Assembly: GCA_003220495.1 (NCBI GenBank)
Contig: QHSP01000054.1
Location: forward strand, 1-49,405
Length of the DNA: 49,405 bases
Direction of reading: 5' to 3'
Origin: Candidatus Rokuibacteriota bacterium
GTDB lineage: Bacteria > Methylomirabilota > Methylomirabilia > Rokubacteriales > CSP1-6
In this document: positions 1 to 49,405 of the stretch, piece by piece
How positions within the stretch are numbered: the stretch's first letter is position 1
Layout of the letters: every line of letters begins with the position of its first letter
Translations under genes and position numbers: made by a program
The notes under the pieces: model-generated
What the model was told of the DNA's origin: nothing
Database searches by the model: none
Seen by the model: only the letters and a program-made list of their open reading frames with translations

Positions 1-2
1 TC

Positions 3-260
3 GCCAACATCACCGAGTTCGGCGTGACGCCGTTGTTCGCCGTCGACGAGCTGGCGGGCGCCGGCGTCGCGATCGTTCTCTACCCGCTGTCCGCGTTCCG
101 CGCCATGAACGCGGCAGCGCTCGCCGTCTACGAGACCATCAGGCGGGACGGTACCCAGAAGCGAGCCGTGTCCGCCATGCAGGCGCGCGCCGAGCTCTAC
201 GATTTCCTCGACTACCACGCGTACGAGGGCAAGCTCTTCGCGAAGGACCAGGAGGACTAA
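3..260 (+). CDS. prpB: 2-methylisocitrate lyase, C-terminal end (partial)
   Basis: The reading frame is open from the window edge, so the gene starts outside the window; only the last 85 codons are present. The enzyme splits 2-methylisocitrate into succinate and pyruvate in the methylcitrate route of propionate breakdown. The tail contains the family stretches [31 protein letters not shown] and [16 protein letters not shown], which are typical of the PrpB C-terminus rather than of isocitrate lyase proper. The active-site region lies upstream and cannot be seen. The next gene begins four bases after the stop codon, so the two are probably co-transcribed. Confidence 0.88.
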
Positions 261-264
261 CGCC

Positions 265-1110
265 GTGCCGAAGATCCTGACCGAAGCTCACGTGCAGTCG
301 TTCCAGCGCGACGGCTTCTTGTCGCCCGTCCGCGCGATGAGCGCGGAGCGGGCTCGCCACTATCGCGAGCGGTTCGAGTCGCTGGAGGCGCGCGTCCACG
401 ATATCAAGAAGATGAAGACGAAGTCCCATCTGCTGTGTCCGTGGGTCCTCGATATCGCCGAGGACCCGTACATCCTCGACATCTTCGAGGACCTGATTGG
501 TCCGAACCTCCGCTGCTGGAGCATGGCGTGGCGGGCGAAGAAGGCCGACGGCGAGACCTTCGCCGGCTGGCACCAGGATTCGTTTTACGGCTCCGCCGTC
601 CCGGTGGTCCTCGGCGCCCTGGCCCTCTCCGAGTGCGGCAGCCGGCAGGGATGTCTGCGCGGCATTCCCGGCTCGCACACGTGGGGGATCCTGCGCCACG
701 AGGAGACCGACGATCCGCGGAGCATCCTGGCGCGCGGCCAGTACATCACCGAGCCGTTCGACGAGTCGAAAGCCGTCGACTTCGAGCTTCGTCCGGGCGA
801 GATGGCGATGTTCGACAACTCACTCGTGCACGGCTCGGCCGGCAACTTCGGTCCCGAGCGTCGATTTCTCCTGCTGGTCGAAATGCTGCCGACCTGGGCC
901 AAACCGGCGCGAGTCCGCCAGCCCGCGATGCTCGTGCGTGGCGTCGACACCTACGACAACTTCGACGACGAGCCCCGGCCGGACGGTGAGTATACCGAGA
1001 CTGCGCTGGCGAACTGGAGCCGGGTCGTGGGCGCGCGCGCCAAGCTACTCTTCGAAGACAGCCGCTACGGGCCGAGCGAAGCCTACGGCGGGACGCGACC
1101 GGCGACCTAA
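265..1110 (+). CDS. Phytanoyl-CoA dioxygenase (PhyH) family protein
   Basis: A 281-residue member of the PhyH family, Fe(II)/2-oxoglutarate-dependent oxygenases of the cupin fold. The facial triad is visible: His103 and Asp105 in GWHQDSF and the distal His189 in SLVHGSAGN, with Arg199/Arg200 placed to bind 2-oxoglutarate. The start is a GTG four bases after the prpB stop. The family hydroxylates many small substrates, and nothing here identifies the substrate. Linkage to prpB suggests a role in catabolism, but that is inference. Confidence 0.85.
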   Translation: MPKILTEAHVQSFQRDGFLSPVRAMSAERARHYRERFESLEARVHDIKKMKTKSHLLCPWVLDIAEDPYILDIFEDLIGPNLRCWSMAWRAKKADGETFAGWHQDSFYGSAVPVVLGALALSECGSRQGCLRGIPGSHTWGILRHEETDDPRSILARGQYITEPFDESKAVDFELRPGEMAMFDNSLVHGSAGNFGPERRFLLLVEMLPTWAKPARVRQPAMLVRGVDTYDNFDDEPRPDGEYTETALANWSRVVGARAKLLFEDSRYGPSEAYGGTRPAT

Positions 1111-1126
1111 TTCGGGCGCGCGGAGT

Positions 1127-1159
1127 GGCGTCGAGGCGCGGGTGACGCACCTCGACGCC
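1127..1159. terminator. Hairpin between convergent genes
   Basis: GGCGTCGAGG at 1127-1136 pairs perfectly with CCTCGACGCC at 1150-1159 across a 13-base loop. It lies between the convergent dioxygenase and response-regulator genes, so it could end transcription from both sides. There is no T-tract. Confidence 0.5.
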
Positions 1160-1252
1160 GTCGATCGCTGAAGTTCGCGGGATCTCAGCGCGCGCGACGC
1201 CGGCGAGCGCTGCCCCGCGCCTGCCGGGACAACGCGGCGCGCGTGCGCCCCC

Positions 1253-1912
1253 TCAGACGAGGCCCCGACGGAGCGCCTGGGCGACGATCTCCGTGCGCGA
1301 CCCGACGTCCAGGAGTGCGCGAATTTTCTCGAGATGGTCCTTCACGGTGTGCGGGCTCAGGTGAACTTGCCCGGCGATTTGCTTGTCGGTCAATCCCTCC
1401 GAGAGATGCCGGAGGATCGCGAGGTCCGTGTCCGAGAGCGCGGTGACCTGGCGTGATCCCGCCGTCCGGGCGGCGGGCGCCTCCACGGTCGACGTCACCG
1501 TGGAGATGACCTGCGCCGTCACCTTTGGATCGAGGACCGAGCCGCCCCGGTACACCGAGCGAATCATCTTTTTCAGCTCGGAGAGCTGCACGTCCTTGAT
1601 CACGTAGCCCTTGGCTCCGGCCATCAGACTGCGCAGGACGAACCCGTCCTGGACGTAGTTGGTGAGCATGACGACCGCCGTGCGAGGAACCGCCTCGAGG
1701 ATCCGGCGGCACACCTCCGGTCCATCCGCGCCCTCCAGCCGCACGTCGAGCAGCACCACGTCGGGTTTGCCGTCGGCGACGATCCTCAGGGCGTCCTCCC
1801 CGGTCCGCGCCTCCCCGATCACCGCCATGTCGGGCTCGAGCTCGAGCGAAAGCCGCAGACCGTGACGCACAACCTCGTGGTCATCGACGACGACGATGCG
1901 AATCTTGGCCAT
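1253..1912 (-). CDS. NarL/FixJ-family response regulator
   Basis: A 219-residue two-component regulator. The receiver domain spans about residues 4-120, with the acidic pair D10/D11, phospho-acceptor Asp56 in VVLLDVRLEG, Thr at MLTNY and Lys at YVIKD. A LuxR-type helix-turn-helix covers about 155-215, with DKQIAGQVHLSPHTVKDHL. It follows the GAF histidine kinase on the same strand with nine bases between them, so the two form a cognate pair. The target genes are not evident from the sequence. Confidence 0.9.
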   Translation of the reverse strand: MAKIRIVVVDDHEVVRHGLRLSLELEPDMAVIGEARTGEDALRIVADGKPDVVLLDVRLEGADGPEVCRRILEAVPRTAVVMLTNYVQDGFVLRSLMAGAKGYVIKDVQLSELKKMIRSVYRGGSVLDPKVTAQVISTVTSTVEAPAARTAGSRQVTALSDTDLAILRHLSEGLTDKQIAGQVHLSPHTVKDHLEKIRALLDVGSRTEIVAQALRRGLV

Positions 1913-1921
1913 GCCGTCACC

Positions 1922-3562
1922 TCACTGTCGGTCGAGATGGAGCGGGAACGTTCCGCGGATGCTGACGCCGGCTCCCGGGCGCCCCACGATCTCGAGGCGC
2001 CCGCCCACGCCCTCGATGCGCTCGCGCATCTGCCGCAGCCCGAAGTGGCCCGGCAGGGCGCCCACCACCTCGGTCCCGCCCGCCGACAGGCCGACTCCGT
2101 CATCGCTGACCTCCACCGAGGTCCAGCCGTCGCCGATCTCGATGCGGACGCATGCGCCCTGCGCCCGCGCGTGCTTGGCGATGTTGACGAGCGCTTCCTG
2201 CAGCGTCTTCTGGAGCACGTCGGCGGCCACCGGCGTCAGAGCGGCCGGATCGCCCGCGAGGGTGAGGTCGACCGACGTCCCCGTGAGCTCTCGGAAATCG
2301 CGCACGATCCGCTCGAGCCGATTCGAGAACGTTGCCTCGGCCAGACCCTCGGGCGAGAGATGACCGATGAGCTGGCGGATCTGGGCCATCATGAGCCCTG
2401 TGTCGTGGCGGATTTCCTCGAGCTTGGGACGGACCGAGGACGTCGCGAGGGTCCGGTGCAGGCACCAGTCGAGCTTGAGCCCGACCGAGAAGGCGAGCTG
2501 GCCGAGGGTGTCGTGCAGCTCGTTGGCGATGCGGACGCGCTCGCGAACCCGAACGGCCTCGGCGGCCTGCGCGTGCAGGCGAGCGTGCTCGAGCGCCACG
2601 GCCGCGTGGTCCGCCGCCGCCCGGAACACCTCGATCTCTTCCCGCTCGAACACCCGGCGCGCTCGGTCGCCGATGGAGAGGACGCCGATCGGGGCGTCCT
2701 CGTGGAAGAGCGGGATCGCGAGCACCGCGCGGATCGGAACCTCGGTGGTCGGCTCACGATCCGTGACCGGCAGGCCGGGACTGGCGAGGAAATCGGAGGT
2801 CGCCACCAGGTGTCGATCGCGTAGCGCCTGAGACTCGACCGGACCGAGCTCCAACCCGTCGACGTCATCCTGCGACTCGACCCCATGGGCGCGCGCGACG
2901 GCGACGAGCCGCACGCGGCTCCCGATCAGCTCGAAGAGCGTGGCGCGGGCGCAGCCGAGCAGCAGCAGGAGCGTGTCGACGATCTCGCGGCCGAGCGTGG
3001 ACACGTCGAAGGAGCGCGACGTCGCGTGCGCCATGAGCGCCAGCGCTTCCGCGGTACGCCGTCGCTGACGGCTCTCGGTCGCCAGGCGGGCCATCTCGAG
3101 CGTGACCGCCATCCCGTCGGCGAAGAGCTGCGCGAGCCGCATGTCCTGGGGCGTCCACGATCCGTGCTCCCGGCGGACCTCAAGCACTCCCAGCGTCCGA
3201 TCGCCGCTGAGGAGGGGAACGGCCAGGACCAGCTCGCCCTCGGGTGCGCTCACGATCCGGCGCTCGCGGAGGGAGCGAGTCACGGCGTCGCCGACGGCAC
3301 GCTCGGGGTTTTCCCCGAGGGGACTCGACGCGAGCCGCTGAAGCGCGGCGCCCATGAATGCGTCGACGACGTGTAGCCGGCAGCTCGACACGCGCAGGAG
3401 CCGGCACAGGCTGTCGACGACGCACTGGGCCACCTCCTGGAGGTGTCGACCGACCGCGCCGTCGCCGAATGGCCGCGTCACGAGTCGGAGTAGATCGGCG
3501 AGCTCCTTCTCGATCGCGCCCGGTGGTGCGGTCATCTCGCCGTTGGCGGTATGGGACGTCAT
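1922..3562 (-). CDS. GAF-GAF sensor histidine kinase (NarX/LiaS type)
   Basis: A cytosolic kinase of about 546 residues that phosphorylates the regulator next to it. Two GAF-like sensory domains (about 25-150 and 180-325) are followed by a HisKA_3 dimerisation domain with His350 in ANELHDTLGQLAF, then a HATPase domain with ETLQEALVNIAKHA and VSDDGVGL. There are no membrane segments. The frame stays open further upstream to 3706, but that stretch is Arg-rich and overlaps the decayed DUF72 gene, so ATG 3562 was preferred; ATG 3532 is the alternative. The ligand of the GAF domains is unknown. Confidence 0.86.
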   Translation of the reverse strand: MTSHTANGEMTAPPGAIEKELADLLRLVTRPFGDGAVGRHLQEVAQCVVDSLCRLLRVSSCRLHVVDAFMGAALQRLASSPLGENPERAVGDAVTRSLRERRIVSAPEGELVLAVPLLSGDRTLGVLEVRREHGSWTPQDMRLAQLFADGMAVTLEMARLATESRQRRRTAEALALMAHATSRSFDVSTLGREIVDTLLLLLGCARATLFELIGSRVRLVAVARAHGVESQDDVDGLELGPVESQALRDRHLVATSDFLASPGLPVTDREPTTEVPIRAVLAIPLFHEDAPIGVLSIGDRARRVFEREEIEVFRAAADHAAVALEHARLHAQAAEAVRVRERVRIANELHDTLGQLAFSVGLKLDWCLHRTLATSSVRPKLEEIRHDTGLMMAQIRQLIGHLSPEGLAEATFSNRLERIVRDFRELTGTSVDLTLAGDPAALTPVAADVLQKTLQEALVNIAKHARAQGACVRIEIGDGWTSVEVSDDGVGLSAGGTEVVGALPGHFGLRQMRERIEGVGGRLEIVGRPGAGVSIRGTFPLHLDRQ

Positions 3563-3671
3563 CGACGTGGTGCGTGCTCGGTCGGATGCGACGCCTGACG
3601 GCCGTGAGGCCTGCCTGTTCGAGTCTAGGCAGCACCCGGGAAGGCTGTCAACGCGGCGCCGGCGATCGCGG

Positions 3672-3946
3672 TCACGCCGATCGCGCATAGCTGGGCTGTG
3701 ATTCATGTCCCAGTCGCTGAGCCGGGCTCAACGCGTCGCGAGGCGCGTGCCCCTTCTGGTCGTTATCGAAGTAGGCGTCCACCTCCGGTAGGTTTCGGGC
3801 GTGAGAAGGCTATAAAAGGACGCGTCGATCTCGACCGAGTTGAAGCGCCGGCTCACGTACTCGAGCCGGCGGCGAGCGGGGAAACCGGCCTGATAGAACG
3901 CGCCGTCCCAGCTGTCGTAGGTCCAACCCGACACGCCAATCCACAT
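3672..3946 (-). pseudogene. DUF72 protein remnant (internal deletion plus frameshift)
   Basis: The N-terminal frame reads MWIGVSGWTYDSWDGAFY, then RRRLEYVSRRFNSVEID, SFYSLLTPETYRRW, the conserved beginning of DUF72 (YecE-like TIM-barrel) proteins. At about 3780 this breaks off. In a different frame on the same strand, 3782-3672 reads VDAYFDNDQKGHAPRDA, which matches the conserved end of the same family. DUF72 proteins are normally around 240-300 residues, so roughly 150 codons from the middle are missing and the join is out of frame. The remnant lies directly upstream of the GAF kinase. Confidence 0.75.
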
Positions 3947-4007
3947 GGCGAAGTGCCGGCCGCGGCGCGCCTCGTGACGACCCGCGGCCGGCAAACGCTA
4001 CGCTCGC

Positions 4008-4433
4008 TCAGGCGTTGGGAGGCGCCGCGCTGACGTCAGCCAGGGCCGACTCGCTGTCCTCTTCGATGGCCAGATCGCCGATCGTGAGAATCCCGACGGG
4101 ACGGCCCCGCTTCACGACGGGGAGTCGGCGAACGGCGTGCTCCCGCATCAACCGAACCGCTGTTCCGACATTGTCGTCCGGCGACAAGGTCATCAGCACG
4201 CGGCTGCAGACGTCGGCCAAGGTGGTCGAGCGCGGATCCCGACCGGCGGCGATCGCGCGCACGACGATGTCGCGATCCGTGACGATGCCGCACACCGTCT
4301 GGCCATCGAGCACGACGACGTTTCCGATGCTGGCATCGCGCATCGTCTGGGCGGCGTCGAGCGCCGAGGCGGTCTGGGGCAGGGTGATGGGCTCGGGTGT
4401 CATCAGCTCCTCAACGGTCCTGTGCTTGGTCAC
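4008..4433 (-). CDS. CBS-domain pair protein
   Basis: A 141-residue protein made of two CBS motifs (about 8-65 and 75-130), with VCGIVTDRDIVVRAIAAG and HAVRRLPVVKRGRPVGILTIGDLA. Tandem CBS pairs bind adenine nucleotides or related ligands and usually regulate something else. The start is GTG 4433, chosen because AAGGAGG lies six bases before it; the frame continues a few codons further up to an ATG at 4454 but without a ribosome-binding site. The acidic and Ala-rich tail has no recognisable feature. The partner is unknown. Confidence 0.85.
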   Translation of the reverse strand: MTKHRTVEELMTPEPITLPQTASALDAAQTMRDASIGNVVVLDGQTVCGIVTDRDIVVRAIAAGRDPRSTTLADVCSRVLMTLSPDDNVGTAVRLMREHAVRRLPVVKRGRPVGILTIGDLAIEEDSESALADVSAAPPNA

Positions 4434-4466
4434 AGCGCTCCTCCTTCGTCTCAAGGCAAGGCCTCG

Positions 4467-4790
4467 CTAGAGCTCGCTCTCCTCGTCCCCGTCGCTGTCG
4501 GCATCATCATCGTCCAGCGCAACGAGGATGAGCTCGGTGTCGCCTTCGGTCGTCTGGACGCAGTCCACGCGGACGCCATCGAGGGCGCTCTGGGCCACCG
4601 GATCGACCAGGAGCACGGTCGAACCCCGGTGCTCCACGACCTGATCGTCTTCGCGCGCGTGGTCGGCGACCAGCATCCACTGCCCGGTCGGGGCCGCGGC
4701 GACCCGTAGCCCGACTGCCTCACCTTCCAGGTTTGCGGCCTGCTTCTGCTCGAGTAGCCGTTCTTTCGCTCGTTCGCTCACGCTCACCAT
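4467..4790 (-). CDS. HesB/IscA-like small protein lacking the cluster ligands
   Basis: A 107-residue protein starting MVSVSERAKERLLEQK. The pattern GLRVAAAPTGQWMLVADHAREDDQVVEHRG and TVLLVDPVAQSALDGVRVDC resembles A-type Fe-S carrier folds. The usual three ligand cysteines (one mid-protein and a C-terminal CGC) are absent; only one Cys, near residue 84, remains. The last residues are strongly acidic. ATG 4790 was chosen; the longer frame upstream looks non-coding. An Fe-S carrier role should not be assumed. It sits 33 bases upstream of the CBS gene on the same strand. Confidence 0.7.
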   Translation of the reverse strand: MVSVSERAKERLLEQKQAANLEGEAVGLRVAAAPTGQWMLVADHAREDDQVVEHRGSTVLLVDPVAQSALDGVRVDCVQTTEGDTELILVALDDDDADSDGDEESEL

Positions 4791-5123
4791 GGCTCGTTCT
4801 CCCGCGAGTTGTCGGTTTCGATGTTGGTTTCTTGTGCTCGCCGTGGAATGGTCCGCGATCGCGATTGCTTCCGCGCCGCAGCCAACGATCTCAGCGTGGC
4901 GGGAGGACGGGCCACCGTCGACCTCACAGTGTGGGATTCGAAGACCCGATTTAGGGGGTCCATCGGAAGAGGTTTCACTCACTGAGAGGAAAGTCGCCGA
5001 CCTGATCAGAAACTGACCGGCGCAGACCGGTCCGTGAGACGGATATGGCGCGGTTTTACCGGAATTTCAGCCATTTCCGCCACTCCCGTGCCTGGCATTG
5101 CGCGTGCTACTCATACGTCGATC
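4791..5123. other. Intergenic region between divergent genes
   Basis: About 330 bases between the HesB-like gene (minus) and the GGDEF gene (plus). It should hold the promoters of both. I could not pick out a convincing pair of promoter boxes. The GGDEF frame is open back to a GTG at 5034, so part of this region could be coding if translation starts there. Confidence 0.5.
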
Positions 5124-6230
5124 ATGGACATACCGGGTGCGAGAACGGGAGCTCTGAAGTTCCCGGGGTTCATGGCCGCGACCCTGACCGACCACGGCGC
5201 GCAGATGGTCGAAGACCTTCTGCAGCTCGGCATCGCGATCAGCAGCGAGGGTGAGCTCGCCCCCGTGCTCGAGCGCATCGTGACCCAGGCGCGCCGGTTC
5301 ACGGGAGCGGAAGCGGCGACGCTCTTCCTGCGTGAAGGCGGCCATCTGCGCTTCGCCGTCGTCCAGAACGAGACCACCAACCGACGGTTCGGCAACTACG
5401 ACATGCAGCAGCGTCTCGAGGTCGAGCGACTGCCGCTGGACGTGCCGAGCCTCGCCGGCTACGTCGCAAATTCGGGCGAGGTCGTGAACGTGCCGGAGGC
5501 CTACGACATCCCCAGCGACGCGCCCTACGCGTTCAACTGGCGGGTCGATCTGACGACCGGCTATCGGACTCATTCGGTGCTGGCGGTGCCGCTGCGGGAC
5601 GCCGCACAGCGGAACCTCGGCGTCTTGCAGCTGATCAACGCGATCGGTGGCGACGGTCAGCCGGTTGCATTCCATCCCAGACTCGAAGACGTGGCCCGGG
5701 CGTTCGCCGCCTACGCGGCGATCGCGGTTCGCAGCGCCCGGCTCGAAGAGCTCTCGTTCAAGGATCCGCTCACCGACGGCTACAACCGGCGCTACCTGAT
5801 GCTCCGGCTCTACGAAGAGGTGAGCCGGGCGGCCCGCTATCAGCAGCCGCTCTCACTGATCCTGCTCGACCTCGACGGCTTCAAGTCCATCAACGATCGC
5901 TGGGGCCACGGCGCCGGCGACGACGTGCTCAAGCAGGTGGTGCAGCTCCTGGCGAGCCAATCACGGCGGGACTCGGTCGTCGCCCGATACGGGGGCGATG
6001 AGTTCATCGCCCTCTTGCCGAGCACCACCAGGGCGGCGGCGCTCGTCTACGCCGAGCGGATGCGCGCGATCATCGAGCGCTATCCGTTCCAGTACGGTCC
6101 GCTGACCGCGAGCTTCGGTGTGGCCGGCTACCCCGACGATCCCGGAAACGTCGCCGACCTGATCAAGCGCGCCGACCACGCTCTCTACGAGGCCAAGCGC
6201 CAGGGGCGCAACCTCGTGGGAGGCCACTGA
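5124..6230 (+). CDS. GAF-GGDEF diguanylate cyclase
   Basis: About 368 residues. A GAF sensory domain (about 30-200; SLAGYVANSGEVVNVPEAYD, HSVLAVPLRD) is followed by a GGDEF domain (about 205-365) with the intact signature ARYGGDEF and DPLTDGYNRRYL, so it is expected to make cyclic-di-GMP. The product-inhibition site (RxxD) is not intact: the four residues at that spacing read RRDS. The start is uncertain: ATG 5124 was chosen, with GTG 5034 and ATG 5172 as alternatives. It is translationally close to the receiver gene that follows. Confidence 0.86.
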   Translation: MDIPGARTGALKFPGFMAATLTDHGAQMVEDLLQLGIAISSEGELAPVLERIVTQARRFTGAEAATLFLREGGHLRFAVVQNETTNRRFGNYDMQQRLEVERLPLDVPSLAGYVANSGEVVNVPEAYDIPSDAPYAFNWRVDLTTGYRTHSVLAVPLRDAAQRNLGVLQLINAIGGDGQPVAFHPRLEDVARAFAAYAAIAVRSARLEELSFKDPLTDGYNRRYLMLRLYEEVSRAARYQQPLSLILLDLDGFKSINDRWGHGAGDDVLKQVVQLLASQSRRDSVVARYGGDEFIALLPSTTRAAALVYAERMRAIIERYPFQYGPLTASFGVAGYPDDPGNVADLIKRADHALYEAKRQGRNLVGGH

Positions 6231-6231
6231 G

Positions 6232-6651
6232 ATGGCCATGCTCGCCGCCACGGCGCGCGCCACCAAGCGCGTGCTGATCGTCGACGACGATCTGTCGATC
6301 GTGCGCGTGCTGCAGGACGCGCTCGGTCTGTTTCGTCACGAGCACACCTACGCGGCCCAGACGGCCGCCGATGGCGCCGAGGGCCTCGCGGCGCTCGAGC
6401 GTGGTCAGTTCGACCTGGTCTTGCTCGACATGTACATGCCGCGGATGACCGGCCTCGAGCTCCTCACGGAAATGCGCCGGCGCGGGCTGCAGACTCCGGT
6501 TCTCATGCTGACGGGCAACGAGGACAGTCGAAGCGCCGCGAGCGCCCTCGCGAGCGGCATCTTCGCCTACGTTCCCAAGCCGTTCGATCTCCAGCAGCTC
6601 GAGGTGCTGGTCTCGCTGGCCGCCGCGTCGCGCTCGGTCTCGGCGGCCTGA
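6232..6651 (+). CDS. Single-domain response regulator (CheY-like)
   Basis: A 139-residue stand-alone receiver with acidic residues D18-D20, phospho-acceptor Asp66 in LVLLDMYMPRMTG, Thr in MLTGN and Lys in VPKPFD. It has no output domain. Its ATG follows the GGDEF stop by one base, so the two are co-translated, and the receiver probably tunes the cyclase or relays phosphate from a kinase encoded elsewhere. Which kinase is unknown. Confidence 0.88.
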   Translation: MAMLAATARATKRVLIVDDDLSIVRVLQDALGLFRHEHTYAAQTAADGAEGLAALERGQFDLVLLDMYMPRMTGLELLTEMRRRGLQTPVLMLTGNEDSRSAASALASGIFAYVPKPFDLQQLEVLVSLAAASRSVSAA

Positions 6652-6688
6652 CCGCGCCGAGCTGCGCTCACCGCCCCGCCGCCGCGCC

Positions 6689-7849
6689 TCAGCGACCGAG
6701 CCAGCGGACGGCGGCGCCGATCACCCCGGCGCCCGCGATCAGCCACACCGAGTTGATCCGCCACCTCAGCAAGAGCACGGTCGCCGCGAGCGCCAGTCCT
6801 GCGCTCGGCCAATCGACTACCGCGCTTCGCCCGAGCTGCCAGGTGACGGCCAGCATCAGCCCGATCGCCGCGACGTTCACACCGTCGAGGAACGCGCTCA
6901 TCCAGGCCGAGCCACGAAGGCGAGGGACGATCGGGTAGACGATGGCGACGAACACGAACGATGGAAGGAAGATCGCGACGGTGGCGAGCGCGGCGCCGCT
7001 CGTCCCCGCCACGACGTACCCGATGAAGGTCGCCGTCGTGAAGACGGGGCCCGGCGTGAGCTGACCGACCGCGACAGCGTCGATCAGCTGCTGGTCGGTG
7101 AGCCACCCGAGTCGCACCACGAAGTCGTTACGCAGGAACGCGAGCAGCACGTAGCCGCTTCCATAGAGCACCGCGCCGATCTTCAGGAACACGAAGAACA
7201 GGCTGACCGGATCGACCGCGACCGAGGCCACCGCCGCCGGAAGCGCAGGCGCGCCCAGCCCCGGCGCGAGCGCCAGCACGGGCGGCCGCGGGCGGACGCG
7301 CCAGCCGTTGCGGGCGGCCATGACGAGGAGCCCGGCCCCGAGCAATAGCACGATCTCGTTGAATCCGGCGGCGTAGAGCACGAGGACGCTCGCGCCGACG
7401 GCCGCGTGCAGCCACCCCTTGACCGCGGTGTTCGCCAGCGCCCAGATCGCCTGCAGCACGACCGCGATGATGACGGGCTTGATCCCGTACAGGAGCCACG
7501 TCGCCTCCGGCGTCGATCCGTACCGCACGTAGGCCCAGGCGATCGCCAGCGAGATCAGCGCCGCCGGCAGGATGAACAGCGACCCGGCCAGGACGAGGCC
7601 GCGCCAGCCCGCGCGCGCATAGCCGAGGTAGATCGCCAGCTCGGTCGAGGTGGGGCCGGGGATGAGGTTGCTCGCGCCGAGCAGATCGAGGAACTGCTGC
7701 TCGGTCACCCACCGCCGCCGTTTCACCACCTCGTCGCGCATGAGCGCGATGTGGGCCGCCGGCCCGCCGAACGCGACGACGCCGAGCTTCAGGAAGAGCC
7801 CGGCGACTTCGCGCAGCGATCCTGGGGCAGGCGGCTCGACGTCGCGCAC
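6689..7849 (-). CDS. chrA: Chromate transporter (ChrA family, two-domain)
   Basis: A 386-residue inner-membrane protein with two homologous halves. Both carry the family signature: FGGPAAHIALM with LIPGPTSTELAIYLGY in the first half, and LYGSGYVLLAFLR with QLTPGPVFTTATFIGY in the second. The family exports chromate, and sulfate analogues have been proposed for some members. The start is GTG 7849; the frame runs on for about 100 further codons, but those overlap hyuB in the opposite direction and read like shadow sequence. It is divergent from hyuB. Confidence 0.88.
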   Translation of the reverse strand: MRDVEPPAPGSLREVAGLFLKLGVVAFGGPAAHIALMRDEVVKRRRWVTEQQFLDLLGASNLIPGPTSTELAIYLGYARAGWRGLVLAGSLFILPAALISLAIAWAYVRYGSTPEATWLLYGIKPVIIAVVLQAIWALANTAVKGWLHAAVGASVLVLYAAGFNEIVLLLGAGLLVMAARNGWRVRPRPPVLALAPGLGAPALPAAVASVAVDPVSLFFVFLKIGAVLYGSGYVLLAFLRNDFVVRLGWLTDQQLIDAVAVGQLTPGPVFTTATFIGYVVAGTSGAALATVAIFLPSFVFVAIVYPIVPRLRGSAWMSAFLDGVNVAAIGLMLAVTWQLGRSAVVDWPSAGLALAATVLLLRWRINSVWLIAGAGVIGAAVRWLGR

Positions 7850-7940
7850 CCGGCGATCATACTCAAACCGCCTTCCGCCCGATATCGTGCGTCCCCAAGC
7901 AAGTTGACCGCGGCGACGCGATCGCGTAGATCTGGAGGCC

Positions 7941-9581
7941 ATGAGCGATCCCGTGACCGTGTCGGTCCTGACGCATCGCCTCGAGGCCATCGTGCAGGAG
8001 ATGGGCGAGGCCATGCTGCGCACGGCGTACTCCCAGATCCTGAACTCCAGCCGCGACTTCTCGACAGCGCTCTGTGACGCGGGCGCCAGGCTGATCGCGC
8101 AGGCGGAGCACGTGCCGATCCACGTCGGCGCGATCCCGTGGGCGGTCGAGTCCGTGCGCGACGCCTTCAAGGGGCGGGTGAGGCCGGGCGACGTCTACCT
8201 CCTGAACGACCCCTATCACGGCAACAATCATCTGCCTGATCTGACGGCGTTCGTCCCGGTGTTCGTCGGCGACGAGGTCGCCTTCTGGTCGGTCAACCGC
8301 GCCCACCAGAGCGACATCGGCGGCTCGACCCACGGCGCCTACAACCCGGGCGCGACCGAGATCTGGCAGGAGGGTCTGCGGATCACGCCGCTGAAGCTCT
8401 ACGATGCCGGCGAGCTGCGCGACGACGTGCTGCGCATGATCGCGACGAATGTCCGCCACCCGCACGACTTCATGGGCGACCTCCGAGCGATGATCGGCTC
8501 GGCGCGCGTCGGCGAGCGGCGCCTGCTCGCGCTGACCGCCGACTACGGCGCGGCGACGGTCCTCGAGGCCGTGGACGAGATCCTCGACGGCGCCGAGCGC
8601 CGGGCGCGCGCGTGCGTCGCCACCTGGAAAGACGGCGTCTATCGCGGCGAGACGGTCCTGGACGACGACGGCCACGAGTTTACCGACATCTGGATCCGCG
8701 CGACGGTGACCAAGCGCGGCGACGCGCTGACGGTCGATCTGAGCGACTGCCATCCTCAGGTCTCCGGATTCGTCAACTCGTCGTTCCCGAACACGATGTC
8801 GGCGGTTCACATGGCCTTCGCGTATCTCATCGATCCGCGGACGCCGAAGAACTCGGGCACGTTCCGGCCGGTCAAGGTGATCGCGAAGCAGGGCACGATC
8901 GTCTGGCCCTTTCCGCCGGCGCCGGTCACGCTCGCGACGAATCACTGCGCTCAGGAGATTGCCGAGGCGATGATCCGGGCGCTGGCTCCGGCGTGCCCGG
9001 AGCGCGTGCTCTCGGGATGGGGCCGCCGCTTCCGCATCGCGATCAAGGGGATGAATCCGCGGACGCGCAAGCCGTTCATCTGGCACATGTTCCACGCGCG
9101 GCCGGGCGGCGGCGCGAGCGCGGCCGGCGACGGCTGGGAGACCGCGGGCGAAGGGCAGGCGGCCGGCGGGATCAAGTTCGGCAGTGTCGAGGTCGCCGAG
9201 GCGCGGTTTCCGCTGACGTTCGAGCGCCACGAGTTCCGCCCGGATTCCGCCGGCGACGGAATGCATCGCGGCGGCGTCGGGGCGGTGCTGCGCCTGCGGG
9301 TCGACATCGAGGACCCGGCGGTCGCCAACACCGCGGGCGATGGCGTTCGCCACGCGCCGTACGGGCTTCTCGGTGGCAAGGACGGCCTGCCCCATCGCTA
9401 TCGGCTCGAGTCGCGCGGCCGCCCGATCCGCGTCTTGAAGACCAAGGAAGTCGGAGTTCCCGTGCGGAAGGGCGACGTGTTCCTGATCGAGTCTTCGGGG
9501 GGCGGCGGCTATGGTCCACCTTCGAAGCGGACCCGTCAGGCTCGCGCGAGCGACCGGGAGAACGGCTTCGTGAAGAAGTAG
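7941..9581 (+). CDS. hyuB: Hydantoinase B/oxoprolinase family protein
   Basis: A 546-residue protein. It begins with the family N-terminus (VLTHRLEAIVQEMGEAM, SQILNSSRDFSTALCD), continues with GDVYLLNDPYHGNNHLPD and ends with SSGGGGYGPPSKR. HyuB works with HyuA in ATP-dependent opening of hydantoin or 5-oxoproline rings, or as part of acetone/acetophenone carboxylase-type enzymes; the exact substrate cannot be told from sequence. The matching A subunit is not adjacent but lies 4 kb downstream on the same strand, split from it by several unrelated genes. Confidence 0.9.
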   Translation: MSDPVTVSVLTHRLEAIVQEMGEAMLRTAYSQILNSSRDFSTALCDAGARLIAQAEHVPIHVGAIPWAVESVRDAFKGRVRPGDVYLLNDPYHGNNHLPDLTAFVPVFVGDEVAFWSVNRAHQSDIGGSTHGAYNPGATEIWQEGLRITPLKLYDAGELRDDVLRMIATNVRHPHDFMGDLRAMIGSARVGERRLLALTADYGAATVLEAVDEILDGAERRARACVATWKDGVYRGETVLDDDGHEFTDIWIRATVTKRGDALTVDLSDCHPQVSGFVNSSFPNTMSAVHMAFAYLIDPRTPKNSGTFRPVKVIAKQGTIVWPFPPAPVTLATNHCAQEIAEAMIRALAPACPERVLSGWGRRFRIAIKGMNPRTRKPFIWHMFHARPGGGASAAGDGWETAGEGQAAGGIKFGSVEVAEARFPLTFERHEFRPDSAGDGMHRGGVGAVLRLRVDIEDPAVANTAGDGVRHAPYGLLGGKDGLPHRYRLESRGRPIRVLKTKEVGVPVRKGDVFLIESSGGGGYGPPSKRTRQARASDRENGFVKK

Positions 9582-9584
9582 TCC

Positions 9585-9604
9585 GGGGGAGCCGGAGCTC
9601 CCCC
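9585..9604. terminator. Strong GC hairpin between convergent genes
   Basis: GGGGGAGC and GCTCCCCC form a perfect 8-bp stem around the tetraloop CGGA, three bases after the hyuB stop and just before the end of the minus-strand small gene. It can serve both directions. No T-tract follows. Confidence 0.65.
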
Positions 9605-9619
9605 AGATGTCGTTCGCGG

Positions 9620-9826
9620 CTACGAGGCGGACGCGCCGGCCGCGGGCACTGCGAGTCCCGGTCGGCTGCCTTGCAACCGCTGTCCGAGGCTGATCAGCGC
9701 CAACCCCAGCCGCACGCGTAGCGGCGACGGCGGTCTCAGCGACGCCGCCAGCTGCTGTCGCGCGAGCGCGGCGTGGAGTTCGCGCAGATGCTCCTTCGCC
9801 AGCCACTCGACCAGATAGCCGTTCAT
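9620..9826 (-). CDS. Small protein of unknown function
   Basis: A 68-residue protein starting MNGYLVEWLAKEHLRELH. It has an amphipathic helix at the start and a positively charged hydrophobic stretch in the second half (PLRVRLGLALISLGQRL), so membrane association is possible. I do not recognise a named family. The ATG overlaps the stop of the gene before it (ATGA), which supports real, coupled translation; an ATG six bases earlier is also possible. It is the second gene of a two-gene operon behind the candidate ECF promoter at 10255-10283. Confidence 0.65.
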   Translation of the reverse strand: MNGYLVEWLAKEHLRELHAALARQQLAASLRPPSPLRVRLGLALISLGQRLQGSRPGLAVPAAGASAS

Positions 9827-10227
9827 GTCCATGACACCGACTCTCCTCTCGCCGGGACCAGCACGGGGGCTCGCCGCGGCACCGGCCTCTCCTGCCGGGT
9901 CAGCACGATCTCGAAGCGCCCCGGTCTCGTCCGCTCGGACTCGCTGAAGGCGCCGTACGCGGCTTCCACCACCGGCGTGACGATCTCGGGACGATCGAGC
10001 GGCACCGGGATCGTGAGCCGCCAGCCACCCCAGAAACTCCGGCGCACGACCGGTGAGACGACGGCGCCGAGCGCGCCGTGGATCGCGTCGGTCACCGCGA
10101 TCTGGCGCGCGATCTCCGCGAGTTGCCGACGCTGGCGCCAGGTCGCGAGTCGGAGCGCCGCGACGAGCAGCGCGATCGGGGACAGCGCCACCAGCAAGGA
10201 CAGCGTGCTGAACACTACGGATTGCAT
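9823..10227 (-). CDS. Membrane-anchored protein of unknown function
   Basis: A 134-residue protein. One N-terminal membrane helix (about 5-27, LLVALSPIALLVAALRLA) is followed by a basic segment and a soluble part that includes FWGGWRLTIPVPLDRPEIVTPVVEAAYGAF. I cannot assign a family. ATG 10227 has GGAGGAGGG a few bases before it. The gene follows the methyltransferase fusion gene on the same strand and lies behind a promoter-like sequence nearly identical to that of the sigma-factor operon, so it may be a target of that sigma factor. Confidence 0.72.
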   Translation of the reverse strand: MQSVVFSTLSLLVALSPIALLVAALRLATWRQRRQLAEIARQIAVTDAIHGALGAVVSPVVRRSFWGGWRLTIPVPLDRPEIVTPVVEAAYGAFSESERTRPGRFEIVLTRQERPVPRRAPVLVPARGESVSWT

Positions 10228-10254
10228 GTCGCCCTCCTCCCTCTTGCTCCCTAT

Positions 10255-10283
10255 GACACCGCGGGGAGGCGGGTGTGAAACGG
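10255..10283 (-). promoter_or_regulatory. Candidate ECF-sigma promoter of the small membrane operon
   Basis: Reading the minus strand, CCGTTTCACA (10283-10274), 12 bases, then CGGTGTC (10261-10255). The same two boxes with the same spacing occur before the sigma gene at 11831-11859. Counting TTTCAC and TGTC as the core boxes gives a 16-bp spacer, the usual ECF distance. The predicted start site leaves a leader of about 20 bases that carries the GGAGGAGGG ribosome-binding site. Confidence 0.6.
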
Positions 10284-10294
10284 AGGAGCGAAGG

Positions 10295-11266
10295 CTACGC
10301 GGCGAGCGGGTGGAGATCCGGGCGGCACGCCGAGCAGGGCACGAGTCCGAGCGCGCCAGCGAGCTCGCGGGAGGCCAGCAGGGTGACGGGGCCGATCGGA
10401 CGGCGCGCGATGTCGCCGCAGGTCGGCAGGCAGTACTCGTGCTGATCGTTGCGGTCGTAATGATAGAGCGTGTTCCGCGCGACGCGCGAATCGCTCCGCT
10501 TGCCGATCGCCTGGATGCCCTCGACGGCCAGGAGCTGCTGCTTGAGCCCCACCTTGTCGCCGGAGTAGCCGGTGAGCGCGCCCGAGGTTCCGATGATGCG
10601 GTGGCAGGGCACCACGATCGGCAGCGGATTCCAGCGCAGCGCCTGCGCGACGGCCCGTGTGGCCGCGGGCTTGCCGATCTCGGCGGCGATCCCGGCGTAC
10701 GACGTGACCGCGCCGTATGGAATCGCGGCCGTCGCGCGGAGCACCGCGCGATGGAAGTCGCTGCGCGCCAGGCGCAGGTCGAGCGGCCACTCCAGCCGCG
10801 TGCGGTCGCCGCGCAGGTACTCGAGGAGCTCGCGGTAGAGCGCCTCGATCTCGGCGCCGTCCTCCTGCGCCTCGACGCCGCCCACGCGGCTCAACCGCGA
10901 CATGCTCAGGTCGGTTCCGCCGTGGAGATACTCGACGAGCGATACGCCGTGCTCCGAGCGCGCGATGAGAATGTGGCCGAGCGGAGAGGGGAACACCCGG
11001 TAGGAGACCAGACGCGACCTCAGATCGGCCAGCCTCGACTCGAGCCCCTCGCGTGCGCGCGCCACGCTGTCCGCCGCCGCCGGCCCGCGCCGGAGCACGC
11101 CCACCACGCCCTCGATCTCGCGATAGCGATGGAACTCCCGCCGGCAGGCGTCGCAGGAGTCGATGTGGTGCTCGACGCGGCGCGAGGCGCCGGGCTCGGC
11201 GTCGCCCGTCGCCGCGGCGACGAGGTCCGGTTCGATCTCGAGGCACCCGTTCGGTTTACGCGTCAT
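10295..11266 (-). CDS. Anti-sigma zinc finger - O6-alkylguanine methyltransferase - Ada zinc domain fusion
   Basis: A 323-residue protein with three parts. (1) Residues 1-60: a zinc-binding anti-sigma (ZAS/zf-HC2) motif, C8 and H34-x3-C38-x2-C41. (2) Residues 85-255: a complete Ogt/MGMT domain with IPYGAVTSYAGIA, the RAV arginine-finger helix and the acceptor Cys221 in VVPCHRIIG, which removes alkyl groups from O6-alkylguanine. (3) Residues 275-318: four cysteines C279-x3-C283 and C311-x2-C314 followed by RPD, matching in order and spacing the N-terminal domain of E. coli Ada, whose first Cys accepts methyl from phosphotriesters. Here that domain sits at the C-terminus and no AraC domain is present. 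The ATG overlaps the sigma gene stop (ATGA). Frame extensions upstream to 11650 are inside the sigma gene and were rejected. Confidence 0.85.
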   Translation of the reverse strand: MTRKPNGCLEIEPDLVAAATGDAEPGASRRVEHHIDSCDACRREFHRYREIEGVVGVLRRGPAAADSVARAREGLESRLADLRSRLVSYRVFPSPLGHILIARSEHGVSLVEYLHGGTDLSMSRLSRVGGVEAQEDGAEIEALYRELLEYLRGDRTRLEWPLDLRLARSDFHRAVLRATAAIPYGAVTSYAGIAAEIGKPAATRAVAQALRWNPLPIVVPCHRIIGTSGALTGYSGDKVGLKQQLLAVEGIQAIGKRSDSRVARNTLYHYDRNDQHEYCLPTCGDIARRPIGPVTLLASRELAGALGLVPCSACRPDLHPLAA

Positions 11267-11823
11267 CGCGGTTGCTCCATGTTGAGTGGGCTCGTTTCGA
11301 CGCCCCGGGCGGGCGGAAGCTCGTGACCGTTGAGGCTCAGCCGGATCTTGCGGAGCGCTTGAAAGACGTGCGCTCGCGCGCTCTCCGCCGAGCAGTCGAG
11401 GCTTCGGCCGATCGCATCGTAGTCGAGGTCGTGGATCTTGCGCATGACGAAGGCCAGGCGCTGCTTGAGGGGAAGACCCTGCACCGTGGATTCCAGAAGC
11501 GTCCGGGCCTCGCCGAACCGCGCTTCGTCCTCCGGTCCTTCGGGATCGGCTTCTCGGCTCTCCACCGACACGGCCTGGTGAGCGACCCGCCGGCGTTTCT
11601 CGGATCGAAAGTGATTCCGGCCCAGGTTGGTCGCGATCGCGAAGAGCCACGCCCGAACGTTGGCGTCGGGTCCCAGGGTCTTGTAAGCCCGATAGGCCCG
11701 GAGGAACGTCTCCTGCGAGAGGTCTTCGGCCTCCGCGGCCCGGGAGGTGACCCTCCGCAGATAGCGATAGATCTCGGCGTGATGCGCGCCCACGATCGTC
11801 TCGAACGGTTGTTCGCCCATCAT
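11263..11823 (-). CDS. ECF-type RNA polymerase sigma factor
   Basis: A 186-residue sigma-70 family member with only regions 2 and 4. Region 2 contains AEDLSQETFLRAYRAY and RAWLFAIATNLGRNHFRSEKRR; region 4 contains LPLKQRLAFVMRKIHDLDYDAIG and a helix-turn-helix. It is the first gene of a two-gene operon with the anti-sigma/methyltransferase fusion, the standard arrangement for a sigma factor and its cognate anti-sigma. ATG 11823 (or the next codon, 11820) was chosen; the long upstream extension runs into the divergent gene. A promoter-like sequence ends seven bases before the ATG, suggesting a leaderless or nearly leaderless, self-regulated transcript. Confidence 0.9.
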   Translation of the reverse strand: MMGEQPFETIVGAHHAEIYRYLRRVTSRAAEAEDLSQETFLRAYRAYKTLGPDANVRAWLFAIATNLGRNHFRSEKRRRVAHQAVSVESREADPEGPEDEARFGEARTLLESTVQGLPLKQRLAFVMRKIHDLDYDAIGRSLDCSAESARAHVFQALRKIRLSLNGHELPPARGVETSPLNMEQPR

Positions 11824-11830
11824 CTCTGAA

Positions 11831-11859
11831 GACACCGCCGGGGCCCGGTTGTGAAACGG
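11831..11859 (-). promoter_or_regulatory. Candidate autoregulated ECF promoter of the sigma operon
   Basis: On the minus strand, CCGTTTCACA (11859-11850), 12 bases, then CGGTGTC (11837-11831). It shares boxes and spacing with 10255-10283. The downstream box ends seven bases before ATG 11823. Confidence 0.6.
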
Positions 11860-11929
11860 CCGGCTTGGCTCAGCACATGATAAGGTATCCGACGAGCACC
11901 GAGCGGTACCCTTCTTCAGGGAGTCCCGG

Positions 11930-13111
11930 GTGACCGAGACGGCCGACGTCGTGGTGGTGGGTGGCGGAGTCAACGGCGTGAGCATCGCGTACGCGCTGGC
12001 CGCGCGCGGTGTGGGACGCGTCGTCCTCTGCGAGCAGGCCGCGCTCGCCAACGGAGCCTCGGGCCGCTCGAGCGCGCTCGTCCGCATGCACTACACGAAC
12101 GAGTGGGACGCGCGGCTCGCGTTCGCCAGCTTTCCGGTCTTCCGGCACTGGCCCGAGATCATGGGCGGTCCGCCGGTGTTCACGCACACCGGGTTCGTCA
12201 ACGTCGTCGCCCCGCAGTACGCCGACGCCCTCCGAAAGAACGTGCAGATGCTGCGCGGCATCGGCGTGAACACCGTCGCGATGACGCCGCGTGAGCTCCA
12301 CGATCTCCAGCCCTTCGCCAACGTCGACGATCTCGGCGCCGCGGCCTGGGAGCCCGAGAGCGGATACGCGGACCCCGCCGCCACGGTGGACGGCTTCGCC
12401 CGCAGGGGCGCCGAGCTCGGCGCGCGGATTCTCCAGTGGACTCCGGTCCGGAAGATCCTGCGCCGCGAGAGTGGCGTCGTCGGCGTAGAGACGAGCGCCG
12501 GGCGCATCGATGCCGGCGCCGTCGTCGTCGCGGCAGGGGCCTGGGCCCCACGGATCTGCCGCGAAATCGGCGTCGAGCTGCCGGCGAGGCCGAAGGGGCT
12601 CGATACGGTGCAGGTCACACGGCCGCCGGCGCTGGCGCAGCCGCACGTGATCGTCATCGACAACGTGCTCGGAACCTACTTCCGGCCGGAGAGCGGCATC
12701 CGCACGATCGTCGGCGTCCCCTGCCAGGAGTGGGATCTCGATCCCGACGCGCCCATGGTGCTGGCGCCGAGCGCGCCGGCCGTCGGCGCCCAGATGCTGA
12801 CGCACCGGATCCCGGCGATGGAGGGCGCCACCCTCGCGCGGGGCTATCGCGCCGTCGACTGCTACAGCCGCGACCGGCACGCGATCCTCGGCCGCGTCGA
12901 CGGGATCGACGGCCTCTATCTCGCGACCGCCTTCAGCGGCTCGGGCTTCAAGATCGCGCCCGCGGTCGGCGCGTGCATGGCCGAGCTGATCGTGGACGGC
13001 CGGGCGAAGACGGTCGACATCGACGCGTTCAGCCTCCGGCGGTTCGCCGAGGGGAAATCGCCCGAAGGTCCGTATCCGTACGCGATCCGGCGCGACCACA
13101 CCGACCGTTGA
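11930..13111 (+). CDS. FAD-dependent amino-acid/sarcosine oxidase family oxidoreductase (DAO)
   Basis: A 393-residue protein of the DAO family. The Rossmann FAD-binding motif is at the N-terminus (VVVVGGGVNGVSIAYALAARG), with NGASGRSSALVRMHYTNEWD typical of sarcosine/dimethylglycine oxidase-like enzymes and a C-terminal substrate-domain signature (GLYLATAFSGSGFKIAPAVG). It probably oxidises a secondary or tertiary amine or an amino acid and passes electrons through FAD. The substrate is not determinable. The start is GTG 11930. It is divergent from the sigma factor. Confidence 0.87.
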   Translation: MTETADVVVVGGGVNGVSIAYALAARGVGRVVLCEQAALANGASGRSSALVRMHYTNEWDARLAFASFPVFRHWPEIMGGPPVFTHTGFVNVVAPQYADALRKNVQMLRGIGVNTVAMTPRELHDLQPFANVDDLGAAAWEPESGYADPAATVDGFARRGAELGARILQWTPVRKILRRESGVVGVETSAGRIDAGAVVVAAGAWAPRICREIGVELPARPKGLDTVQVTRPPALAQPHVIVIDNVLGTYFRPESGIRTIVGVPCQEWDLDPDAPMVLAPSAPAVGAQMLTHRIPAMEGATLARGYRAVDCYSRDRHAILGRVDGIDGLYLATAFSGSGFKIAPAVGACMAELIVDGRAKTVDIDAFSLRRFAEGKSPEGPYPYAIRRDHTDR

Positions 13112-13166
13112 CTTGATCGCGGGCTCCGACTACTTTGGCTGAACGACCGACATCGCGGAGGGGTTC

Positions 13167-13790
13167 ATGTTCAAGCAGACGGTGACCTCGGAAAAAGAAT
13201 TGCGCGATCTGATGGGCACGCCGAGCGAGCGGGCGATCAAGAAGGAGTCGCCCTTCATCGACGAGCGCAGCCGGGAGTTCATCGCCCATGCGCCGTTCCT
13301 GCTGCTGGCCACCTCCGACGCGACGGGCCGCTGCGACGTCTCGCCCAAAGGTGACGCGCCCGGCTTCGTGCGCGTGCTGGACGAGCGGCACCTCGTGATC
13401 CCCGACCGTCCCGGCAACAAGCGGCTCGACGGCCTGCGCAACCTCCTCGACAACCCGCACGTCGGACTGATCTTCCTGATTCCGGGCCGCGAGGAAACCT
13501 TGCGCGTGAACGGCCGCGCCGCGATCGTGCGCGACGACGACGTCCTGGAATCGCTCGCGGCGAAGGGGAAGCGGCCGCTCGTCGCCATCGGCGTCGAGGT
13601 CGAGGAGTGCTTCCTGCACTGCCCGAAGGCGTTTCGGCGCTCGCAGCTCTGGGAGCCCGAGGCGTGGCCCGATCGCTCGGTCCTGCCCTCGATGGCGTGC
13701 GTGCTGTACGAGAAGCTCCAGCCGGAAGGCAAGAGCCTCGAGGACTACGTGCGTGAGAGCGAAGAGGGCATCCGGAGGACGCTCTACTGA
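13167..13790 (+). CDS. PPOX-class FMN-dependent flavoprotein (MSMEG_1061-like)
   Basis: A 207-residue split-barrel protein related to pyridoxamine 5'-phosphate oxidase. Recognisable parts are HAPFLLLATSDATGRCDVSPKGDAPGF, LVIPDRPGNKRLDGLRNLLDNPHVGLIFLIPG and ETLRVNGRAAIV. The family binds FMN or F420-like cofactors and reduces varied substrates; the substrate here is unknown. It overlaps the start of hyuA, with both stop and start in CTGA, so the two are translationally coupled. Confidence 0.85.
   Translation: MFKQTVTSEKELRDLMGTPSERAIKKESPFIDERSREFIAHAPFLLLATSDATGRCDVSPKGDAPGFVRVLDERHLVIPDRPGNKRLDGLRNLLDNPHVGLIFLIPGREETLRVNGRAAIVRDDDVLESLAAKGKRPLVAIGVEVEECFLHCPKAFRRSQLWEPEAWPDRSVLPSMACVLYEKLQPEGKSLEDYVRESEEGIRRTLY
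13774..13779 (+). promoter_or_regulatory. Ribosome-binding site that fixes the hyuA CTG start
   Basis: GGAGGA lies inside the end of the PPOX gene, seven bases before CTG 13787. It is the only good ribosome-binding site in the short open stretch between the in-frame stop at 13754 and the conserved hyuA N-terminus. Confidence 0.6.
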
Positions 13791-15832
13791 GCCGACGTTA
13801 CCGCATCGGCATCGACGTCGGCGGCACCTTCACCGACCTCGTCGCGGTCGACGAGCTCGGCTCTCTCGCCCTCGCCAAGTGCGCCTCGACACCGCCTGAC
13901 CCGTCGCTGGGTCTGATCGACGGGCTGGCGCTCCTGGCCGCCGAGCTCGGCACCGACCTCCACGGGCTGCTCGGTGAGACCGAGTCGATCGTGCATGGCA
14001 CGACGGTCGCGACCAACGCGCTCCTCGAGCGCAAAGGGGCGAAGGTCGGCCTCCTGACGACCGAGGGACATCGCGACGTCATCGAGATGCGCGAGGGGCT
14101 GAAGGACGACCGCTACAACCTCAGAATGCCGCCTCCCGTGCCGCTCGTGCCGCGCGTCCGCCGCCTCGGAGTGCGCGAGCGCATGCGCTTCGACGGGACG
14201 GTCGCGATCCCGCTCAACGCACGCTCGCTCCAGGCCTCCATCGCGTCGCTGGCGAAGGCGCGCGTGGAGGCGGTGGCCGTCTGCTATCTGCACTCGTATC
14301 GGAATCCGCGGCACGAGAAGCAGACCGGGCGCGCCCTGACGCGGCGGCTTCCGGGCGCGTACGTGTCGCTGTCGTCCGAGGTGCTGCCGCAGATCAAGGA
14401 GTACGAGCGGGTCTGGACAACGGTGGTGAACGCGTACGTCGGGCCCACGCTCGCGAACTATCTGAAGAATCTGGCGGCGCGCCTCGCGAGCCACGGCTAC
14501 CGCGGCGACGTCCTGATCATCCAGTCGCACGGCGGCGTGGCGCCGGTGCGTGAGTCGACGCGCCTGGCCGCGGGCGCCGTGCTGTCGGGGCCCGCCGGCG
14601 GCGTCGCCGCGGGGCGCTACTGCGCCCGGCTCCTCGCCGAGCCGAACCTCATCACCTTCGACATGGGCGGGACGTCGACGGACATCGCGCTCCTCCAGGG
14701 TGGCGAGCCGCAGCTGACCGGGGAAAAGACGATCGGCGTCGCGAAGGTCGCGCTGCCGGCGATCGACATCCACACGCTCGGCGCCGGCGGCGGCTCGGTC
14801 GCGTCGGTCGACGCGGGAGGCATTCTCCACGTCGGCCCGGAGAGCGCCGGCGCCCAGCCGGGTCCCGCGTGCTACGGCAAAGGCGGCGCCCGCGCGACGG
14901 TGACCGACGCGAACCTGGTGCTCGGGTTCCTCGATCCCGCGAACTTTCTCGGCGGTCGCATTGGGCTCGACGCTCGCGCGGCGCGCACGGCGGTGGACGC
15001 GATCGCGCGGAAGCTCGGCACGACGGCGCTCCGGACGGCCGAGGGCATCTCGCGCGTCGTCAACACCAACATGGCGGAAGGGATGAAGATCGTCTCGGTC
15101 CGCCGCGGCGTCGACCCGCGCCGCTTCGCGCTCGTCTCGTTCGGCGGCGCCGCCGGCCTGCACGTGACGGAGGTCGCGCGGCTCCTCGAGATCCAGCGCG
15201 TCGTCGTGCCGTCGGTCGCCGCCGTGCTCTCGGCTTGGGGGATGCTGGCGACGGACCTTCGCTACGAGCTCGTGCGATCCCACGTGAGCGAGGTGGGGCG
15301 GATGACGGCGGCCGGCCTGCGAAAGCTCTTCGCGACGCTCGAGCGCGAGGGCAAGAAGCGGCTCGCCCGCTTCGACGGCCCGGTCACGGTGCGTCGCGCG
15401 CTCGACATGCGGTACGGCGAGCAGATCTTCGAGATCCAGGTGGATCTGGACGGCGTGGATCTCCAGGCCGCGGACCTCATGGAGCAGGTGGCCGAGCGTT
15501 TCCATCGGCGCCACGAAGCGCTCTATGCCTATAGCGCGCCGGGACAGGAGGTCGTCGTCGTCAACGCGCGGGTGGCGGTCGTCGGCGCGCTTCCGGTGCT
15601 GCCGGCCGGCGCGGGCGCCGTGGGTCGGGGCGGGGCCACGTCCTCCGCGCGCCGTCGCGTCTGGCTGGGGGACTGGGTCGAAGCGCCGCTCTACCGCATG
15701 GAGGCGCTTACCGCCGGGCTGGAGGTCAAGGGTCCGGCGATCTTCGAGTCGGCGACGACGACGGTGCTCGTGCGAGAGTCCGAGCGCGTGACCGTCACGC
15801 CGCACGGCTGGCTCGACATCCGGCTCGGCTGA
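13787..15832 (+). CDS. hyuA: Hydantoinase/oxoprolinase subunit A, CTG start
   Basis: About 681 residues. The conserved family N-terminus RYRIGIDVGGTFTDL (phosphate-binding motif of the actin-like ATPase fold) is encoded from 13796, well upstream of the first ATG at 13991. In that frame the nearest upstream stop is TGA at 13754, and between them there is no ATG, GTG or TTG; the only near-cognate start is CTG 13787, with GGAGGA seven bases before it. Other motifs are HGTTVATNALLERKGAKVGLL, FDMGGTSTDIALL, GAGGGSVASVDAGG and GPACYGKGG. It works with HyuB in ATP-dependent cyclic amide hydrolysis or a related carboxylase. Starting at 13991 would remove the ATP-binding loop. Confidence 0.88.
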   Translation: MSRRYRIGIDVGGTFTDLVAVDELGSLALAKCASTPPDPSLGLIDGLALLAAELGTDLHGLLGETESIVHGTTVATNALLERKGAKVGLLTTEGHRDVIEMREGLKDDRYNLRMPPPVPLVPRVRRLGVRERMRFDGTVAIPLNARSLQASIASLAKARVEAVAVCYLHSYRNPRHEKQTGRALTRRLPGAYVSLSSEVLPQIKEYERVWTTVVNAYVGPTLANYLKNLAARLASHGYRGDVLIIQSHGGVAPVRESTRLAAGAVLSGPAGGVAAGRYCARLLAEPNLITFDMGGTSTDIALLQGGEPQLTGEKTIGVAKVALPAIDIHTLGAGGGSVASVDAGGILHVGPESAGAQPGPACYGKGGARATVTDANLVLGFLDPANFLGGRIGLDARAARTAVDAIARKLGTTALRTAEGISRVVNTNMAEGMKIVSVRRGVDPRRFALVSFGGAAGLHVTEVARLLEIQRVVVPSVAAVLSAWGMLATDLRYELVRSHVSEVGRMTAAGLRKLFATLEREGKKRLARFDGPVTVRRALDMRYGEQIFEIQVDLDGVDLQAADLMEQVAERFHRRHEALYAYSAPGQEVVVVNARVAVVGALPVLPAGAGAVGRGGATSSARRRVWLGDWVEAPLYRMEALTAGLEVKGPAIFESATTTVLVRESERVTVTPHGWLDIRLG

Positions 15833-15836
15833 TCGC

Positions 15837-17084
15837 GTGCCTTCGAATCTGCGCCACAACCTGGCGGCGCTCGGCGCCGACTACGCGCTCTTCGTCGTGG
15901 GGCTCGCGTTCGCGTCGCAGTCCACGATCCTGCCGGCCTTCGCGGCGTATCTCGGCGCGCCGAACGTCGTGATCGGCGCGATCCCCGCGGTGATGACGCT
16001 CGGCTGGTTCATGCCTTCGCTGTTCGCCGCCGGCCACACCGAGACGCTCGAGCAGAAGCTGCCGTTCGTCCTGCGCCACACGGTCTGGGAGCGCGTCCCG
16101 TTCGTCGTGCTGGCGCTCGCCGCGTTCTTCCTCGCCGACCGCGCCCCGGCGCTGACGCTCGGCGTGATGCTCCTGGTGCTGCTGGTCGTCACGGGTGTCG
16201 GCGGCGTGCTCATGCCGGCGTGGATGGACGTGATCGGGCGCGTGATCCCGATGACCCTGCGCGGGCGGTTCTTTGGCTTTGCCAACCTCGCGGCCAGCGC
16301 GGGCGGCCTGGCCGCGAGCGTCGTGACGGCGAGCATCCTCGCGACGGTCCCGGCGCCGGCCAGCTACGGTCTGTGCTTCGTGGGCGCGTCTCTGTGTCTC
16401 GCGCTCTCGTTCGCCGCGCTCGTGGTCGTCCGCGAGCCGGCCTCGACCTCGTCGGCCCCCGCCGTGCCGCTCCGCGAATACCTCGGCCGGATCCCGGCAC
16501 TCCTCGGGCGCGATCCGAATCTAGCGTGGTATCTCACCGCCCGGGCGTTCGGCGTGGTCGGTTCGATCGGCAGCGGCTTCTATACGGTGTACGCGCTCCG
16601 GGCCTGGGACGCGCCGGCCGCGCAGGCCGGCGTCTTCACCACGCTCCTGTTCCTCGGCCAGATGGTGGGGAACACGGCGCTGGGCTGGCTGGCCGACCGC
16701 CGGGGCCATCGTCTGGTGATCATCCTCGGTCTCGCCGCGACCCTCGCCGGCAACCTCATGGCCATCGCCGCGCCCACGCTCGGCGCCTTCGGCGTGGTGT
16801 TCGTGCTGATGGGCATCCAGATCGCCGCCATGAACGTGTCCAACCTGAACGTGATGCTGGAGTTCGCGCCGGCGCCGTCGGAGCGGCCGACGTACGTCGG
16901 CCTCGGCACGACGCTGGTGGCGCCGATCGCGTTTGGCGCGCCGCTGGCGGCAGGACTCCTGGCGGACGCGGTCGGCTTCCTCGCGGTGTTCTTCGTGGCG
17001 GCCGTCGCCGTCAGCGCGGCGCTGGCGCTCCTGATCGCGCGGGTGCGCGACCCGCGAGCCATGGTGGCGCCGCGCGCCGCCTGA
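15837..17084 (+). CDS. MFS transporter
   Basis: A 415-residue inner-membrane transporter with about 12 hydrophobic segments. The loop after helix 8 carries GWLADRRGHRLV, the major facilitator motif A, and TLRGRFFGFANLAA sits at the mid-protein loop. The start is GTG 15837, four bases after the hyuA stop, so it probably belongs to the hyuA operon and may import the cyclic amide or export its product. The substrate is not predictable from sequence. Confidence 0.82.
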   Translation: MPSNLRHNLAALGADYALFVVGLAFASQSTILPAFAAYLGAPNVVIGAIPAVMTLGWFMPSLFAAGHTETLEQKLPFVLRHTVWERVPFVVLALAAFFLADRAPALTLGVMLLVLLVVTGVGGVLMPAWMDVIGRVIPMTLRGRFFGFANLAASAGGLAASVVTASILATVPAPASYGLCFVGASLCLALSFAALVVVREPASTSSAPAVPLREYLGRIPALLGRDPNLAWYLTARAFGVVGSIGSGFYTVYALRAWDAPAAQAGVFTTLLFLGQMVGNTALGWLADRRGHRLVIILGLAATLAGNLMAIAAPTLGAFGVVFVLMGIQIAAMNVSNLNVMLEFAPAPSERPTYVGLGTTLVAPIAFGAPLAAGLLADAVGFLAVFFVAAVAVSAALALLIARVRDPRAMVAPRAA

Positions 17085-17087
17085 GCG

Positions 17088-17429
17088 TCACTTCGGTCGC
17101 TTGACGCGCTCGATGGCCGGGTCGTCGACGACCGGCTGATCGCTCGCCAGCGCCAGCGCGATCGTGGCGCCCGGCTCGACCAGCAGATCGATCTCGGCCA
17201 CCCGTTTCGTGAACGCCGCGAGGATCACCCCCTGGTCGGTCTGGATCTTCACCAGGACACGATTGCCCTCGCGCTGCTTCTGGATGACCTGGCCTTCGAC
17301 GACGCGAGCCTTCAGCCGCAGCTCTTTCGGCAGATAGGGATCGAGCCGCGGCGGGACGTAGACCGTTCCGGCCACGCCGAGGGTGGCGCCGACCAGGAGC
17401 GTCACGATCAGAATGATCCAGCCTCTCAT
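17088..17429 (-). CDS. Small membrane-anchored protein of unknown function
   Basis: A 113-residue protein with one N-terminal membrane helix (WIILIVTLLVGATLGVAG) and a predicted beta-rich soluble part (ARVVEGQVIQKQREGNRVLVKIQTDQGVILAAF). No family recognised. Its ATG overlaps the tatA stop (ATGA), so it is co-translated with the twin-arginine component. A link to protein export is possible but is only contextual. Confidence 0.72.
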   Translation of the reverse strand: MRGWIILIVTLLVGATLGVAGTVYVPPRLDPYLPKELRLKARVVEGQVIQKQREGNRVLVKIQTDQGVILAAFTKRVAEIDLLVEPGATIALALASDQPVVDDPAIERVKRPK

Positions 17430-17608
17430 TTGGCCTCAGGCTTCCCGGAGGCCGGCGCCGGCGGCTTCGGCTCCGGCGCGTCCTCGAGCCCCTTTTTGAA
17501 TTCGACGAGCGCCCGGCCGAGCGAGCGGGACAGCTCGGGCAGCTTCTTGGCCCCGAAGAAAAAGGCGCCGAGCGCCAGCGCGATGAGCAGATCCTGCGTA
17601 CCAATCAT
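17426..17608 (-). CDS. tatA: Sec-independent protein translocase subunit TatA/E
   Basis: A 60-residue protein with the TatA plan: a short N-terminal membrane helix (DLLIALALGAFFFG), the hinge AKKLPELSRSLG, an amphipathic helix (RALVEFKKGLED) and a Pro/Ala/Lys-rich tail. It forms the pore-like part of the twin-arginine export system for folded proteins. At least one likely client, the MsrP precursor at 31.5 kb, is encoded in the same window. TatB and TatC are not here. Confidence 0.9.
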   Translation of the reverse strand: MIGTQDLLIALALGAFFFGAKKLPELSRSLGRALVEFKKGLEDAPEPKPPAPASGKPEAK

Positions 17609-17745
17609 GGTGGTGCTCCTTCGTCCGCGCAGAGGTCAGCACGTGGTGGCCGGCGATCCCGGCGTTGTGCGCGCTGCAGGCCGTCGCGGGGCGGGGGGCC
17701 CCGCCGGCCGAGGCGCGACTGTAAATAGTCGTCGCGTCGGACCAC

Positions 17746-18036
17746 TCAGGCGGACGGTGGAGCACGAACCGCGGGTGCTGCGAGTGCGAAGGCGCGCTCG
17801 GCCTGTCCGACCGTGAGCGCGACACGGCCCAGGCGGATGGCGTGAGACTCGACGCCGACGACCGGCGTCTCCAGCGGCGAATCCATGCCGGCGACCGCCA
17901 GGACCACGTCGTCTCCGTCGGCGGCGTCGTAGAAGCCGCCGATCCAGCCGGGATCGGGCGGGCTCGCGCTGGCCAACGGTCCGAGCGTGGAGAGGACCAG
18001 CACGAGGAGCGCGGTCACGGGGAGCCGCAGAATCAT
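17746..18036 (-). CDS. Small secreted protein of unknown function
   Basis: A 96-residue protein with a signal peptide (ILRLPVTALLVLVLSTLGPLASA) followed by SPPDPGWIGGFYDAADGDDVVLAV. The mature part is about 70 residues and contains no cysteine. I do not recognise a named family, although the DPGWIGGFYD-type start looks like a conserved motif. The 137 bases between it and tatA contain nothing recognisable. Confidence 0.65.
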   Translation of the reverse strand: MILRLPVTALLVLVLSTLGPLASASPPDPGWIGGFYDAADGDDVVLAVAGMDSPLETPVVGVESHAIRLGRVALTVGQAERAFALAAPAVRAPPSA

Positions 18037-18192
18037 CGGTGCTATTGTAGCCCACCTGCGCGTGCCGCCTCGTCGAGTGCAAGCGCCCGCGTGATCGCGC
18101 GACGCTTCGGATTCACCGGCCGAAGGTTCCGGCCGCGGACGTTCTGAACGCGCGCACGGCGCGTCCGGTGCGCCCGCCGCCGTGCGGATCGC

Positions 18193-18660
18193 TCACGCGT
18201 CCGGCTTCGGCCCGAAGCGATAGACGCTCGTGTCCCGCACGTGAAAGCCCGATTTTTCGTAGAGCCGGTGCGCGGCCTGCCGCGATTGACGGGACGTGAG
18301 GTCGACGGTCTTGGCGCCTCGCTGCTTGGCCAGATTCACCGCCGACAGGGTCAGCGCCTCGCCGACGCCGCGGCCGCGGGCCGCACTGTCGACGACGACG
18401 TCCTCGATCCACGCGCGCATCGCGGTCGGGATGCGGAAGATCACCAGGGTCAAGGTGCCGACGATTCGGCCGCCGGCGCTGGGGTCGCGCGCCAGGAGCA
18501 CGGTGTTGTGCGGAGAGGCGATGATCTCCGTCAGCGCCTCGCGGGTCAGCGGGATGGCTGACGACGACAGCTGAGGCAGCAGACGCGCGAACGCCTCCAC
18601 AACCTCGGCGGTCGCGGCATCTGCGACGCTGATTTCGACCTGGCCTTTGCGCTGCGCCAT
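18193..18660 (-). CDS. GNAT-family N-acetyltransferase
   Basis: A 155-residue acetyltransferase with the acetyl-CoA loop at SAARGRGVGEALTLSAV, preceded by WIEDVVVDS and followed by AAHRLYEKSGFHVRDTSVYRF, the standard C-terminal GNAT motif. The acceptor substrate is unknown. It reads in the same direction as the cupin gene upstream of it. Confidence 0.87.
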   Translation of the reverse strand: MAQRKGQVEISVADAATAEVVEAFARLLPQLSSSAIPLTREALTEIIASPHNTVLLARDPSAGGRIVGTLTLVIFRIPTAMRAWIEDVVVDSAARGRGVGEALTLSAVNLAKQRGAKTVDLTSRQSRQAAHRLYEKSGFHVRDTSVYRFGPKPDA

Positions 18661-18690
18661 CGGAGCGTCCGCCTCGAGCGGGACCGAAAG

Positions 18691-19041
18691 CTACGTCAAC
18701 GGCACGTAGTCGTACTCGCCGATACCCTGGAGAACGAGAAAGACGGCCGAGCTCTCGCCGCCATTGGTGACCAGATGCGGGCGGCGGGCGCGCACCGTGT
18801 ACGTTTCGCCCGGCGACAGGCACACTTCTTCCTTCGGATCGCGCAGGAAGAGACGCAAGCGGCCCTGGAGCACGTAGAAGGTGTCCTCGATGTTGTTGTG
18901 ATAGTGCCAGGGCACTTGCTGGCGCGGCCCGATCTGGAGCTCCGAGATCCGGAAGCCCGGGCGCTCCGCGTGGCGAGCCCGGCGCTCGACTTCGTAGAGG
19001 TGGCTCGCGTCCTTCATCCCTTCGCGTTCGACGGCTTCCAT
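18691..19041 (-). CDS. Cupin-domain protein
   Basis: A 116-residue single-cupin protein. Motif 1 is visible at VPWHYHNNIEDTFYVLQGRLRLFL (metal ligands HxH and E) and motif 2 at LSPGETYTVRARRPHLVTNGG. ATG 19041 was chosen because GGGAGG lies eight bases before it; the longer frame from 19092 has no such site. The function could be enzymatic or sugar/ligand binding; the sequence does not decide. Confidence 0.85.
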   Translation of the reverse strand: MEAVEREGMKDASHLYEVERRARHAERPGFRISELQIGPRQQVPWHYHNNIEDTFYVLQGRLRLFLRDPKEEVCLSPGETYTVRARRPHLVTNGGESSAVFLVLQGIGEYDYVPLT

Positions 19042-19190
19042 GGCGCGCCTCCCTTCCGCGGCGATGGTACCGGCCGTGCGCCGATCGATCAAGGGCGTCG
19101 CGGCGCCTCATGGCACCTCGGGTGAGGACGGCTGGCGGGAGTCGAGCGGCTAGGTATACCATCGCGGCACCGTCATTCGGGGAGATGCCA

Positions 19191-19982
19191 ATGGGCCAGG
19201 ACCTGCTGGAAGTCGTCAAGGATGGTGTCGCCGTGCTCACGCTGAATCGTCCCGACAGGCTCAACGCGCTGTCGGGGCCAATGCTCACGGCCATGCTCGA
19301 GGCGCTGCCGCGCCTCGCCGACGATCCGGAGGTCGGCGTGGTCGTCCTGACCGGCGCGGGTCGAGGCTTCTGCGCCGGCGGCGACGTGAAGGCCATGGCC
19401 GAAGGCCGGGAGTTCAGCGGGACCTTCGAGGACAAAGCGCAGTCGCTCCGCGCGGCCATGGAGGTCTCACGGTGGCTTCACGAGATGCCCAAGGTGACGA
19501 TCGCGATGGTGCGAGGCGCGGCGGCGGGCGCGGGCCTCTCCCTGGCGCTGGCGTGCGACCTGCGCGTGGCGAGCGACACCGCGCGGTTCGCGACGGCCTT
19601 CGCGCGTGTCGGTTACTCAGGCGACTTCGGCGGAAGCTGGTATCTCACGCAGCTCGTCGGCACGGCGAAGGCGCGCGAGCTTTACTACACGGCCGACATC
19701 GTGGACGCGCAGCAGGCGCTGGCGCTCGGCATCGCGAACCGTGTGGTGCCCGATACTCGGCTCGAGGAGGAGGCGATGGCGCTGGCCGGGCGGTTGGCCC
19801 GTGGGCCGCGCGTCGCGTACAGATATATGAAGCGGAACTTCAACGCAGCAGAGAGCGGGACGCTCAAAGACTCGCTCGACCTCGAGGCCTGGCACCACAC
19901 GCGGTGCGGAATGACCGAGGACCATCGGGAGGCGGCGAAGGCATTCGTCGAGAAGCGCGAGCCGGTCTTCAAGGGTCGCTGA
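19191..19982 (+). CDS. Enoyl-CoA hydratase/isomerase family protein
   Basis: A 263-residue crotonase-fold enzyme. It shows the oxyanion-hole stretch GAGRGFCAGGDVKAMAEG and the second conserved loop RGAAAGAGLSLALACDLRVASDTARF. It probably hydrates or isomerises a CoA thioester in fatty-acid or aromatic-acid breakdown. ATG 19191 was chosen because GGGGAG lies six bases upstream. The stop overlaps the tenA start (TGATG), so the two genes are translated together. Confidence 0.88.
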   Translation: MGQDLLEVVKDGVAVLTLNRPDRLNALSGPMLTAMLEALPRLADDPEVGVVVLTGAGRGFCAGGDVKAMAEGREFSGTFEDKAQSLRAAMEVSRWLHEMPKVTIAMVRGAAAGAGLSLALACDLRVASDTARFATAFARVGYSGDFGGSWYLTQLVGTAKARELYYTADIVDAQQALALGIANRVVPDTRLEEEAMALAGRLARGPRVAYRYMKRNFNAAESGTLKDSLDLEAWHHTRCGMTEDHREAAKAFVEKREPVFKGR

Positions 19983-20647
19983 TGGGCTTCACTGGCGAGC
20001 TCTGGAAGTCGATCGAGCCCACCTACGCGGCGATCCTGCGCCATCCATTTCTCCGCGGCTTGACGGATGGCTCACTCCCGCGCGAGAGCTTCAAGTTCTA
20101 CGCGGTCCAGGACGCGCTCTACCTGCGCGAGTTCGCCCGCGCGCTGTCACTCGCAGGGGCCCGGGCGCCCCAGGACGACTGGATCATCATGTTCAACGAG
20201 CACGCCGCCGGCGCGCTCAAGGTCGAACGCTCGCTTCACGAAAGCTTTTTCCAGGACTTCGGACTGACGCAGGAGGCCGTCGCGTCGACACCGCTGGCGC
20301 CGACGAATCTGGCGTACACGAGCTACCTGCTGGCCGTTGCGTATGGCTCGCCCTTCCACGAGGCGCTCGCGGCGCTGTTGCCCTGCTACTGGATCTACTG
20401 GGAGGTCGGCAAGGAGCTCGAGCGCGCCGGCTCTGCCGACCCGCTCTACAAGCGATGGATCGGCACGTATGCTTCGGAAGAGTTCGGCTCTGTCGTGCGA
20501 GCGGTGCTCTCGGCAGCGGACCAGGTGGCGGCTGGCTTGAGGCCGCCGGAGCGGGAGGCGATGCGGCGGCATTTCGTCACGACGAGCCGCTATGAGTGGA
20601 TGTTCTGGGACATGGGCTTGCGGCGCGAAACGTGGCCCAGCTGGTGA
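19982..20647 (+). CDS. tenA: TenA-family thiaminase II / aminopyrimidine aminohydrolase
   Basis: A 221-residue helical protein that hydrolyses thiamin-breakdown aminopyrimidine for salvage. The catalytic residues fall at the same numbers as in Bacillus TenA: Asp44 (AVQDALYL), Cys135 (LLPCYWIYWEVG) and Glu205 (SRYEWMFWDMG). The ATG overlaps the stop of the hydratase. No thiamin riboswitch is visible upstream, and linkage to a crotonase and a TPR gene is unusual. Confidence 0.9.
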   Translation: MGFTGELWKSIEPTYAAILRHPFLRGLTDGSLPRESFKFYAVQDALYLREFARALSLAGARAPQDDWIIMFNEHAAGALKVERSLHESFFQDFGLTQEAVASTPLAPTNLAYTSYLLAVAYGSPFHEALAALLPCYWIYWEVGKELERAGSADPLYKRWIGTYASEEFGSVVRAVLSAADQVAAGLRPPEREAMRRHFVTTSRYEWMFWDMGLRRETWPSW

Positions 20648-20651
20648 GTCG

Positions 20652-21137
20652 GTGAGCAGGCCGGAGCGCTTCGCGCAAGCCACGGAAATCTGGCAGGAAG
20701 CCTATCGTCACCAGATGCAGGGGGAGCTCGACCGCGCGATCGAGCTCTATCGCCGCTCGATCGAGGTTTGCCCGACGGCCGAGGCCCACACCTTCCTCGG
20801 CTGGACGTATAGCTTCCAGGGCCGCCTCGACGAGGCGACGCACGAGTGCATGCGGGCCATCGAGGTCGATCCTGACTTCGGAAACCCTTACAACGACATA
20901 GGGTGTTACCTGATGCAGCAGGGCAAGCTCGACGAGGCCGTGCCCTGGCTCGAGCGGGCAAAGCAGGCCAAGCGCTACGAGCCGCGGCAATTCCCCTACA
21001 TGAATCTCGCGCGGATCCATGTAAAACAGGGGAGGTGGTGGGACGCGTTGCGCGAGTTCGAAGGCGCCGTGCGTCTGGCTCCCGGCGACACTGAACTCCG
21101 GCGGGCGCTGCACTCGCTTCGCGGTCGTCTGAACTAA
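20652..21137 (+). CDS. TPR-repeat protein
   Basis: A 161-residue soluble protein built of about three to four tetratricopeptide repeats (for example ATEIWQEAYRHQMQGELDRA, FLGWTYSFQGRLDEAT, NDIGCYLMQQGKLDEAVP, NLARIHVKQGRWWDAL). Such repeats mediate protein-protein contact. The start is GTG 20652, four bases after the tenA stop, so it is the third gene of the hydratase-tenA operon. The partner is unknown. Confidence 0.85.
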   Translation: MSRPERFAQATEIWQEAYRHQMQGELDRAIELYRRSIEVCPTAEAHTFLGWTYSFQGRLDEATHECMRAIEVDPDFGNPYNDIGCYLMQQGKLDEAVPWLERAKQAKRYEPRQFPYMNLARIHVKQGRWWDALREFEGAVRLAPGDTELRRALHSLRGRLN

Positions 21138-21306
21138 CGTGGCCGTCAGCGGGCTGACTCCGGTGTGTCGCGAAGCTGAACACCGTGGACGCACGCCGCG
21201 GCAGCTTTTCCGCAGAAACACTCACGTCCAAACCTGGCGACCCGGTTGCATTGGTGTCGTCGCGAGCCCGACCGCTACAGGTCTGGGCACCAATGAGGAG
21301 GTGGCT

Positions 21307-21957
21307 ATGCGACAGGCTGTGATGGTCGGGATGGTGCTACCTGCTGCGCTGATGCTCGTCAGCGGCTGCGCCACCAAGAAGTGGGTGACCGAGTACGTCG
21401 GCAAGAAGGAAGTCGAGATCGACCAGCGGTTCACCGGAGTCGACAAGAAGGTGACCGAAGAGACCCAGCGGGTCGACCAGAAGGTCGAGGGAGTGGATAC
21501 CCGGCTGAAGTCGGCCGAGGGATCGCTCACCCAGACTAAGGACCGCGCGGATACCGCTTATACCAAGGCCGACGAGACGAACAGCCGGTTGACCCGGCTG
21601 TGGTCCAACCGCAACTCGCGGAACCAGGTCGAGACCTACCAGGTCCTGTTCGGCTTCGACAAGTGGGATCTGGGCGACAATGCCCAGACCACGCTGGTCA
21701 GTATCATCAAGGAGCTGAAGGAGAACCCGAATCTGACGGTCGATCTCCAGGGCTACGCCGACCCCGTCGGATCGTATCCCTACAACGTCGGACTGAGTCA
21801 GCGTCGGGTCGAGTCGGTTCGTCGCTTCCTCGTCGAGAAGGGCATCGAGCTCCCGAGGATCCACCTCATCGGGCTCGGCCCCATCGCAGAGAAGGGGACG
21901 CCCAACGCCGAGAAGCGGAAGGTGACCGTGCGGTTGATGGTCAACAAGGAAGACTAG
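21307..21957 (+). CDS. OmpA-family outer-membrane lipoprotein
   Basis: A 216-residue protein. The signal peptide ends in a lipobox (MLVSGC), a long predicted coiled coil (about 25-100, heptad-like VDKKVTEETQRVDQKVEGVD) follows, and an OmpA C-terminal peptidoglycan-binding domain (about 110-215) contains LQGYADPVGSYPYNVGLSQRR and GLGPIAEKGTP. It should sit in the outer membrane and grip the cell wall. GAGGAGG lies just before ATG 21307. The 169 bases upstream contain no gene. Confidence 0.9.
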   Translation: MRQAVMVGMVLPAALMLVSGCATKKWVTEYVGKKEVEIDQRFTGVDKKVTEETQRVDQKVEGVDTRLKSAEGSLTQTKDRADTAYTKADETNSRLTRLWSNRNSRNQVETYQVLFGFDKWDLGDNAQTTLVSIIKELKENPNLTVDLQGYADPVGSYPYNVGLSQRRVESVRRFLVEKGIELPRIHLIGLGPIAEKGTPNAEKRKVTVRLMVNKED

Positions 21958-21973
21958 TCGGCTCAGGATCTCA

Positions 21974-22005
21974 GGGACGCGTCCGGAGCGCTCCGGGCGC
22001 GTCCC
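21974..22005. terminator. Long GC hairpin between convergent genes
   Basis: GGGACGCG pairs with CGCGTCCC, then a T/G mismatch, then CCGGAG pairs with CTCCGG around a central CG: 14 paired bases in all. It sits between the OmpA gene and the convergent dehalogenase gene. No T-tract. Confidence 0.65.
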
Positions 22006-22023
22006 CAGCCCCGACCCCGAAAG

Positions 22024-22899
22024 TCAGCCCCGTCGAACAAAGTCCGCGAGCGCCCAGCCGATCTCGTTCGGCGAATCCTCCTGAACGAAGTGACTGCCCC
22101 TCACCGTGACTTCGCGCTGATTGGGCCAGCGGCGGCAGAATTCCCGCTGCGCACCCACGAGGATCGACCCAGGATCCGCGTTGATGAAGAGCTTGGGTAT
22201 CGGACTCTTCGCGAGCCACTCACCGTATTCCTTCACGATCCGGACGACGTCCGCGGGCTCCCCGTCCACCGGAATCTCACGCGGCCAGGTGAGGGTGGGT
22301 CGCCGTGACTCGCCGGCCTCGCGATACGGAGTCCGGTAACGATCCATCTCCTCGGGGGTGAGGCCGCGAACGACGCTCGCGGGGAGGATCCGCTCGACGA
22401 AGACGTTCTTCTGCAGCACCATCTCCTCGCCGGCGGGTGAGCGCATCCCCTGGAAGACCCTTCGCGCCGCCTCGGGCCACTCCTGCCAGGTCACCGGCCG
22501 GACGATCGCTTCCATGTAGGCAACGCCCTTGACGCTTTCGGGATGGCGTCGGGCCCAGTGGAAGCCGAGCGCCGAGCCCCAGTCGTGCACGACGAGCACG
22601 ACGTTGCGTGAGAGTCCCAGCGCCTCGAACCAGCCGTCGAGATATCGCGTGTGGTCTACGAACCGATAGGTCCCAGCGGGCGCCTTGCCCGAGTCGCCCA
22701 TACCGACCAGGTCGGGGGCCAGGCAGCGGTGCTCGCCCGCGACGTGAGGGATGACGTTGCGCCAGAGATAGGACGACGTCGGGTTGCCATGCAGGAAGAC
22801 GATCGGTTCCCCGACGCCGGTGTCGACGTAGGCCATTTCAGTATCCAGGACTCGGACACGCTTTCGGGGGTGCGGGTCGCCAGCGGAAAGAGGACTCAT
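22024..22899 (-). CDS. dhaA: Haloalkane dehalogenase
   Basis: A 291-residue alpha/beta hydrolase that cleaves carbon-halogen bonds with water. The class II (DhaA) pattern is complete: halide-binding Asn39 ([14 protein letters not shown]) and Trp107, nucleophile Asp106 ([14 protein letters not shown]), catalytic acid Glu130 (AYMEAIVRP) and base His270 ([10 protein letters not shown]). ATG 22899 was chosen; the upstream extension to 23019 is not family-like. Some near relatives act on epoxides or esters, but this residue set favours dehalogenase. It is divergent from an MFS gene. Confidence 0.9.
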
Positions 22900-23051
22900 G
22901 CGCCCGATTGTAGCCGACCCGGATCGTCGGTGTGACGCAGGGTTAGCGAGCATCATCGGGAAGCGAGGCCGGTGCCCGCAGATGCGACATAATCGCTGTG
23001 GGACGGTTTCAGGGTTCAACCCGCTGTCCCGGCCAAGCCCCGAGGACGGAG

Positions 23052-24254
23052 ATGATCGGATCGCGATTCAGCCCTGAGACCCGCCGCGCTCTCCGGGTCG
23101 ACATCTCGGCGACGCTCCTGTTCACCGTGTTCGCGGGGTTGACCGGCCCGTTCCTCGGCCTGATTCTGCGGCGAGAGCTCGGCGCCACACCGCTCCAGCT
23201 GGCCGTGATGTCCTCGGCGTGCGGCGCGTGCCTGCTCCTCTCGCTCCTGTGGGCGCGAGCATTCCATGGACGTCCTCCGCTGCCGTACCTCGTCTGGCCC
23301 GGCTTCGTGGCCCGGGGCGTGTTCCTGCTGGTCCCCTTCGTCAGCTCGGCCTGGTCGTTCGTCGGCCTCGTGATCGCCCGGGACTTCTTCGGCGCCGCGG
23401 TGGCGCCGGCTCAGGCAGCGGTCGTCGAGCGGGTCTACCCGCGCGCTCAGCGCGGTCGTGCGCTCGGCCTCGTCAGGATGGCCGGGGCAGTGCTGGGAAT
23501 CGGGCTCGCGCTCGGCGCCGGTCAGCTCTTCGATCGGGTCGGCTACCGCTGGATCTTCGTCGCGGCCGCCGTGCTCGGGATGGCCGCGAGCCTCCGTCTG
23601 CGACGGCTCGCCGTGCCCGAGCCCGAGAACGGAGCCGGCGAAGCGCCGGCGGGGCTCCTCGACGCTTGGCAGACGGTGCGCGACGACCACGCCTTCCGAC
23701 GCCTCCTGATCGCATCCTTTCTGTTCGGCTTCGGCTGCTGGATCCAGACGCCGGCGCAGCCGCTCCTGCTCGTCGACGTGCTCCAGGTGACCGCCTCGCA
23801 GGTGGGCGTGCTCGCGTCGGTGGCCGCGGTTGCGACGCTCGCCGGTAGCGCGTACTTGGGCTGGCTCGTCGATCGCAAGTCGAGTCTCGAGGCGCTGCGC
23901 GTGATGTACCTCCTGGGCGCGACGACGCCGCTCATCTACTACCTCGCCTGGAGTCCCTGGGTGCTGGTCGCGAGCGCCGTCACCGACTCGCTGGTGTCCG
24001 TCGGTCTCGAGCTCGTGTGGATGATGGCCGTCATCGACGTCGCTGGGCCTCAGCGGACCGCCCAGTACGTGGCAATCGGTGCGACGCTGACGGGGGTCCG
24101 TGGCATCACGGGGCCGCTCGTCGGCGGGCTCGTCATCCACTCTTTCGGCATCCACGCGGTCTATCTCATGGCGGCGATTCTCATGTTCTCCGGTGCCTGG
24201 CTCGCCGGCCGCGAGCTGAGGGTGCGGGTCACGGCGCCGGTGCTCACGCCCTGA
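23052..24254 (+). CDS. MFS transporter
   Basis: A 400-residue membrane protein with about 12 hydrophobic segments. It has an MFS-like loop at [24 protein letters not shown] and another at [19 protein letters not shown]. It is divergent from dhaA, with 150 bases between them, so a link to export of halide-containing or other organics is possible but unproven. ATG 23052 sits just behind GGACGGAG. A second ATG-free extension to 22998 was not used. Confidence 0.8.
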
Positions 24255-24267
24255 GCCCTGGGCGCGC

Positions 24268-24290
24268 TCGGCGGCGAGCCGGCCGTTTTT
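24268..24290 (+). terminator. Possible weak terminator after the MFS gene
   Basis: A short stem (TCGGC with GCCGG, including one G-T pair) is followed three bases later by TTTTT. The stem is short, so this is only a possible intrinsic terminator. Confidence 0.35.
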
Positions 24291-24325
24291 CGGTGTAGCC
24301 GGGATCTGGGCCGTATACTCTGGGG

Positions 24326-24943
24326 GTGAGCAAGATACTGACGACGATCGCCGCTGCGCTCCTGCTGCTGACGGCCTCGCCCGTGTGGGCCGGGCCCACC
24401 GACCAGCTCCGCGAATACACCGATCAGGTCGTCAAGGTCCTCGACGACCCGTCGATGGCGCGGCAAGATCGCCGCGCCGCGGTCCGGAAGATCGCCCACG
24501 AGGCGTTCGACATCAACGAGACGGCCCAGCGAGTTCTCGCCCGCCACTGGAAGGACCGTACGCCTGCCGAGCGCGAGGAATTCACCCAGCTCTTTGCCGA
24601 TCTTCTGGAGCGGACCTACATCGCGCGGATGGACGAGTACGGCGGCGAACGGATCAAGTACCTCAGCGAGGCGATCGACGGGAAGCTGGCCTCGGTCCGC
24701 GCGCGCATCCTGACGAGGACGGGGACCGAGGTGTCCGTCGAATCCCGCATGAACCTCCGCGGGGATCGGTGGCTGATCTACGACATCCTCATCGAGAACG
24801 TGAGCCTCGTGGCGAACTATCGCTCGCAGTTCGACCGGATCGTCCGATCGAGCTCCTACGAAGAGCTCGTGCGCCGGCTCAAGACCAAGCGCGACGAGTT
24901 CCTCAACGAGTCGGCCCCGCGCGCCCGTCGCTCCTCCGGGTAG
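24326..24943 (+). CDS. mlaC: MlaC/Ttg2D-family phospholipid-transport periplasmic protein
   Basis: A 205-residue protein with a signal peptide (ILTTIAAALLLLTASPVWAG) and the MlaC fold, shown by AVRKIAHEAFDINETAQRVLARHWKDRTPAEREEFTQLFADLLERTY and the later DRWLIYDILIENVSLVANYRSQF. It ferries phospholipid between the outer-membrane MlaA complex and the inner-membrane ABC complex. An MlaA gene is found 10 kb downstream, not adjacent; MlaFEDB are not in the window. The GTG start lies six bases after TATACT, so the transcript may be leaderless. Confidence 0.88.
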   Translation: MSKILTTIAAALLLLTASPVWAGPTDQLREYTDQVVKVLDDPSMARQDRRAAVRKIAHEAFDINETAQRVLARHWKDRTPAEREEFTQLFADLLERTYIARMDEYGGERIKYLSEAIDGKLASVRARILTRTGTEVSVESRMNLRGDRWLIYDILIENVSLVANYRSQFDRIVRSSSYEELVRRLKTKRDEFLNESAPRARRSSG

Positions 24944-24963
24944 CCACGGCCCGCGCCGGGGCG

Positions 24964-24991
24964 TTGACCCTCCGCCCCAATCTGTTAGATT
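24964..24991 (+). promoter_or_regulatory. Candidate promoter of the MoaD-like gene
   Basis: TTGACC (24964-24969), a 16-base spacer and TAGATT (24986-24991) resemble a housekeeping promoter. The GTG start follows the second box by seven bases, so the transcript would be leaderless. Confidence 0.4.
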
Positions 24992-24998
24992 TCGAAGG

Positions 24999-25313
24999 GT
25001 GAAGACTCTGCCCGCCGCGACCGTTCCGGTCGAGATCGCCTCGTGGATCACGAAGTTCGTCGGCGGCGACGGCTCGGGACGGCGCGTCCTCGAGGAGCCG
25101 TTGCCCCAGGGCGCGACGGTCCGCAGCGTGCTGACCGGGCTCTCGGCGAAGTTCCCCGAGCTTCACCGAGCCCTCTGGCACGGCAACGAGCTCGGGGAGC
25201 ACATCGAGGTCCTGGTCAACGACGCGGTCCTCGGCATCGAACACGACCTCGACTCTCCGCTGCGTCCAGGAGATCGGATCACGCTCCTCGCTCAGTTCAT
25301 GGGCGGGGTGTAG
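24999..25313 (+). CDS. MoaD/ThiS-family beta-grasp protein
   Basis: A 104-residue ubiquitin-like protein with LPQGATVRSVLTGLSAKFPEL, IEVLVNDAVL and LRPGDRITLLAQFMGGV. The family donates sulfur as a C-terminal thiocarboxylate on a terminal Gly-Gly. Here the chain ends Gly-Gly-Val, so it would need removal of Val or would not be activated in the usual way. No adenylating (MoeB/ThiF) gene is nearby. It is the first gene of a short run with the virulence-factor-family protein and an MFS transporter. Confidence 0.8.
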   Translation: MKTLPAATVPVEIASWITKFVGGDGSGRRVLEEPLPQGATVRSVLTGLSAKFPELHRALWHGNELGEHIEVLVNDAVLGIEHDLDSPLRPGDRITLLAQFMGGV

Positions 25314-25338
25314 CGCCCAGGCTTCTCCCCCTGGATCG

Positions 25339-25623
25339 ATGGCGAGCTATCAGATCATCGCCTGGAAAGACGTGCCGGCGATGGTCGAGGCGCGCGACGC
25401 CTCGGAGACCGTCACCCGCCAGCTGAGCGACCGCTTCCAGCAGCTCATCGACTCGGTCGCGATGCGCCTCGGGCTCCAGAACCAGGACGAATATCTGGAC
25501 CTGTGGGCTCGCAGCGAGGCGCAAGAGCGCTCGGGGAGCGCGGCGGACGTCGCCGACGCGGTGGTGGCCGAGCTCGAGGCGCGGTTCCCCGAGTTCATCT
25601 CGCGCGCGTTCGGCCCGCCGTGA
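25339..25623 (+). CDS. Virulence-factor family (PF13769-like) small protein
   Basis: A 94-residue soluble protein with ASYQIIAWKDVPAMVEARD at the start and LSDRFQQLIDSVAMRLGL in the middle, the pattern of a small family named 'virulence factor' in Pfam. The name does not establish pathogenicity and the molecular role is unknown. Its stop overlaps the start of the following MFS gene (GTGA). Confidence 0.7.
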   Translation: MASYQIIAWKDVPAMVEARDASETVTRQLSDRFQQLIDSVAMRLGLQNQDEYLDLWARSEAQERSGSAADVADAVVAELEARFPEFISRAFGPP

Positions 25624-26864
25624 GGCTCGACGGCTGGCTGCTCGCGGTCTGCGTCGCCCGGACCTGCATGACGTCGGTGTTCATGACGTACGCCGCGATC
25701 CTGCCGGTGCTCCGGACCCAGTGGGATATGTCGGCGACGGCCGCCGGATCGATCTCGACGGGGTTTCAGCTCGGCTACGCCGTCGCCCTCGTCTCGTTTT
25801 CCGCGATGGCCGATCGTGTCGGGGCGCGGCGCGTCTTTCTCGGCTCGGCGTGGCTGAGCGCGGTCACGGCGATCGCCTTCGGCTTCTGGGCGCGGTCCTA
25901 CGTCACGGGCCTGGTGCTCTCCACGCTCATGGCCCTCTCGCAAGGCGGGACCTACACGACGGCGATCATGCTGATCGCCGACCGCTATCCGCCCGAGCGC
26001 CGCGGCGCCGCAGTCGGCTGGCTGATCGCCAGCTCGTCGGCGGGGTACGCGCTGTCGCTCCTCATCTCGGCGCCCTCGCTCGCGTGGGGCGGCTACGAGA
26101 CCGCGTTTCTCGTGAGCGCGTGCGGTCCGGTCGTCGGCGTCGTCGTGCTCTGGTTCGCGCTCCGGGCCACCCCGAATGTCGTTCACCCGCCGCGGCCCGG
26201 TGTCCGCTTCGGCGCGGCCGTGCTGAAGAATCGCCCCGCCATGCGCTTGATCCTGGGGTACACGTTCCATTCCTGGGAGCTGTTGGGAATGTGGGCGTGG
26301 ACGCCGGCCTTCGTCGCGGCGGTCTTCGCCGCCACCGGCGCCGGCACGATCCGCGCGGTCGAGCTGGCCGCGTATCTCTCGGCTGCCTTCCATCTGACCG
26401 GGCTCGTCGCCTCGTCCTCGATGGGCCGGCTCTCCGACCGGCTCGGGCGCCGCGTCGTCCTCTTCGCCCTCGCCGCGGCGAGCGCCGCCTGCTCGCTCGT
26501 CTTCGGCTGGCTGGTCGCGGCGCCGATCGCCGTCGTCTTCGCCGTCGGGGCCGTCTACGGCTTCACCGCGCTCGGCGACTCGCCCGTGCTGTCGACCGCG
26601 CTCACCGAGACCGTGGGCGCTTCCCACCTCGGCGCGGCGCTGGCGCTTCGATCGTTCCTCGGCTTCGGCGCCGGCGCGGTCGCGCCGATCGTGTTCGGCC
26701 GGATCCTGGACTTGACGAACGCTCCCGGTCCGTCGCCGACCACGTGGGGATGGGCGTTCGTGGCGCTGGGTGGCGGCGGCCTCCTGGCGGCATATTGCGC
26801 GTGGGGGCTGGCGCCCGACCGGCTCAGGGTCGTGCGCGCGAAACGCGCCGCCGATGTAAGCTAA
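25620..26864 (+). CDS. MFS transporter (organic-acid type)
   Basis: A 414-residue membrane protein with about 12 segments. Motif A is present at ALVSFSAMADRVGARRVFLG and repeated at SSSMGRLSDRLGRRVVLF. The start is GTG 25620, which overlaps the stop of the gene before it; the track back to 25503 overlaps that gene and was rejected. It lies 13 bases upstream of the fumarase genes, so transport of a dicarboxylate such as fumarate, malate or tartrate is a reasonable guess, not shown by sequence. Confidence 0.83.
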   Translation: MRLDGWLLAVCVARTCMTSVFMTYAAILPVLRTQWDMSATAAGSISTGFQLGYAVALVSFSAMADRVGARRVFLGSAWLSAVTAIAFGFWARSYVTGLVLSTLMALSQGGTYTTAIMLIADRYPPERRGAAVGWLIASSSAGYALSLLISAPSLAWGGYETAFLVSACGPVVGVVVLWFALRATPNVVHPPRPGVRFGAAVLKNRPAMRLILGYTFHSWELLGMWAWTPAFVAAVFAATGAGTIRAVELAAYLSAAFHLTGLVASSSMGRLSDRLGRRVVLFALAAASAACSLVFGWLVAAPIAVVFAVGAVYGFTALGDSPVLSTALTETVGASHLGAALALRSFLGFGAGAVAPIVFGRILDLTNAPGPSPTTWGWAFVALGGGGLLAAYCAWGLAPDRLRVVRAKRAADVS

Positions 26865-26877
26865 TCCCGAGTCGACC

Positions 26878-27816
26878 ATGACCAGACTGATCTCGATCAA
26901 GCTCATCGAAGACACGGCGCGCGAGCTGATGGCGCGCGCGGCCATCGACATTCCCGCCGACTATCGCGAAGGTGTCCGGCAGGCCCGCGACCGCGAGCAG
27001 AACCGCATCGCGCGCTTCGTGCTCACCGAGATGGACCGCAACTGGGACATCGCGACGGCCGAGCGCCGTCCGATGTGCGCCGACACCGGCTTGCCGCGCT
27101 ACTACGTCCGGGCCGGCAACGAGGCGCTCGTCGAAGGCGGATTCGTCGCGCTCGAGCGCGCGCTGCGTCGGGCGACCGCCGACGCGACGGCGGCGATTCC
27201 GCTCAGACCGAACCGCGTGCATCCGCTGACTCGTGTGGACCACGACAACAACGTCGGCGTCCACGCTCCCGAGGTCACCTACGCCTTCGAGCCCGGCGGC
27301 GACTGGCTCGACATCACGACCGTTCACAAGGGCGGACTCTTCGGGAGCGACTACCGGATGCTCTTCCCGGCGGACGGCGTCGCCGGCATCAAGCGCTTCT
27401 TCGTCGACACGCTCGTGCAGTTCGGCAAGCGCGGCCTGGCGTGCCAGCCCGCGATCGTCGGCCTCGGCATCGGCGGGTCGAAGGACACCTGCGTGCGCCT
27501 CGGGAAAGAAGCGGCGTGCCTGCGCGCGGTCGGCAGCCGGAATCCCGATCCGGCCATCGCGGCGCTCGAGGACGAGCTGACCGCGCTCGGCAACTACATC
27601 GGGATCGGCGCGATGGGGTTCGCGGGCACCTCGCTCGTCGTCGCGACCCACGTCGAGGTGGCCTTTTCCCACACCGGCGGCATGCCCGTCGGGCTTCACA
27701 GCTTCTGTCTCTCTTCGCGCCGGGCGACGGCCCGCATCCATCCTGATGGACGGGTCGAGTTTCGCGCCGACCCGATGTGGTTCACCGACTACTACCGGCG
27801 CGAGGGTGTCGAGTGA
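26878..27816 (+). CDS. Class I fumarase / tartrate dehydratase, alpha subunit
   Basis: A 312-residue Fe-S dehydratase subunit. Candidate cluster-binding cysteines are in PMCADTGLPRYYV, SKDTCVRLGKEA and LHSFCLSSRRATARIHPDG, and the substrate loop HKGGLFGSDYRMLFP is present. With the beta subunit it catalyses reversible hydration of fumarate to malate or dehydration of tartrate; sequence alone does not separate these. ATG 26878. The stop overlaps the start of the beta subunit. Confidence 0.87.
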   Translation: MTRLISIKLIEDTARELMARAAIDIPADYREGVRQARDREQNRIARFVLTEMDRNWDIATAERRPMCADTGLPRYYVRAGNEALVEGGFVALERALRRATADATAAIPLRPNRVHPLTRVDHDNNVGVHAPEVTYAFEPGGDWLDITTVHKGGLFGSDYRMLFPADGVAGIKRFFVDTLVQFGKRGLACQPAIVGLGIGGSKDTCVRLGKEAACLRAVGSRNPDPAIAALEDELTALGNYIGIGAMGFAGTSLVVATHVEVAFSHTGGMPVGLHSFCLSSRRATARIHPDGRVEFRADPMWFTDYYRREGVE

Positions 27817-28496
27817 TCGAGCGACTCGACGACGTCAGGATGGACGAAGTGCGGTTGACCACGCCGGTCGCGGACGCCGATCTGGCCCGCCTGAAGCTCG
27901 GCGACGTCGTCTATCTCGACGGCGCGCTCTACACGGCGCGCGAGAGCGTCTATCGACGGGTCGTCGACGAGAGCGTCGATCTGCCGGCGAGCGTCCGCGC
28001 GCTCACCAACGTGAACTTTCATTGCTCGCCCGCGGCGACGGTACGGCCGGACGGGACGTACGCGGTCGAGGCGGTCACCGCGACAGCGAGCTTCCGCTTC
28101 GGCAAGTCGATGAGCCGCTGGTTCGAGCGCTCGGGCGCCAAGGTGATCGTCGGCAAGGCCGGTCTCACGGAGCTCGCCTACCGCGAGTGGTTCATGCCCC
28201 ACGGCGCCGTCTATCTCACCACCGTCGGCTACGGTCTCGGCGCCGCGTACGGGCGCTGCATCAAGCGTGTCCTCGACGTGCACTGGCTCGAGCTCGGGAT
28301 CGCCCAGGCGCTCTGGGTGCTCGAGGTCGAGAAGCTCGGTCCGTTCCTGGTCGAGGGCGACCGTCAGGGGCGAAGCCTCTTCGCCCTGGCCAACCGCGAG
28401 ATCAACCTCCGGCTGGACGAGGTCTACCGGGGACTGGCGCCGTTCTCGATGGGGCGCTTCGGCGAGACCACCTCACGCAAGGACGAAGTCGTCTAG
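27813..28496 (+). CDS. Class I fumarase / tartrate dehydratase, beta subunit
   Basis: A 227-residue subunit with LTTPVADADLARLKLGDVVYLDG, FRFGKSMSRWFERSGAKVIVGKAGL and FMPHGAVYLTTVGYGLGAAYG, matching the C-terminal half of class I fumarases. The start is GTG 27813 within GTGA, overlapping the alpha-subunit stop, so equal synthesis of the two subunits is favoured. The frame's upstream extension lies inside the alpha gene. Confidence 0.87.
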   Translation: MIERLDDVRMDEVRLTTPVADADLARLKLGDVVYLDGALYTARESVYRRVVDESVDLPASVRALTNVNFHCSPAATVRPDGTYAVEAVTATASFRFGKSMSRWFERSGAKVIVGKAGLTELAYREWFMPHGAVYLTTVGYGLGAAYGRCIKRVLDVHWLELGIAQALWVLEVEKLGPFLVEGDRQGRSLFALANREINLRLDEVYRGLAPFSMGRFGETTSRKDEVV

Positions 28497-28639
28497 CTTC
28501 CACGGCTCCGGCCGGCCGCCCTCGGCCGACTCAGCGCGGGCCACCCCAAAGATTTGACACGGTTGTGACGAGTGCCGCGTCCGTCCCGGACATACTGCAA
28601 CAGCCGATCGATCTTCCATCCGTTCAGGGGAGGGTGCAC

Positions 28640-28785
28640 ATGGAAACGCGGCTGGGGCGCGCGGTCGTGATCGCGGTGGTCGGCGTCGTGTTCGGGCTCG
28701 GCGGAGTCGCCGGCGAGTCGGTCGCCCAGACACGAAGGACGATAAGATGATGCCGGGCGAAAAGACGATGGAGAAGAAGCAATAG
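28640..28785 (+). pseudogene. Frameshifted Met/Lys/Asp-rich exported small protein (MXKDX/MrpX-like)
   Basis: From ATG 28640, behind GGGGAGGG, the frame gives a signal peptide (AVVIAVVGVVFGLGGVAGESVAQ) and stops at 28748-28750. In the next frame 28735-28785 reads KDDKMMPGEKTMEKKQ and stops. One inserted base near 28730 would join the two into a 49-residue exported protein with a Met/Lys/Asp-rich mature part, like MXKDX-repeat proteins. The join could be a true mutation, programmed shifting or a sequencing/assembly error. Its second stop is two bases from the start of the selenoprotein gene. Confidence 0.6.
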
Positions 28786-28787
28786 CC

Positions 28788-29312
28788 GTGGCGTGGCGCG
28801 CGTCGCTCGTCGTGGCGGCCCTGGCGGTGTCGTGGGTCGCGGTCGGCTCGGCCGCCGGCCAGGCCTCGCGTCTCGGTGCGCCGGCGCCGGAGGTGGCGGG
28901 AGCGCGCTGGATCAACAGCGAGCCCTTGACCACCCCGGGCTTGCGCGGCCGGGTCGTGCTGGTCGAGTTCTGGACCTTCGGCTGAATCAACTGCAAGAAC
29001 GTGATCCCGCAGTTGCGGGGCTGGTACGAGCGGTACGAGCAGGACGGGTTCACGATCGTCGGAGTGCACAGCCCGGAGTTCTTCTGGGAGAAGCCGTACG
29101 GGAGCGTGGTGGACGCGACGAAGAAGCTCGGGGTCCGGTACCCGGTCGTGCAGGACAACGACCTCACGATCTGGAAGCGCTGGGGTGTCTGGGCCTGGCC
29201 GACGACGATCCTGATGGACCGCAAGGGGGTCGTCCGCTACCGGCACATCGGCGAAGGGGACTACGCCGAGACCGAGGCGATGATCCGACGCCTCCTGGCG
29301 GAGCGGGAGTAG
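28788..29312 (+). CDS. Putative selenocysteine thioredoxin-like protein (UxxC), exported
   Basis: A 174-residue TlpA/AhpC-like protein if the in-frame TGA at 28983-28985 is read as selenocysteine (residue 66). Before the TGA: a signal peptide (SLVVAALAVSWVAVGSAAG), then GAPAPEV and VVLVEFWTFG. After it, in the same frame: INCKNVIPQLRGWYERY, GFTIVGVHSPEF, YPVVQDNDLTIWKRWGVWAWPTTILMDRKG and IGEGDYAETE. The TGA replaces the first Cys of the CxxC redox motif (relatives read FWTFGCINC-like), giving UxxC with Cys69. A perfect inverted repeat lies two bases downstream. The cis-Pro region WAWPTT is intact. Gene callers will split it. Selenocysteine use is inferred; SelB, SelA and tRNA-Sec are outside the window. 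Confidence 0.8.
28988..29015 (+). promoter_or_regulatory. Candidate bacterial SECIS hairpin
   Basis: CAACTGC (28988-28994) and GCAGTTG (29009-29015) form a perfect 7-bp stem starting two bases after the TGA. Inside, GA (28997-28998) can pair with TC (29005-29006), leaving a six-base apical loop ACGTGA. Position directly behind the UGA and a G-containing apical loop are as expected for bacterial SECIS elements. Confidence 0.55.
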
Positions 29313-29320
29313 CCGCCCGG

Positions 29321-30835
29321 GTGCTGTCGCCCTCCGCGAGATTCTCGGCGCTCGCGCTCCTGGCGATCGTGGCGCCCGCCGCCATCGTCGCGGTCCTCGG
29401 GTACGTCTCGATCCGCCAGTGGGAAGCCTCGTCCGAGCTCCTGTATCGAGAGCAGGCGCGCGACATGGCTACGATGGCCGCCGAGAAGGTCGAGATGACT
29501 TTGCGTCGCGCCGAGGACGCGTTTCTCGACCGCCTCCAGGTCGCCCTGCGGTCCGGAACGCCGTCGGAGCGCGCGGTCGACGCGCTGATCGCCGACTCGC
29601 CGTTGATCCGCAGGCTCTATCTCGTCAACCCGCGCGGCGAGCTGCTCTATCCGCGCGCCTGGCGGGAGGGCGACCTGGCCGTCTTCGGGCCGTTGGTGTC
29701 GGGAGCCGCCCTGCGCCGCCTCGAGCGAGACGGTAAGCGCGGGGTGATCTCGAACAATCTGGTGTGCCTGGCGCTCCTCACGCAGCGCGGCGGCCAGCCG
29801 GTGGTGGCGGCTTACCTGCGCGACCCCGACACCATGCGGCGCGAGATCCTCGAGACGACGCTCGGGACGCTCGAATCGTCGACCAATATCGCCGTGCTCG
29901 ACCACGAGGGGCGCACGGTCTACTCCCGCGCACCGATCGGGGACGCCCGGCGCGTGCTCTCTGTCGGATTTCGCGAGGCGCTTCCCGACTGGCGGCTCGC
30001 TGTCTACCAGACCTCCGGCGCGTCGCCGCGCCAGGCGGTCCGTCGGCAGGTCATGTTCTTCACCGGCGCCCTCGGGGTGCTCGTGGCCGTCATCGTGGCC
30101 GGTATCGTCATGACGTGGCGGCTGATGCGACGGGAGACCGAGATGGCCCGGCTCAAATCGGATTTCGTCGCCAACGTGTCTCACGATCTGAAGACTCCCC
30201 TCTCCGTGATCCGCATGTTCGGGGAGACGCTCGAGATGGGCCGTGTGGCCGACGAAGGCCGGCGCCAGGAATACTACCGGGTCATCACCCGCGAGGGCGA
30301 GCGACTCTCACGGCTGATCGACAACGTGCTGGACTTCTCGCGGATCGAGGGCGGCCGCCAGACCTATGACATGACGCCGACGGCCGTCGAGCCGCTCATC
30401 CGTGCGACGCTCGAGGCATTCGGATACCCGCTGGCTCAGCAGGGTTTCAAGGTCGAGGTGAGCGTGGCGGCGGATCTCCCCGAGGTGACGATGGACGCCG
30501 ACGCCGTCGGCCAGGCGCTCGCGAACCTGATCGACAACGCCATCAAGTACTCGGGCGACGATCGGGCATTGACGATCGACGCGCGGATCGCGGAGGGACG
30601 GCTCGTCATCGCGGTCAGCGACCGCGGCCTCGGGATCGCGCCCGAGGAGCAGGCGAAGATCTTCGAGAAGTTCTATCGCGTGGGGCGGAGCGACACGCAA
30701 GGACGCCGGGGCAGCGGGGTCGGGCTGGCGCTGGTGCGCCACATCGTCGAGGCGCATGGCGGCACGATCGCGGTCGAGAGCGCGCCGGGTGATGGGAGCC
30801 GCTTCTCGCTGCGCCTGCCGCTCGGCGGGACGTGA
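29321..30835 (+). CDS. Membrane sensor histidine kinase
   Basis: A 504-residue kinase. A first membrane helix (about 9-27) and a second (about 245-265, FFTGALGVLVAVIVAGIVMTW) enclose a periplasmic sensing region of about 215 residues. The H-box has His288 (FVANVSHDLKTPLSVIRMFG), and the ATPase domain has NLIDNAIKYS, DRGLGI and GSGVGLALVRHIV. There is no clear HAMP domain. GTG 29321 was chosen because the hydrophobic start follows at once; the longer frame upstream lies inside the thioredoxin gene. It is followed at once by its regulator and lies between a periplasmic redox protein and msrPQ, so it probably senses envelope oxidative stress. Confidence 0.88.
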   Translation: MLSPSARFSALALLAIVAPAAIVAVLGYVSIRQWEASSELLYREQARDMATMAAEKVEMTLRRAEDAFLDRLQVALRSGTPSERAVDALIADSPLIRRLYLVNPRGELLYPRAWREGDLAVFGPLVSGAALRRLERDGKRGVISNNLVCLALLTQRGGQPVVAAYLRDPDTMRREILETTLGTLESSTNIAVLDHEGRTVYSRAPIGDARRVLSVGFREALPDWRLAVYQTSGASPRQAVRRQVMFFTGALGVLVAVIVAGIVMTWRLMRRETEMARLKSDFVANVSHDLKTPLSVIRMFGETLEMGRVADEGRRQEYYRVITREGERLSRLIDNVLDFSRIEGGRQTYDMTPTAVEPLIRATLEAFGYPLAQQGFKVEVSVAADLPEVTMDADAVGQALANLIDNAIKYSGDDRALTIDARIAEGRLVIAVSDRGLGIAPEEQAKIFEKFYRVGRSDTQGRRGSGVGLALVRHIVEAHGGTIAVESAPGDGSRFSLRLPLGGT

Positions 30836-31515
30836 TGGCCAAGATCTTGATCGTGGACGACGAGCCCGAGATCGTGCGCGGCCTGGAGGACAATCTCCGC
30901 TTCGAAGGCTATCAGACGGCGTCGGCCGCCAACGGCGAGGAGGCGCTCGCGCTCGCGCTGAGCGGCGCGCCCGATCTCATCCTGCTCGACGTCATGATGC
31001 CGCGAATGAGCGGGTGGGATGTGTGTCGCGCGCTGCGCGAGAAGGGTATCGAGGTGCCCGTCATCATGCTCACCGCGCGGGGTGAGGAAGGCGACCGCGT
31101 CCGCGGCCTCGAGCTCGGAGCCGACGACTACGTGACGAAGCCCTTCTCGCTGCGCGAGCTCCTCGCCCGGGTGCGGGCGGTGCTGCGTCGGCCGGGCCCG
31201 CGCGAGCGATTCGAGGAGTTCGTCTTCGGCGATGTCCGGGTCCGCCCGCGCACCCGGCAGGCGTTCAAGGCCGGCCAGGAGGTCCGCCTCACGCGCAAGG
31301 AGTTCGACCTGCTGGTGTTCTTGATCGCGCATCGCGGCGAAGTGATCACGCGCGAGCGGCTGCTCGACGAGGTGTGGGGCTACGAGCGGTTCCCCACGAC
31401 GCGGACCGTCGACACGCACGTGCTCCGGCTGCGGCGAAAATTCGAGGCGGACGCCGATCGTCCGGTCTGGATCCTGACCCTCCACGGTCACGGTTACAAG
31501 TTCGCGGCCGTGTGA
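30835..31515 (+). CDS. OmpR/PhoB-family response regulator
   Basis: About 226 residues. The receiver domain has D8/D9, Asp52 in LILLDVMMPRMSG, Thr in MLTARGE and Lys in VTKPFSLREL. A winged-helix DNA-binding domain follows (VRLTRKEFDLLVFLIAHRGEV, VWGYERFPTTRTVDTHVLRLRRK). The ATG overlaps the kinase stop (TGATG); a GTG three bases earlier is also possible. It probably controls the msr genes 48 bases downstream and its own operon, as HprR does for msrPQ in E. coli; this is analogy. Confidence 0.9.
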   Translation: MAKILIVDDEPEIVRGLEDNLRFEGYQTASAANGEEALALALSGAPDLILLDVMMPRMSGWDVCRALREKGIEVPVIMLTARGEEGDRVRGLELGADDYVTKPFSLRELLARVRAVLRRPGPRERFEEFVFGDVRVRPRTRQAFKAGQEVRLTRKEFDLLVFLIAHRGEVITRERLLDEVWGYERFPTTRTVDTHVLRLRRKFEADADRPVWILTLHGHGYKFAAV

Positions 31516-31562
31516 GATCTTGGAGTCAGCGCGTAGATGAGATGTGAAGCAGAGGAGAGACC

Positions 31563-32525
31563 ATGCTGATTCGACGCGCACCGCGGTTCACCGCGAGCGA
31601 GATCACCGATCCCACGCTCTACCTGAGCCGGCGCGAGCTGATCTCCGGCGCCGCCGCCGCTCTCGTGCTCGCGCCGGGCCTTGGCGAGGCCGCGACGCCC
31701 GCTCCCCCGGCGCTGCAGGCTCTGTCCGCGACCCGCCACGCGGCCTTCAGCCTGACCGAGCCGCTGACGAAGGTCGAGGCGGCGACGACCTACAACAACT
31801 TCTACGAGTTCGGTGTGAACAAGGACGATCCGTCCCGCCTTGGCCACACATTGAAGCCGCGCCCGTGGACGGTTCACGTCGACGGGTTCGTGAGCAAGCC
31901 GAAGACGTTCGACGTCGACGAGCTGATGCGGCTGTTTCCGCTCGAGGAGCGCGTCTATTCGCTTCGCTGTGTGGAAGCCTGGTCGATGGTGATCCCGTGG
32001 ATCGGCTTCCCGCTCGCCCCGCTGCTCAAGCGCGTCGAGCCGACCGGGCAGGCGAAGTACGTCGAGTTCACCACCTTGCTCGACCCCAATCAGTTCCCGG
32101 CCCAGAAGCCGGGATTCTTCGGCTTCTCGTCGCTCGACTGGCCTTACGTCGAAGGGCTCCGCCTGGACGAGGCGATGCACCCGCTCACGCTCCTGACGGT
32201 CGGCATGTACGGCAAGGTGCTGCCCAATCAGAACGGCGCGCCGGTGCGCGTCGTGATTCCGTGGAAGTACGGGTTCAAGAGCGCCAAGTCGATCGTCCGG
32301 ATCCGTCTGGTGAGCGAGCAGCCCAAGACCGCCTGGGAGAAGGCCGCGCCCCAGGAGTACGGCTTCTACTCCAACGTCAATCCCGCCGTCAGCCATCCGC
32401 GCTGGAGCCAGGCCGACGAGCGCCGTATCGGGGAATTCCGCCGGCGGCCGACGCTTCCGTTCAACGGCTACGCCGACCAGGTCGCGGCGCTCTACACCGG
32501 GATGGACCTGAAGAAGAACTACTAG
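31563..32525 (+). CDS. msrP: Periplasmic methionine sulfoxide reductase, molybdopterin subunit
   Basis: A 320-residue precursor with a twin-arginine signal ([18 protein letters not shown]), expected to be exported by Tat. The sulfite-oxidase-fold molybdenum domain has the ligand Cys136 in [15 protein letters not shown], then [35 protein letters not shown] and [12 protein letters not shown]. MsrP reduces methionine sulfoxide in periplasmic proteins using electrons from MsrQ. GAGGAG lies just before the ATG. msrQ follows after 12 bases. Confidence 0.93.
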
Positions 32526-32537
32526 TCTGAGCCCGCC

Positions 32538-33200
32538 GTGACGCGTCCGGCGCGTATCGCGCTCAAGGTCGTGGTGTGGTCCATCTGTCTCGCGCCGCTG
32601 GCGCGCCTGGCCTATCGGGCGTGGACCGACGATCTCGGCGCCAACCCGATCAGCTTCATCACCAACACCCTCGGCGACTGGACCCTCCGGATCCTGCTCG
32701 CGTCCCTCGCGATGACACCGCTCCGCATCGCATTCGGTCTCTCGTGGCCGATCACGGTGCGGCGGCTTCTCGGACTCTTCGCGTTCGCCTACGTGTGCTT
32801 GCATTTCTCGGTGTGGATCGTCCTCGACTTCTTCTTCGACTGGCCACGGATGTGGGCCGACATCGTCAAGCGTCCGTACATCACGATGGGCATGCTCGCG
32901 TTGCTCTCGCTGATCCCGCTCGCCGCCACCTCGACGACCAGCATGATCCGGCGCCTCGGCGCGCGCAACTGGACGCGCCTGCACCGTCTCGCCTACGTCG
33001 CCGCCGTGTGCGCGGTCGTGCACTATCTGTGGCTCGCGAAGGTCGGCGTGAAGGACCCTTACTGGTACGCGGCCGCGCTCGTGGTCCTGCTCGGCGTCCG
33101 CGGATGGGAGTGGGCTCGACGGGTGATCCGTCGACGCCGCGACCGGGCCCAAGCGGCGCCCCCGCGCGTGCGCTCCCAGGCCGAAAACCCGCTTTCATGA
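32538..33200 (+). CDS. msrQ: Haem membrane subunit for MsrP
   Basis: A 220-residue inner-membrane protein of the ferric-reductase-like family with about six helices. Haem-ligand histidines are likely in VCLHFSVWIV, WTRLHRLAY and VCAVVHYLWL; the loop NFITNTLG-like stretch NPISFITNTLGDWTLR is typical of MsrQ. It passes electrons from quinones or flavin to MsrP. The start is GTG 32538. The C-terminus is a basic tail. Confidence 0.92.
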   Translation: MTRPARIALKVVVWSICLAPLARLAYRAWTDDLGANPISFITNTLGDWTLRILLASLAMTPLRIAFGLSWPITVRRLLGLFAFAYVCLHFSVWIVLDFFFDWPRMWADIVKRPYITMGMLALLSLIPLAATSTTSMIRRLGARNWTRLHRLAYVAAVCAVVHYLWLAKVGVKDPYWYAAALVVLLGVRGWEWARRVIRRRRDRAQAAPPRVRSQAENPLS

Positions 33201-33231
33201 GCGGCGGCGACGCCGTAGTATCGGTGGCACC

Positions 33232-34473
33232 ATGAACGCCACCACCGTTTCCGTCAACGGCCGCGCCTATCGCGCTCCTCGCCGCCCCGTCGTCGTGGTC
33301 TGCATCGACGGGTCCGAGCCTGACTACTTCGAGCGGGGCCTCGCCGGACATACGACGCCCGCCATCGCGCGCTTCCGGAGGGAGGGCGTGTATCGCGTTG
33401 CCCGGGCCGTCGTGCCGAGCTTCACGAATCCGAACAATCTTTCGATCGTCACCGGCGCTTCCCCGGCCGTCCACGGGATCTCGGGCAACTACTTCTACGA
33501 TCCCGCGACCGGTCAGGAGGTGATGATGAACGATCCGAAGTTCCTGCGCTGCGAGACCCTCCTGGCGGCGCTGTCGCGGGCCGGCGGGCGGGTGGCGGTG
33601 GTCACGGCCAAGGACAAGCTCCGACGCCTCCTCGGCCACGGGATGGACGGAATCTGTTTCTCGTCGGAGAAGGCCGACCAGACGACCAAGGGCGAGCACG
33701 GCATTGATCGGGCCACGGACCTCGTCAGCATGCCGGTGCCGTCGGTCTACAGCGCAGCGTTGTCGGAATACGTGCTGGCGGCCGGACTCGAGCTCCTCGA
33801 GCGAGAGCGCCCAGACGCCATGTACCTGTCGCTGACCGACTACGTCCAGCACAAGCACGCTCCCGGGGCCCCGGCCGCGACGGCCTTCTACGTGATGCTC
33901 GACCGTTACTTCGACGCGTTCGACCGCGCCGGCGCGGTGCTCGGGATCACGGCCGACCACGGCATGAACGCCAAGTCCAATCCCGACGGCACGCCGAACG
34001 TGGTCTACCTGCGTCCGCTGCTCGACGAGCTCGTTGGAGCCGGCCGCTCGCGCGTGATCCTGCCGATCACGGATCCCTACGTCGTGCACCACGGCGCGCT
34101 CGGCTCGTTCGCCACGATCTACCTCGACGACGCGACGCAGGCGAAGACAGTGGCGGCCCATCTCGCGGCGACACCCGGCATCGCCGAGGTCTACGACAAC
34201 GCGACGGGCTGCGCTCGGTTCGAGCTCCCGCGCGACCGTGTCGGCGATCTGATCGTCGTCGGCGACACCCACACGGTCCTCGGGAAGTCGCCCGAGGAGC
34301 ACGACCTTTCGCTGCTCGAGGAGCCGCTCCGCTCGCACGGCGGCGTGTCGGAACAGACCGTGCCCTTCGTCATCAACCGGCCGCTCGACGAGGCGCACGC
34401 GCGGCGACTCGGCGGCGCCGCTGACTTGAGGAACTTCGATTTGTTCGACTACGTGCTCAACGGGGTGAGCTGA
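33232..34473 (+). CDS. phnA: Phosphonoacetate hydrolase
   Basis: A 413-residue enzyme of the alkaline phosphatase superfamily that splits phosphonoacetate to acetate and phosphate using two zinc ions. Metal and nucleophile positions are visible: Asp in VVVCIDGSEPDYF, Thr in PSFTNPNNLSIVTGA, Asp/His in SLTDYVQHKHAPG, AspHis in ITADHGMNAKSNP and the last His in LRSHGGVSEQTVPFV. PhnX/PhnW or PhnY genes are absent, so it may act on imported phosphonoacetate. TAGTAT lies ten bases before ATG 33232, indicating a very short leader. Confidence 0.9.
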   Translation: MNATTVSVNGRAYRAPRRPVVVVCIDGSEPDYFERGLAGHTTPAIARFRREGVYRVARAVVPSFTNPNNLSIVTGASPAVHGISGNYFYDPATGQEVMMNDPKFLRCETLLAALSRAGGRVAVVTAKDKLRRLLGHGMDGICFSSEKADQTTKGEHGIDRATDLVSMPVPSVYSAALSEYVLAAGLELLERERPDAMYLSLTDYVQHKHAPGAPAATAFYVMLDRYFDAFDRAGAVLGITADHGMNAKSNPDGTPNVVYLRPLLDELVGAGRSRVILPITDPYVVHHGALGSFATIYLDDATQAKTVAAHLAATPGIAEVYDNATGCARFELPRDRVGDLIVVGDTHTVLGKSPEEHDLSLLEEPLRSHGGVSEQTVPFVINRPLDEAHARRLGGAADLRNFDLFDYVLNGVS

Positions 34474-34478
34474 GGCGA

Positions 34479-34505
34479 CGTCCGGCCGCGGCGGAGCGGC
34501 GGACG
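34479..34505. terminator. Hairpin between convergent phnA and small Cys gene
   Basis: CGTCCG (34479-34484) pairs with CGGACG (34500-34505); after one bulged G, CCGC pairs with GCGG around GGCGGA. It lies just after the phnA stop. No T-tract. Confidence 0.5.
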
Positions 34506-34515
34506 CCCGGCGCCG

Positions 34516-34746
34516 CTACTCGGTGCGTTGCGCGCGCGCTTCCTCGGCGGCCTTGATCTCGTCGGCGAACATCGCGCTCGTCAGCGGGCAGGGGGGCTTG
34601 TTCTCGTCGACGTACTGGCAATCGGTCTGGTTGCACTGCACGAAGTAACCCTGGGGCCGTCCGAACCCCCCGGGCCGACGCAGTCGGATCTCCACGCTCT
34701 CGGACACGACACCACACCAGAACTCGCGGGCACGGCTTCGGCTCAC
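34516..34746 (-). CDS. Small cysteine-containing protein of unknown function
   Basis: A 76-residue protein with four cysteines: REFWCGVVSESVEIRLRRPGG, then VQCNQTDCQYVDENKPPCPL. C-x4-C and the later CPL suggest metal binding, but no named family was recognised. The last third is an acidic helix (FADEIKAAEEARAQ). It is a stand-alone gene convergent with phnA. Confidence 0.7.
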   Translation of the reverse strand: MSRSRAREFWCGVVSESVEIRLRRPGGFGRPQGYFVQCNQTDCQYVDENKPPCPLTSAMFADEIKAAEEARAQRTE

Positions 34747-34971
34747 GTCATCTCCTCAGCGCGACCCGATTTGCCATCGCGCTCGAATACTAGGGACTCG
34801 ATCAACATACGCCAGGAGCCGCGTTGACACAATATGTCTCTGAGCTTTTTGATCGCGCTGGCGGCGAATTCTGTCGAACGACGGTCTGGATTCGGCTATA
34901 AAGGACCTGATTCGCAAGCGTACCGGCATCGCCCGAAAGCTGCACCGTTCGAAGAGGAGGGGTTCGTCGTC

Positions 34972-35907
34972 TTGCCTCGAGTCCTGATCGGCCGTCTCCG
35001 CTTCGCCACGGCCCTGTGGACGGTGGCGATCGCGGTGGTGGCACTCGCTGGGTGCGGCGGCTTGTCGAACGGGGTCAGGACCGAGTCGTCGCTGCTGATC
35101 GTTCTCGAACCCGCGGGCTCGAGCCCCGGGAGGCCGGACTTCGACCAATCGTCGATCGCGTCGAGCAGCCCGGTCGACCCTTCCGCGGTGTTGCCGGTCA
35201 CGCCGGTCATGGGCGAGGGCGGGGACGACGGCGCCGAGGTGACGATCGCCCAGGCCCAGACCACGACCGAGGACAAGGAGACCGGCGGTCCGCCGAGCGA
35301 CGAGGAGGACAACGATCCCTGGGAGCGGTTCAACGAGAAGGTGTTCGAGTTCAATCGGCAAACCGACCGGTTCGTGCTGAAGCCGGTTGCGCAGGTCTAT
35401 AGCGTGATCGTGCCCGAGCCGTTCCAGTTGATGATCGCGAACGGTTTCGACAACATCTCCTTCGTGCCCCGGATGGTCAACAGCCTCCTGCAGTTGAAAG
35501 TGGGCGGCGCGAGCCGCGAGCTCTCGCGCTTCCTGATCAACAGCACCCTCGGCATCGGGGGGTTGTTCGATGCGGCGAAGTACTGGGGCATCGAGAAGAG
35601 CCGCGAAGACTTCGGGCAGACGCTCGGAGTCTGGGGGGTAAGCCCGGGCCCGTATCTCATCGTGCCGTTCATGGAGCCGATGACGGTCCGTGATGGGATC
35701 GGCCGAGGCGTCGACAGCTTGATGAATCCCATGTCCTACTTCATCCCGTTCATCTGGACCGGAATCAGCTTGAAGCTCGGCGAGATCGTCAACGATCGCG
35801 CGCTGAACCTCGACCTGTTCCAGGGTTTCGAGGAAAGCGTCGTCGATCTCTACAGCGCCGTCCGACACGGCTATCTCCGACGCCGGGAGCAGCTGATCAA
35901 GGAGTAA
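34972..35907 (+). CDS. mlaA: MlaA (VacJ)-family outer-membrane lipoprotein, TTG start
   Basis: About 311 residues. A lipobox (VVALAGC) ends the signal peptide, a Ser/Pro/Asp-rich linker of about 80 residues follows, then the MlaA domain with NDPWERFNEKVFEFN, FISFVPRMVNSLLQ-like FDNISFVPRMVNSLLQ, GGASRELSRFLINSTLG and REDFGQTLGVWGVSPGPYLIVPF. It removes misplaced phospholipids from the outer leaflet. TTG 34972 was chosen because GAGGAGGGG lies nine bases before it; ATG 34834 would put 46 non-signal residues in front of the hydrophobic segment. The linker is longer than usual. Confidence 0.87.
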   Translation: MPRVLIGRLRFATALWTVAIAVVALAGCGGLSNGVRTESSLLIVLEPAGSSPGRPDFDQSSIASSSPVDPSAVLPVTPVMGEGGDDGAEVTIAQAQTTTEDKETGGPPSDEEDNDPWERFNEKVFEFNRQTDRFVLKPVAQVYSVIVPEPFQLMIANGFDNISFVPRMVNSLLQLKVGGASRELSRFLINSTLGIGGLFDAAKYWGIEKSREDFGQTLGVWGVSPGPYLIVPFMEPMTVRDGIGRGVDSLMNPMSYFIPFIWTGISLKLGEIVNDRALNLDLFQGFEESVVDLYSAVRHGYLRRREQLIKE

Positions 35908-35908
35908 C

Positions 35909-36844
35909 GTGAGGGGGCGCGTCATCCTCCTCGGATTCGTCGGCGCGGCGGCCGCCTGCGGCTACTTCGTCTGGGTCGCGCTGACCGCCAGTATCGCTCC
36001 CGCTCGGGCGAGCGCCGACCGTGGCGGCGTCAAGGCGGGTCGCGAACTGTACGTTCGCCACTGCGCGACCTGTCACGGCGATGGCGGTCGCGGCGACGGA
36101 GCATCGGCCGCCGCGTTCGCGACAAAGCCCGCCGACCTGACCGACGGCCGTCTCATGAACGGACTTCCCGACGAGTTTCTGTTCAACGTCATCATGCACG
36201 GAGGCCCGGCCGAAGGGCTCTCTCCCGGGATGCCGCCGCTGTCGGCCTATCTAGGGGACGACCAGGCGCATCAGGTGATCCAGTACGTTCGCTCGGTCGC
36301 GGTGCCACCCTTCCGCCCGGAGACGGCGAAGCCGCTCGTGTCGCTCCCGCAGGCGCCCCGTCAGCCGATTCTCTTCAGCCACGTGGTCCACGCCGGGTCG
36401 TTCCAGATCCCCTGCCAGTATTGCCACGCCGACGCGCGTCGATCGGAGTACGCCGGCCTTCCCTCCGTCGAGCGCTGCCTGGGCTGCCACAAGATCATCG
36501 GCGCCCAGGACAATCCGGAGATCGCGAAGATCCACGACTATGCGAACCGTGGTCAGCCGATCCCCTGGGTCCGGGTCTTCAAGGTCCCGGAGTTCACCGT
36601 CTTCCCGCACAAACCCCACGTGCGCTTCGGGCTCGAATGCCAGACTTGCCACGGCCCCATCGAGCGGATGCGGGTGGTCGGCGCGGACACGGGACCGAAG
36701 CTGCGTGATGACCTCACTCGGCTTCTCGGTTTCAGGCCGCCGCCTCGACCGTTGACGATGGGGTGGTGCGTCGACTGCCATCGCGAGCAGAACACGACTC
36801 GCGGGAGCCACGCGCCCCTCGAGTGCGTCGTCTGCCATCACTGA
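35909..36844 (+). CDS. Hexahaem cytochrome c, membrane-anchored
   Basis: A 311-residue protein with an N-terminal membrane anchor (VILLGFVGAAAACGYFVWVAL) and six CxxCH sites: CATCH, CQYCH, CLGCH, CQTCH, CVDCH and CVVCH. The first belongs to a class I cytochrome c domain (about 40-130, with MPPLSAYL supplying a Met ligand). The other five form a class III / ActA-like multihaem part. It should be periplasmic and pass electrons in respiration. Other alternative-complex III genes (actB onward) are absent, so this is a solitary carrier. GTG 35909 is one base after the mlaA stop. Confidence 0.87.
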   Translation: MRGRVILLGFVGAAAACGYFVWVALTASIAPARASADRGGVKAGRELYVRHCATCHGDGGRGDGASAAAFATKPADLTDGRLMNGLPDEFLFNVIMHGGPAEGLSPGMPPLSAYLGDDQAHQVIQYVRSVAVPPFRPETAKPLVSLPQAPRQPILFSHVVHAGSFQIPCQYCHADARRSEYAGLPSVERCLGCHKIIGAQDNPEIAKIHDYANRGQPIPWVRVFKVPEFTVFPHKPHVRFGLECQTCHGPIERMRVVGADTGPKLRDDLTRLLGFRPPPRPLTMGWCVDCHREQNTTRGSHAPLECVVCHH

Positions 36845-37000
36845 TCGCCTTGCGCCTCGAACTTATCCGGAAAACGTCTCGGCAAGCGTCTCGGTCCGGG
36901 CTATCCCGTCGGTAGGGGTCTCGACTGTCGGCGCTACCGGGGATGGGACCGGCGCCGGTGGTAAGAAATTGGGCGAAGGCCGCGCTAGTTCCGCTATTTT

Positions 37001-38356
37001 ATGACTATGGACAATATCCTGGTCGTCGACGACGAACGGAACATCCGCACGCTCTGTTCGCGGGTGTTGGCCGGGGACCAGATCGAAGTCCAAGGGGTTG
37101 GCACGGGCAAAGAGGGGCTCCAGACAGCCGACGAAGTGAGCCCCGACCTGGTATTGCTCGACCTCCGCCTCCCGGACATGGACGGTATCGATGTCCTCCG
37201 CGCCCTCAAGGGCCGCCATCCCGAGACCGCGGTCATCATCATCACCGGGTTCGGCCAGATCCAGAGCGCAGTCGAGGCGATGAAGGCGGGCGCCACGGAC
37301 TATCTCGAGAAGCCCTTCGAGCACCTGGACAAGCTCAAGCTGGCGGTCTCTCGCGCGCTCGAAGAGGTGCGGGCCCGTCGAGAGATCCAGCGCCTGCACC
37401 GTCTCCAGGAAAAGGAGTATCGCGTCGACCAGCTCATCGGCGAGTCTGAGGGAACACGCCGGCTCCGTGAGCTGATCGGCAAGCTCGCGCGGAGCGAGGC
37501 GGCCACGATCCTGATCCACGGTGAGAGTGGAACCGGGAAGGAGCTCGTCGCGCGGGGGCTCCACTACGAGAGCTCGCGACGGGACTCGCCGTTCATGGAA
37601 GTCAACTGCGCGGCAATCACCGAGACGTTGTTCGAGAGCGAGCTGTTCGGCCACGAGAAGGGCGCGTTCACCGACGCCAAGGCGGCGAAGAAGGGCCTGA
37701 TGGAGCTGGCCGACCGCGGCACGCTGTTCCTCGACGAGGTCAGCGAGATGTCGCTCAATAGCCAGGCGAAGTTTCTCCGAGTCCTGCAGGAGCGGGTGCT
37801 CCGGCGGGTGGGCGGGACGCGGGACATCAAGGTGGACTTGCGGATCATCGCCGCGACCAACCGGTCACTCGAGATGCGCGTGAAGGAGGGACTGTTCCGC
37901 GAGGACCTCTACTATCGGCTCAACGTGATTCCGATCCACATTCCGCCGCTGCGCGAGCGGCGCGACGACATCATGCCGCTCGCTCGACATTTCGTCACGG
38001 ATGCGAACACGCGCTTCCACAAATCTATCAAAGGATTCACCCCGGATGCCGAGCGACTCATGGTCGGCTACCAATGGCCGGGCAACGTCCGAGAGCTCCG
38101 GAATCTGATCGAGCGCCTCGTCATCCTCGGTAGCTCCGAGCACATCGAGCCTCAGCACCTCCCGGTGCAGTTCGCGACTCAGGTCCGTCAGGCCGTGCTG
38201 CCCGAATCGTCGACCGACGAGCCGCGGACCCTGGCCGAGGTCGAGCGCGCCTATATCGCCCAGATCATGCAGCGCGTGGAATCGAACAAGAGCAAGGCGG
38301 CCAAGATCCTCGGCATCTCGCGCCAGACGCTGCGCAAGAAGCTGATGGAAGAGTGA
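37001..38356 (+). CDS. Sigma-54-dependent response regulator (NtrC/AtoC type)
   Basis: A 451-residue activator. A receiver domain with Asp54 (LVLLDLRLPDMDG) is followed by an AAA+ domain with Walker A GESGTGKE, the sigma-54 contact loop GHEKGAFTDA and Walker B TLFLDEVSEMS, and a Fis-type helix-turn-helix (NKSKAAKILGISRQTLRKKL). Every key motif is intact, so it should open sigma-54 promoters. A GG-N10-GC element lies about 125 bases downstream, before the next gene. No partner kinase is adjacent; kinases at 45-49 kb are candidates. Confidence 0.92.
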   Translation: MTMDNILVVDDERNIRTLCSRVLAGDQIEVQGVGTGKEGLQTADEVSPDLVLLDLRLPDMDGIDVLRALKGRHPETAVIIITGFGQIQSAVEAMKAGATDYLEKPFEHLDKLKLAVSRALEEVRARREIQRLHRLQEKEYRVDQLIGESEGTRRLRELIGKLARSEAATILIHGESGTGKELVARGLHYESSRRDSPFMEVNCAAITETLFESELFGHEKGAFTDAKAAKKGLMELADRGTLFLDEVSEMSLNSQAKFLRVLQERVLRRVGGTRDIKVDLRIIAATNRSLEMRVKEGLFREDLYYRLNVIPIHIPPLRERRDDIMPLARHFVTDANTRFHKSIKGFTPDAERLMVGYQWPGNVRELRNLIERLVILGSSEHIEPQHLPVQFATQVRQAVLPESSTDEPRTLAEVERAYIAQIMQRVESNKSKAAKILGISRQTLRKKLMEE

Positions 38357-38621
38357 CGGTTCGATCAGTCCATCGCCACTGGTGAGTTCGAGGCCACCCC
38401 GGACCCGAGGATCCGGAAAATCCCAAGTAGTTGAAAATGAATTCTTTCCGGAATGGGGTCGCCCCGCTCTGTGAAATCTTGGCAATTAATCAGCCATTCG
38501 AGGCTGGAGCCGGAAATCCCAAATTGATTGATTTGCTGGATACTTGCAAGCGCTTGAACCCTTGGTCCTCCGTTTGCTACTTCTTCGTGCGAGCCTCGCA
38601 CCAAAACGGCCAGGGGAGAGA
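38357..38621. other. AT-richer intergenic region upstream of the nuclease-like gene
   Basis: About 265 bases with more A and T than its surroundings. It contains the candidate sigma-54 promoter at 38479-38494. A 64-codon frame (38431-38625) runs through it but shows no recognisable protein and overlaps the next start, so I treat it as non-coding. Confidence 0.5.
38479..38494 (+). promoter_or_regulatory. Candidate sigma-54 (-24/-12) promoter
   Basis: TTGGCAATTAATCAGC has the invariant GG, ten bases, GC arrangement. The -24 part fits well (TTGGCA) and the -12 part is a weaker match (CAGC instead of TTGC). It lies behind the sigma-54 activator gene and about 130 bases before ATG 38622. Confidence 0.45.
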
Positions 38622-39959
38622 ATGATGAGACCGACGTTCAGGAAGCTGGAAGTCAAGGACATCGGCAGCTTGGAGCGGCTCGTCGCCGAGAATGCAGACG
38701 GCGTCGAGCCAGGCCTGAAGGTCGTCGACTCGCGTCTGCTCCTCGGCCAGGCTGCGATCGACCTCGTCGGTCTCGACGGGAAGGGCTCGCTCGTGCTGAT
38801 CGCGCTCGACTTCAGCGCTGACGACGGCCTTCTCCTCCGGGTCATGGACGCCTATTCCTGGTGTCTCGAGTACCCCGACACGCTCCGTCGTCTCTACCCG
38901 ATGGCTCAGGCTTCCGCTCGGCCGCCGCGAATCCTCTTCATCGTGGAGAAGATGAGCGACGCGTTACTGCGCCGGATCAAGCAGCTCAGCTTCCTCGAGA
39001 TCGATTGCTTCGAGTTCCGCCATCTGGAGGTGAACGGCGCGTCGGTCGTGTATTTCGATCACGTGGAGCGGCTTCGCAAGTCGGTCATCGAGTCGACGGG
39101 CGATGGTCCCGCCCCGGCTCCCGCAGCCCCTGCGCCGGTTGTGGAGGCGCGCGTCGAGCCCCGTGTCGGGCCGGTCAAGCCTGCGATCGAGTGGCCGACG
39201 CGCGTCGAGTCGCGCGAGCCCGTGAGCGAGCCCAAGCGAATCGACCCGCCCAGGGCTGTCGCTCCGGAGCCGATTCGCTTCGAGCCCGCTGCGGCCGTGG
39301 TGGCCGAGCCGGAGCCCGTTGCGCCGATCGCGGCCATCCCGAGCGCGCCCGCTCCGATCGTGGCAGCGCCGCGCGCGGTCGTCGAAGTCCAGGCGCCGCC
39401 GGTGGTCGAGTATCAGAGTGTGAAGCTCGAAGCCGCCGCCGTAGCGCCGGCTCCTGACCCGGCCGCCGTGATGCCGGCCGAGCCCGCGCTCGTGCTCGAG
39501 TCCCTCGAGTCGACGTCCACGCGGGCTCACACGAACGGACACGTGCACGAACCCGTCGTCGCGCCCGTGGTCGAGGCCTCCCCGAGCGTACCCGCGCAAG
39601 TCGAGGAGCCGGTTGCCGCCGCTCCGTCGATCGCCGCCCCCGAGGTGCCGGCCGCTCCGGTCCGGCCGATAGAACCCGCTCCCGTCTCGGCTCCGCCGGT
39701 TTGGGCGAAGCCAGGATCGCAGCCTAGCGGGGCGCGGCCGCATTTCTTCGCGCAGGCGACGAAGACCACGACACCGGTCGAAGCTCCGGCCATGGTCGCC
39801 GCAGTGGCGGCGGCCGCCGAACCGGCCACGCAACCAGCCGCGAGCAAGGTTGGGCTGGAAGTCGACGACCGCCCGGAGCTCGAGTCGCTGAGCTTCCCGA
39901 AGGACGGTCTGTCCCGCCAGTGGCTGGAGTTTCTCAGCCAGCTCGGCGCGACAAAGTAA
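38622..39959 (+). CDS. Degenerate PD-(D/E)XK nuclease-fold protein with long Ala/Pro/Glu-rich tail
   Basis: About 445 residues. Residues 25-150 resemble NucS/DUF91-type nuclease-fold domains: AAIDLVGLDGKGSLVLIALD has the Asp47 position but the usual E-x-K reads A61-L-D63. It continues with PPRILFIVEKMSDALLRRIK and IDCFEFRHLEV. So the fold is present but the catalytic Glu and Lys are lost. Residues 155-405 are low-complexity Ala/Pro/Val/Glu, probably disordered. A short conserved-looking C-terminus follows (DDRPELESLSFPKDGLSRQWLEFLSQLG). It may be a scaffold or adaptor in the surrounding signalling system. Confidence 0.72.
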   Translation: MMRPTFRKLEVKDIGSLERLVAENADGVEPGLKVVDSRLLLGQAAIDLVGLDGKGSLVLIALDFSADDGLLLRVMDAYSWCLEYPDTLRRLYPMAQASARPPRILFIVEKMSDALLRRIKQLSFLEIDCFEFRHLEVNGASVVYFDHVERLRKSVIESTGDGPAPAPAAPAPVVEARVEPRVGPVKPAIEWPTRVESREPVSEPKRIDPPRAVAPEPIRFEPAAAVVAEPEPVAPIAAIPSAPAPIVAAPRAVVEVQAPPVVEYQSVKLEAAAVAPAPDPAAVMPAEPALVLESLESTSTRAHTNGHVHEPVVAPVVEASPSVPAQVEEPVAAAPSIAAPEVPAAPVRPIEPAPVSAPPVWAKPGSQPSGARPHFFAQATKTTTPVEAPAMVAAVAAAAEPATQPAASKVGLEVDDRPELESLSFPKDGLSRQWLEFLSQLGATK

Positions 39960-39970
39960 CGGGAGTTCCT

Positions 39971-41533
39971 GTGACGACCACGACGGATGGCGAGACTCAG
40001 GTCACCGGCGGCGCGCCGGCTGAGCGGCTCCGCGTTTTGCTGGTCGACGACAATGCGTCGGTTCTCCGGTTCCTGGCATCTGCGTTCTCAGCGAACGGAT
40101 GTCAGGTGACGACGGCGTCGACCGCCGAGCTGGCCCTCGAGCAGTTGAGCGACGATCCTTACGACCTCGTGGTGTCCGACATCAAGATGCCGGGGCTGAG
40201 CGGGCTCGACCTGCTCCGCGCCGTCAAAGGCAAGCAGCCCGGAACCCCTGTGGTGCTGATCACGGGCGTGCCCTCGGTCAACTCGGCGGTCTTCGGCCTG
40301 CGGCACGGCGCGTACGACTATCTGCCCAAGCCCTTCTCGGTCACCGAGGTGAAGGAGCTCATTCGCCGGCTGCGACGTGACCGGGCCGACGGCAACGGCA
40401 ACGTCAACTATCCGGCCGGGCTGACGGAAGAGCTCGCGCGCCGCCAGGGCGGCGTCGAGGCGATCTCGCGGATCGGTGAGATCGCCCTGCAGGGTCTCGA
40501 GCCGAGCGTCTTCGCCGAGAAGGTGGTCGAGTACACGATGCAGAGCCTCCGGTGCGACGGGGCGCTCATGCTGCTGCGCGACCAGGGCGGGCAGTTCAAC
40601 GCGAGCCGGAAGGGCGAGCCGTCGATGGTCGGCCGGATCCTGACGCTCCTGCAGGCGTCGTTCGGCGACGTGGTCAAGACCGACGGCCGCGAGACGGTCG
40701 CGCTCACCAAGCGCGAGCACGGCTTCGAGGCCCTCGCCGCGATGGTGCCGGGTGTGGGCGATGCGATGGGCATCCTCTGCATTGGGCGCAGCGCCGAGCA
40801 CGGGGGCTTCCTGCCGGACGAGAAGGCACTCCTGCTCGGGTACGCGCAGACCACGGCGGTCGCCCTCCAGAAGCTGCTCCTGCGCGAGAACCTCGAAAAG
40901 AACCTGATCGACACGATCTCGTCCTTCGTCATCGCGCTGGAGTCGAAGGATCCGTACTTGAAAGGCCACTCGGCGCGAGTGTCCCTGTACTCGGGCGAGC
41001 TCGCGACGGTCATGGGTGTCCCGCCGGCCGACGTGCTCATGATGAGCCGGGCCGGCATGCTTCACGACCTCGGCAAGCTCGTGATCATGGACAACATCCT
41101 CCGCAAGCCACGCCAGCTCACGGAAGAGGAGTTCGAGCTGATCCGTACCCATCCGGTGGTCGGCGACAAGATTCTCAAGCCACTGCGATTCCTCGCGTGC
41201 GAGGCGAAGGCGGTGCGTCACCACCATGAGCGCTACGACGGCAAGGGCTACCCGGACGGTCTCAAGGGCGACGACATCCCGCTCATCGCGCGGGTCGTGA
41301 CGGTCGCGGATGCGTTCGATGCGATGACGTCGGACCGCCCGTACCGGAGCAAGCGGCCGCTGGCGACGGCGCTCGAAGAGATCGGCGTCGGCGCCGGCAC
41401 GCAGTTCGATCCGACCGCCGCCGACGCGTTCCTGACGATCCCGCTGGCGCGCCTGGAGCAGATCAGCCGTCATCTCGATCTGCAATCGCCGGCGATCGAG
41501 TCGCCGGTTCCCCCGATGGTGGAGGTCCATTGA
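39971..41533 (+). CDS. Receiver-GAF-HD-GYP response regulator (c-di-GMP phosphodiesterase)
   Basis: A 520-residue regulator. The receiver has Asp70 (LVVSDIKMPGLSG), a central GAF-like domain covers about 155-305, and the HD-GYP domain has KGHSARVSLYS, MLHDLGKLVI, HHERYDGKGYPDGLKGDDIP and DAFDAMTSDRPYR. The metal ligands and the GYP loop (KGYPDG) are intact, so it should hydrolyse cyclic-di-GMP. GTG 39971 was chosen with GGGAG upstream. Its stop overlaps the next receiver gene (TTGA), so the two are co-translated. Confidence 0.9.
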   Translation: MTTTTDGETQVTGGAPAERLRVLLVDDNASVLRFLASAFSANGCQVTTASTAELALEQLSDDPYDLVVSDIKMPGLSGLDLLRAVKGKQPGTPVVLITGVPSVNSAVFGLRHGAYDYLPKPFSVTEVKELIRRLRRDRADGNGNVNYPAGLTEELARRQGGVEAISRIGEIALQGLEPSVFAEKVVEYTMQSLRCDGALMLLRDQGGQFNASRKGEPSMVGRILTLLQASFGDVVKTDGRETVALTKREHGFEALAAMVPGVGDAMGILCIGRSAEHGGFLPDEKALLLGYAQTTAVALQKLLLRENLEKNLIDTISSFVIALESKDPYLKGHSARVSLYSGELATVMGVPPADVLMMSRAGMLHDLGKLVIMDNILRKPRQLTEEEFELIRTHPVVGDKILKPLRFLACEAKAVRHHHERYDGKGYPDGLKGDDIPLIARVVTVADAFDAMTSDRPYRSKRPLATALEEIGVGAGTQFDPTAADAFLTIPLARLEQISRHLDLQSPAIESPVPPMVEVH

Positions 41534-41910
41534 CCGAGTCCTCCCGGCCAAAAATCCTCGTCGTCGACGACGCCGGCCCGGTCGTGATCCTCTGCGTCAA
41601 CGTCCTGCAGGCGCTGGGTTACGCCATCAGGGCCGCGAACCGGGGCGAGACGGCGCTCGATCTTTGCCGCAAGGAGTCGTTCGATCTCCTGGTCGTCGAC
41701 TACAAGATGCCCGGCATGAATGGCTTCGAGGTTCTCGAGCAGGCTCGCCGGATCCGTCCAGGCATGGCGTGCATGCTGATGACTGCTCACGGCACCCCCG
41801 ACATCATCAACGAGGCGACGCGCCTCGGGTTCGACTACATTCTGTTGAAGCCCTTCACGCCGTCGGAGCTCCGAGGGGCTGTCGACAAGGTCCTCGCGAG
41901 CAAAGCCTAG
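41530..41910 (+). CDS. Single-domain response regulator (CheY-like), TTG start
   Basis: A 126-residue stand-alone receiver: D13/D14, Asp57 in LLVVDYKMPGMNG, Thr in MLMTAHGT and Lys in LLKPFTPSEL. TTG 41530 overlaps the stop of the HD-GYP gene and has GGAGGT just upstream. It probably relays phosphate between the kinases and the HD-GYP or sigma-54 regulators of the same block. Confidence 0.87.
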   Translation: MTESSRPKILVVDDAGPVVILCVNVLQALGYAIRAANRGETALDLCRKESFDLLVVDYKMPGMNGFEVLEQARRIRPGMACMLMTAHGTPDIINEATRLGFDYILLKPFTPSELRGAVDKVLASKA

Positions 41911-41921
41911 GAGATCGCGGG

Positions 41922-42710
41922 GTGCAGCCGAGTGCGCCCGCGACCCTGACGGCGGAGGCGGCGGGAAGCATCATGAAGGCGGCGGCCGATGCGATGCGGG
42001 GATGGCTCGATCGCATGCTCTCGATCGGCTACGGCGTGGCCTATGACTACGTCTACCCGCGCTTCAGCTACTACCAGCGACTCCAGGCGGAGGTGCGTGA
42101 TCTGGTCGAGGCCGCGGTCCCCGAACGGGTCGAGCGCCGCGACGTGCGCGTGCTCGAGGTGGCCTGCGGGCCCGGGAACCTCACCTGTGCGCTGGCCGAG
42201 GCCGGCTTCACCGTCACCGGGCTCGATGCCTACGCCGCGCTCGTCGAGGCGGCGAAAGAAAAGCGGCGGACTCGCCATCTGTCGAACCTCGCCTTCCGAC
42301 ACGGCGAGCTCACGCGCGGAAACACGTTCCGCGACGAGACGTTCGATCAGGTCGTCAGTATCCATGCGCTCTACGTTCACCCGGAGCCGGACCAGCTGCT
42401 GCGCGAGGCGTACCGCGTCCTCAAACCTGGCGGACACGCCGTGTTCGTGAATCACACGCGACAGATCGGCCGGTGGTCGACCGTGCGCGAGCTCGCCCGG
42501 CGTGACGGCCTGGGAGCGGCGCTCAACGGTCTGCTGTGGGTGCTGCCGAATTCGATCTTCGAGGCGGCGCGCCGGCGGGTCGGCCCTCACTACTGGGACG
42601 AAGACACATTTTCTGCCCGGGTCCGCCGTTCCGGATTCTCGGTCCTGACGATACGACGCACGTTTCTCGAAGACGCGAGCCTCCTGGTGTGGGCGCGGAA
42701 GAACGCCTGA
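41922..42710 (+). CDS. Class I SAM-dependent methyltransferase (tandem copy 1)
   Basis: A 262-residue methyltransferase with the SAM-binding loop VLEVACGPGNLTCALAEAGF, the acidic residue in TGLDAY and the post-loop YRVLKPGGHAVFVNHTR. A long N-terminal helical part (GYGVAYDYVYPRFSYYQRLQAEV) and the family-specific C-terminus are shared with the next gene. The substrate is unknown. GTG 41922 is behind AGGAGAT and 12 bases after the receiver gene. Confidence 0.82.
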   Translation: MQPSAPATLTAEAAGSIMKAAADAMRGWLDRMLSIGYGVAYDYVYPRFSYYQRLQAEVRDLVEAAVPERVERRDVRVLEVACGPGNLTCALAEAGFTVTGLDAYAALVEAAKEKRRTRHLSNLAFRHGELTRGNTFRDETFDQVVSIHALYVHPEPDQLLREAYRVLKPGGHAVFVNHTRQIGRWSTVRELARRDGLGAALNGLLWVLPNSIFEAARRRVGPHYWDEDTFSARVRRSGFSVLTIRRTFLEDASLLVWARKNA

Positions 42711-42717
42711 CAACGAC

Positions 42718-43509
42718 GTGAATCGCGGAGAGATCGCGCGACAGCAACCACAGCCCCTCGCCGGCGTCCCGCCGGCCGCGGCGAGGGCGGGAGATCGTAT
42801 GCCCTTTCGAGAAGCGCTCGAGCACATGATTGCCGTCACGTACGGCGTCACCTACGACGCCGTGGTGACGCATTTCCCGCCCTACGAGGCGATGCTCGAG
42901 GAGATCGTCGCGTTCGTCGCCCGCTCGGTCCCGGAGTCCACCGCCCCGCGCGCGACCCGCGTGCTGGACGTGGCATGCGGGATCGGAAACGTGAGTCTCC
43001 GGCTGGCCCAGGAGGGCTACTCGGTCGTCGGCATCGACGGCGTGAAGCACCTGGTCGAGATCGCGCGCGAGAAGAGCTCGCCGCGCGGAACCAACCTGAC
43101 CTTCCAACATCTCGACATCGCGCGCGACCCGGTGCCGGGCGCCGGAAACTTCGACGTGCTGGTGAGCATGCACACGCTGTATTGGCATCCGAATCCGACG
43201 GCTCTCCTCGACGCGTGTCGCCGGGCGCTGAAGCCGGGCGGCCGCGCGATCTTCCTGACGTACGAGCGCCCGGCCGGGCTCGCGACGTTCCGCGAGGTGC
43301 AGACGGCCGAGGGGCTCGGCGCGGCGGTCCGGTCGCTGCGCTGGCTCCTGCCGACCATGACGTTCGAGTTCTTCCGGGAGAGCGAGCATCGCTATCTGAG
43401 CGCGACCGAGTTCCACGAGACCCTCGGCCGCGGCGGCTTCGAAGTCCTCGAGGCGCGCCAGACGTTCCTGTCGGGCCTGAGCCGTCTGGCGTGGTGTCGC
43501 GCGAAATGA
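42718..43509 (+). CDS. Class I SAM-dependent methyltransferase (tandem copy 2)
   Basis: A 263-residue paralogue of the gene before it. SAM motif VLDVACGIGNVSLRLAQEGY, then VVGIDGVKHLVEIA and ALKPGGRAIFLTYERP. The shared helical N-terminus (ITVTYGVTYDAVVTHF-like MIAVTYGVTYDAVVTHFPPYEAM) and alignable C-terminus show a tandem duplication. The two have drifted apart in the substrate region, so they may act on different targets or as a heterodimer. The start is GTG 42718. Confidence 0.82.
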   Translation: MNRGEIARQQPQPLAGVPPAAARAGDRMPFREALEHMIAVTYGVTYDAVVTHFPPYEAMLEEIVAFVARSVPESTAPRATRVLDVACGIGNVSLRLAQEGYSVVGIDGVKHLVEIAREKSSPRGTNLTFQHLDIARDPVPGAGNFDVLVSMHTLYWHPNPTALLDACRRALKPGGRAIFLTYERPAGLATFREVQTAEGLGAAVRSLRWLLPTMTFEFFRESEHRYLSATEFHETLGRGGFEVLEARQTFLSGLSRLAWCRAK

Positions 43510-43574
43510 GCGCGGCCGAGGTCGGTGAAGCACCGGGGCTCGTCCCGGACTCTGTGACGAAGGGGTGCCGTGCA

Positions 43575-44261
43575 ATGTGGACGCGCGTGAGCTCGGTTGT
43601 GCTGCTGACGGGGTTGACCCTGTTGGGACTGGCGCTCGGAACCAGCGAGGCCTCGCATAGAGGCGAAGGCTCTCGGCCCGATGTCGTCCTCTACGAGCTG
43701 ACGGAGCACGCGATGTTCACGAGCGAGCTCCGGCTGGCGACATCCTCGCTCGAGGGCTCAGCCCGGCGCGGCTCGGCGCTGTGCCCGGAAGGGCTTCAAG
43801 ACTACGCCAAGGCCGTGTTCGCGACGCTCCCTGTCCCAGTCCACGTGAAGGTCGATCCGCGCTGCCGCATCGTCGCGCTCGGCGAGAGCCAGCTCAGCCT
43901 GCAGAGTTTCGGGGGCCGGATCAGCGGCGAGTTCTGGATCGTGGTCAACAGTGATGCGACGAATCTGACCGACGCGCAGGAGCTCGTCATCATGTACGGC
44001 ACCTTCGCGGGCCAGATCCACGTGGCGGACACCGAGGGCCACATCATCGCGATCCTGCCCGGGAGCACGTTCACGCCGAAATGGGTGCTGGACGGATTTC
44101 CGCGGCCGCCGGCCGCCTCGTTCACCGGCAAGTTCCGTCTTCCGTTCACCATCCACCACATCGCGGTCTACCAGAACGACCGTGGCCGGCCGGTGCCCGT
44201 GCTGCCCAACGAGCGCGCGCTCGGTGATCCGACCGTACGGGTCGAGGTCGACTTCGATTAA
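43575..44261 (+). CDS. Secreted protein of unknown function
   Basis: A 228-residue protein with a signal peptide (VVLLTGLTLLGLALGTSEAS). The mature part contains two Cys (SALCPEGLQDYAK, VDPRCRIVALG) that may form a disulfide, then a beta-rich segment (GRISGEFWIVVNSDATNLTDAQELVIMYGTFAGQIHV). No family recognised. ATG 43575 puts the signal peptide at the start; an ATG at 43506 that overlaps the methyltransferase stop is also possible and would add 23 residues. Confidence 0.7.
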   Translation: MWTRVSSVVLLTGLTLLGLALGTSEASHRGEGSRPDVVLYELTEHAMFTSELRLATSSLEGSARRGSALCPEGLQDYAKAVFATLPVPVHVKVDPRCRIVALGESQLSLQSFGGRISGEFWIVVNSDATNLTDAQELVIMYGTFAGQIHVADTEGHIIAILPGSTFTPKWVLDGFPRPPAASFTGKFRLPFTIHHIAVYQNDRGRPVPVLPNERALGDPTVRVEVDFD

Positions 44262-44282
44262 CGTAACGGGACCGACAGGGGA

Positions 44283-44960
44283 ATGATCGCCGTGGAAGAG
44301 CTGCCGTCCGTGCCGCGGAGGCCCGAGGTGAGAAGGGCGCTCCGCACGGGTGTGGTCTCGCGGGGTACGCGCGTCTATCTCCGGACGCTGCGCCCCGAAG
44401 ACCTCGACTATCTCTCGCAGTGGGCGGAAGATCCGTTCCTCGAGCGCATGGTCGGCAGCGAGTTCCTGAACACCTACAAGCACGTCTACGACAAGGATCC
44501 CTCGTTCTACGAGGCGTGCCTGATGGATTCGACGCAGATCGCGCTCGTGATCGAGGCCGAGCCCGAATGGGCCACGCCGCTCGGGATCGCGCGCCTGTTC
44601 AACATCCATCTCCTGGAGGGATACGCGTTCCTCGAGGTCATGCTGACCGACGCGAAGGCGATCCGCCGCGGATTTGGTGTGGAGGCCGGCAAGCTGATCT
44701 CGTACTATGGGGTCGACGTGCTGGGGCTTCGGCGTATCGAGGCCAAAGTGTACGAATACAATCGGCTGAGCGCCAATTCGCTGCGGCGCAACGGCTTCCG
44801 GCAGGAGGGGATCCTCCGCAAGGCCGGATACCAGGACGGTCAGTGCTGGGACATGCTCGTCTTCGGCATCCTGGAACACGAGATCGAGCAGCAGCGCAAA
44901 AAGGACCGGGTATATCTCCCTCTCGACGGTCCCGAGGGGGACACGCGTGACGCTTCATAA
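44283..44960 (+). CDS. GNAT-family N-acetyltransferase (RimJ/L-like)
   Basis: A 225-residue acetyltransferase with VYLRTLRPEDLDYLSQWAEDPFLER at the start, LGIARLFNIHLLEGYAFLEVMLTD, RRGFGVEAGKLISYYGVDVLGLRRIEAKVYEYNRLSANSLRRNGF as the acetyl-CoA and acceptor region. The acceptor is unknown. It ends 14 bases inside the start of the kinase gene, so the two are coupled. Confidence 0.83.
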   Translation: MIAVEELPSVPRRPEVRRALRTGVVSRGTRVYLRTLRPEDLDYLSQWAEDPFLERMVGSEFLNTYKHVYDKDPSFYEACLMDSTQIALVIEAEPEWATPLGIARLFNIHLLEGYAFLEVMLTDAKAIRRGFGVEAGKLISYYGVDVLGLRRIEAKVYEYNRLSANSLRRNGFRQEGILRKAGYQDGQCWDMLVFGILEHEIEQQRKKDRVYLPLDGPEGDTRDAS

Positions 44961-47067
44961 CTTCCTCCCCCTCCTCGCGCTGATCCTCAACGTCTCCCTG
45001 GCGGGGATCACGCTCCTGCGCAACGCCGGGAGCCGGCTGAACCGCCTGTTCACCTATTTCGTCGGCGGGATGGCCGTCTGGAACCTGGGCGTCTTCATGC
45101 TGCGCCGGTCACCGGATGAGGCGACCGCGATCTTCTGGGAGATCGTGATCCATACGGGAGTCATCGCGCTCCCGGCCTTCTACTATCACTTCGTCCTGAT
45201 CTTCCTCGAGAGCACGACGCGCCACCGGACCTCGCTGGCCGGCGCGTACATATTCGCGATCGTCTTCAGCATCATCAACCTGAGCGGCTCACCGCTCTTC
45301 ATGCGCGGCGTGAAGGCGACGTACTGGGGATGGGCGCCGGCGACCGGCCCGCTGTACAACGCGTTCTTCGTCTACTTCAACCTCTTCCTCATCTACGGGC
45401 TGGTGCACCTCATCCGCGTCTACAAGGGCGTCGACTCCAGCTTCCGCCGGAATCGCGCGACCCTCATCCTGCTCGGAACCGGGGTGAGCCTGATCGGCGG
45501 CGTGATCGACTTCGCCCGGTTCATCCTGACCCAGTTCGTGCCGGCGGCGGACCTCGTGTACCCGATGGGCATCCCGGCGAACATGATTTTCGCGCTGATG
45601 CTCGGCACGTCGATCGTGCGCTATCGCCTCTTCGACGTGAACGTGCTCGTGAAGAAGGGCGCCATCTACCTCCTGCTGTGGGGCGTGCTCACCGGGGCCC
45701 TGGTGACGGCCGAGTCGTACGCCGACTGGGACCAGATGAACCCGCTCTGGGTCATCCTGCCGCTCGGCTTCATCTTGACCATGCTCGTGAGCCCGATCGG
45801 CCAGCGACTGGAGGAGCGCATCGAGCGCCTGATGTTCAGCCGGCGGCGGGGCTGCTACGAGACGCTCCTGGACCTCAGCAAACGGATGGGCTCGATCCTC
45901 GACTTCGGGCGCCTCATGGAGACGCTCGTGCACGGACTCGTGCGCGGGGTTCCGCTCACCCACTGCGTCCTGATGATCTTCGACCCGCAGCGCAGCGCCT
46001 TCGTCGTCTACCGCGAGGACACGACGGTTGGCGACGGCGCCGGCATCGCGTCGATCCGGGTCGACAGCCCCATCGTCCAGTGGCTGAACCAGAAGGGCCG
46101 GGTGCTGGTCAAGGAGGAGGCGAAGCTCAATCCCGAGATCGCCGCCTACTTCGAGACGGCCGAGAACGAGCTCGACTCGATCAAGGCGGCGCTGATCGTC
46201 CCGCTGAAGATCGAGGGCAAGCTCACCGGCATCCTCCTGGTCGGCGAGAAGCTCTCGGGCGACATCTTCGACGACCAGGAGCTCGAGGTCCTCGCGGTGC
46301 TCGCCAACCAGGTCGCGATCTCGCTGGAGAACGCGCGGCTCTACGAAGAGCTCTCGAACTCGAACGCCCAGCTCATGCAGGCGAGCCGGCTGAAGTCGCA
46401 GTTCCTGGCGAGCATGTCGCACGAGCTGCGGACGCCGCTCAACTCGATCATCGGGTTCTCGAAAGTGCTGCTCAACCGTCTCGACGGCGAGCTCACCGAG
46501 CGACAGGAGACCTACATCCGCTCGGTCCACAACAGCGGCGCCCATCTCCTCCAGCTCATCAACGGCATCCTCGACTTCTCGCGCATCGAGGCGGGCAAGC
46601 TCGAGATGCTCTCCGAGGAGATCGATCTGCACGAGCTGATCGACGAGTGCATCGAGTCGTCGATGCCGCTCGCCCGCGGCAAGCAGCTCAAGATCGAGAA
46701 GAACTTGCCACTGGAGCTGCCGCCGCTGTCGGCCGACCGCACGAAGGTCAAGCAGATCTTATTGAATCTGCTGTCGAACGCGATCAAGTTCACCGCGCAG
46801 GGCCGGGTGCTGGTCAGCGTGGTGGCCGAGCCGGACGCCGCCCGGCTGAGCGTGGCCGACACCGGCATCGGGATTCGCGAAGACGACCTGGCGCGGCTGT
46901 TCGAGCCGTTCCAGCAGCTCGATAACCCGGTCGCCCGCAACGCCGGAGGCACGGGCCTTGGGCTGGCGATCAGCAAGAAGTTCGTCGAGCTCCACGGCGG
47001 CCGCATCTGGGCGGAGAGCCGTGAGAACCAAGGCTCGACGTTCCACTTCACGCTGCCGTTGATCTGA
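44947..47067 (+). CDS. Membrane histidine kinase, 7TM-GAF-HisKA-HATPase
   Basis: A 706-residue kinase. About eight hydrophobic segments fill residues 1-290, consistent with the 7TM-type N-terminal sensor region; a GAF domain covers about 305-460; His492 lies in FLASMSHELRTPLNSIIGFS; the ATPase domain has NLLSNAIKFT, DTGIGI and GGTGLGLAISKKFVELHGG. The membrane part may sense lipids or membrane state. GTG 44947 is inside the end of the GNAT gene. The hybrid kinase follows after 15 bases. Confidence 0.9.
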   Translation: MTLHNFLPLLALILNVSLAGITLLRNAGSRLNRLFTYFVGGMAVWNLGVFMLRRSPDEATAIFWEIVIHTGVIALPAFYYHFVLIFLESTTRHRTSLAGAYIFAIVFSIINLSGSPLFMRGVKATYWGWAPATGPLYNAFFVYFNLFLIYGLVHLIRVYKGVDSSFRRNRATLILLGTGVSLIGGVIDFARFILTQFVPAADLVYPMGIPANMIFALMLGTSIVRYRLFDVNVLVKKGAIYLLLWGVLTGALVTAESYADWDQMNPLWVILPLGFILTMLVSPIGQRLEERIERLMFSRRRGCYETLLDLSKRMGSILDFGRLMETLVHGLVRGVPLTHCVLMIFDPQRSAFVVYREDTTVGDGAGIASIRVDSPIVQWLNQKGRVLVKEEAKLNPEIAAYFETAENELDSIKAALIVPLKIEGKLTGILLVGEKLSGDIFDDQELEVLAVLANQVAISLENARLYEELSNSNAQLMQASRLKSQFLASMSHELRTPLNSIIGFSKVLLNRLDGELTERQETYIRSVHNSGAHLLQLINGILDFSRIEAGKLEMLSEEIDLHELIDECIESSMPLARGKQLKIEKNLPLELPPLSADRTKVKQILLNLLSNAIKFTAQGRVLVSVVAEPDAARLSVADTGIGIREDDLARLFEPFQQLDNPVARNAGGTGLGLAISKKFVELHGGRIWAESRENQGSTFHFTLPLI

Positions 47068-47082
47068 GGAGAGAGGCGCCGC

Positions 47083-49284
47083 ATGCCGGCACGTCCAGCC
47101 GACCAGAAGGTGAAGATCCTCTACATCGAGGACAACCGCGAGAACCGGATGCTCGTTCGCGCGGTGCTGGAGGCGGCCGGATACCTGATCGTGGACGCCG
47201 AGGACGGCCTGGCCGGGATCGAGGCGGCCATCCGTGAGGAGCCGGCGCTCATCCTGCTGGACATCAACCTGCCAGGGGTCGACGGCTACGAGATCGTCGC
47301 GATCTTGAAGTCGTTCCCCAACCTGGCTTCGACGCCGGTCATCGCCGTGACGGCGTACGCGATGCAAGGCGACCGGCAGCGCACGCTCGTGGCCGGCTGC
47401 GACGGCTACATCCAGAAACCCATCGACGTCGACGCGTTCCCCCGGCAGGTCGCCGAGTTCCTGGGGGGCAAGCGCGAGCGGGTGGAAAGCCACGACGAAG
47501 GCGTCTACCTCCGCGAGCTGAACCAGCGCCTCGTCTACCGCCTGCTCAACCAGGTCGAGGAGCTCAAGCGGCTGAACCAGCACTTCGTGCGGCGGGCCTC
47601 ACAGCTCGAAGACCTGCACCGCTCGATGGAAGACATCACCGCCGAGCTGGGCGTCGCCGGGATGCTCGAGAAGCTCCTGGGCGGGCTCGCCCGGGCCATC
47701 GGCAGCACCAGCTTGAGGGTGGAGCTCACCGAGCCGCCGGGCGTCCAGGTCGCCGTGCATCGCGACTCCGGCGTCCAGCCGCGGAGCGTCTTGGCCGGCA
47801 CGGGGGTCCCGGCGGGCGATGACTGGACCGAAGTGGAGTGGAGGCTGCCCCTCAACGTGCGCGGACGTCCGCTCGGCGTGATGATCGCGCGGCACGTGCT
47901 GCCGCCCGGCGCGAAAGCCGATGAGGAACAGCTGCTCAAGATCGTCGCCGATCAGGTGGCGATCGCCGTCGAGAACGCGCGCCTGTACGAAGGCGTCATG
48001 CGCCTGCACGAGGAGACACAGGAGCGCCTGCGCCACACCGAGACTCTGCTCGCGGTGAGCCAGGACGCCAGCGCGACCCTGGAGCTGAACGAAATCCTCC
48101 GCAGGACGACGCGAGCGATGGTCCGGGCGCTCGGCGCCGATACGGGCGGTGCCTGGCTCCAGAGCGAAGACGGGGCGCGTTTCGTGCCGATCGTCGGCTA
48201 TCACGTGCCCAAGGAGCTCCTGGGGGCGCTCGAGAGCGCCAGCATCAAGTCGCTCGATCCCCGCGTGAGCGACTGGCGGCGCGTCGAAGGGCCCGTCTAC
48301 TCCAGCAACAGCCAGGAAGATCCGCGCTTCAAGCATCCGATCGCCCAGATGCTCCCGCACAAGTCGGTCCTCATCCAGCCGATGCGCTGGAAGGGCGAGA
48401 GCATCGGCGGCTTCGCGATCGCATGGCTGAAGGACCACCACCGCTTCACCTCGGACGAGCTCCGGCTGGCCGAGGCCATCGCGCTCCAGGCCGCCGTCGC
48501 CAGCGAAAACTCGCGCCTCTACGAAGGCGAGAAGCAGCAGGTGGCCGAGCTCAAGCGGACCCAGGCCCAGCTGATCCAGTCGACCAAGCTCGCCGCGATC
48601 GGCGAGCTCGCGGCCAACATCGCCCACGAGATCAACAACCCGCTGACGAGCGTGCTCGGCTTCGCCTCGTATCTGTTCGAGCAGGTGCCGCCCGAATGGC
48701 CGTGGCGCGAAGAGCTCAATCTGATTGGGGAGGAAGCGGGACGCGCGCGCGACATCGTGCGGGACCTCTTGCACTTCAGTCGCCAGCGCGAGTTCATCCC
48801 GCAGATCACCGATCTCAACACGGTCCTCGAGCAGACCCTGGCCATGGTCCGCCGCCAGGGCGCGCTGGAGTCGATCACGCTGCACGAGGACTACGCGCCG
48901 GGGCTTGCTCCGGTCGAGATCGACGTCCCACGCATCAAGCAGGTGTTCCTCAACCTCATCAACAACGCGGTCTACGTCATGAGGGACCGTGGTGGCTCCC
49001 TCACGATCCGGTCGTCGGCCAGCGGCGACATGGTGCAGGTCGAGGTGATCGACACCGGAACCGGGATCGCCCCGGACCACATGCATCGCATCTTCGAGCC
49101 GTTCTTCACGACCAAGCCGGAAGTCAGCGGTACCGGCCTGGGCCTGTCGGTGAGTCTCGGGATCGTCGAGAGTCACGGCGGCGTGATCGAGGTCCAGAGC
49201 GAGGTCGGCAAGGGCTCGACCTTCACGGTCAAGCTTCCGGCCAAGCCGGGCGCGACGATCGAGGATCCGGATTCCGAGCTCTAG
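47083..49284 (+). CDS. Hybrid receiver-GAF-GAF histidine kinase
   Basis: A 733-residue soluble protein. The N-terminal receiver has D17/D60 (YIEDN, ILLDINLPGVDG) and Lys in IQKPIDVDAF; two GAF-like domains (about 190-310 and 325-470) follow; His515 lies in ANIAHEINNPLTSVLGF; and the ATPase domain has NLINNAVYVM, DTGTGI and GTGLGLSVSLGIV. An N-terminal receiver suggests it receives phosphate from the membrane kinase upstream and then acts on separate regulators, that is, a phosphorelay. ATG 47083 is behind GAGGAGAG. Confidence 0.9.
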   Translation: MPARPADQKVKILYIEDNRENRMLVRAVLEAAGYLIVDAEDGLAGIEAAIREEPALILLDINLPGVDGYEIVAILKSFPNLASTPVIAVTAYAMQGDRQRTLVAGCDGYIQKPIDVDAFPRQVAEFLGGKRERVESHDEGVYLRELNQRLVYRLLNQVEELKRLNQHFVRRASQLEDLHRSMEDITAELGVAGMLEKLLGGLARAIGSTSLRVELTEPPGVQVAVHRDSGVQPRSVLAGTGVPAGDDWTEVEWRLPLNVRGRPLGVMIARHVLPPGAKADEEQLLKIVADQVAIAVENARLYEGVMRLHEETQERLRHTETLLAVSQDASATLELNEILRRTTRAMVRALGADTGGAWLQSEDGARFVPIVGYHVPKELLGALESASIKSLDPRVSDWRRVEGPVYSSNSQEDPRFKHPIAQMLPHKSVLIQPMRWKGESIGGFAIAWLKDHHRFTSDELRLAEAIALQAAVASENSRLYEGEKQQVAELKRTQAQLIQSTKLAAIGELAANIAHEINNPLTSVLGFASYLFEQVPPEWPWREELNLIGEEAGRARDIVRDLLHFSRQREFIPQITDLNTVLEQTLAMVRRQGALESITLHEDYAPGLAPVEIDVPRIKQVFLNLINNAVYVMRDRGGSLTIRSSASGDMVQVEVIDTGTGIAPDHMHRIFEPFFTTKPEVSGTGLGLSVSLGIVESHGGVIEVQSEVGKGSTFTVKLPAKPGATIEDPDSEL

Positions 49285-49405
49285 GCGCGCTCGATCTTCC
49301 GCGGCGCGTTAAGTTTCTAGTCGCGCCGAGCTTCGTCGAGAAATCTCCCCAAGCCCCTGAATTATTTGGCCTTCCCGCAAAGGCTCGGATTTCCGGACGA
49401 AAAGC

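Follow-up and report, generated by a model that had tools for sequence, protein, structure and literature searches.

A putative autoregulated ECF sigma/anti-sigma response to DNA alkylation in Rokubacteria, with an anti-sigma domain apparently fused to an alkyl-capturing repair enzyme

Background

The bacterial alkylation responses characterised to date (the E. coli Ada protein or EcAda, AdaA and Cada2) read a methyl-cysteine via a DNA-binding activator. The locus studied here raises the question of whether an anti-sigma factor may do this reading. It lies in the window, i.e. the whole stretch of 49,405 nucleotides that was analysed, and its host belongs to a lineage of uncultured soil bacteria that is known mainly from metagenome-assembled genomes (MAGs); its close relatives are Candidatus Rokuibacteriota MAGs. 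A preliminary description had proposed that an ECF sigma gene overlaps a three-part fused gene, whose product would release the sigma factor when it is alkylated.

Results

The sigma gene and the fused gene

The open reading frames and their translations agree with this layout, and an ATGA overlap joins the end of the sigma ORF to the start of the fused ORF, both on the minus strand:

11263..11823, minus strand: ECF sigma factor gene, 186 aa with regions 2 and 4 (Sigma70_r2 3e-17, Sigma70_r4_2 4e-10)
10295..11266, minus strand: ZAS - O6-alkylguanine transferase - Ada_Zn fusion gene, 323 aa, proposed alkylation-sensing anti-sigma factor
11012..11266, minus strand: putative ZAS/class I anti-sigma domain, residues 1-85, ligands C8, H34, C38 and C41
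10502..11011, minus strand: O6-alkylguanine-DNA alkyltransferase (AGT) domain, residues 86-255, acceptor Cys221 (codon 10604-10606) in PCHR, PF01035 3e-28
10316..10453, minus strand: Ada-type zinc domain, residues 272-317, with C279 (codon 10430-10432), C283, C311 and C314

The sigma start codon is at 11823 (or 11820). The minus-strand block is flanked by hydantoinase B (7941-9578, plus strand) and hydantoinase A (13991-15829, plus strand), as if it had been inserted between them, and a chromate transporter gene is found in the window at ~6692-8092 (minus strand).

The three domains of the fused protein

The residue numbers given beforehand for the zinc finger, the methyl acceptor and the four Ada-like cysteines were all right, and only the fourth ZAS ligand, C8, had been missed. 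In the window protein the AGT domains pass the Pfam cut-offs, whereas zf-HC2 (18.8 bits, cut-off 22.2) and Ada_Zn (14.8 bits, cut-off 23) are both sub-threshold. At E<=0.01 the 31 relatives searched gave AGT matches in every case (31/31), Ada_Zn in 26/31 and zf-HC2 in 21/31. A full-length AlphaFold2 model of the fused protein had a pLDDT of 85.

Regarding the middle domain, the PF01035 match, the PCHR acceptor and the catalytic Asn/Tyr/Arg/Glu (N213, Y190, R204 and E249, whose roles we take to be those established for AGT enzymes) place it among the O6-alkylguanine-DNA alkyltransferases, and the model matches AGT structures (Ogt/Ada-C/MGMT) with a VIA Z of 17-19.

The C-terminal domain has the four cysteines of the EcAda type, including the acceptor, in an N-terminally truncated Ada_Zn which in the window member is missing the initial third of the Pfam model and falls below its cut-off. 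A profile of this domain alone, searched against all PDB chains, returned N-Ada structures (E 5e-6) plus one chance match, and in the profile alignment with N-Ada C279 corresponds to the Ada methyl-acceptor Cys38. Residues 249-317 of the model match methylated N-Ada (1u8b) with a VIA Z of 5.9.

The sequence match of the N-terminal domain is weak, the best PDB profile match having an E of 0.1 and the RsrA model an E of 0.006. Its ligand spacing is C-x25-H-x3-C-x2-C, which is RsrA-like, and the model shows four helices (6-20, 25-37, 39-60 and 62-85). Residues 6-69 of the full-length model match the anti-sigma factor RslA with a VIA Z of 6.1. When the ZAS was predicted alone (pLDDT 89.5), Foldseek placed anti-sigma domains (RsiW, ChrR, RslA) at ranks 1-8 among 350,542 PDB chains, with weak E-values of 0.3 to 5, and the VIA Z was 6.5 with RslA, 6.3 with MucA and 5.7 with RsiW. 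Such middling Z values are common for small helical domains, and therefore the anti-sigma identity rests jointly on the ligands, the topology, the ranking and the sigma neighbour. An Hx3Cx2C motif with an upstream Cys in a four-helix N-terminal domain, an anti-sigma-like fold (of weak Foldseek E) and an adjoining ECF sigma gene are the features of class I (ZAS/ASDI), so that the N-terminal part of the fused protein appears to be an anti-sigma domain which would hold the sigma factor in check.

Redox sensing is common among soluble zinc anti-sigmas (PMC7406223), and the RsrA type of the C8-H34-C38-C41 spacing, together with the weak match to the RsrA model, raises a different reading of this domain, namely a thiol switch through which the sigma factor answers disulfide/oxidative stress, the AGT and Ada_Zn domains being fused repair cargo that the response induces. 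This would leave unexplained why two independent alkyl-acceptor domains are fused to the anti-sigma in every member, and we return to it with the target genes.

Finally, no member of the fused family, out of 31, had a Pfam match to an AraC-type helix-turn-helix. Because the AraC domain is absent, the fused protein is not an EcAda-type regulator.

Conservation and distribution

The preliminary description had asked whether relatives keep the three-part layout and the sigma neighbour. When 95 genomes of the phylum were searched with a profile, 49 gave matches, two of them with AGT-Ada_Zn only, so the three-part protein is present in ~47 genomes (including a few with the gene split or cut by contig ends), belonging to family f1, family f4 and two f9 genomes. 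The sigma gene lies directly upstream in 32 of the 33 distinct loci, the remaining locus being at a contig end, and the ATGA overlap is found in 24 of the 33; we infer that both genes are co-transcribed. The absence from G003 and G005 is only apparent: contig ends fall there, and either the downstream gene or the sigma gene with its element (see below) is present. Outside the phylum, the 298 Gemmatimonadota genomes searched gave AGT-only matches and no full-length homologue; phyla beyond these two were covered by a close-relative scan only.

Wherever present in the 32-33 sequences, all four ZAS ligands, C221 with the adjacent H222, and the cysteines C279, C283, C311 and C314 are invariant, and so are the AGT residues N213, Y190, R204 and E249 among the relatives. 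The four Ada zinc cysteines stay invariant within a divergent part of the protein, which bears out the expectation that the Ada-like cysteines would be conserved.

A promoter-like element before the sigma gene

When the DNA upstream of the sigma gene was compared, TTTCAC-N14-GGTGTC (GGGGTC in some) was found before it in nearly every relative. The window has two copies:

11831..11856, minus strand: putative auto-promoter element TTTCACAACCGGGCCCCGGCGGTGTC, its -10 end 7 bp upstream of the sigma start codon
10255..10280, minus strand: putative second promoter element TTTCACACCCGCCTCCCCGCGGTGTC, an exact match, at an equivalent position in many relatives

The first copy falls within the limits of the preliminary description, which reached 11859; the element itself is a new addition to that reading. 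Across relatives it usually ends 7-12 bp before the sigma start codon, and since it ends so near, the sigma transcript is probably leaderless. Two tandem copies, 124 bp apart, precede the sigma gene in one relative (L152, G037:C32).

The motif statistics come from a genome pattern search with a reversed-pattern control. The exact pattern has 4 copies in the 6-Mb genome of the window, where composition predicts 0.3 and the reversed control gave 0. Across the order (38 genomes) we counted 72 exact copies versus 3 in the control; 21 genomes of the same class outside the order gave 4 versus 2. With the spacing freed to N12-16 and a longer -10, all 43 matches within the order (43/43) had N14 and the control had 0; the GGGGTC variant gave 24 matches versus 1. 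Beyond the pattern searched for, the C preceding GGTGTC and the last A of CGGTGTCTYA are conserved, each in 94% of the assigned sites. A 2-mismatch search was at background level (17 versus 15 in the control), and therefore only sites with <=1 mismatch were used.

Genes behind the element

Among the 113 distinct sites in the DNA analysed, 93 precede one of six recurrent gene families: the sigma operon (28), a membrane protein (24), DUF2652 (21), DUF1706 (12), Usp (5) and a second ECF sigma (3), where the figures 28 and 3 are corrected for nine sigma sites that cross-matched the second ECF sigma. In the genome of the window, the five sites with <=1 mismatch belong to the sigma gene, the membrane protein, the second ECF sigma, DUF2652 and a DUF1706-ogt operon. 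The membrane-protein operon lies in the window itself, directly after the fused gene and behind the second element:

9823..10227, minus strand: small membrane protein, regulon gene, 134 aa, behind site 10255-10280
9620..9832, minus strand: small overlapping ORF, 70 aa, second gene of the membrane-protein operon

Homologues of the membrane protein are found behind the same element in ~20 relatives, where similar small ORFs follow the gene, and no Pfam family matched the 134-aa protein. The DUF2652 proteins (L105 and homologues, start ...GFLVLADISGFTAFV...), one of the target families found most consistently behind the element, are reminiscent of class III nucleotide cyclases. The second ECF sigma (198 aa; L104, L086), behind the same TTTCAC-N14-GGTGTC, opens the possibility of a sigma cascade.

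In five species including that of the window (G000, G003, G005, G006 and G010), the element in its GGGGTC form is followed by a DUF1706 (ClbS/DfsB) gene and then by a canonical ogt, so that the element before the sigma/anti-sigma pair also precedes a second operon for alkylation repair. In the other genomes DUF1706 stands alone behind the element, without ogt. ClbS, of the DUF1706 family, detoxifies the genotoxin colibactin (PMC10693628), and by analogy one may guess that the regulon protein acts similarly. Neither alkB nor alkA nor tag was among the genes seen behind the element, and most of the regulon members (DUF2652, the membrane protein and Usp) have no known tie to alkylation.

Overall, the element suggests autoregulation of the sigma operon and marks a small regulon that includes a second O6-alkylguanine transferase, in support of the claim that the operon turns itself on. 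Likewise, the conserved adjacency, the ZAS ligands and the anti-sigma-like predicted fold support the proposed pairing of sigma and anti-sigma.

These targets also bear on the redox reading. No thioredoxin or low-molecular-weight-thiol gene was recognisable among the recurrent targets, and ogt is present. Moreover, the same genomes have a separate sigma/AGT-Ada_Zn system without ZAS. We therefore regard the redox reading as unlikely.

Other AGT and Ada_Zn systems in the same genomes

This separate system, which we call the type-2 operon, is found in the genome of the window on contig C42 at ~20431-21600 (minus strand; L012 / L188), where an ECF sigma gene (152 aa) lies directly upstream of a 235-aa AGT with a C-terminal Ada_Zn, here above the Pfam cut-off, and without ZAS. 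The sigma gene is upstream in 24 of 25 type-2 loci (L188-L212), most of which have a conserved element TTCCACCC...CGTATAAC (CGTATA(A/C)C end) just before the sigma start, and the operon often shares genomes with the window system. It is possibly ECF122-like and, compared by description, may be nearer to ECF122 than the window system is.

The type-2 operon pairs an ECF sigma with AGT-Ada_Zn minus the ZAS, and ECF122 is listed as a sigma-MGMT pairing without anti-sigma in PMC8999054. Both would suit the idea that the fused protein is just a repair enzyme whose ZAS brings repair to the transcribing RNA polymerase without inhibiting the sigma factor, which would be constitutive or otherwise controlled. 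The four-helix ZAS, however, best resembles the inhibitory class I anti-sigma domains, and the standard anti-sigma operon is laid out as here, with an auto-promoter and with the anti-sigma gene coupled by ATGA to the preceding sigma gene. Thus, we consider this idea very improbable and retain the inhibitory role.

Two further forms were seen. The protein of G051 (L176:1375-2082), which belongs to another family of the class, f5, was examined as a candidate for the same system and rejected, as it joins an AGT to a C-terminal Ada_Zn but has neither a ZAS nor an adjacent sigma gene. A stand-alone AGT-Ada_Zn form is also present in G056. Such a stand-alone protein is likely to be the ancestral repair form of the sensor part.

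A canonical AdaA (Ada_Zn + AraC helix-turn-helix) is encoded in the genome of the window at C55:89335-89526 (L220; also L215-L222 and L237). Full-length Ada_Zn proteins occur in 8 of 9 genomes of the genus and in some others, and were AdaA wherever checked. Most congeners have both AdaA and the window system, but many other family members with the window system lack AdaA. The statement that AraC is missing, with an anti-sigma motif in its place, therefore holds for the fused protein, but the genome also encodes AdaA separately; since both are found in the same genomes, the window system is not simply a replacement of AdaA.

Discussion

Proposed mechanism

Taking the parts together, we consider it probable that the whole system mediates an adaptive response to DNA alkylation through an autoregulated ECF sigma/anti-sigma pair. 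A little more cautiously, we also favour the view that the anti-sigma itself is a suicide DNA-alkyl acceptor, whose irreversible methylation would free the ECF sigma and turn on a dedicated regulon, apart from the AraC-type Ada paradigm.

In the resting state, the N-terminal ZAS of the fused protein would hold the sigma factor. When DNA is alkylated, Cys221 would irreversibly take the alkyl group from O6-alkylguanine and Cys279 of the Ada-type zinc domain that from methylphosphotriesters. One of these alkylations would alter or destabilise the protein so that ZAS helix 4 releases the sigma factor. In the models this helix (~62-85) is directly continued by the first AGT strand (86-94), and the capture of damage might thereby be coupled mechanically to the release of the sigma factor. 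The free sigma would recognise TTTCAC-N14-GGTGTC, make more sigma and more of the repair/anti-sigma protein, and turn on the membrane protein, DUF2652, DUF1706 (with the second ogt in some species), Usp and the second ECF sigma. Fresh unmethylated protein would replace the spent protein, and because of this the response would go off once the damage ends.

Regarding the responsible cysteine, methyl-cysteine switches have precedents in Cys38 of EcAda and in Cys267 of Cada2, in PCHR (PMC10957082). The former corresponds to C279 here and the latter to C221, so the two precedents point to different cysteines. Alkylation of the AGT domain could be the whole switch, by suicide inactivation, unfolding or proteolysis of the anti-sigma, leaving the Ada_Zn as a structural or DNA-docking zinc module only. 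The activation of Cada2 via its PCHR cysteine (PMC10957082), the position of the AGT domain directly after ASDI helix 4 in the model and the truncation of the Ada_Zn domain speak for this, but it accords less well with an invariant C279 aligned with Ada Cys38 and with four zinc cysteines that are kept despite divergent surroundings. We hold this variant to be possible, though not the likelier course; it is a variant of our best explanation and is compatible with the adaptive-response reading.

The system is real, conserved and regulon-bearing, and the preliminary description was right in outline and is now on firmer ground: its pairing, layout, cysteines and autoregulation all found support, and its central chemical step, the methylation-driven release of the sigma factor, is one that we too infer.

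Significance

Sensing such damage through an apparent anti-sigma that is part of a repair enzyme which permanently binds alkyl groups, and thereby turning on a small, conserved group of defence genes, as these results suggest, would be a mode not reported before. If true, bacteria would have a further, separate solution, with a sigma factor under the control of damage capture, and ZAS anti-sigmas would gain an irreversible covalent input. It also yields a testable promoter sequence and a regulon for a lineage known mainly from MAGs, and candidate alkylation-stress roles for DUF2652, the DUF1706 protein and an uncharacterised membrane protein.

Comparison with known systems

The preliminary description knew of no system of this form. 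In the literature searched we found no fusion of a ZAS to an alkyltransferase and an Ada zinc domain, and no paper that brings together ECF sigma, anti-sigma and O6-methylguanine, so the statement stands there; it has to be qualified by ECF122, which a review (PMC8999054, citing Casas-Pastor 2021) lists with O6-methylguanine methyltransferase neighbours and no anti-sigma. ECF122 as described there shares with the window system an ECF sigma gene in a conserved neighbourhood with an O6-methylguanine transferase gene, whereas the window MGMT protein carries a ZAS; the two are set apart by description.

Cada2 of Caulobacter (PMC10957082) is also an AGT-containing alkylation-response regulator with a PCHR cysteine as possible switch. 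However, Cada2 is a DNA-binding activator, and the window protein has a fused anti-sigma domain instead.

The window protein resembles EcAda in having an Ada-type zinc domain and an O6-alkylguanine transferase in one chain, and the system resembles it in its predicted positive feedback, in the alkylation-repair gene(s) of its regulon and in a damage-capturing repair protein that would be its own inducer. It differs from EcAda by the lack of an AraC-type DNA-binding domain and by an Ada_Zn that is C-terminal and truncated, and it uses an ECF sigma/ZAS pair with a sigma-type promoter, not an Ada box.

Finally, RsrA, ChrR, RsiW and RslA have the same N-terminal four-helix zinc domain and a gene downstream of and coupled to that of an ECF sigma, and in ChrR a C-terminal domain is likewise appended to the ZAS. 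What separates the window protein from these class I anti-sigmas is its sensor part, which is a suicide alkyltransferase together with an Ada zinc domain.

Follow-up and report, generated by a model that had tools for sequence, protein, structure and literature searches.

The window, i.e. the whole analysed stretch of 49,405 nucleotides from a Candidatus Rokuibacteriota contig, harbors a gene for a thioredoxin-like protein with an in-frame TGA, which is preceded by the remnant of a small methionine-rich open reading frame (ORF) and followed on the same strand by genes for a two-component pair and for MsrP and MsrQ (Table 1). If the TGA is counted as selenocysteine (Sec), the frame comprises 174 residues, and thioredoxin-fold sequence is indeed found on both sides of the codon (EFWTFG-U-INCKNVIPQ), as a preliminary description of this DNA had stated. 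With the standard code, the same GTG start yields an ORF of only 65 residues.

The predicted Sec-thioredoxin matches the AhpC-TSA/Redoxin/Thioredoxin_8 group of Pfam, with hits to both PF00578 and PF08534, and its best match among solved structures is the thioredoxin domain of Mycobacterium tuberculosis DipZ (E 6e-38), besides matches to SOQ1 and NHLRC2. The match to the thioredoxin fold (DipZ-like, TlpA/ResA superfamily) includes the active-site motif and a WP segment, which we take to be the cis-Pro segment. DipZ consists of a thioredoxin domain fused to a CcdA-type membrane domain; the protein described here is a stand-alone ORF, in which this fusion, the true DipZ architecture, is absent. 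Its N-terminus resembles an export signal, as judged by reading the sequence. The scores against the Sec-related NCBIfam families NF041054 and NF040769 were far below their cut-offs, no Rfam match was obtained across the window, and an AlphaFold model of the single sequence without alignment was too poor to be used (mean pLDDT 42.9) and was discarded. We consider it very probable that the Sec protein is a periplasmic reductase of the DipZ type.

Table 1 Features of the locus in the window. Coordinates are positions of the window; all features lie on the strand indicated.
Feature	Position	Strand	Remarks
Remnant of a small exported Met/Lys/Asp-rich (MXKDX-type) ORF	28640..28785	+	Shortened, frame-shifted; intact in close relatives
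Predicted Sec-containing DipZ-like thioredoxin	28788..29312	+	GTG start, N-terminal hydrophobic leader, UxxC, TAG stop
UGA predicted to be read as selenocysteine, first active-site Cys position of the thioredoxin fold	28983..28985	+	Homologue alignment
7-bp inverted repeat of the preliminary description	28988..29015	+	CAACTGC 28988-28994, GCAGTTG 29009-29015; overlaps the SECIS hairpin
Bacterial SECIS hairpin UCCCGC-AGUU-GCGGGG	29005..29020	+	Loop begins 25 nt 3' of the UGA
Sensor histidine kinase	29321..30835	+	HisKA, HATPase_c
OmpR/PhoB-type response regulator	30832..31515	+	
MsrP, molybdopterin protein-methionine-sulfoxide reductase	31563..32525	+	NF003767, 473.6 bits vs cut-off 207
MsrQ, haem membrane subunit	32538..33200	+	NF003831, 176.4 bits vs cut-off 130

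Conservation of the UGA and the Sec machinery

A protein search in 95 genomes of the phylum resulted in a match at E ≤ 1e-40 in 56 of them, including the genome of the window itself. The set of 56 loci used in the following comprises the window, 54 of the 55 other matches (a fragment in genome G091 was left out) and a weaker match in genome G014 (locus L125, contig C109). The latter shows two in-frame gaps, one of which deletes the UxxC stretch, with the remainder of the gene and the hairpin intact, which is either a real loss or an assembly error; as the segment at the UGA is missing, this locus was excluded from all counts at the site, which consequently refer to 55 loci. Among these homologous loci, which span the site and originate from many assemblies, 53 have a TGA and two have a Cys codon. 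The alignment also bears out that the TGA stands for the first redox cysteine, since the column is occupied by Cys in DipZ and in the two close relatives.

If the gene were a pseudogene, or the TGA a sequencing error, only the 65-residue fragment obtained with the standard code would be made. This is extremely improbable in view of the recurrence of the TGA across loci and assemblies and of the low dN/dS ratios 3' of the TGA, which range from 0.12 to 0.27 in six comparisons with congeners. Likewise, we regard a decoding of the UGA as a residue other than Sec, either by a code that assigns it to Trp or by programmed read-through, as practically negligible: such a decoding would agree with the open frame and with nothing further, and it is opposed by the Cys residues at this column in DipZ and in one genus (g5), by the use of TGA as the stop codon in 32 of the 53 TGA loci, from which it follows that UGA is still a stop in those genomes, and by the presence of a SECIS element and of a complete Sec machinery.

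With respect to this machinery, the genome of the window, a metagenome-assembled genome that is 98% complete, encodes tRNA-Sec (C152:34565-34658), selA and selB in its vicinity, and a selD that contains a TGA of its own, i.e. all four components whose search had been proposed; tRNA-Sec was found in 79 of the 95 genomes of the phylum. The initial reading as a putative selenoprotein is thus supported, and neither a lack of the machinery nor a stop or unrelated sequence at the site in relatives was found. From the sequences we infer that the UGA is almost certainly decoded as Sec.

The resolving Cys is missing in two of the 55 loci, L117 (G050) and L123 (G049), in which UINS replaces UINC, so that Sec is kept and the resolving Cys is Ser; this suggests a one-selenol mechanism in these two proteins.

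Further TGA-containing genes were observed in these genomes. A second TGA family (L128 to L132 in G031, G022, G050, G032 and G046) combines a thioredoxin domain with NHL repeats (NHLRC2/SOQ1-like) and shows FCUINC or YCUINC in 5/5 loci; in L128, L129 and L131 the hairpin sequence CCGCAGTTGCGG is located 3' of the UGA, and the compared locus L133 has no TGA. In the genome of the window, an in-frame TGA takes the place of the first active-site Cys codon in two further TlpA-like genes, namely L024 (C76:112376-112699, minus strand; FFWATWUSTC) and L025 (C89:77927-78370, plus strand; YFWESTUPYC).

The SECIS hairpin and the Cys forms

For the expected SECIS element behind the TGA, we searched the 53 TGA loci for hairpins according to the rules of a bacterial SECIS model, as described in the available text of PMC13188914. 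In the window, a hairpin obeying this model is present (Table 1), with a stem of 6 bp, the loop AGUU, a spacing of 25 and a minimum free energy of −16.5 for the 51-nt stretch; an equal or better rule-abiding hairpin was obtained in 0.8% of 500 synonymous recodings. A rule-abiding hairpin of some kind was found in 52 of the 53 loci, L114 being the only one without it, and the spacing is 24 to 26 in 47/53. The level of 0.05 against synonymous recoding was reached by 38 loci and missed by 15. Hairpins are weak in family f8, which has an imperfect stem at the orthologous place, and in family f5 (0.12 to 0.17 against recoding), in whose three loci this position is occupied by an entirely different stem, TGCCTTG-GGT-CAAGGCA. 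Folding energy alone is not decisive, with values ≤ 0.05 against synonymous recodings in 4/32 rows, one of which is a Cys form, and the test based on the loop rules is sharper.

The codons shortly behind the TGA are almost invariant at their synonymous sites. In a set of 44 loci (the family of the window without G014, including the two Cys forms, plus L105), synonymous diversity at codons +8 to +11 amounts to 0.00 to 0.15 of the expectation, and the same synonyms are kept for Pro (CCG, 43/44), Gln (CAG, 42/43), Leu (TTG, 40/41) and Arg (CGG, 43/43). If all TGA loci are considered, Leu at +10 is encoded by the rare codon TTG in 47/47 cases, compared with 85/1162 for the other Leu codons in these genes, and in the six TGA loci with Val at +10 the loop still shows G followed by G or U. 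In addition, alignment pair 27-34 of the SECIS stem is changed on both sides in 8/53 rows, from G-C to C-G in five and to T-A in three.

The perfect 7-bp inverted repeat two bases behind the TGA, which the preliminary description had put forward as the hairpin, is real; as a SECIS element, however, it was misidentified, for a better hairpin overlaps with it. Because its 3' arm also serves, and competes with, this hairpin, the repeat is probably not the functional element, and it is highly unlikely to represent the SECIS, even as another conformation of that element. Over the 53 loci, 346 of 371 cells of the repeat pair, which is a larger share than for the SECIS stem in fixed register (281/318), and folding of the whole stretch favours the 7-bp stem in a single relative (L072; 0.90). 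However, it shows zero two-sided pair changes, its 5' arm falls in the conserved Asn-Cys codons, and the mean pair probability over 41 loci of the family is 0.03 for the 7-bp stem versus 0.85 for the SECIS hairpin. Moreover, a stem that starts so close to the UGA would begin inside the ribosome when the UGA occupies the A site. When the first 14 bases were removed, mimicking the cover by the ribosome, the pair probability of the SECIS hairpin was 0.98.

The two Cys forms, in G012 and G033, belong to one genus (g5), and tRNA-Sec is still encoded in both genomes. The hairpin rule is broken in both: in G033 the stem is lost, and in G012 the stem is retained with a loop that now reads AATT, i.e. 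the loop G is lost. In a FastTree phylogeny the two are sisters (support 1.0) and nested inside the TGA forms, with supports of 0.41 and 0.25 nearby and of 0.85, 0.96 and 0.89 at deeper nodes. Given this placement, Sec appears to have changed to Cys, and one such change is the simplest history. According to the available text of PMC13188914, Sec-to-Cys changes are rare, and most of the documented cases concern FdhA and SelD. The genus thus offers a natural experiment on the reversion of a bacterial Sec site.

Linkage to msrPQ and the proposed role

For the analysis of the gene neighbourhood, the loci were divided into the family of the window (44 loci, counting the window and G014) and other families (12 loci). 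In the former, msrP is linked to the Sec gene in 35/44 loci, always on the same strand and within about 6 kb, and msrQ in 34/44. Kinase, regulator, msrP and msrQ are all present in 21 of these 44 loci; in 13, msrP directly follows the Sec gene, without a kinase pair, and in four it is located upstream of the Sec gene. As regards the nine unlinked loci, one (G032) is ended by a contig edge, in six msrP is encoded on a contig other than that of the Sec gene (G019, G026, G079, G010, G080, G077), and in two genomes (G020, G085) no msrP match was found anywhere. None of the 12 loci of other families has msrP near the Sec gene. The earlier remark that the protein stands in front of an Msr locus is therefore right, and the conservation of the linkage even allows a stronger statement.

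A Met/Lys/Asp-rich ORF upstream of the Sec gene passes the filter in 12 of the 56 loci, in one of them at a distance of more than 1 kb. The ORF is intact in L071 to L073, and its shortened form in the window is possibly due to a repeat collapse in the assembly. In L082, L085, L101 and L107, the upstream Met-rich ORF is lipoprotein-like, with a GGC or AGC box followed by DAMMEKKG or MMKKDD repeats. In family f8, ccdA is located directly upstream of the Sec gene in all three loci with more than 3 kb of upstream sequence, an arrangement that recalls a DipZ split in two. A ccdA gene adjoining the Sec gene was not found in the family of the window; the window's own genome encodes two CcdA/DsbD-type proteins elsewhere.

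On this basis, we propose that SelB, tRNA-Sec and the SECIS hairpin would enable the ribosome to insert Sec at the UGA, giving rise to an exported, stand-alone thioredoxin of the DipZ type with Sec as the nucleophilic residue (UxxC). In the periplasm, the protein would probably receive electrons from a CcdA/DsbD-type membrane protein, a route we infer from the ccdA neighbours in f8 and from DipZ, and it could reduce oxidised thiols (disulfides, sulfenic acids) or the oxidants themselves. In Escherichia coli, the electrons for MsrPQ come from quinones, as described in the available text of PMC8315932, so that MsrPQ needs no thioredoxin; the two systems therefore probably work in parallel, on thiols and on methionines. 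MsrPQ would accordingly repair methionine sulfoxide alongside the Sec-thioredoxin, a sacrificial Met-rich peptide may join them in some relatives, and the two-component system may control the set.

Alternatively, the Sec-thioredoxin could be a general periplasmic reductase similar to ResA, DsbE or DipZ, which functions in cytochrome c maturation or disulfide repair, so that its adjacency to msrPQ would be incidental. This is consistent with the other families, which have no msrP nearby, with the ccdA neighbour in f8, and with genomes of the family that keep msrP without the Sec gene. We nevertheless consider it unlikely, as the same-strand linkage to msrP recurs in three arrangements, i.e. with msrP as the next gene, with msrP after the two-component pair, and with msrPQ upstream. 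Overall, the best reading of the locus is that a periplasmic, CcdA-fed selenothioredoxin is part of an envelope locus for oxidant repair, which we regard as likely. A partnership of the Sec-thioredoxin with MsrPQ, to which the gene linkage points, seems to us somewhat less assured, though still rather probable.

With slightly greater reserve, we lean towards the broader picture of a Rokubacteria envelope module that counters reactive chlorine or oxygen species: a CcdA-fed selenothioredoxin would deal with oxidised thiols or the oxidant, and MsrPQ together with a Met-rich bait with methionine. This would be the first selenoprotein tied to MsrPQ, as far as our searches reached, with one genus having changed from Sec to Cys and exhibiting the SECIS at two stages of decay. 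The conserved location near msrPQ leads to a testable hypothesis, namely that a periplasmic selenoprotein takes part in repairing oxidised proteins. Since gene callers using the standard code truncate the protein at the UGA, annotations of Rokubacteria genomes will probably overlook it or show it as fragments.

Comparison with known systems

The relatives within Candidatus Rokuibacteriota presumably belong to the phylum that is named Methylomirabilota in PMC13188914. A metagenome-assembled genome of Methylomirabilota with 63 predicted selenoproteins is reported in the available text of that source (PMC13188914). The same text lists UxxC thiol:disulfide oxidoreductase selenoproteins (rows PF00578, PF08534 and cd02966), in which Sec is likewise the first residue of UxxC, a likeness of description and not of compared sequences; its main text makes no mention of DipZ, CcdA, MsrP or the periplasm. 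Among open-licence papers, searches for DipZ selenoproteins, for selenoproteins of Rokubacteria or Methylomirabilota and for selenoproteins tied to MsrP yielded nothing on this protein, nor any account of a selenoprotein connected with MsrPQ. Thioredoxin-like UxxC selenoproteins are already known, and the proposed partnership with MsrPQ is the new part.

The C-terminal thioredoxin domain of M. tuberculosis DipZ (PDB 2hyx, 5cyy) is similar over the whole domain, and its CINC motif has Cys at the column of the UGA; in contrast to DipZ, the Rokubacterial protein stands alone, is predicted to be exported and has Sec in place of this Cys. In the MsrAB proteins 2fy6, 2h30 and 2jzr, which are presumably of the Neisseria type, an N-terminal TlpA-like domain, a weak sequence match, provides a thioredoxin-like domain for methionine repair in the envelope. 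There, the domain is fused to the thiol-based MsrA/B, whereas the Rokubacterial gene lies near that of the molybdenum enzyme MsrP. The hypochlorite-resistance loci mrpX-yedYZ and bcrXQP, as far as described in the available text of PMC8315932, have MsrP and MsrQ in common with the locus presented here, and their MXKDX peptides, described for Azospira and Brucella as sacrificial scavengers of HOCl that are encoded next to msrQP, correspond to the MXKDX-type ORF of some relatives. Compared with these loci, the Rokubacterial one adds the Sec-thioredoxin and a histidine kinase/response regulator pair, in place of which the Brucella bcrXQP-type locus has an ECF sigma/anti-sigma pair (PMC8315932).
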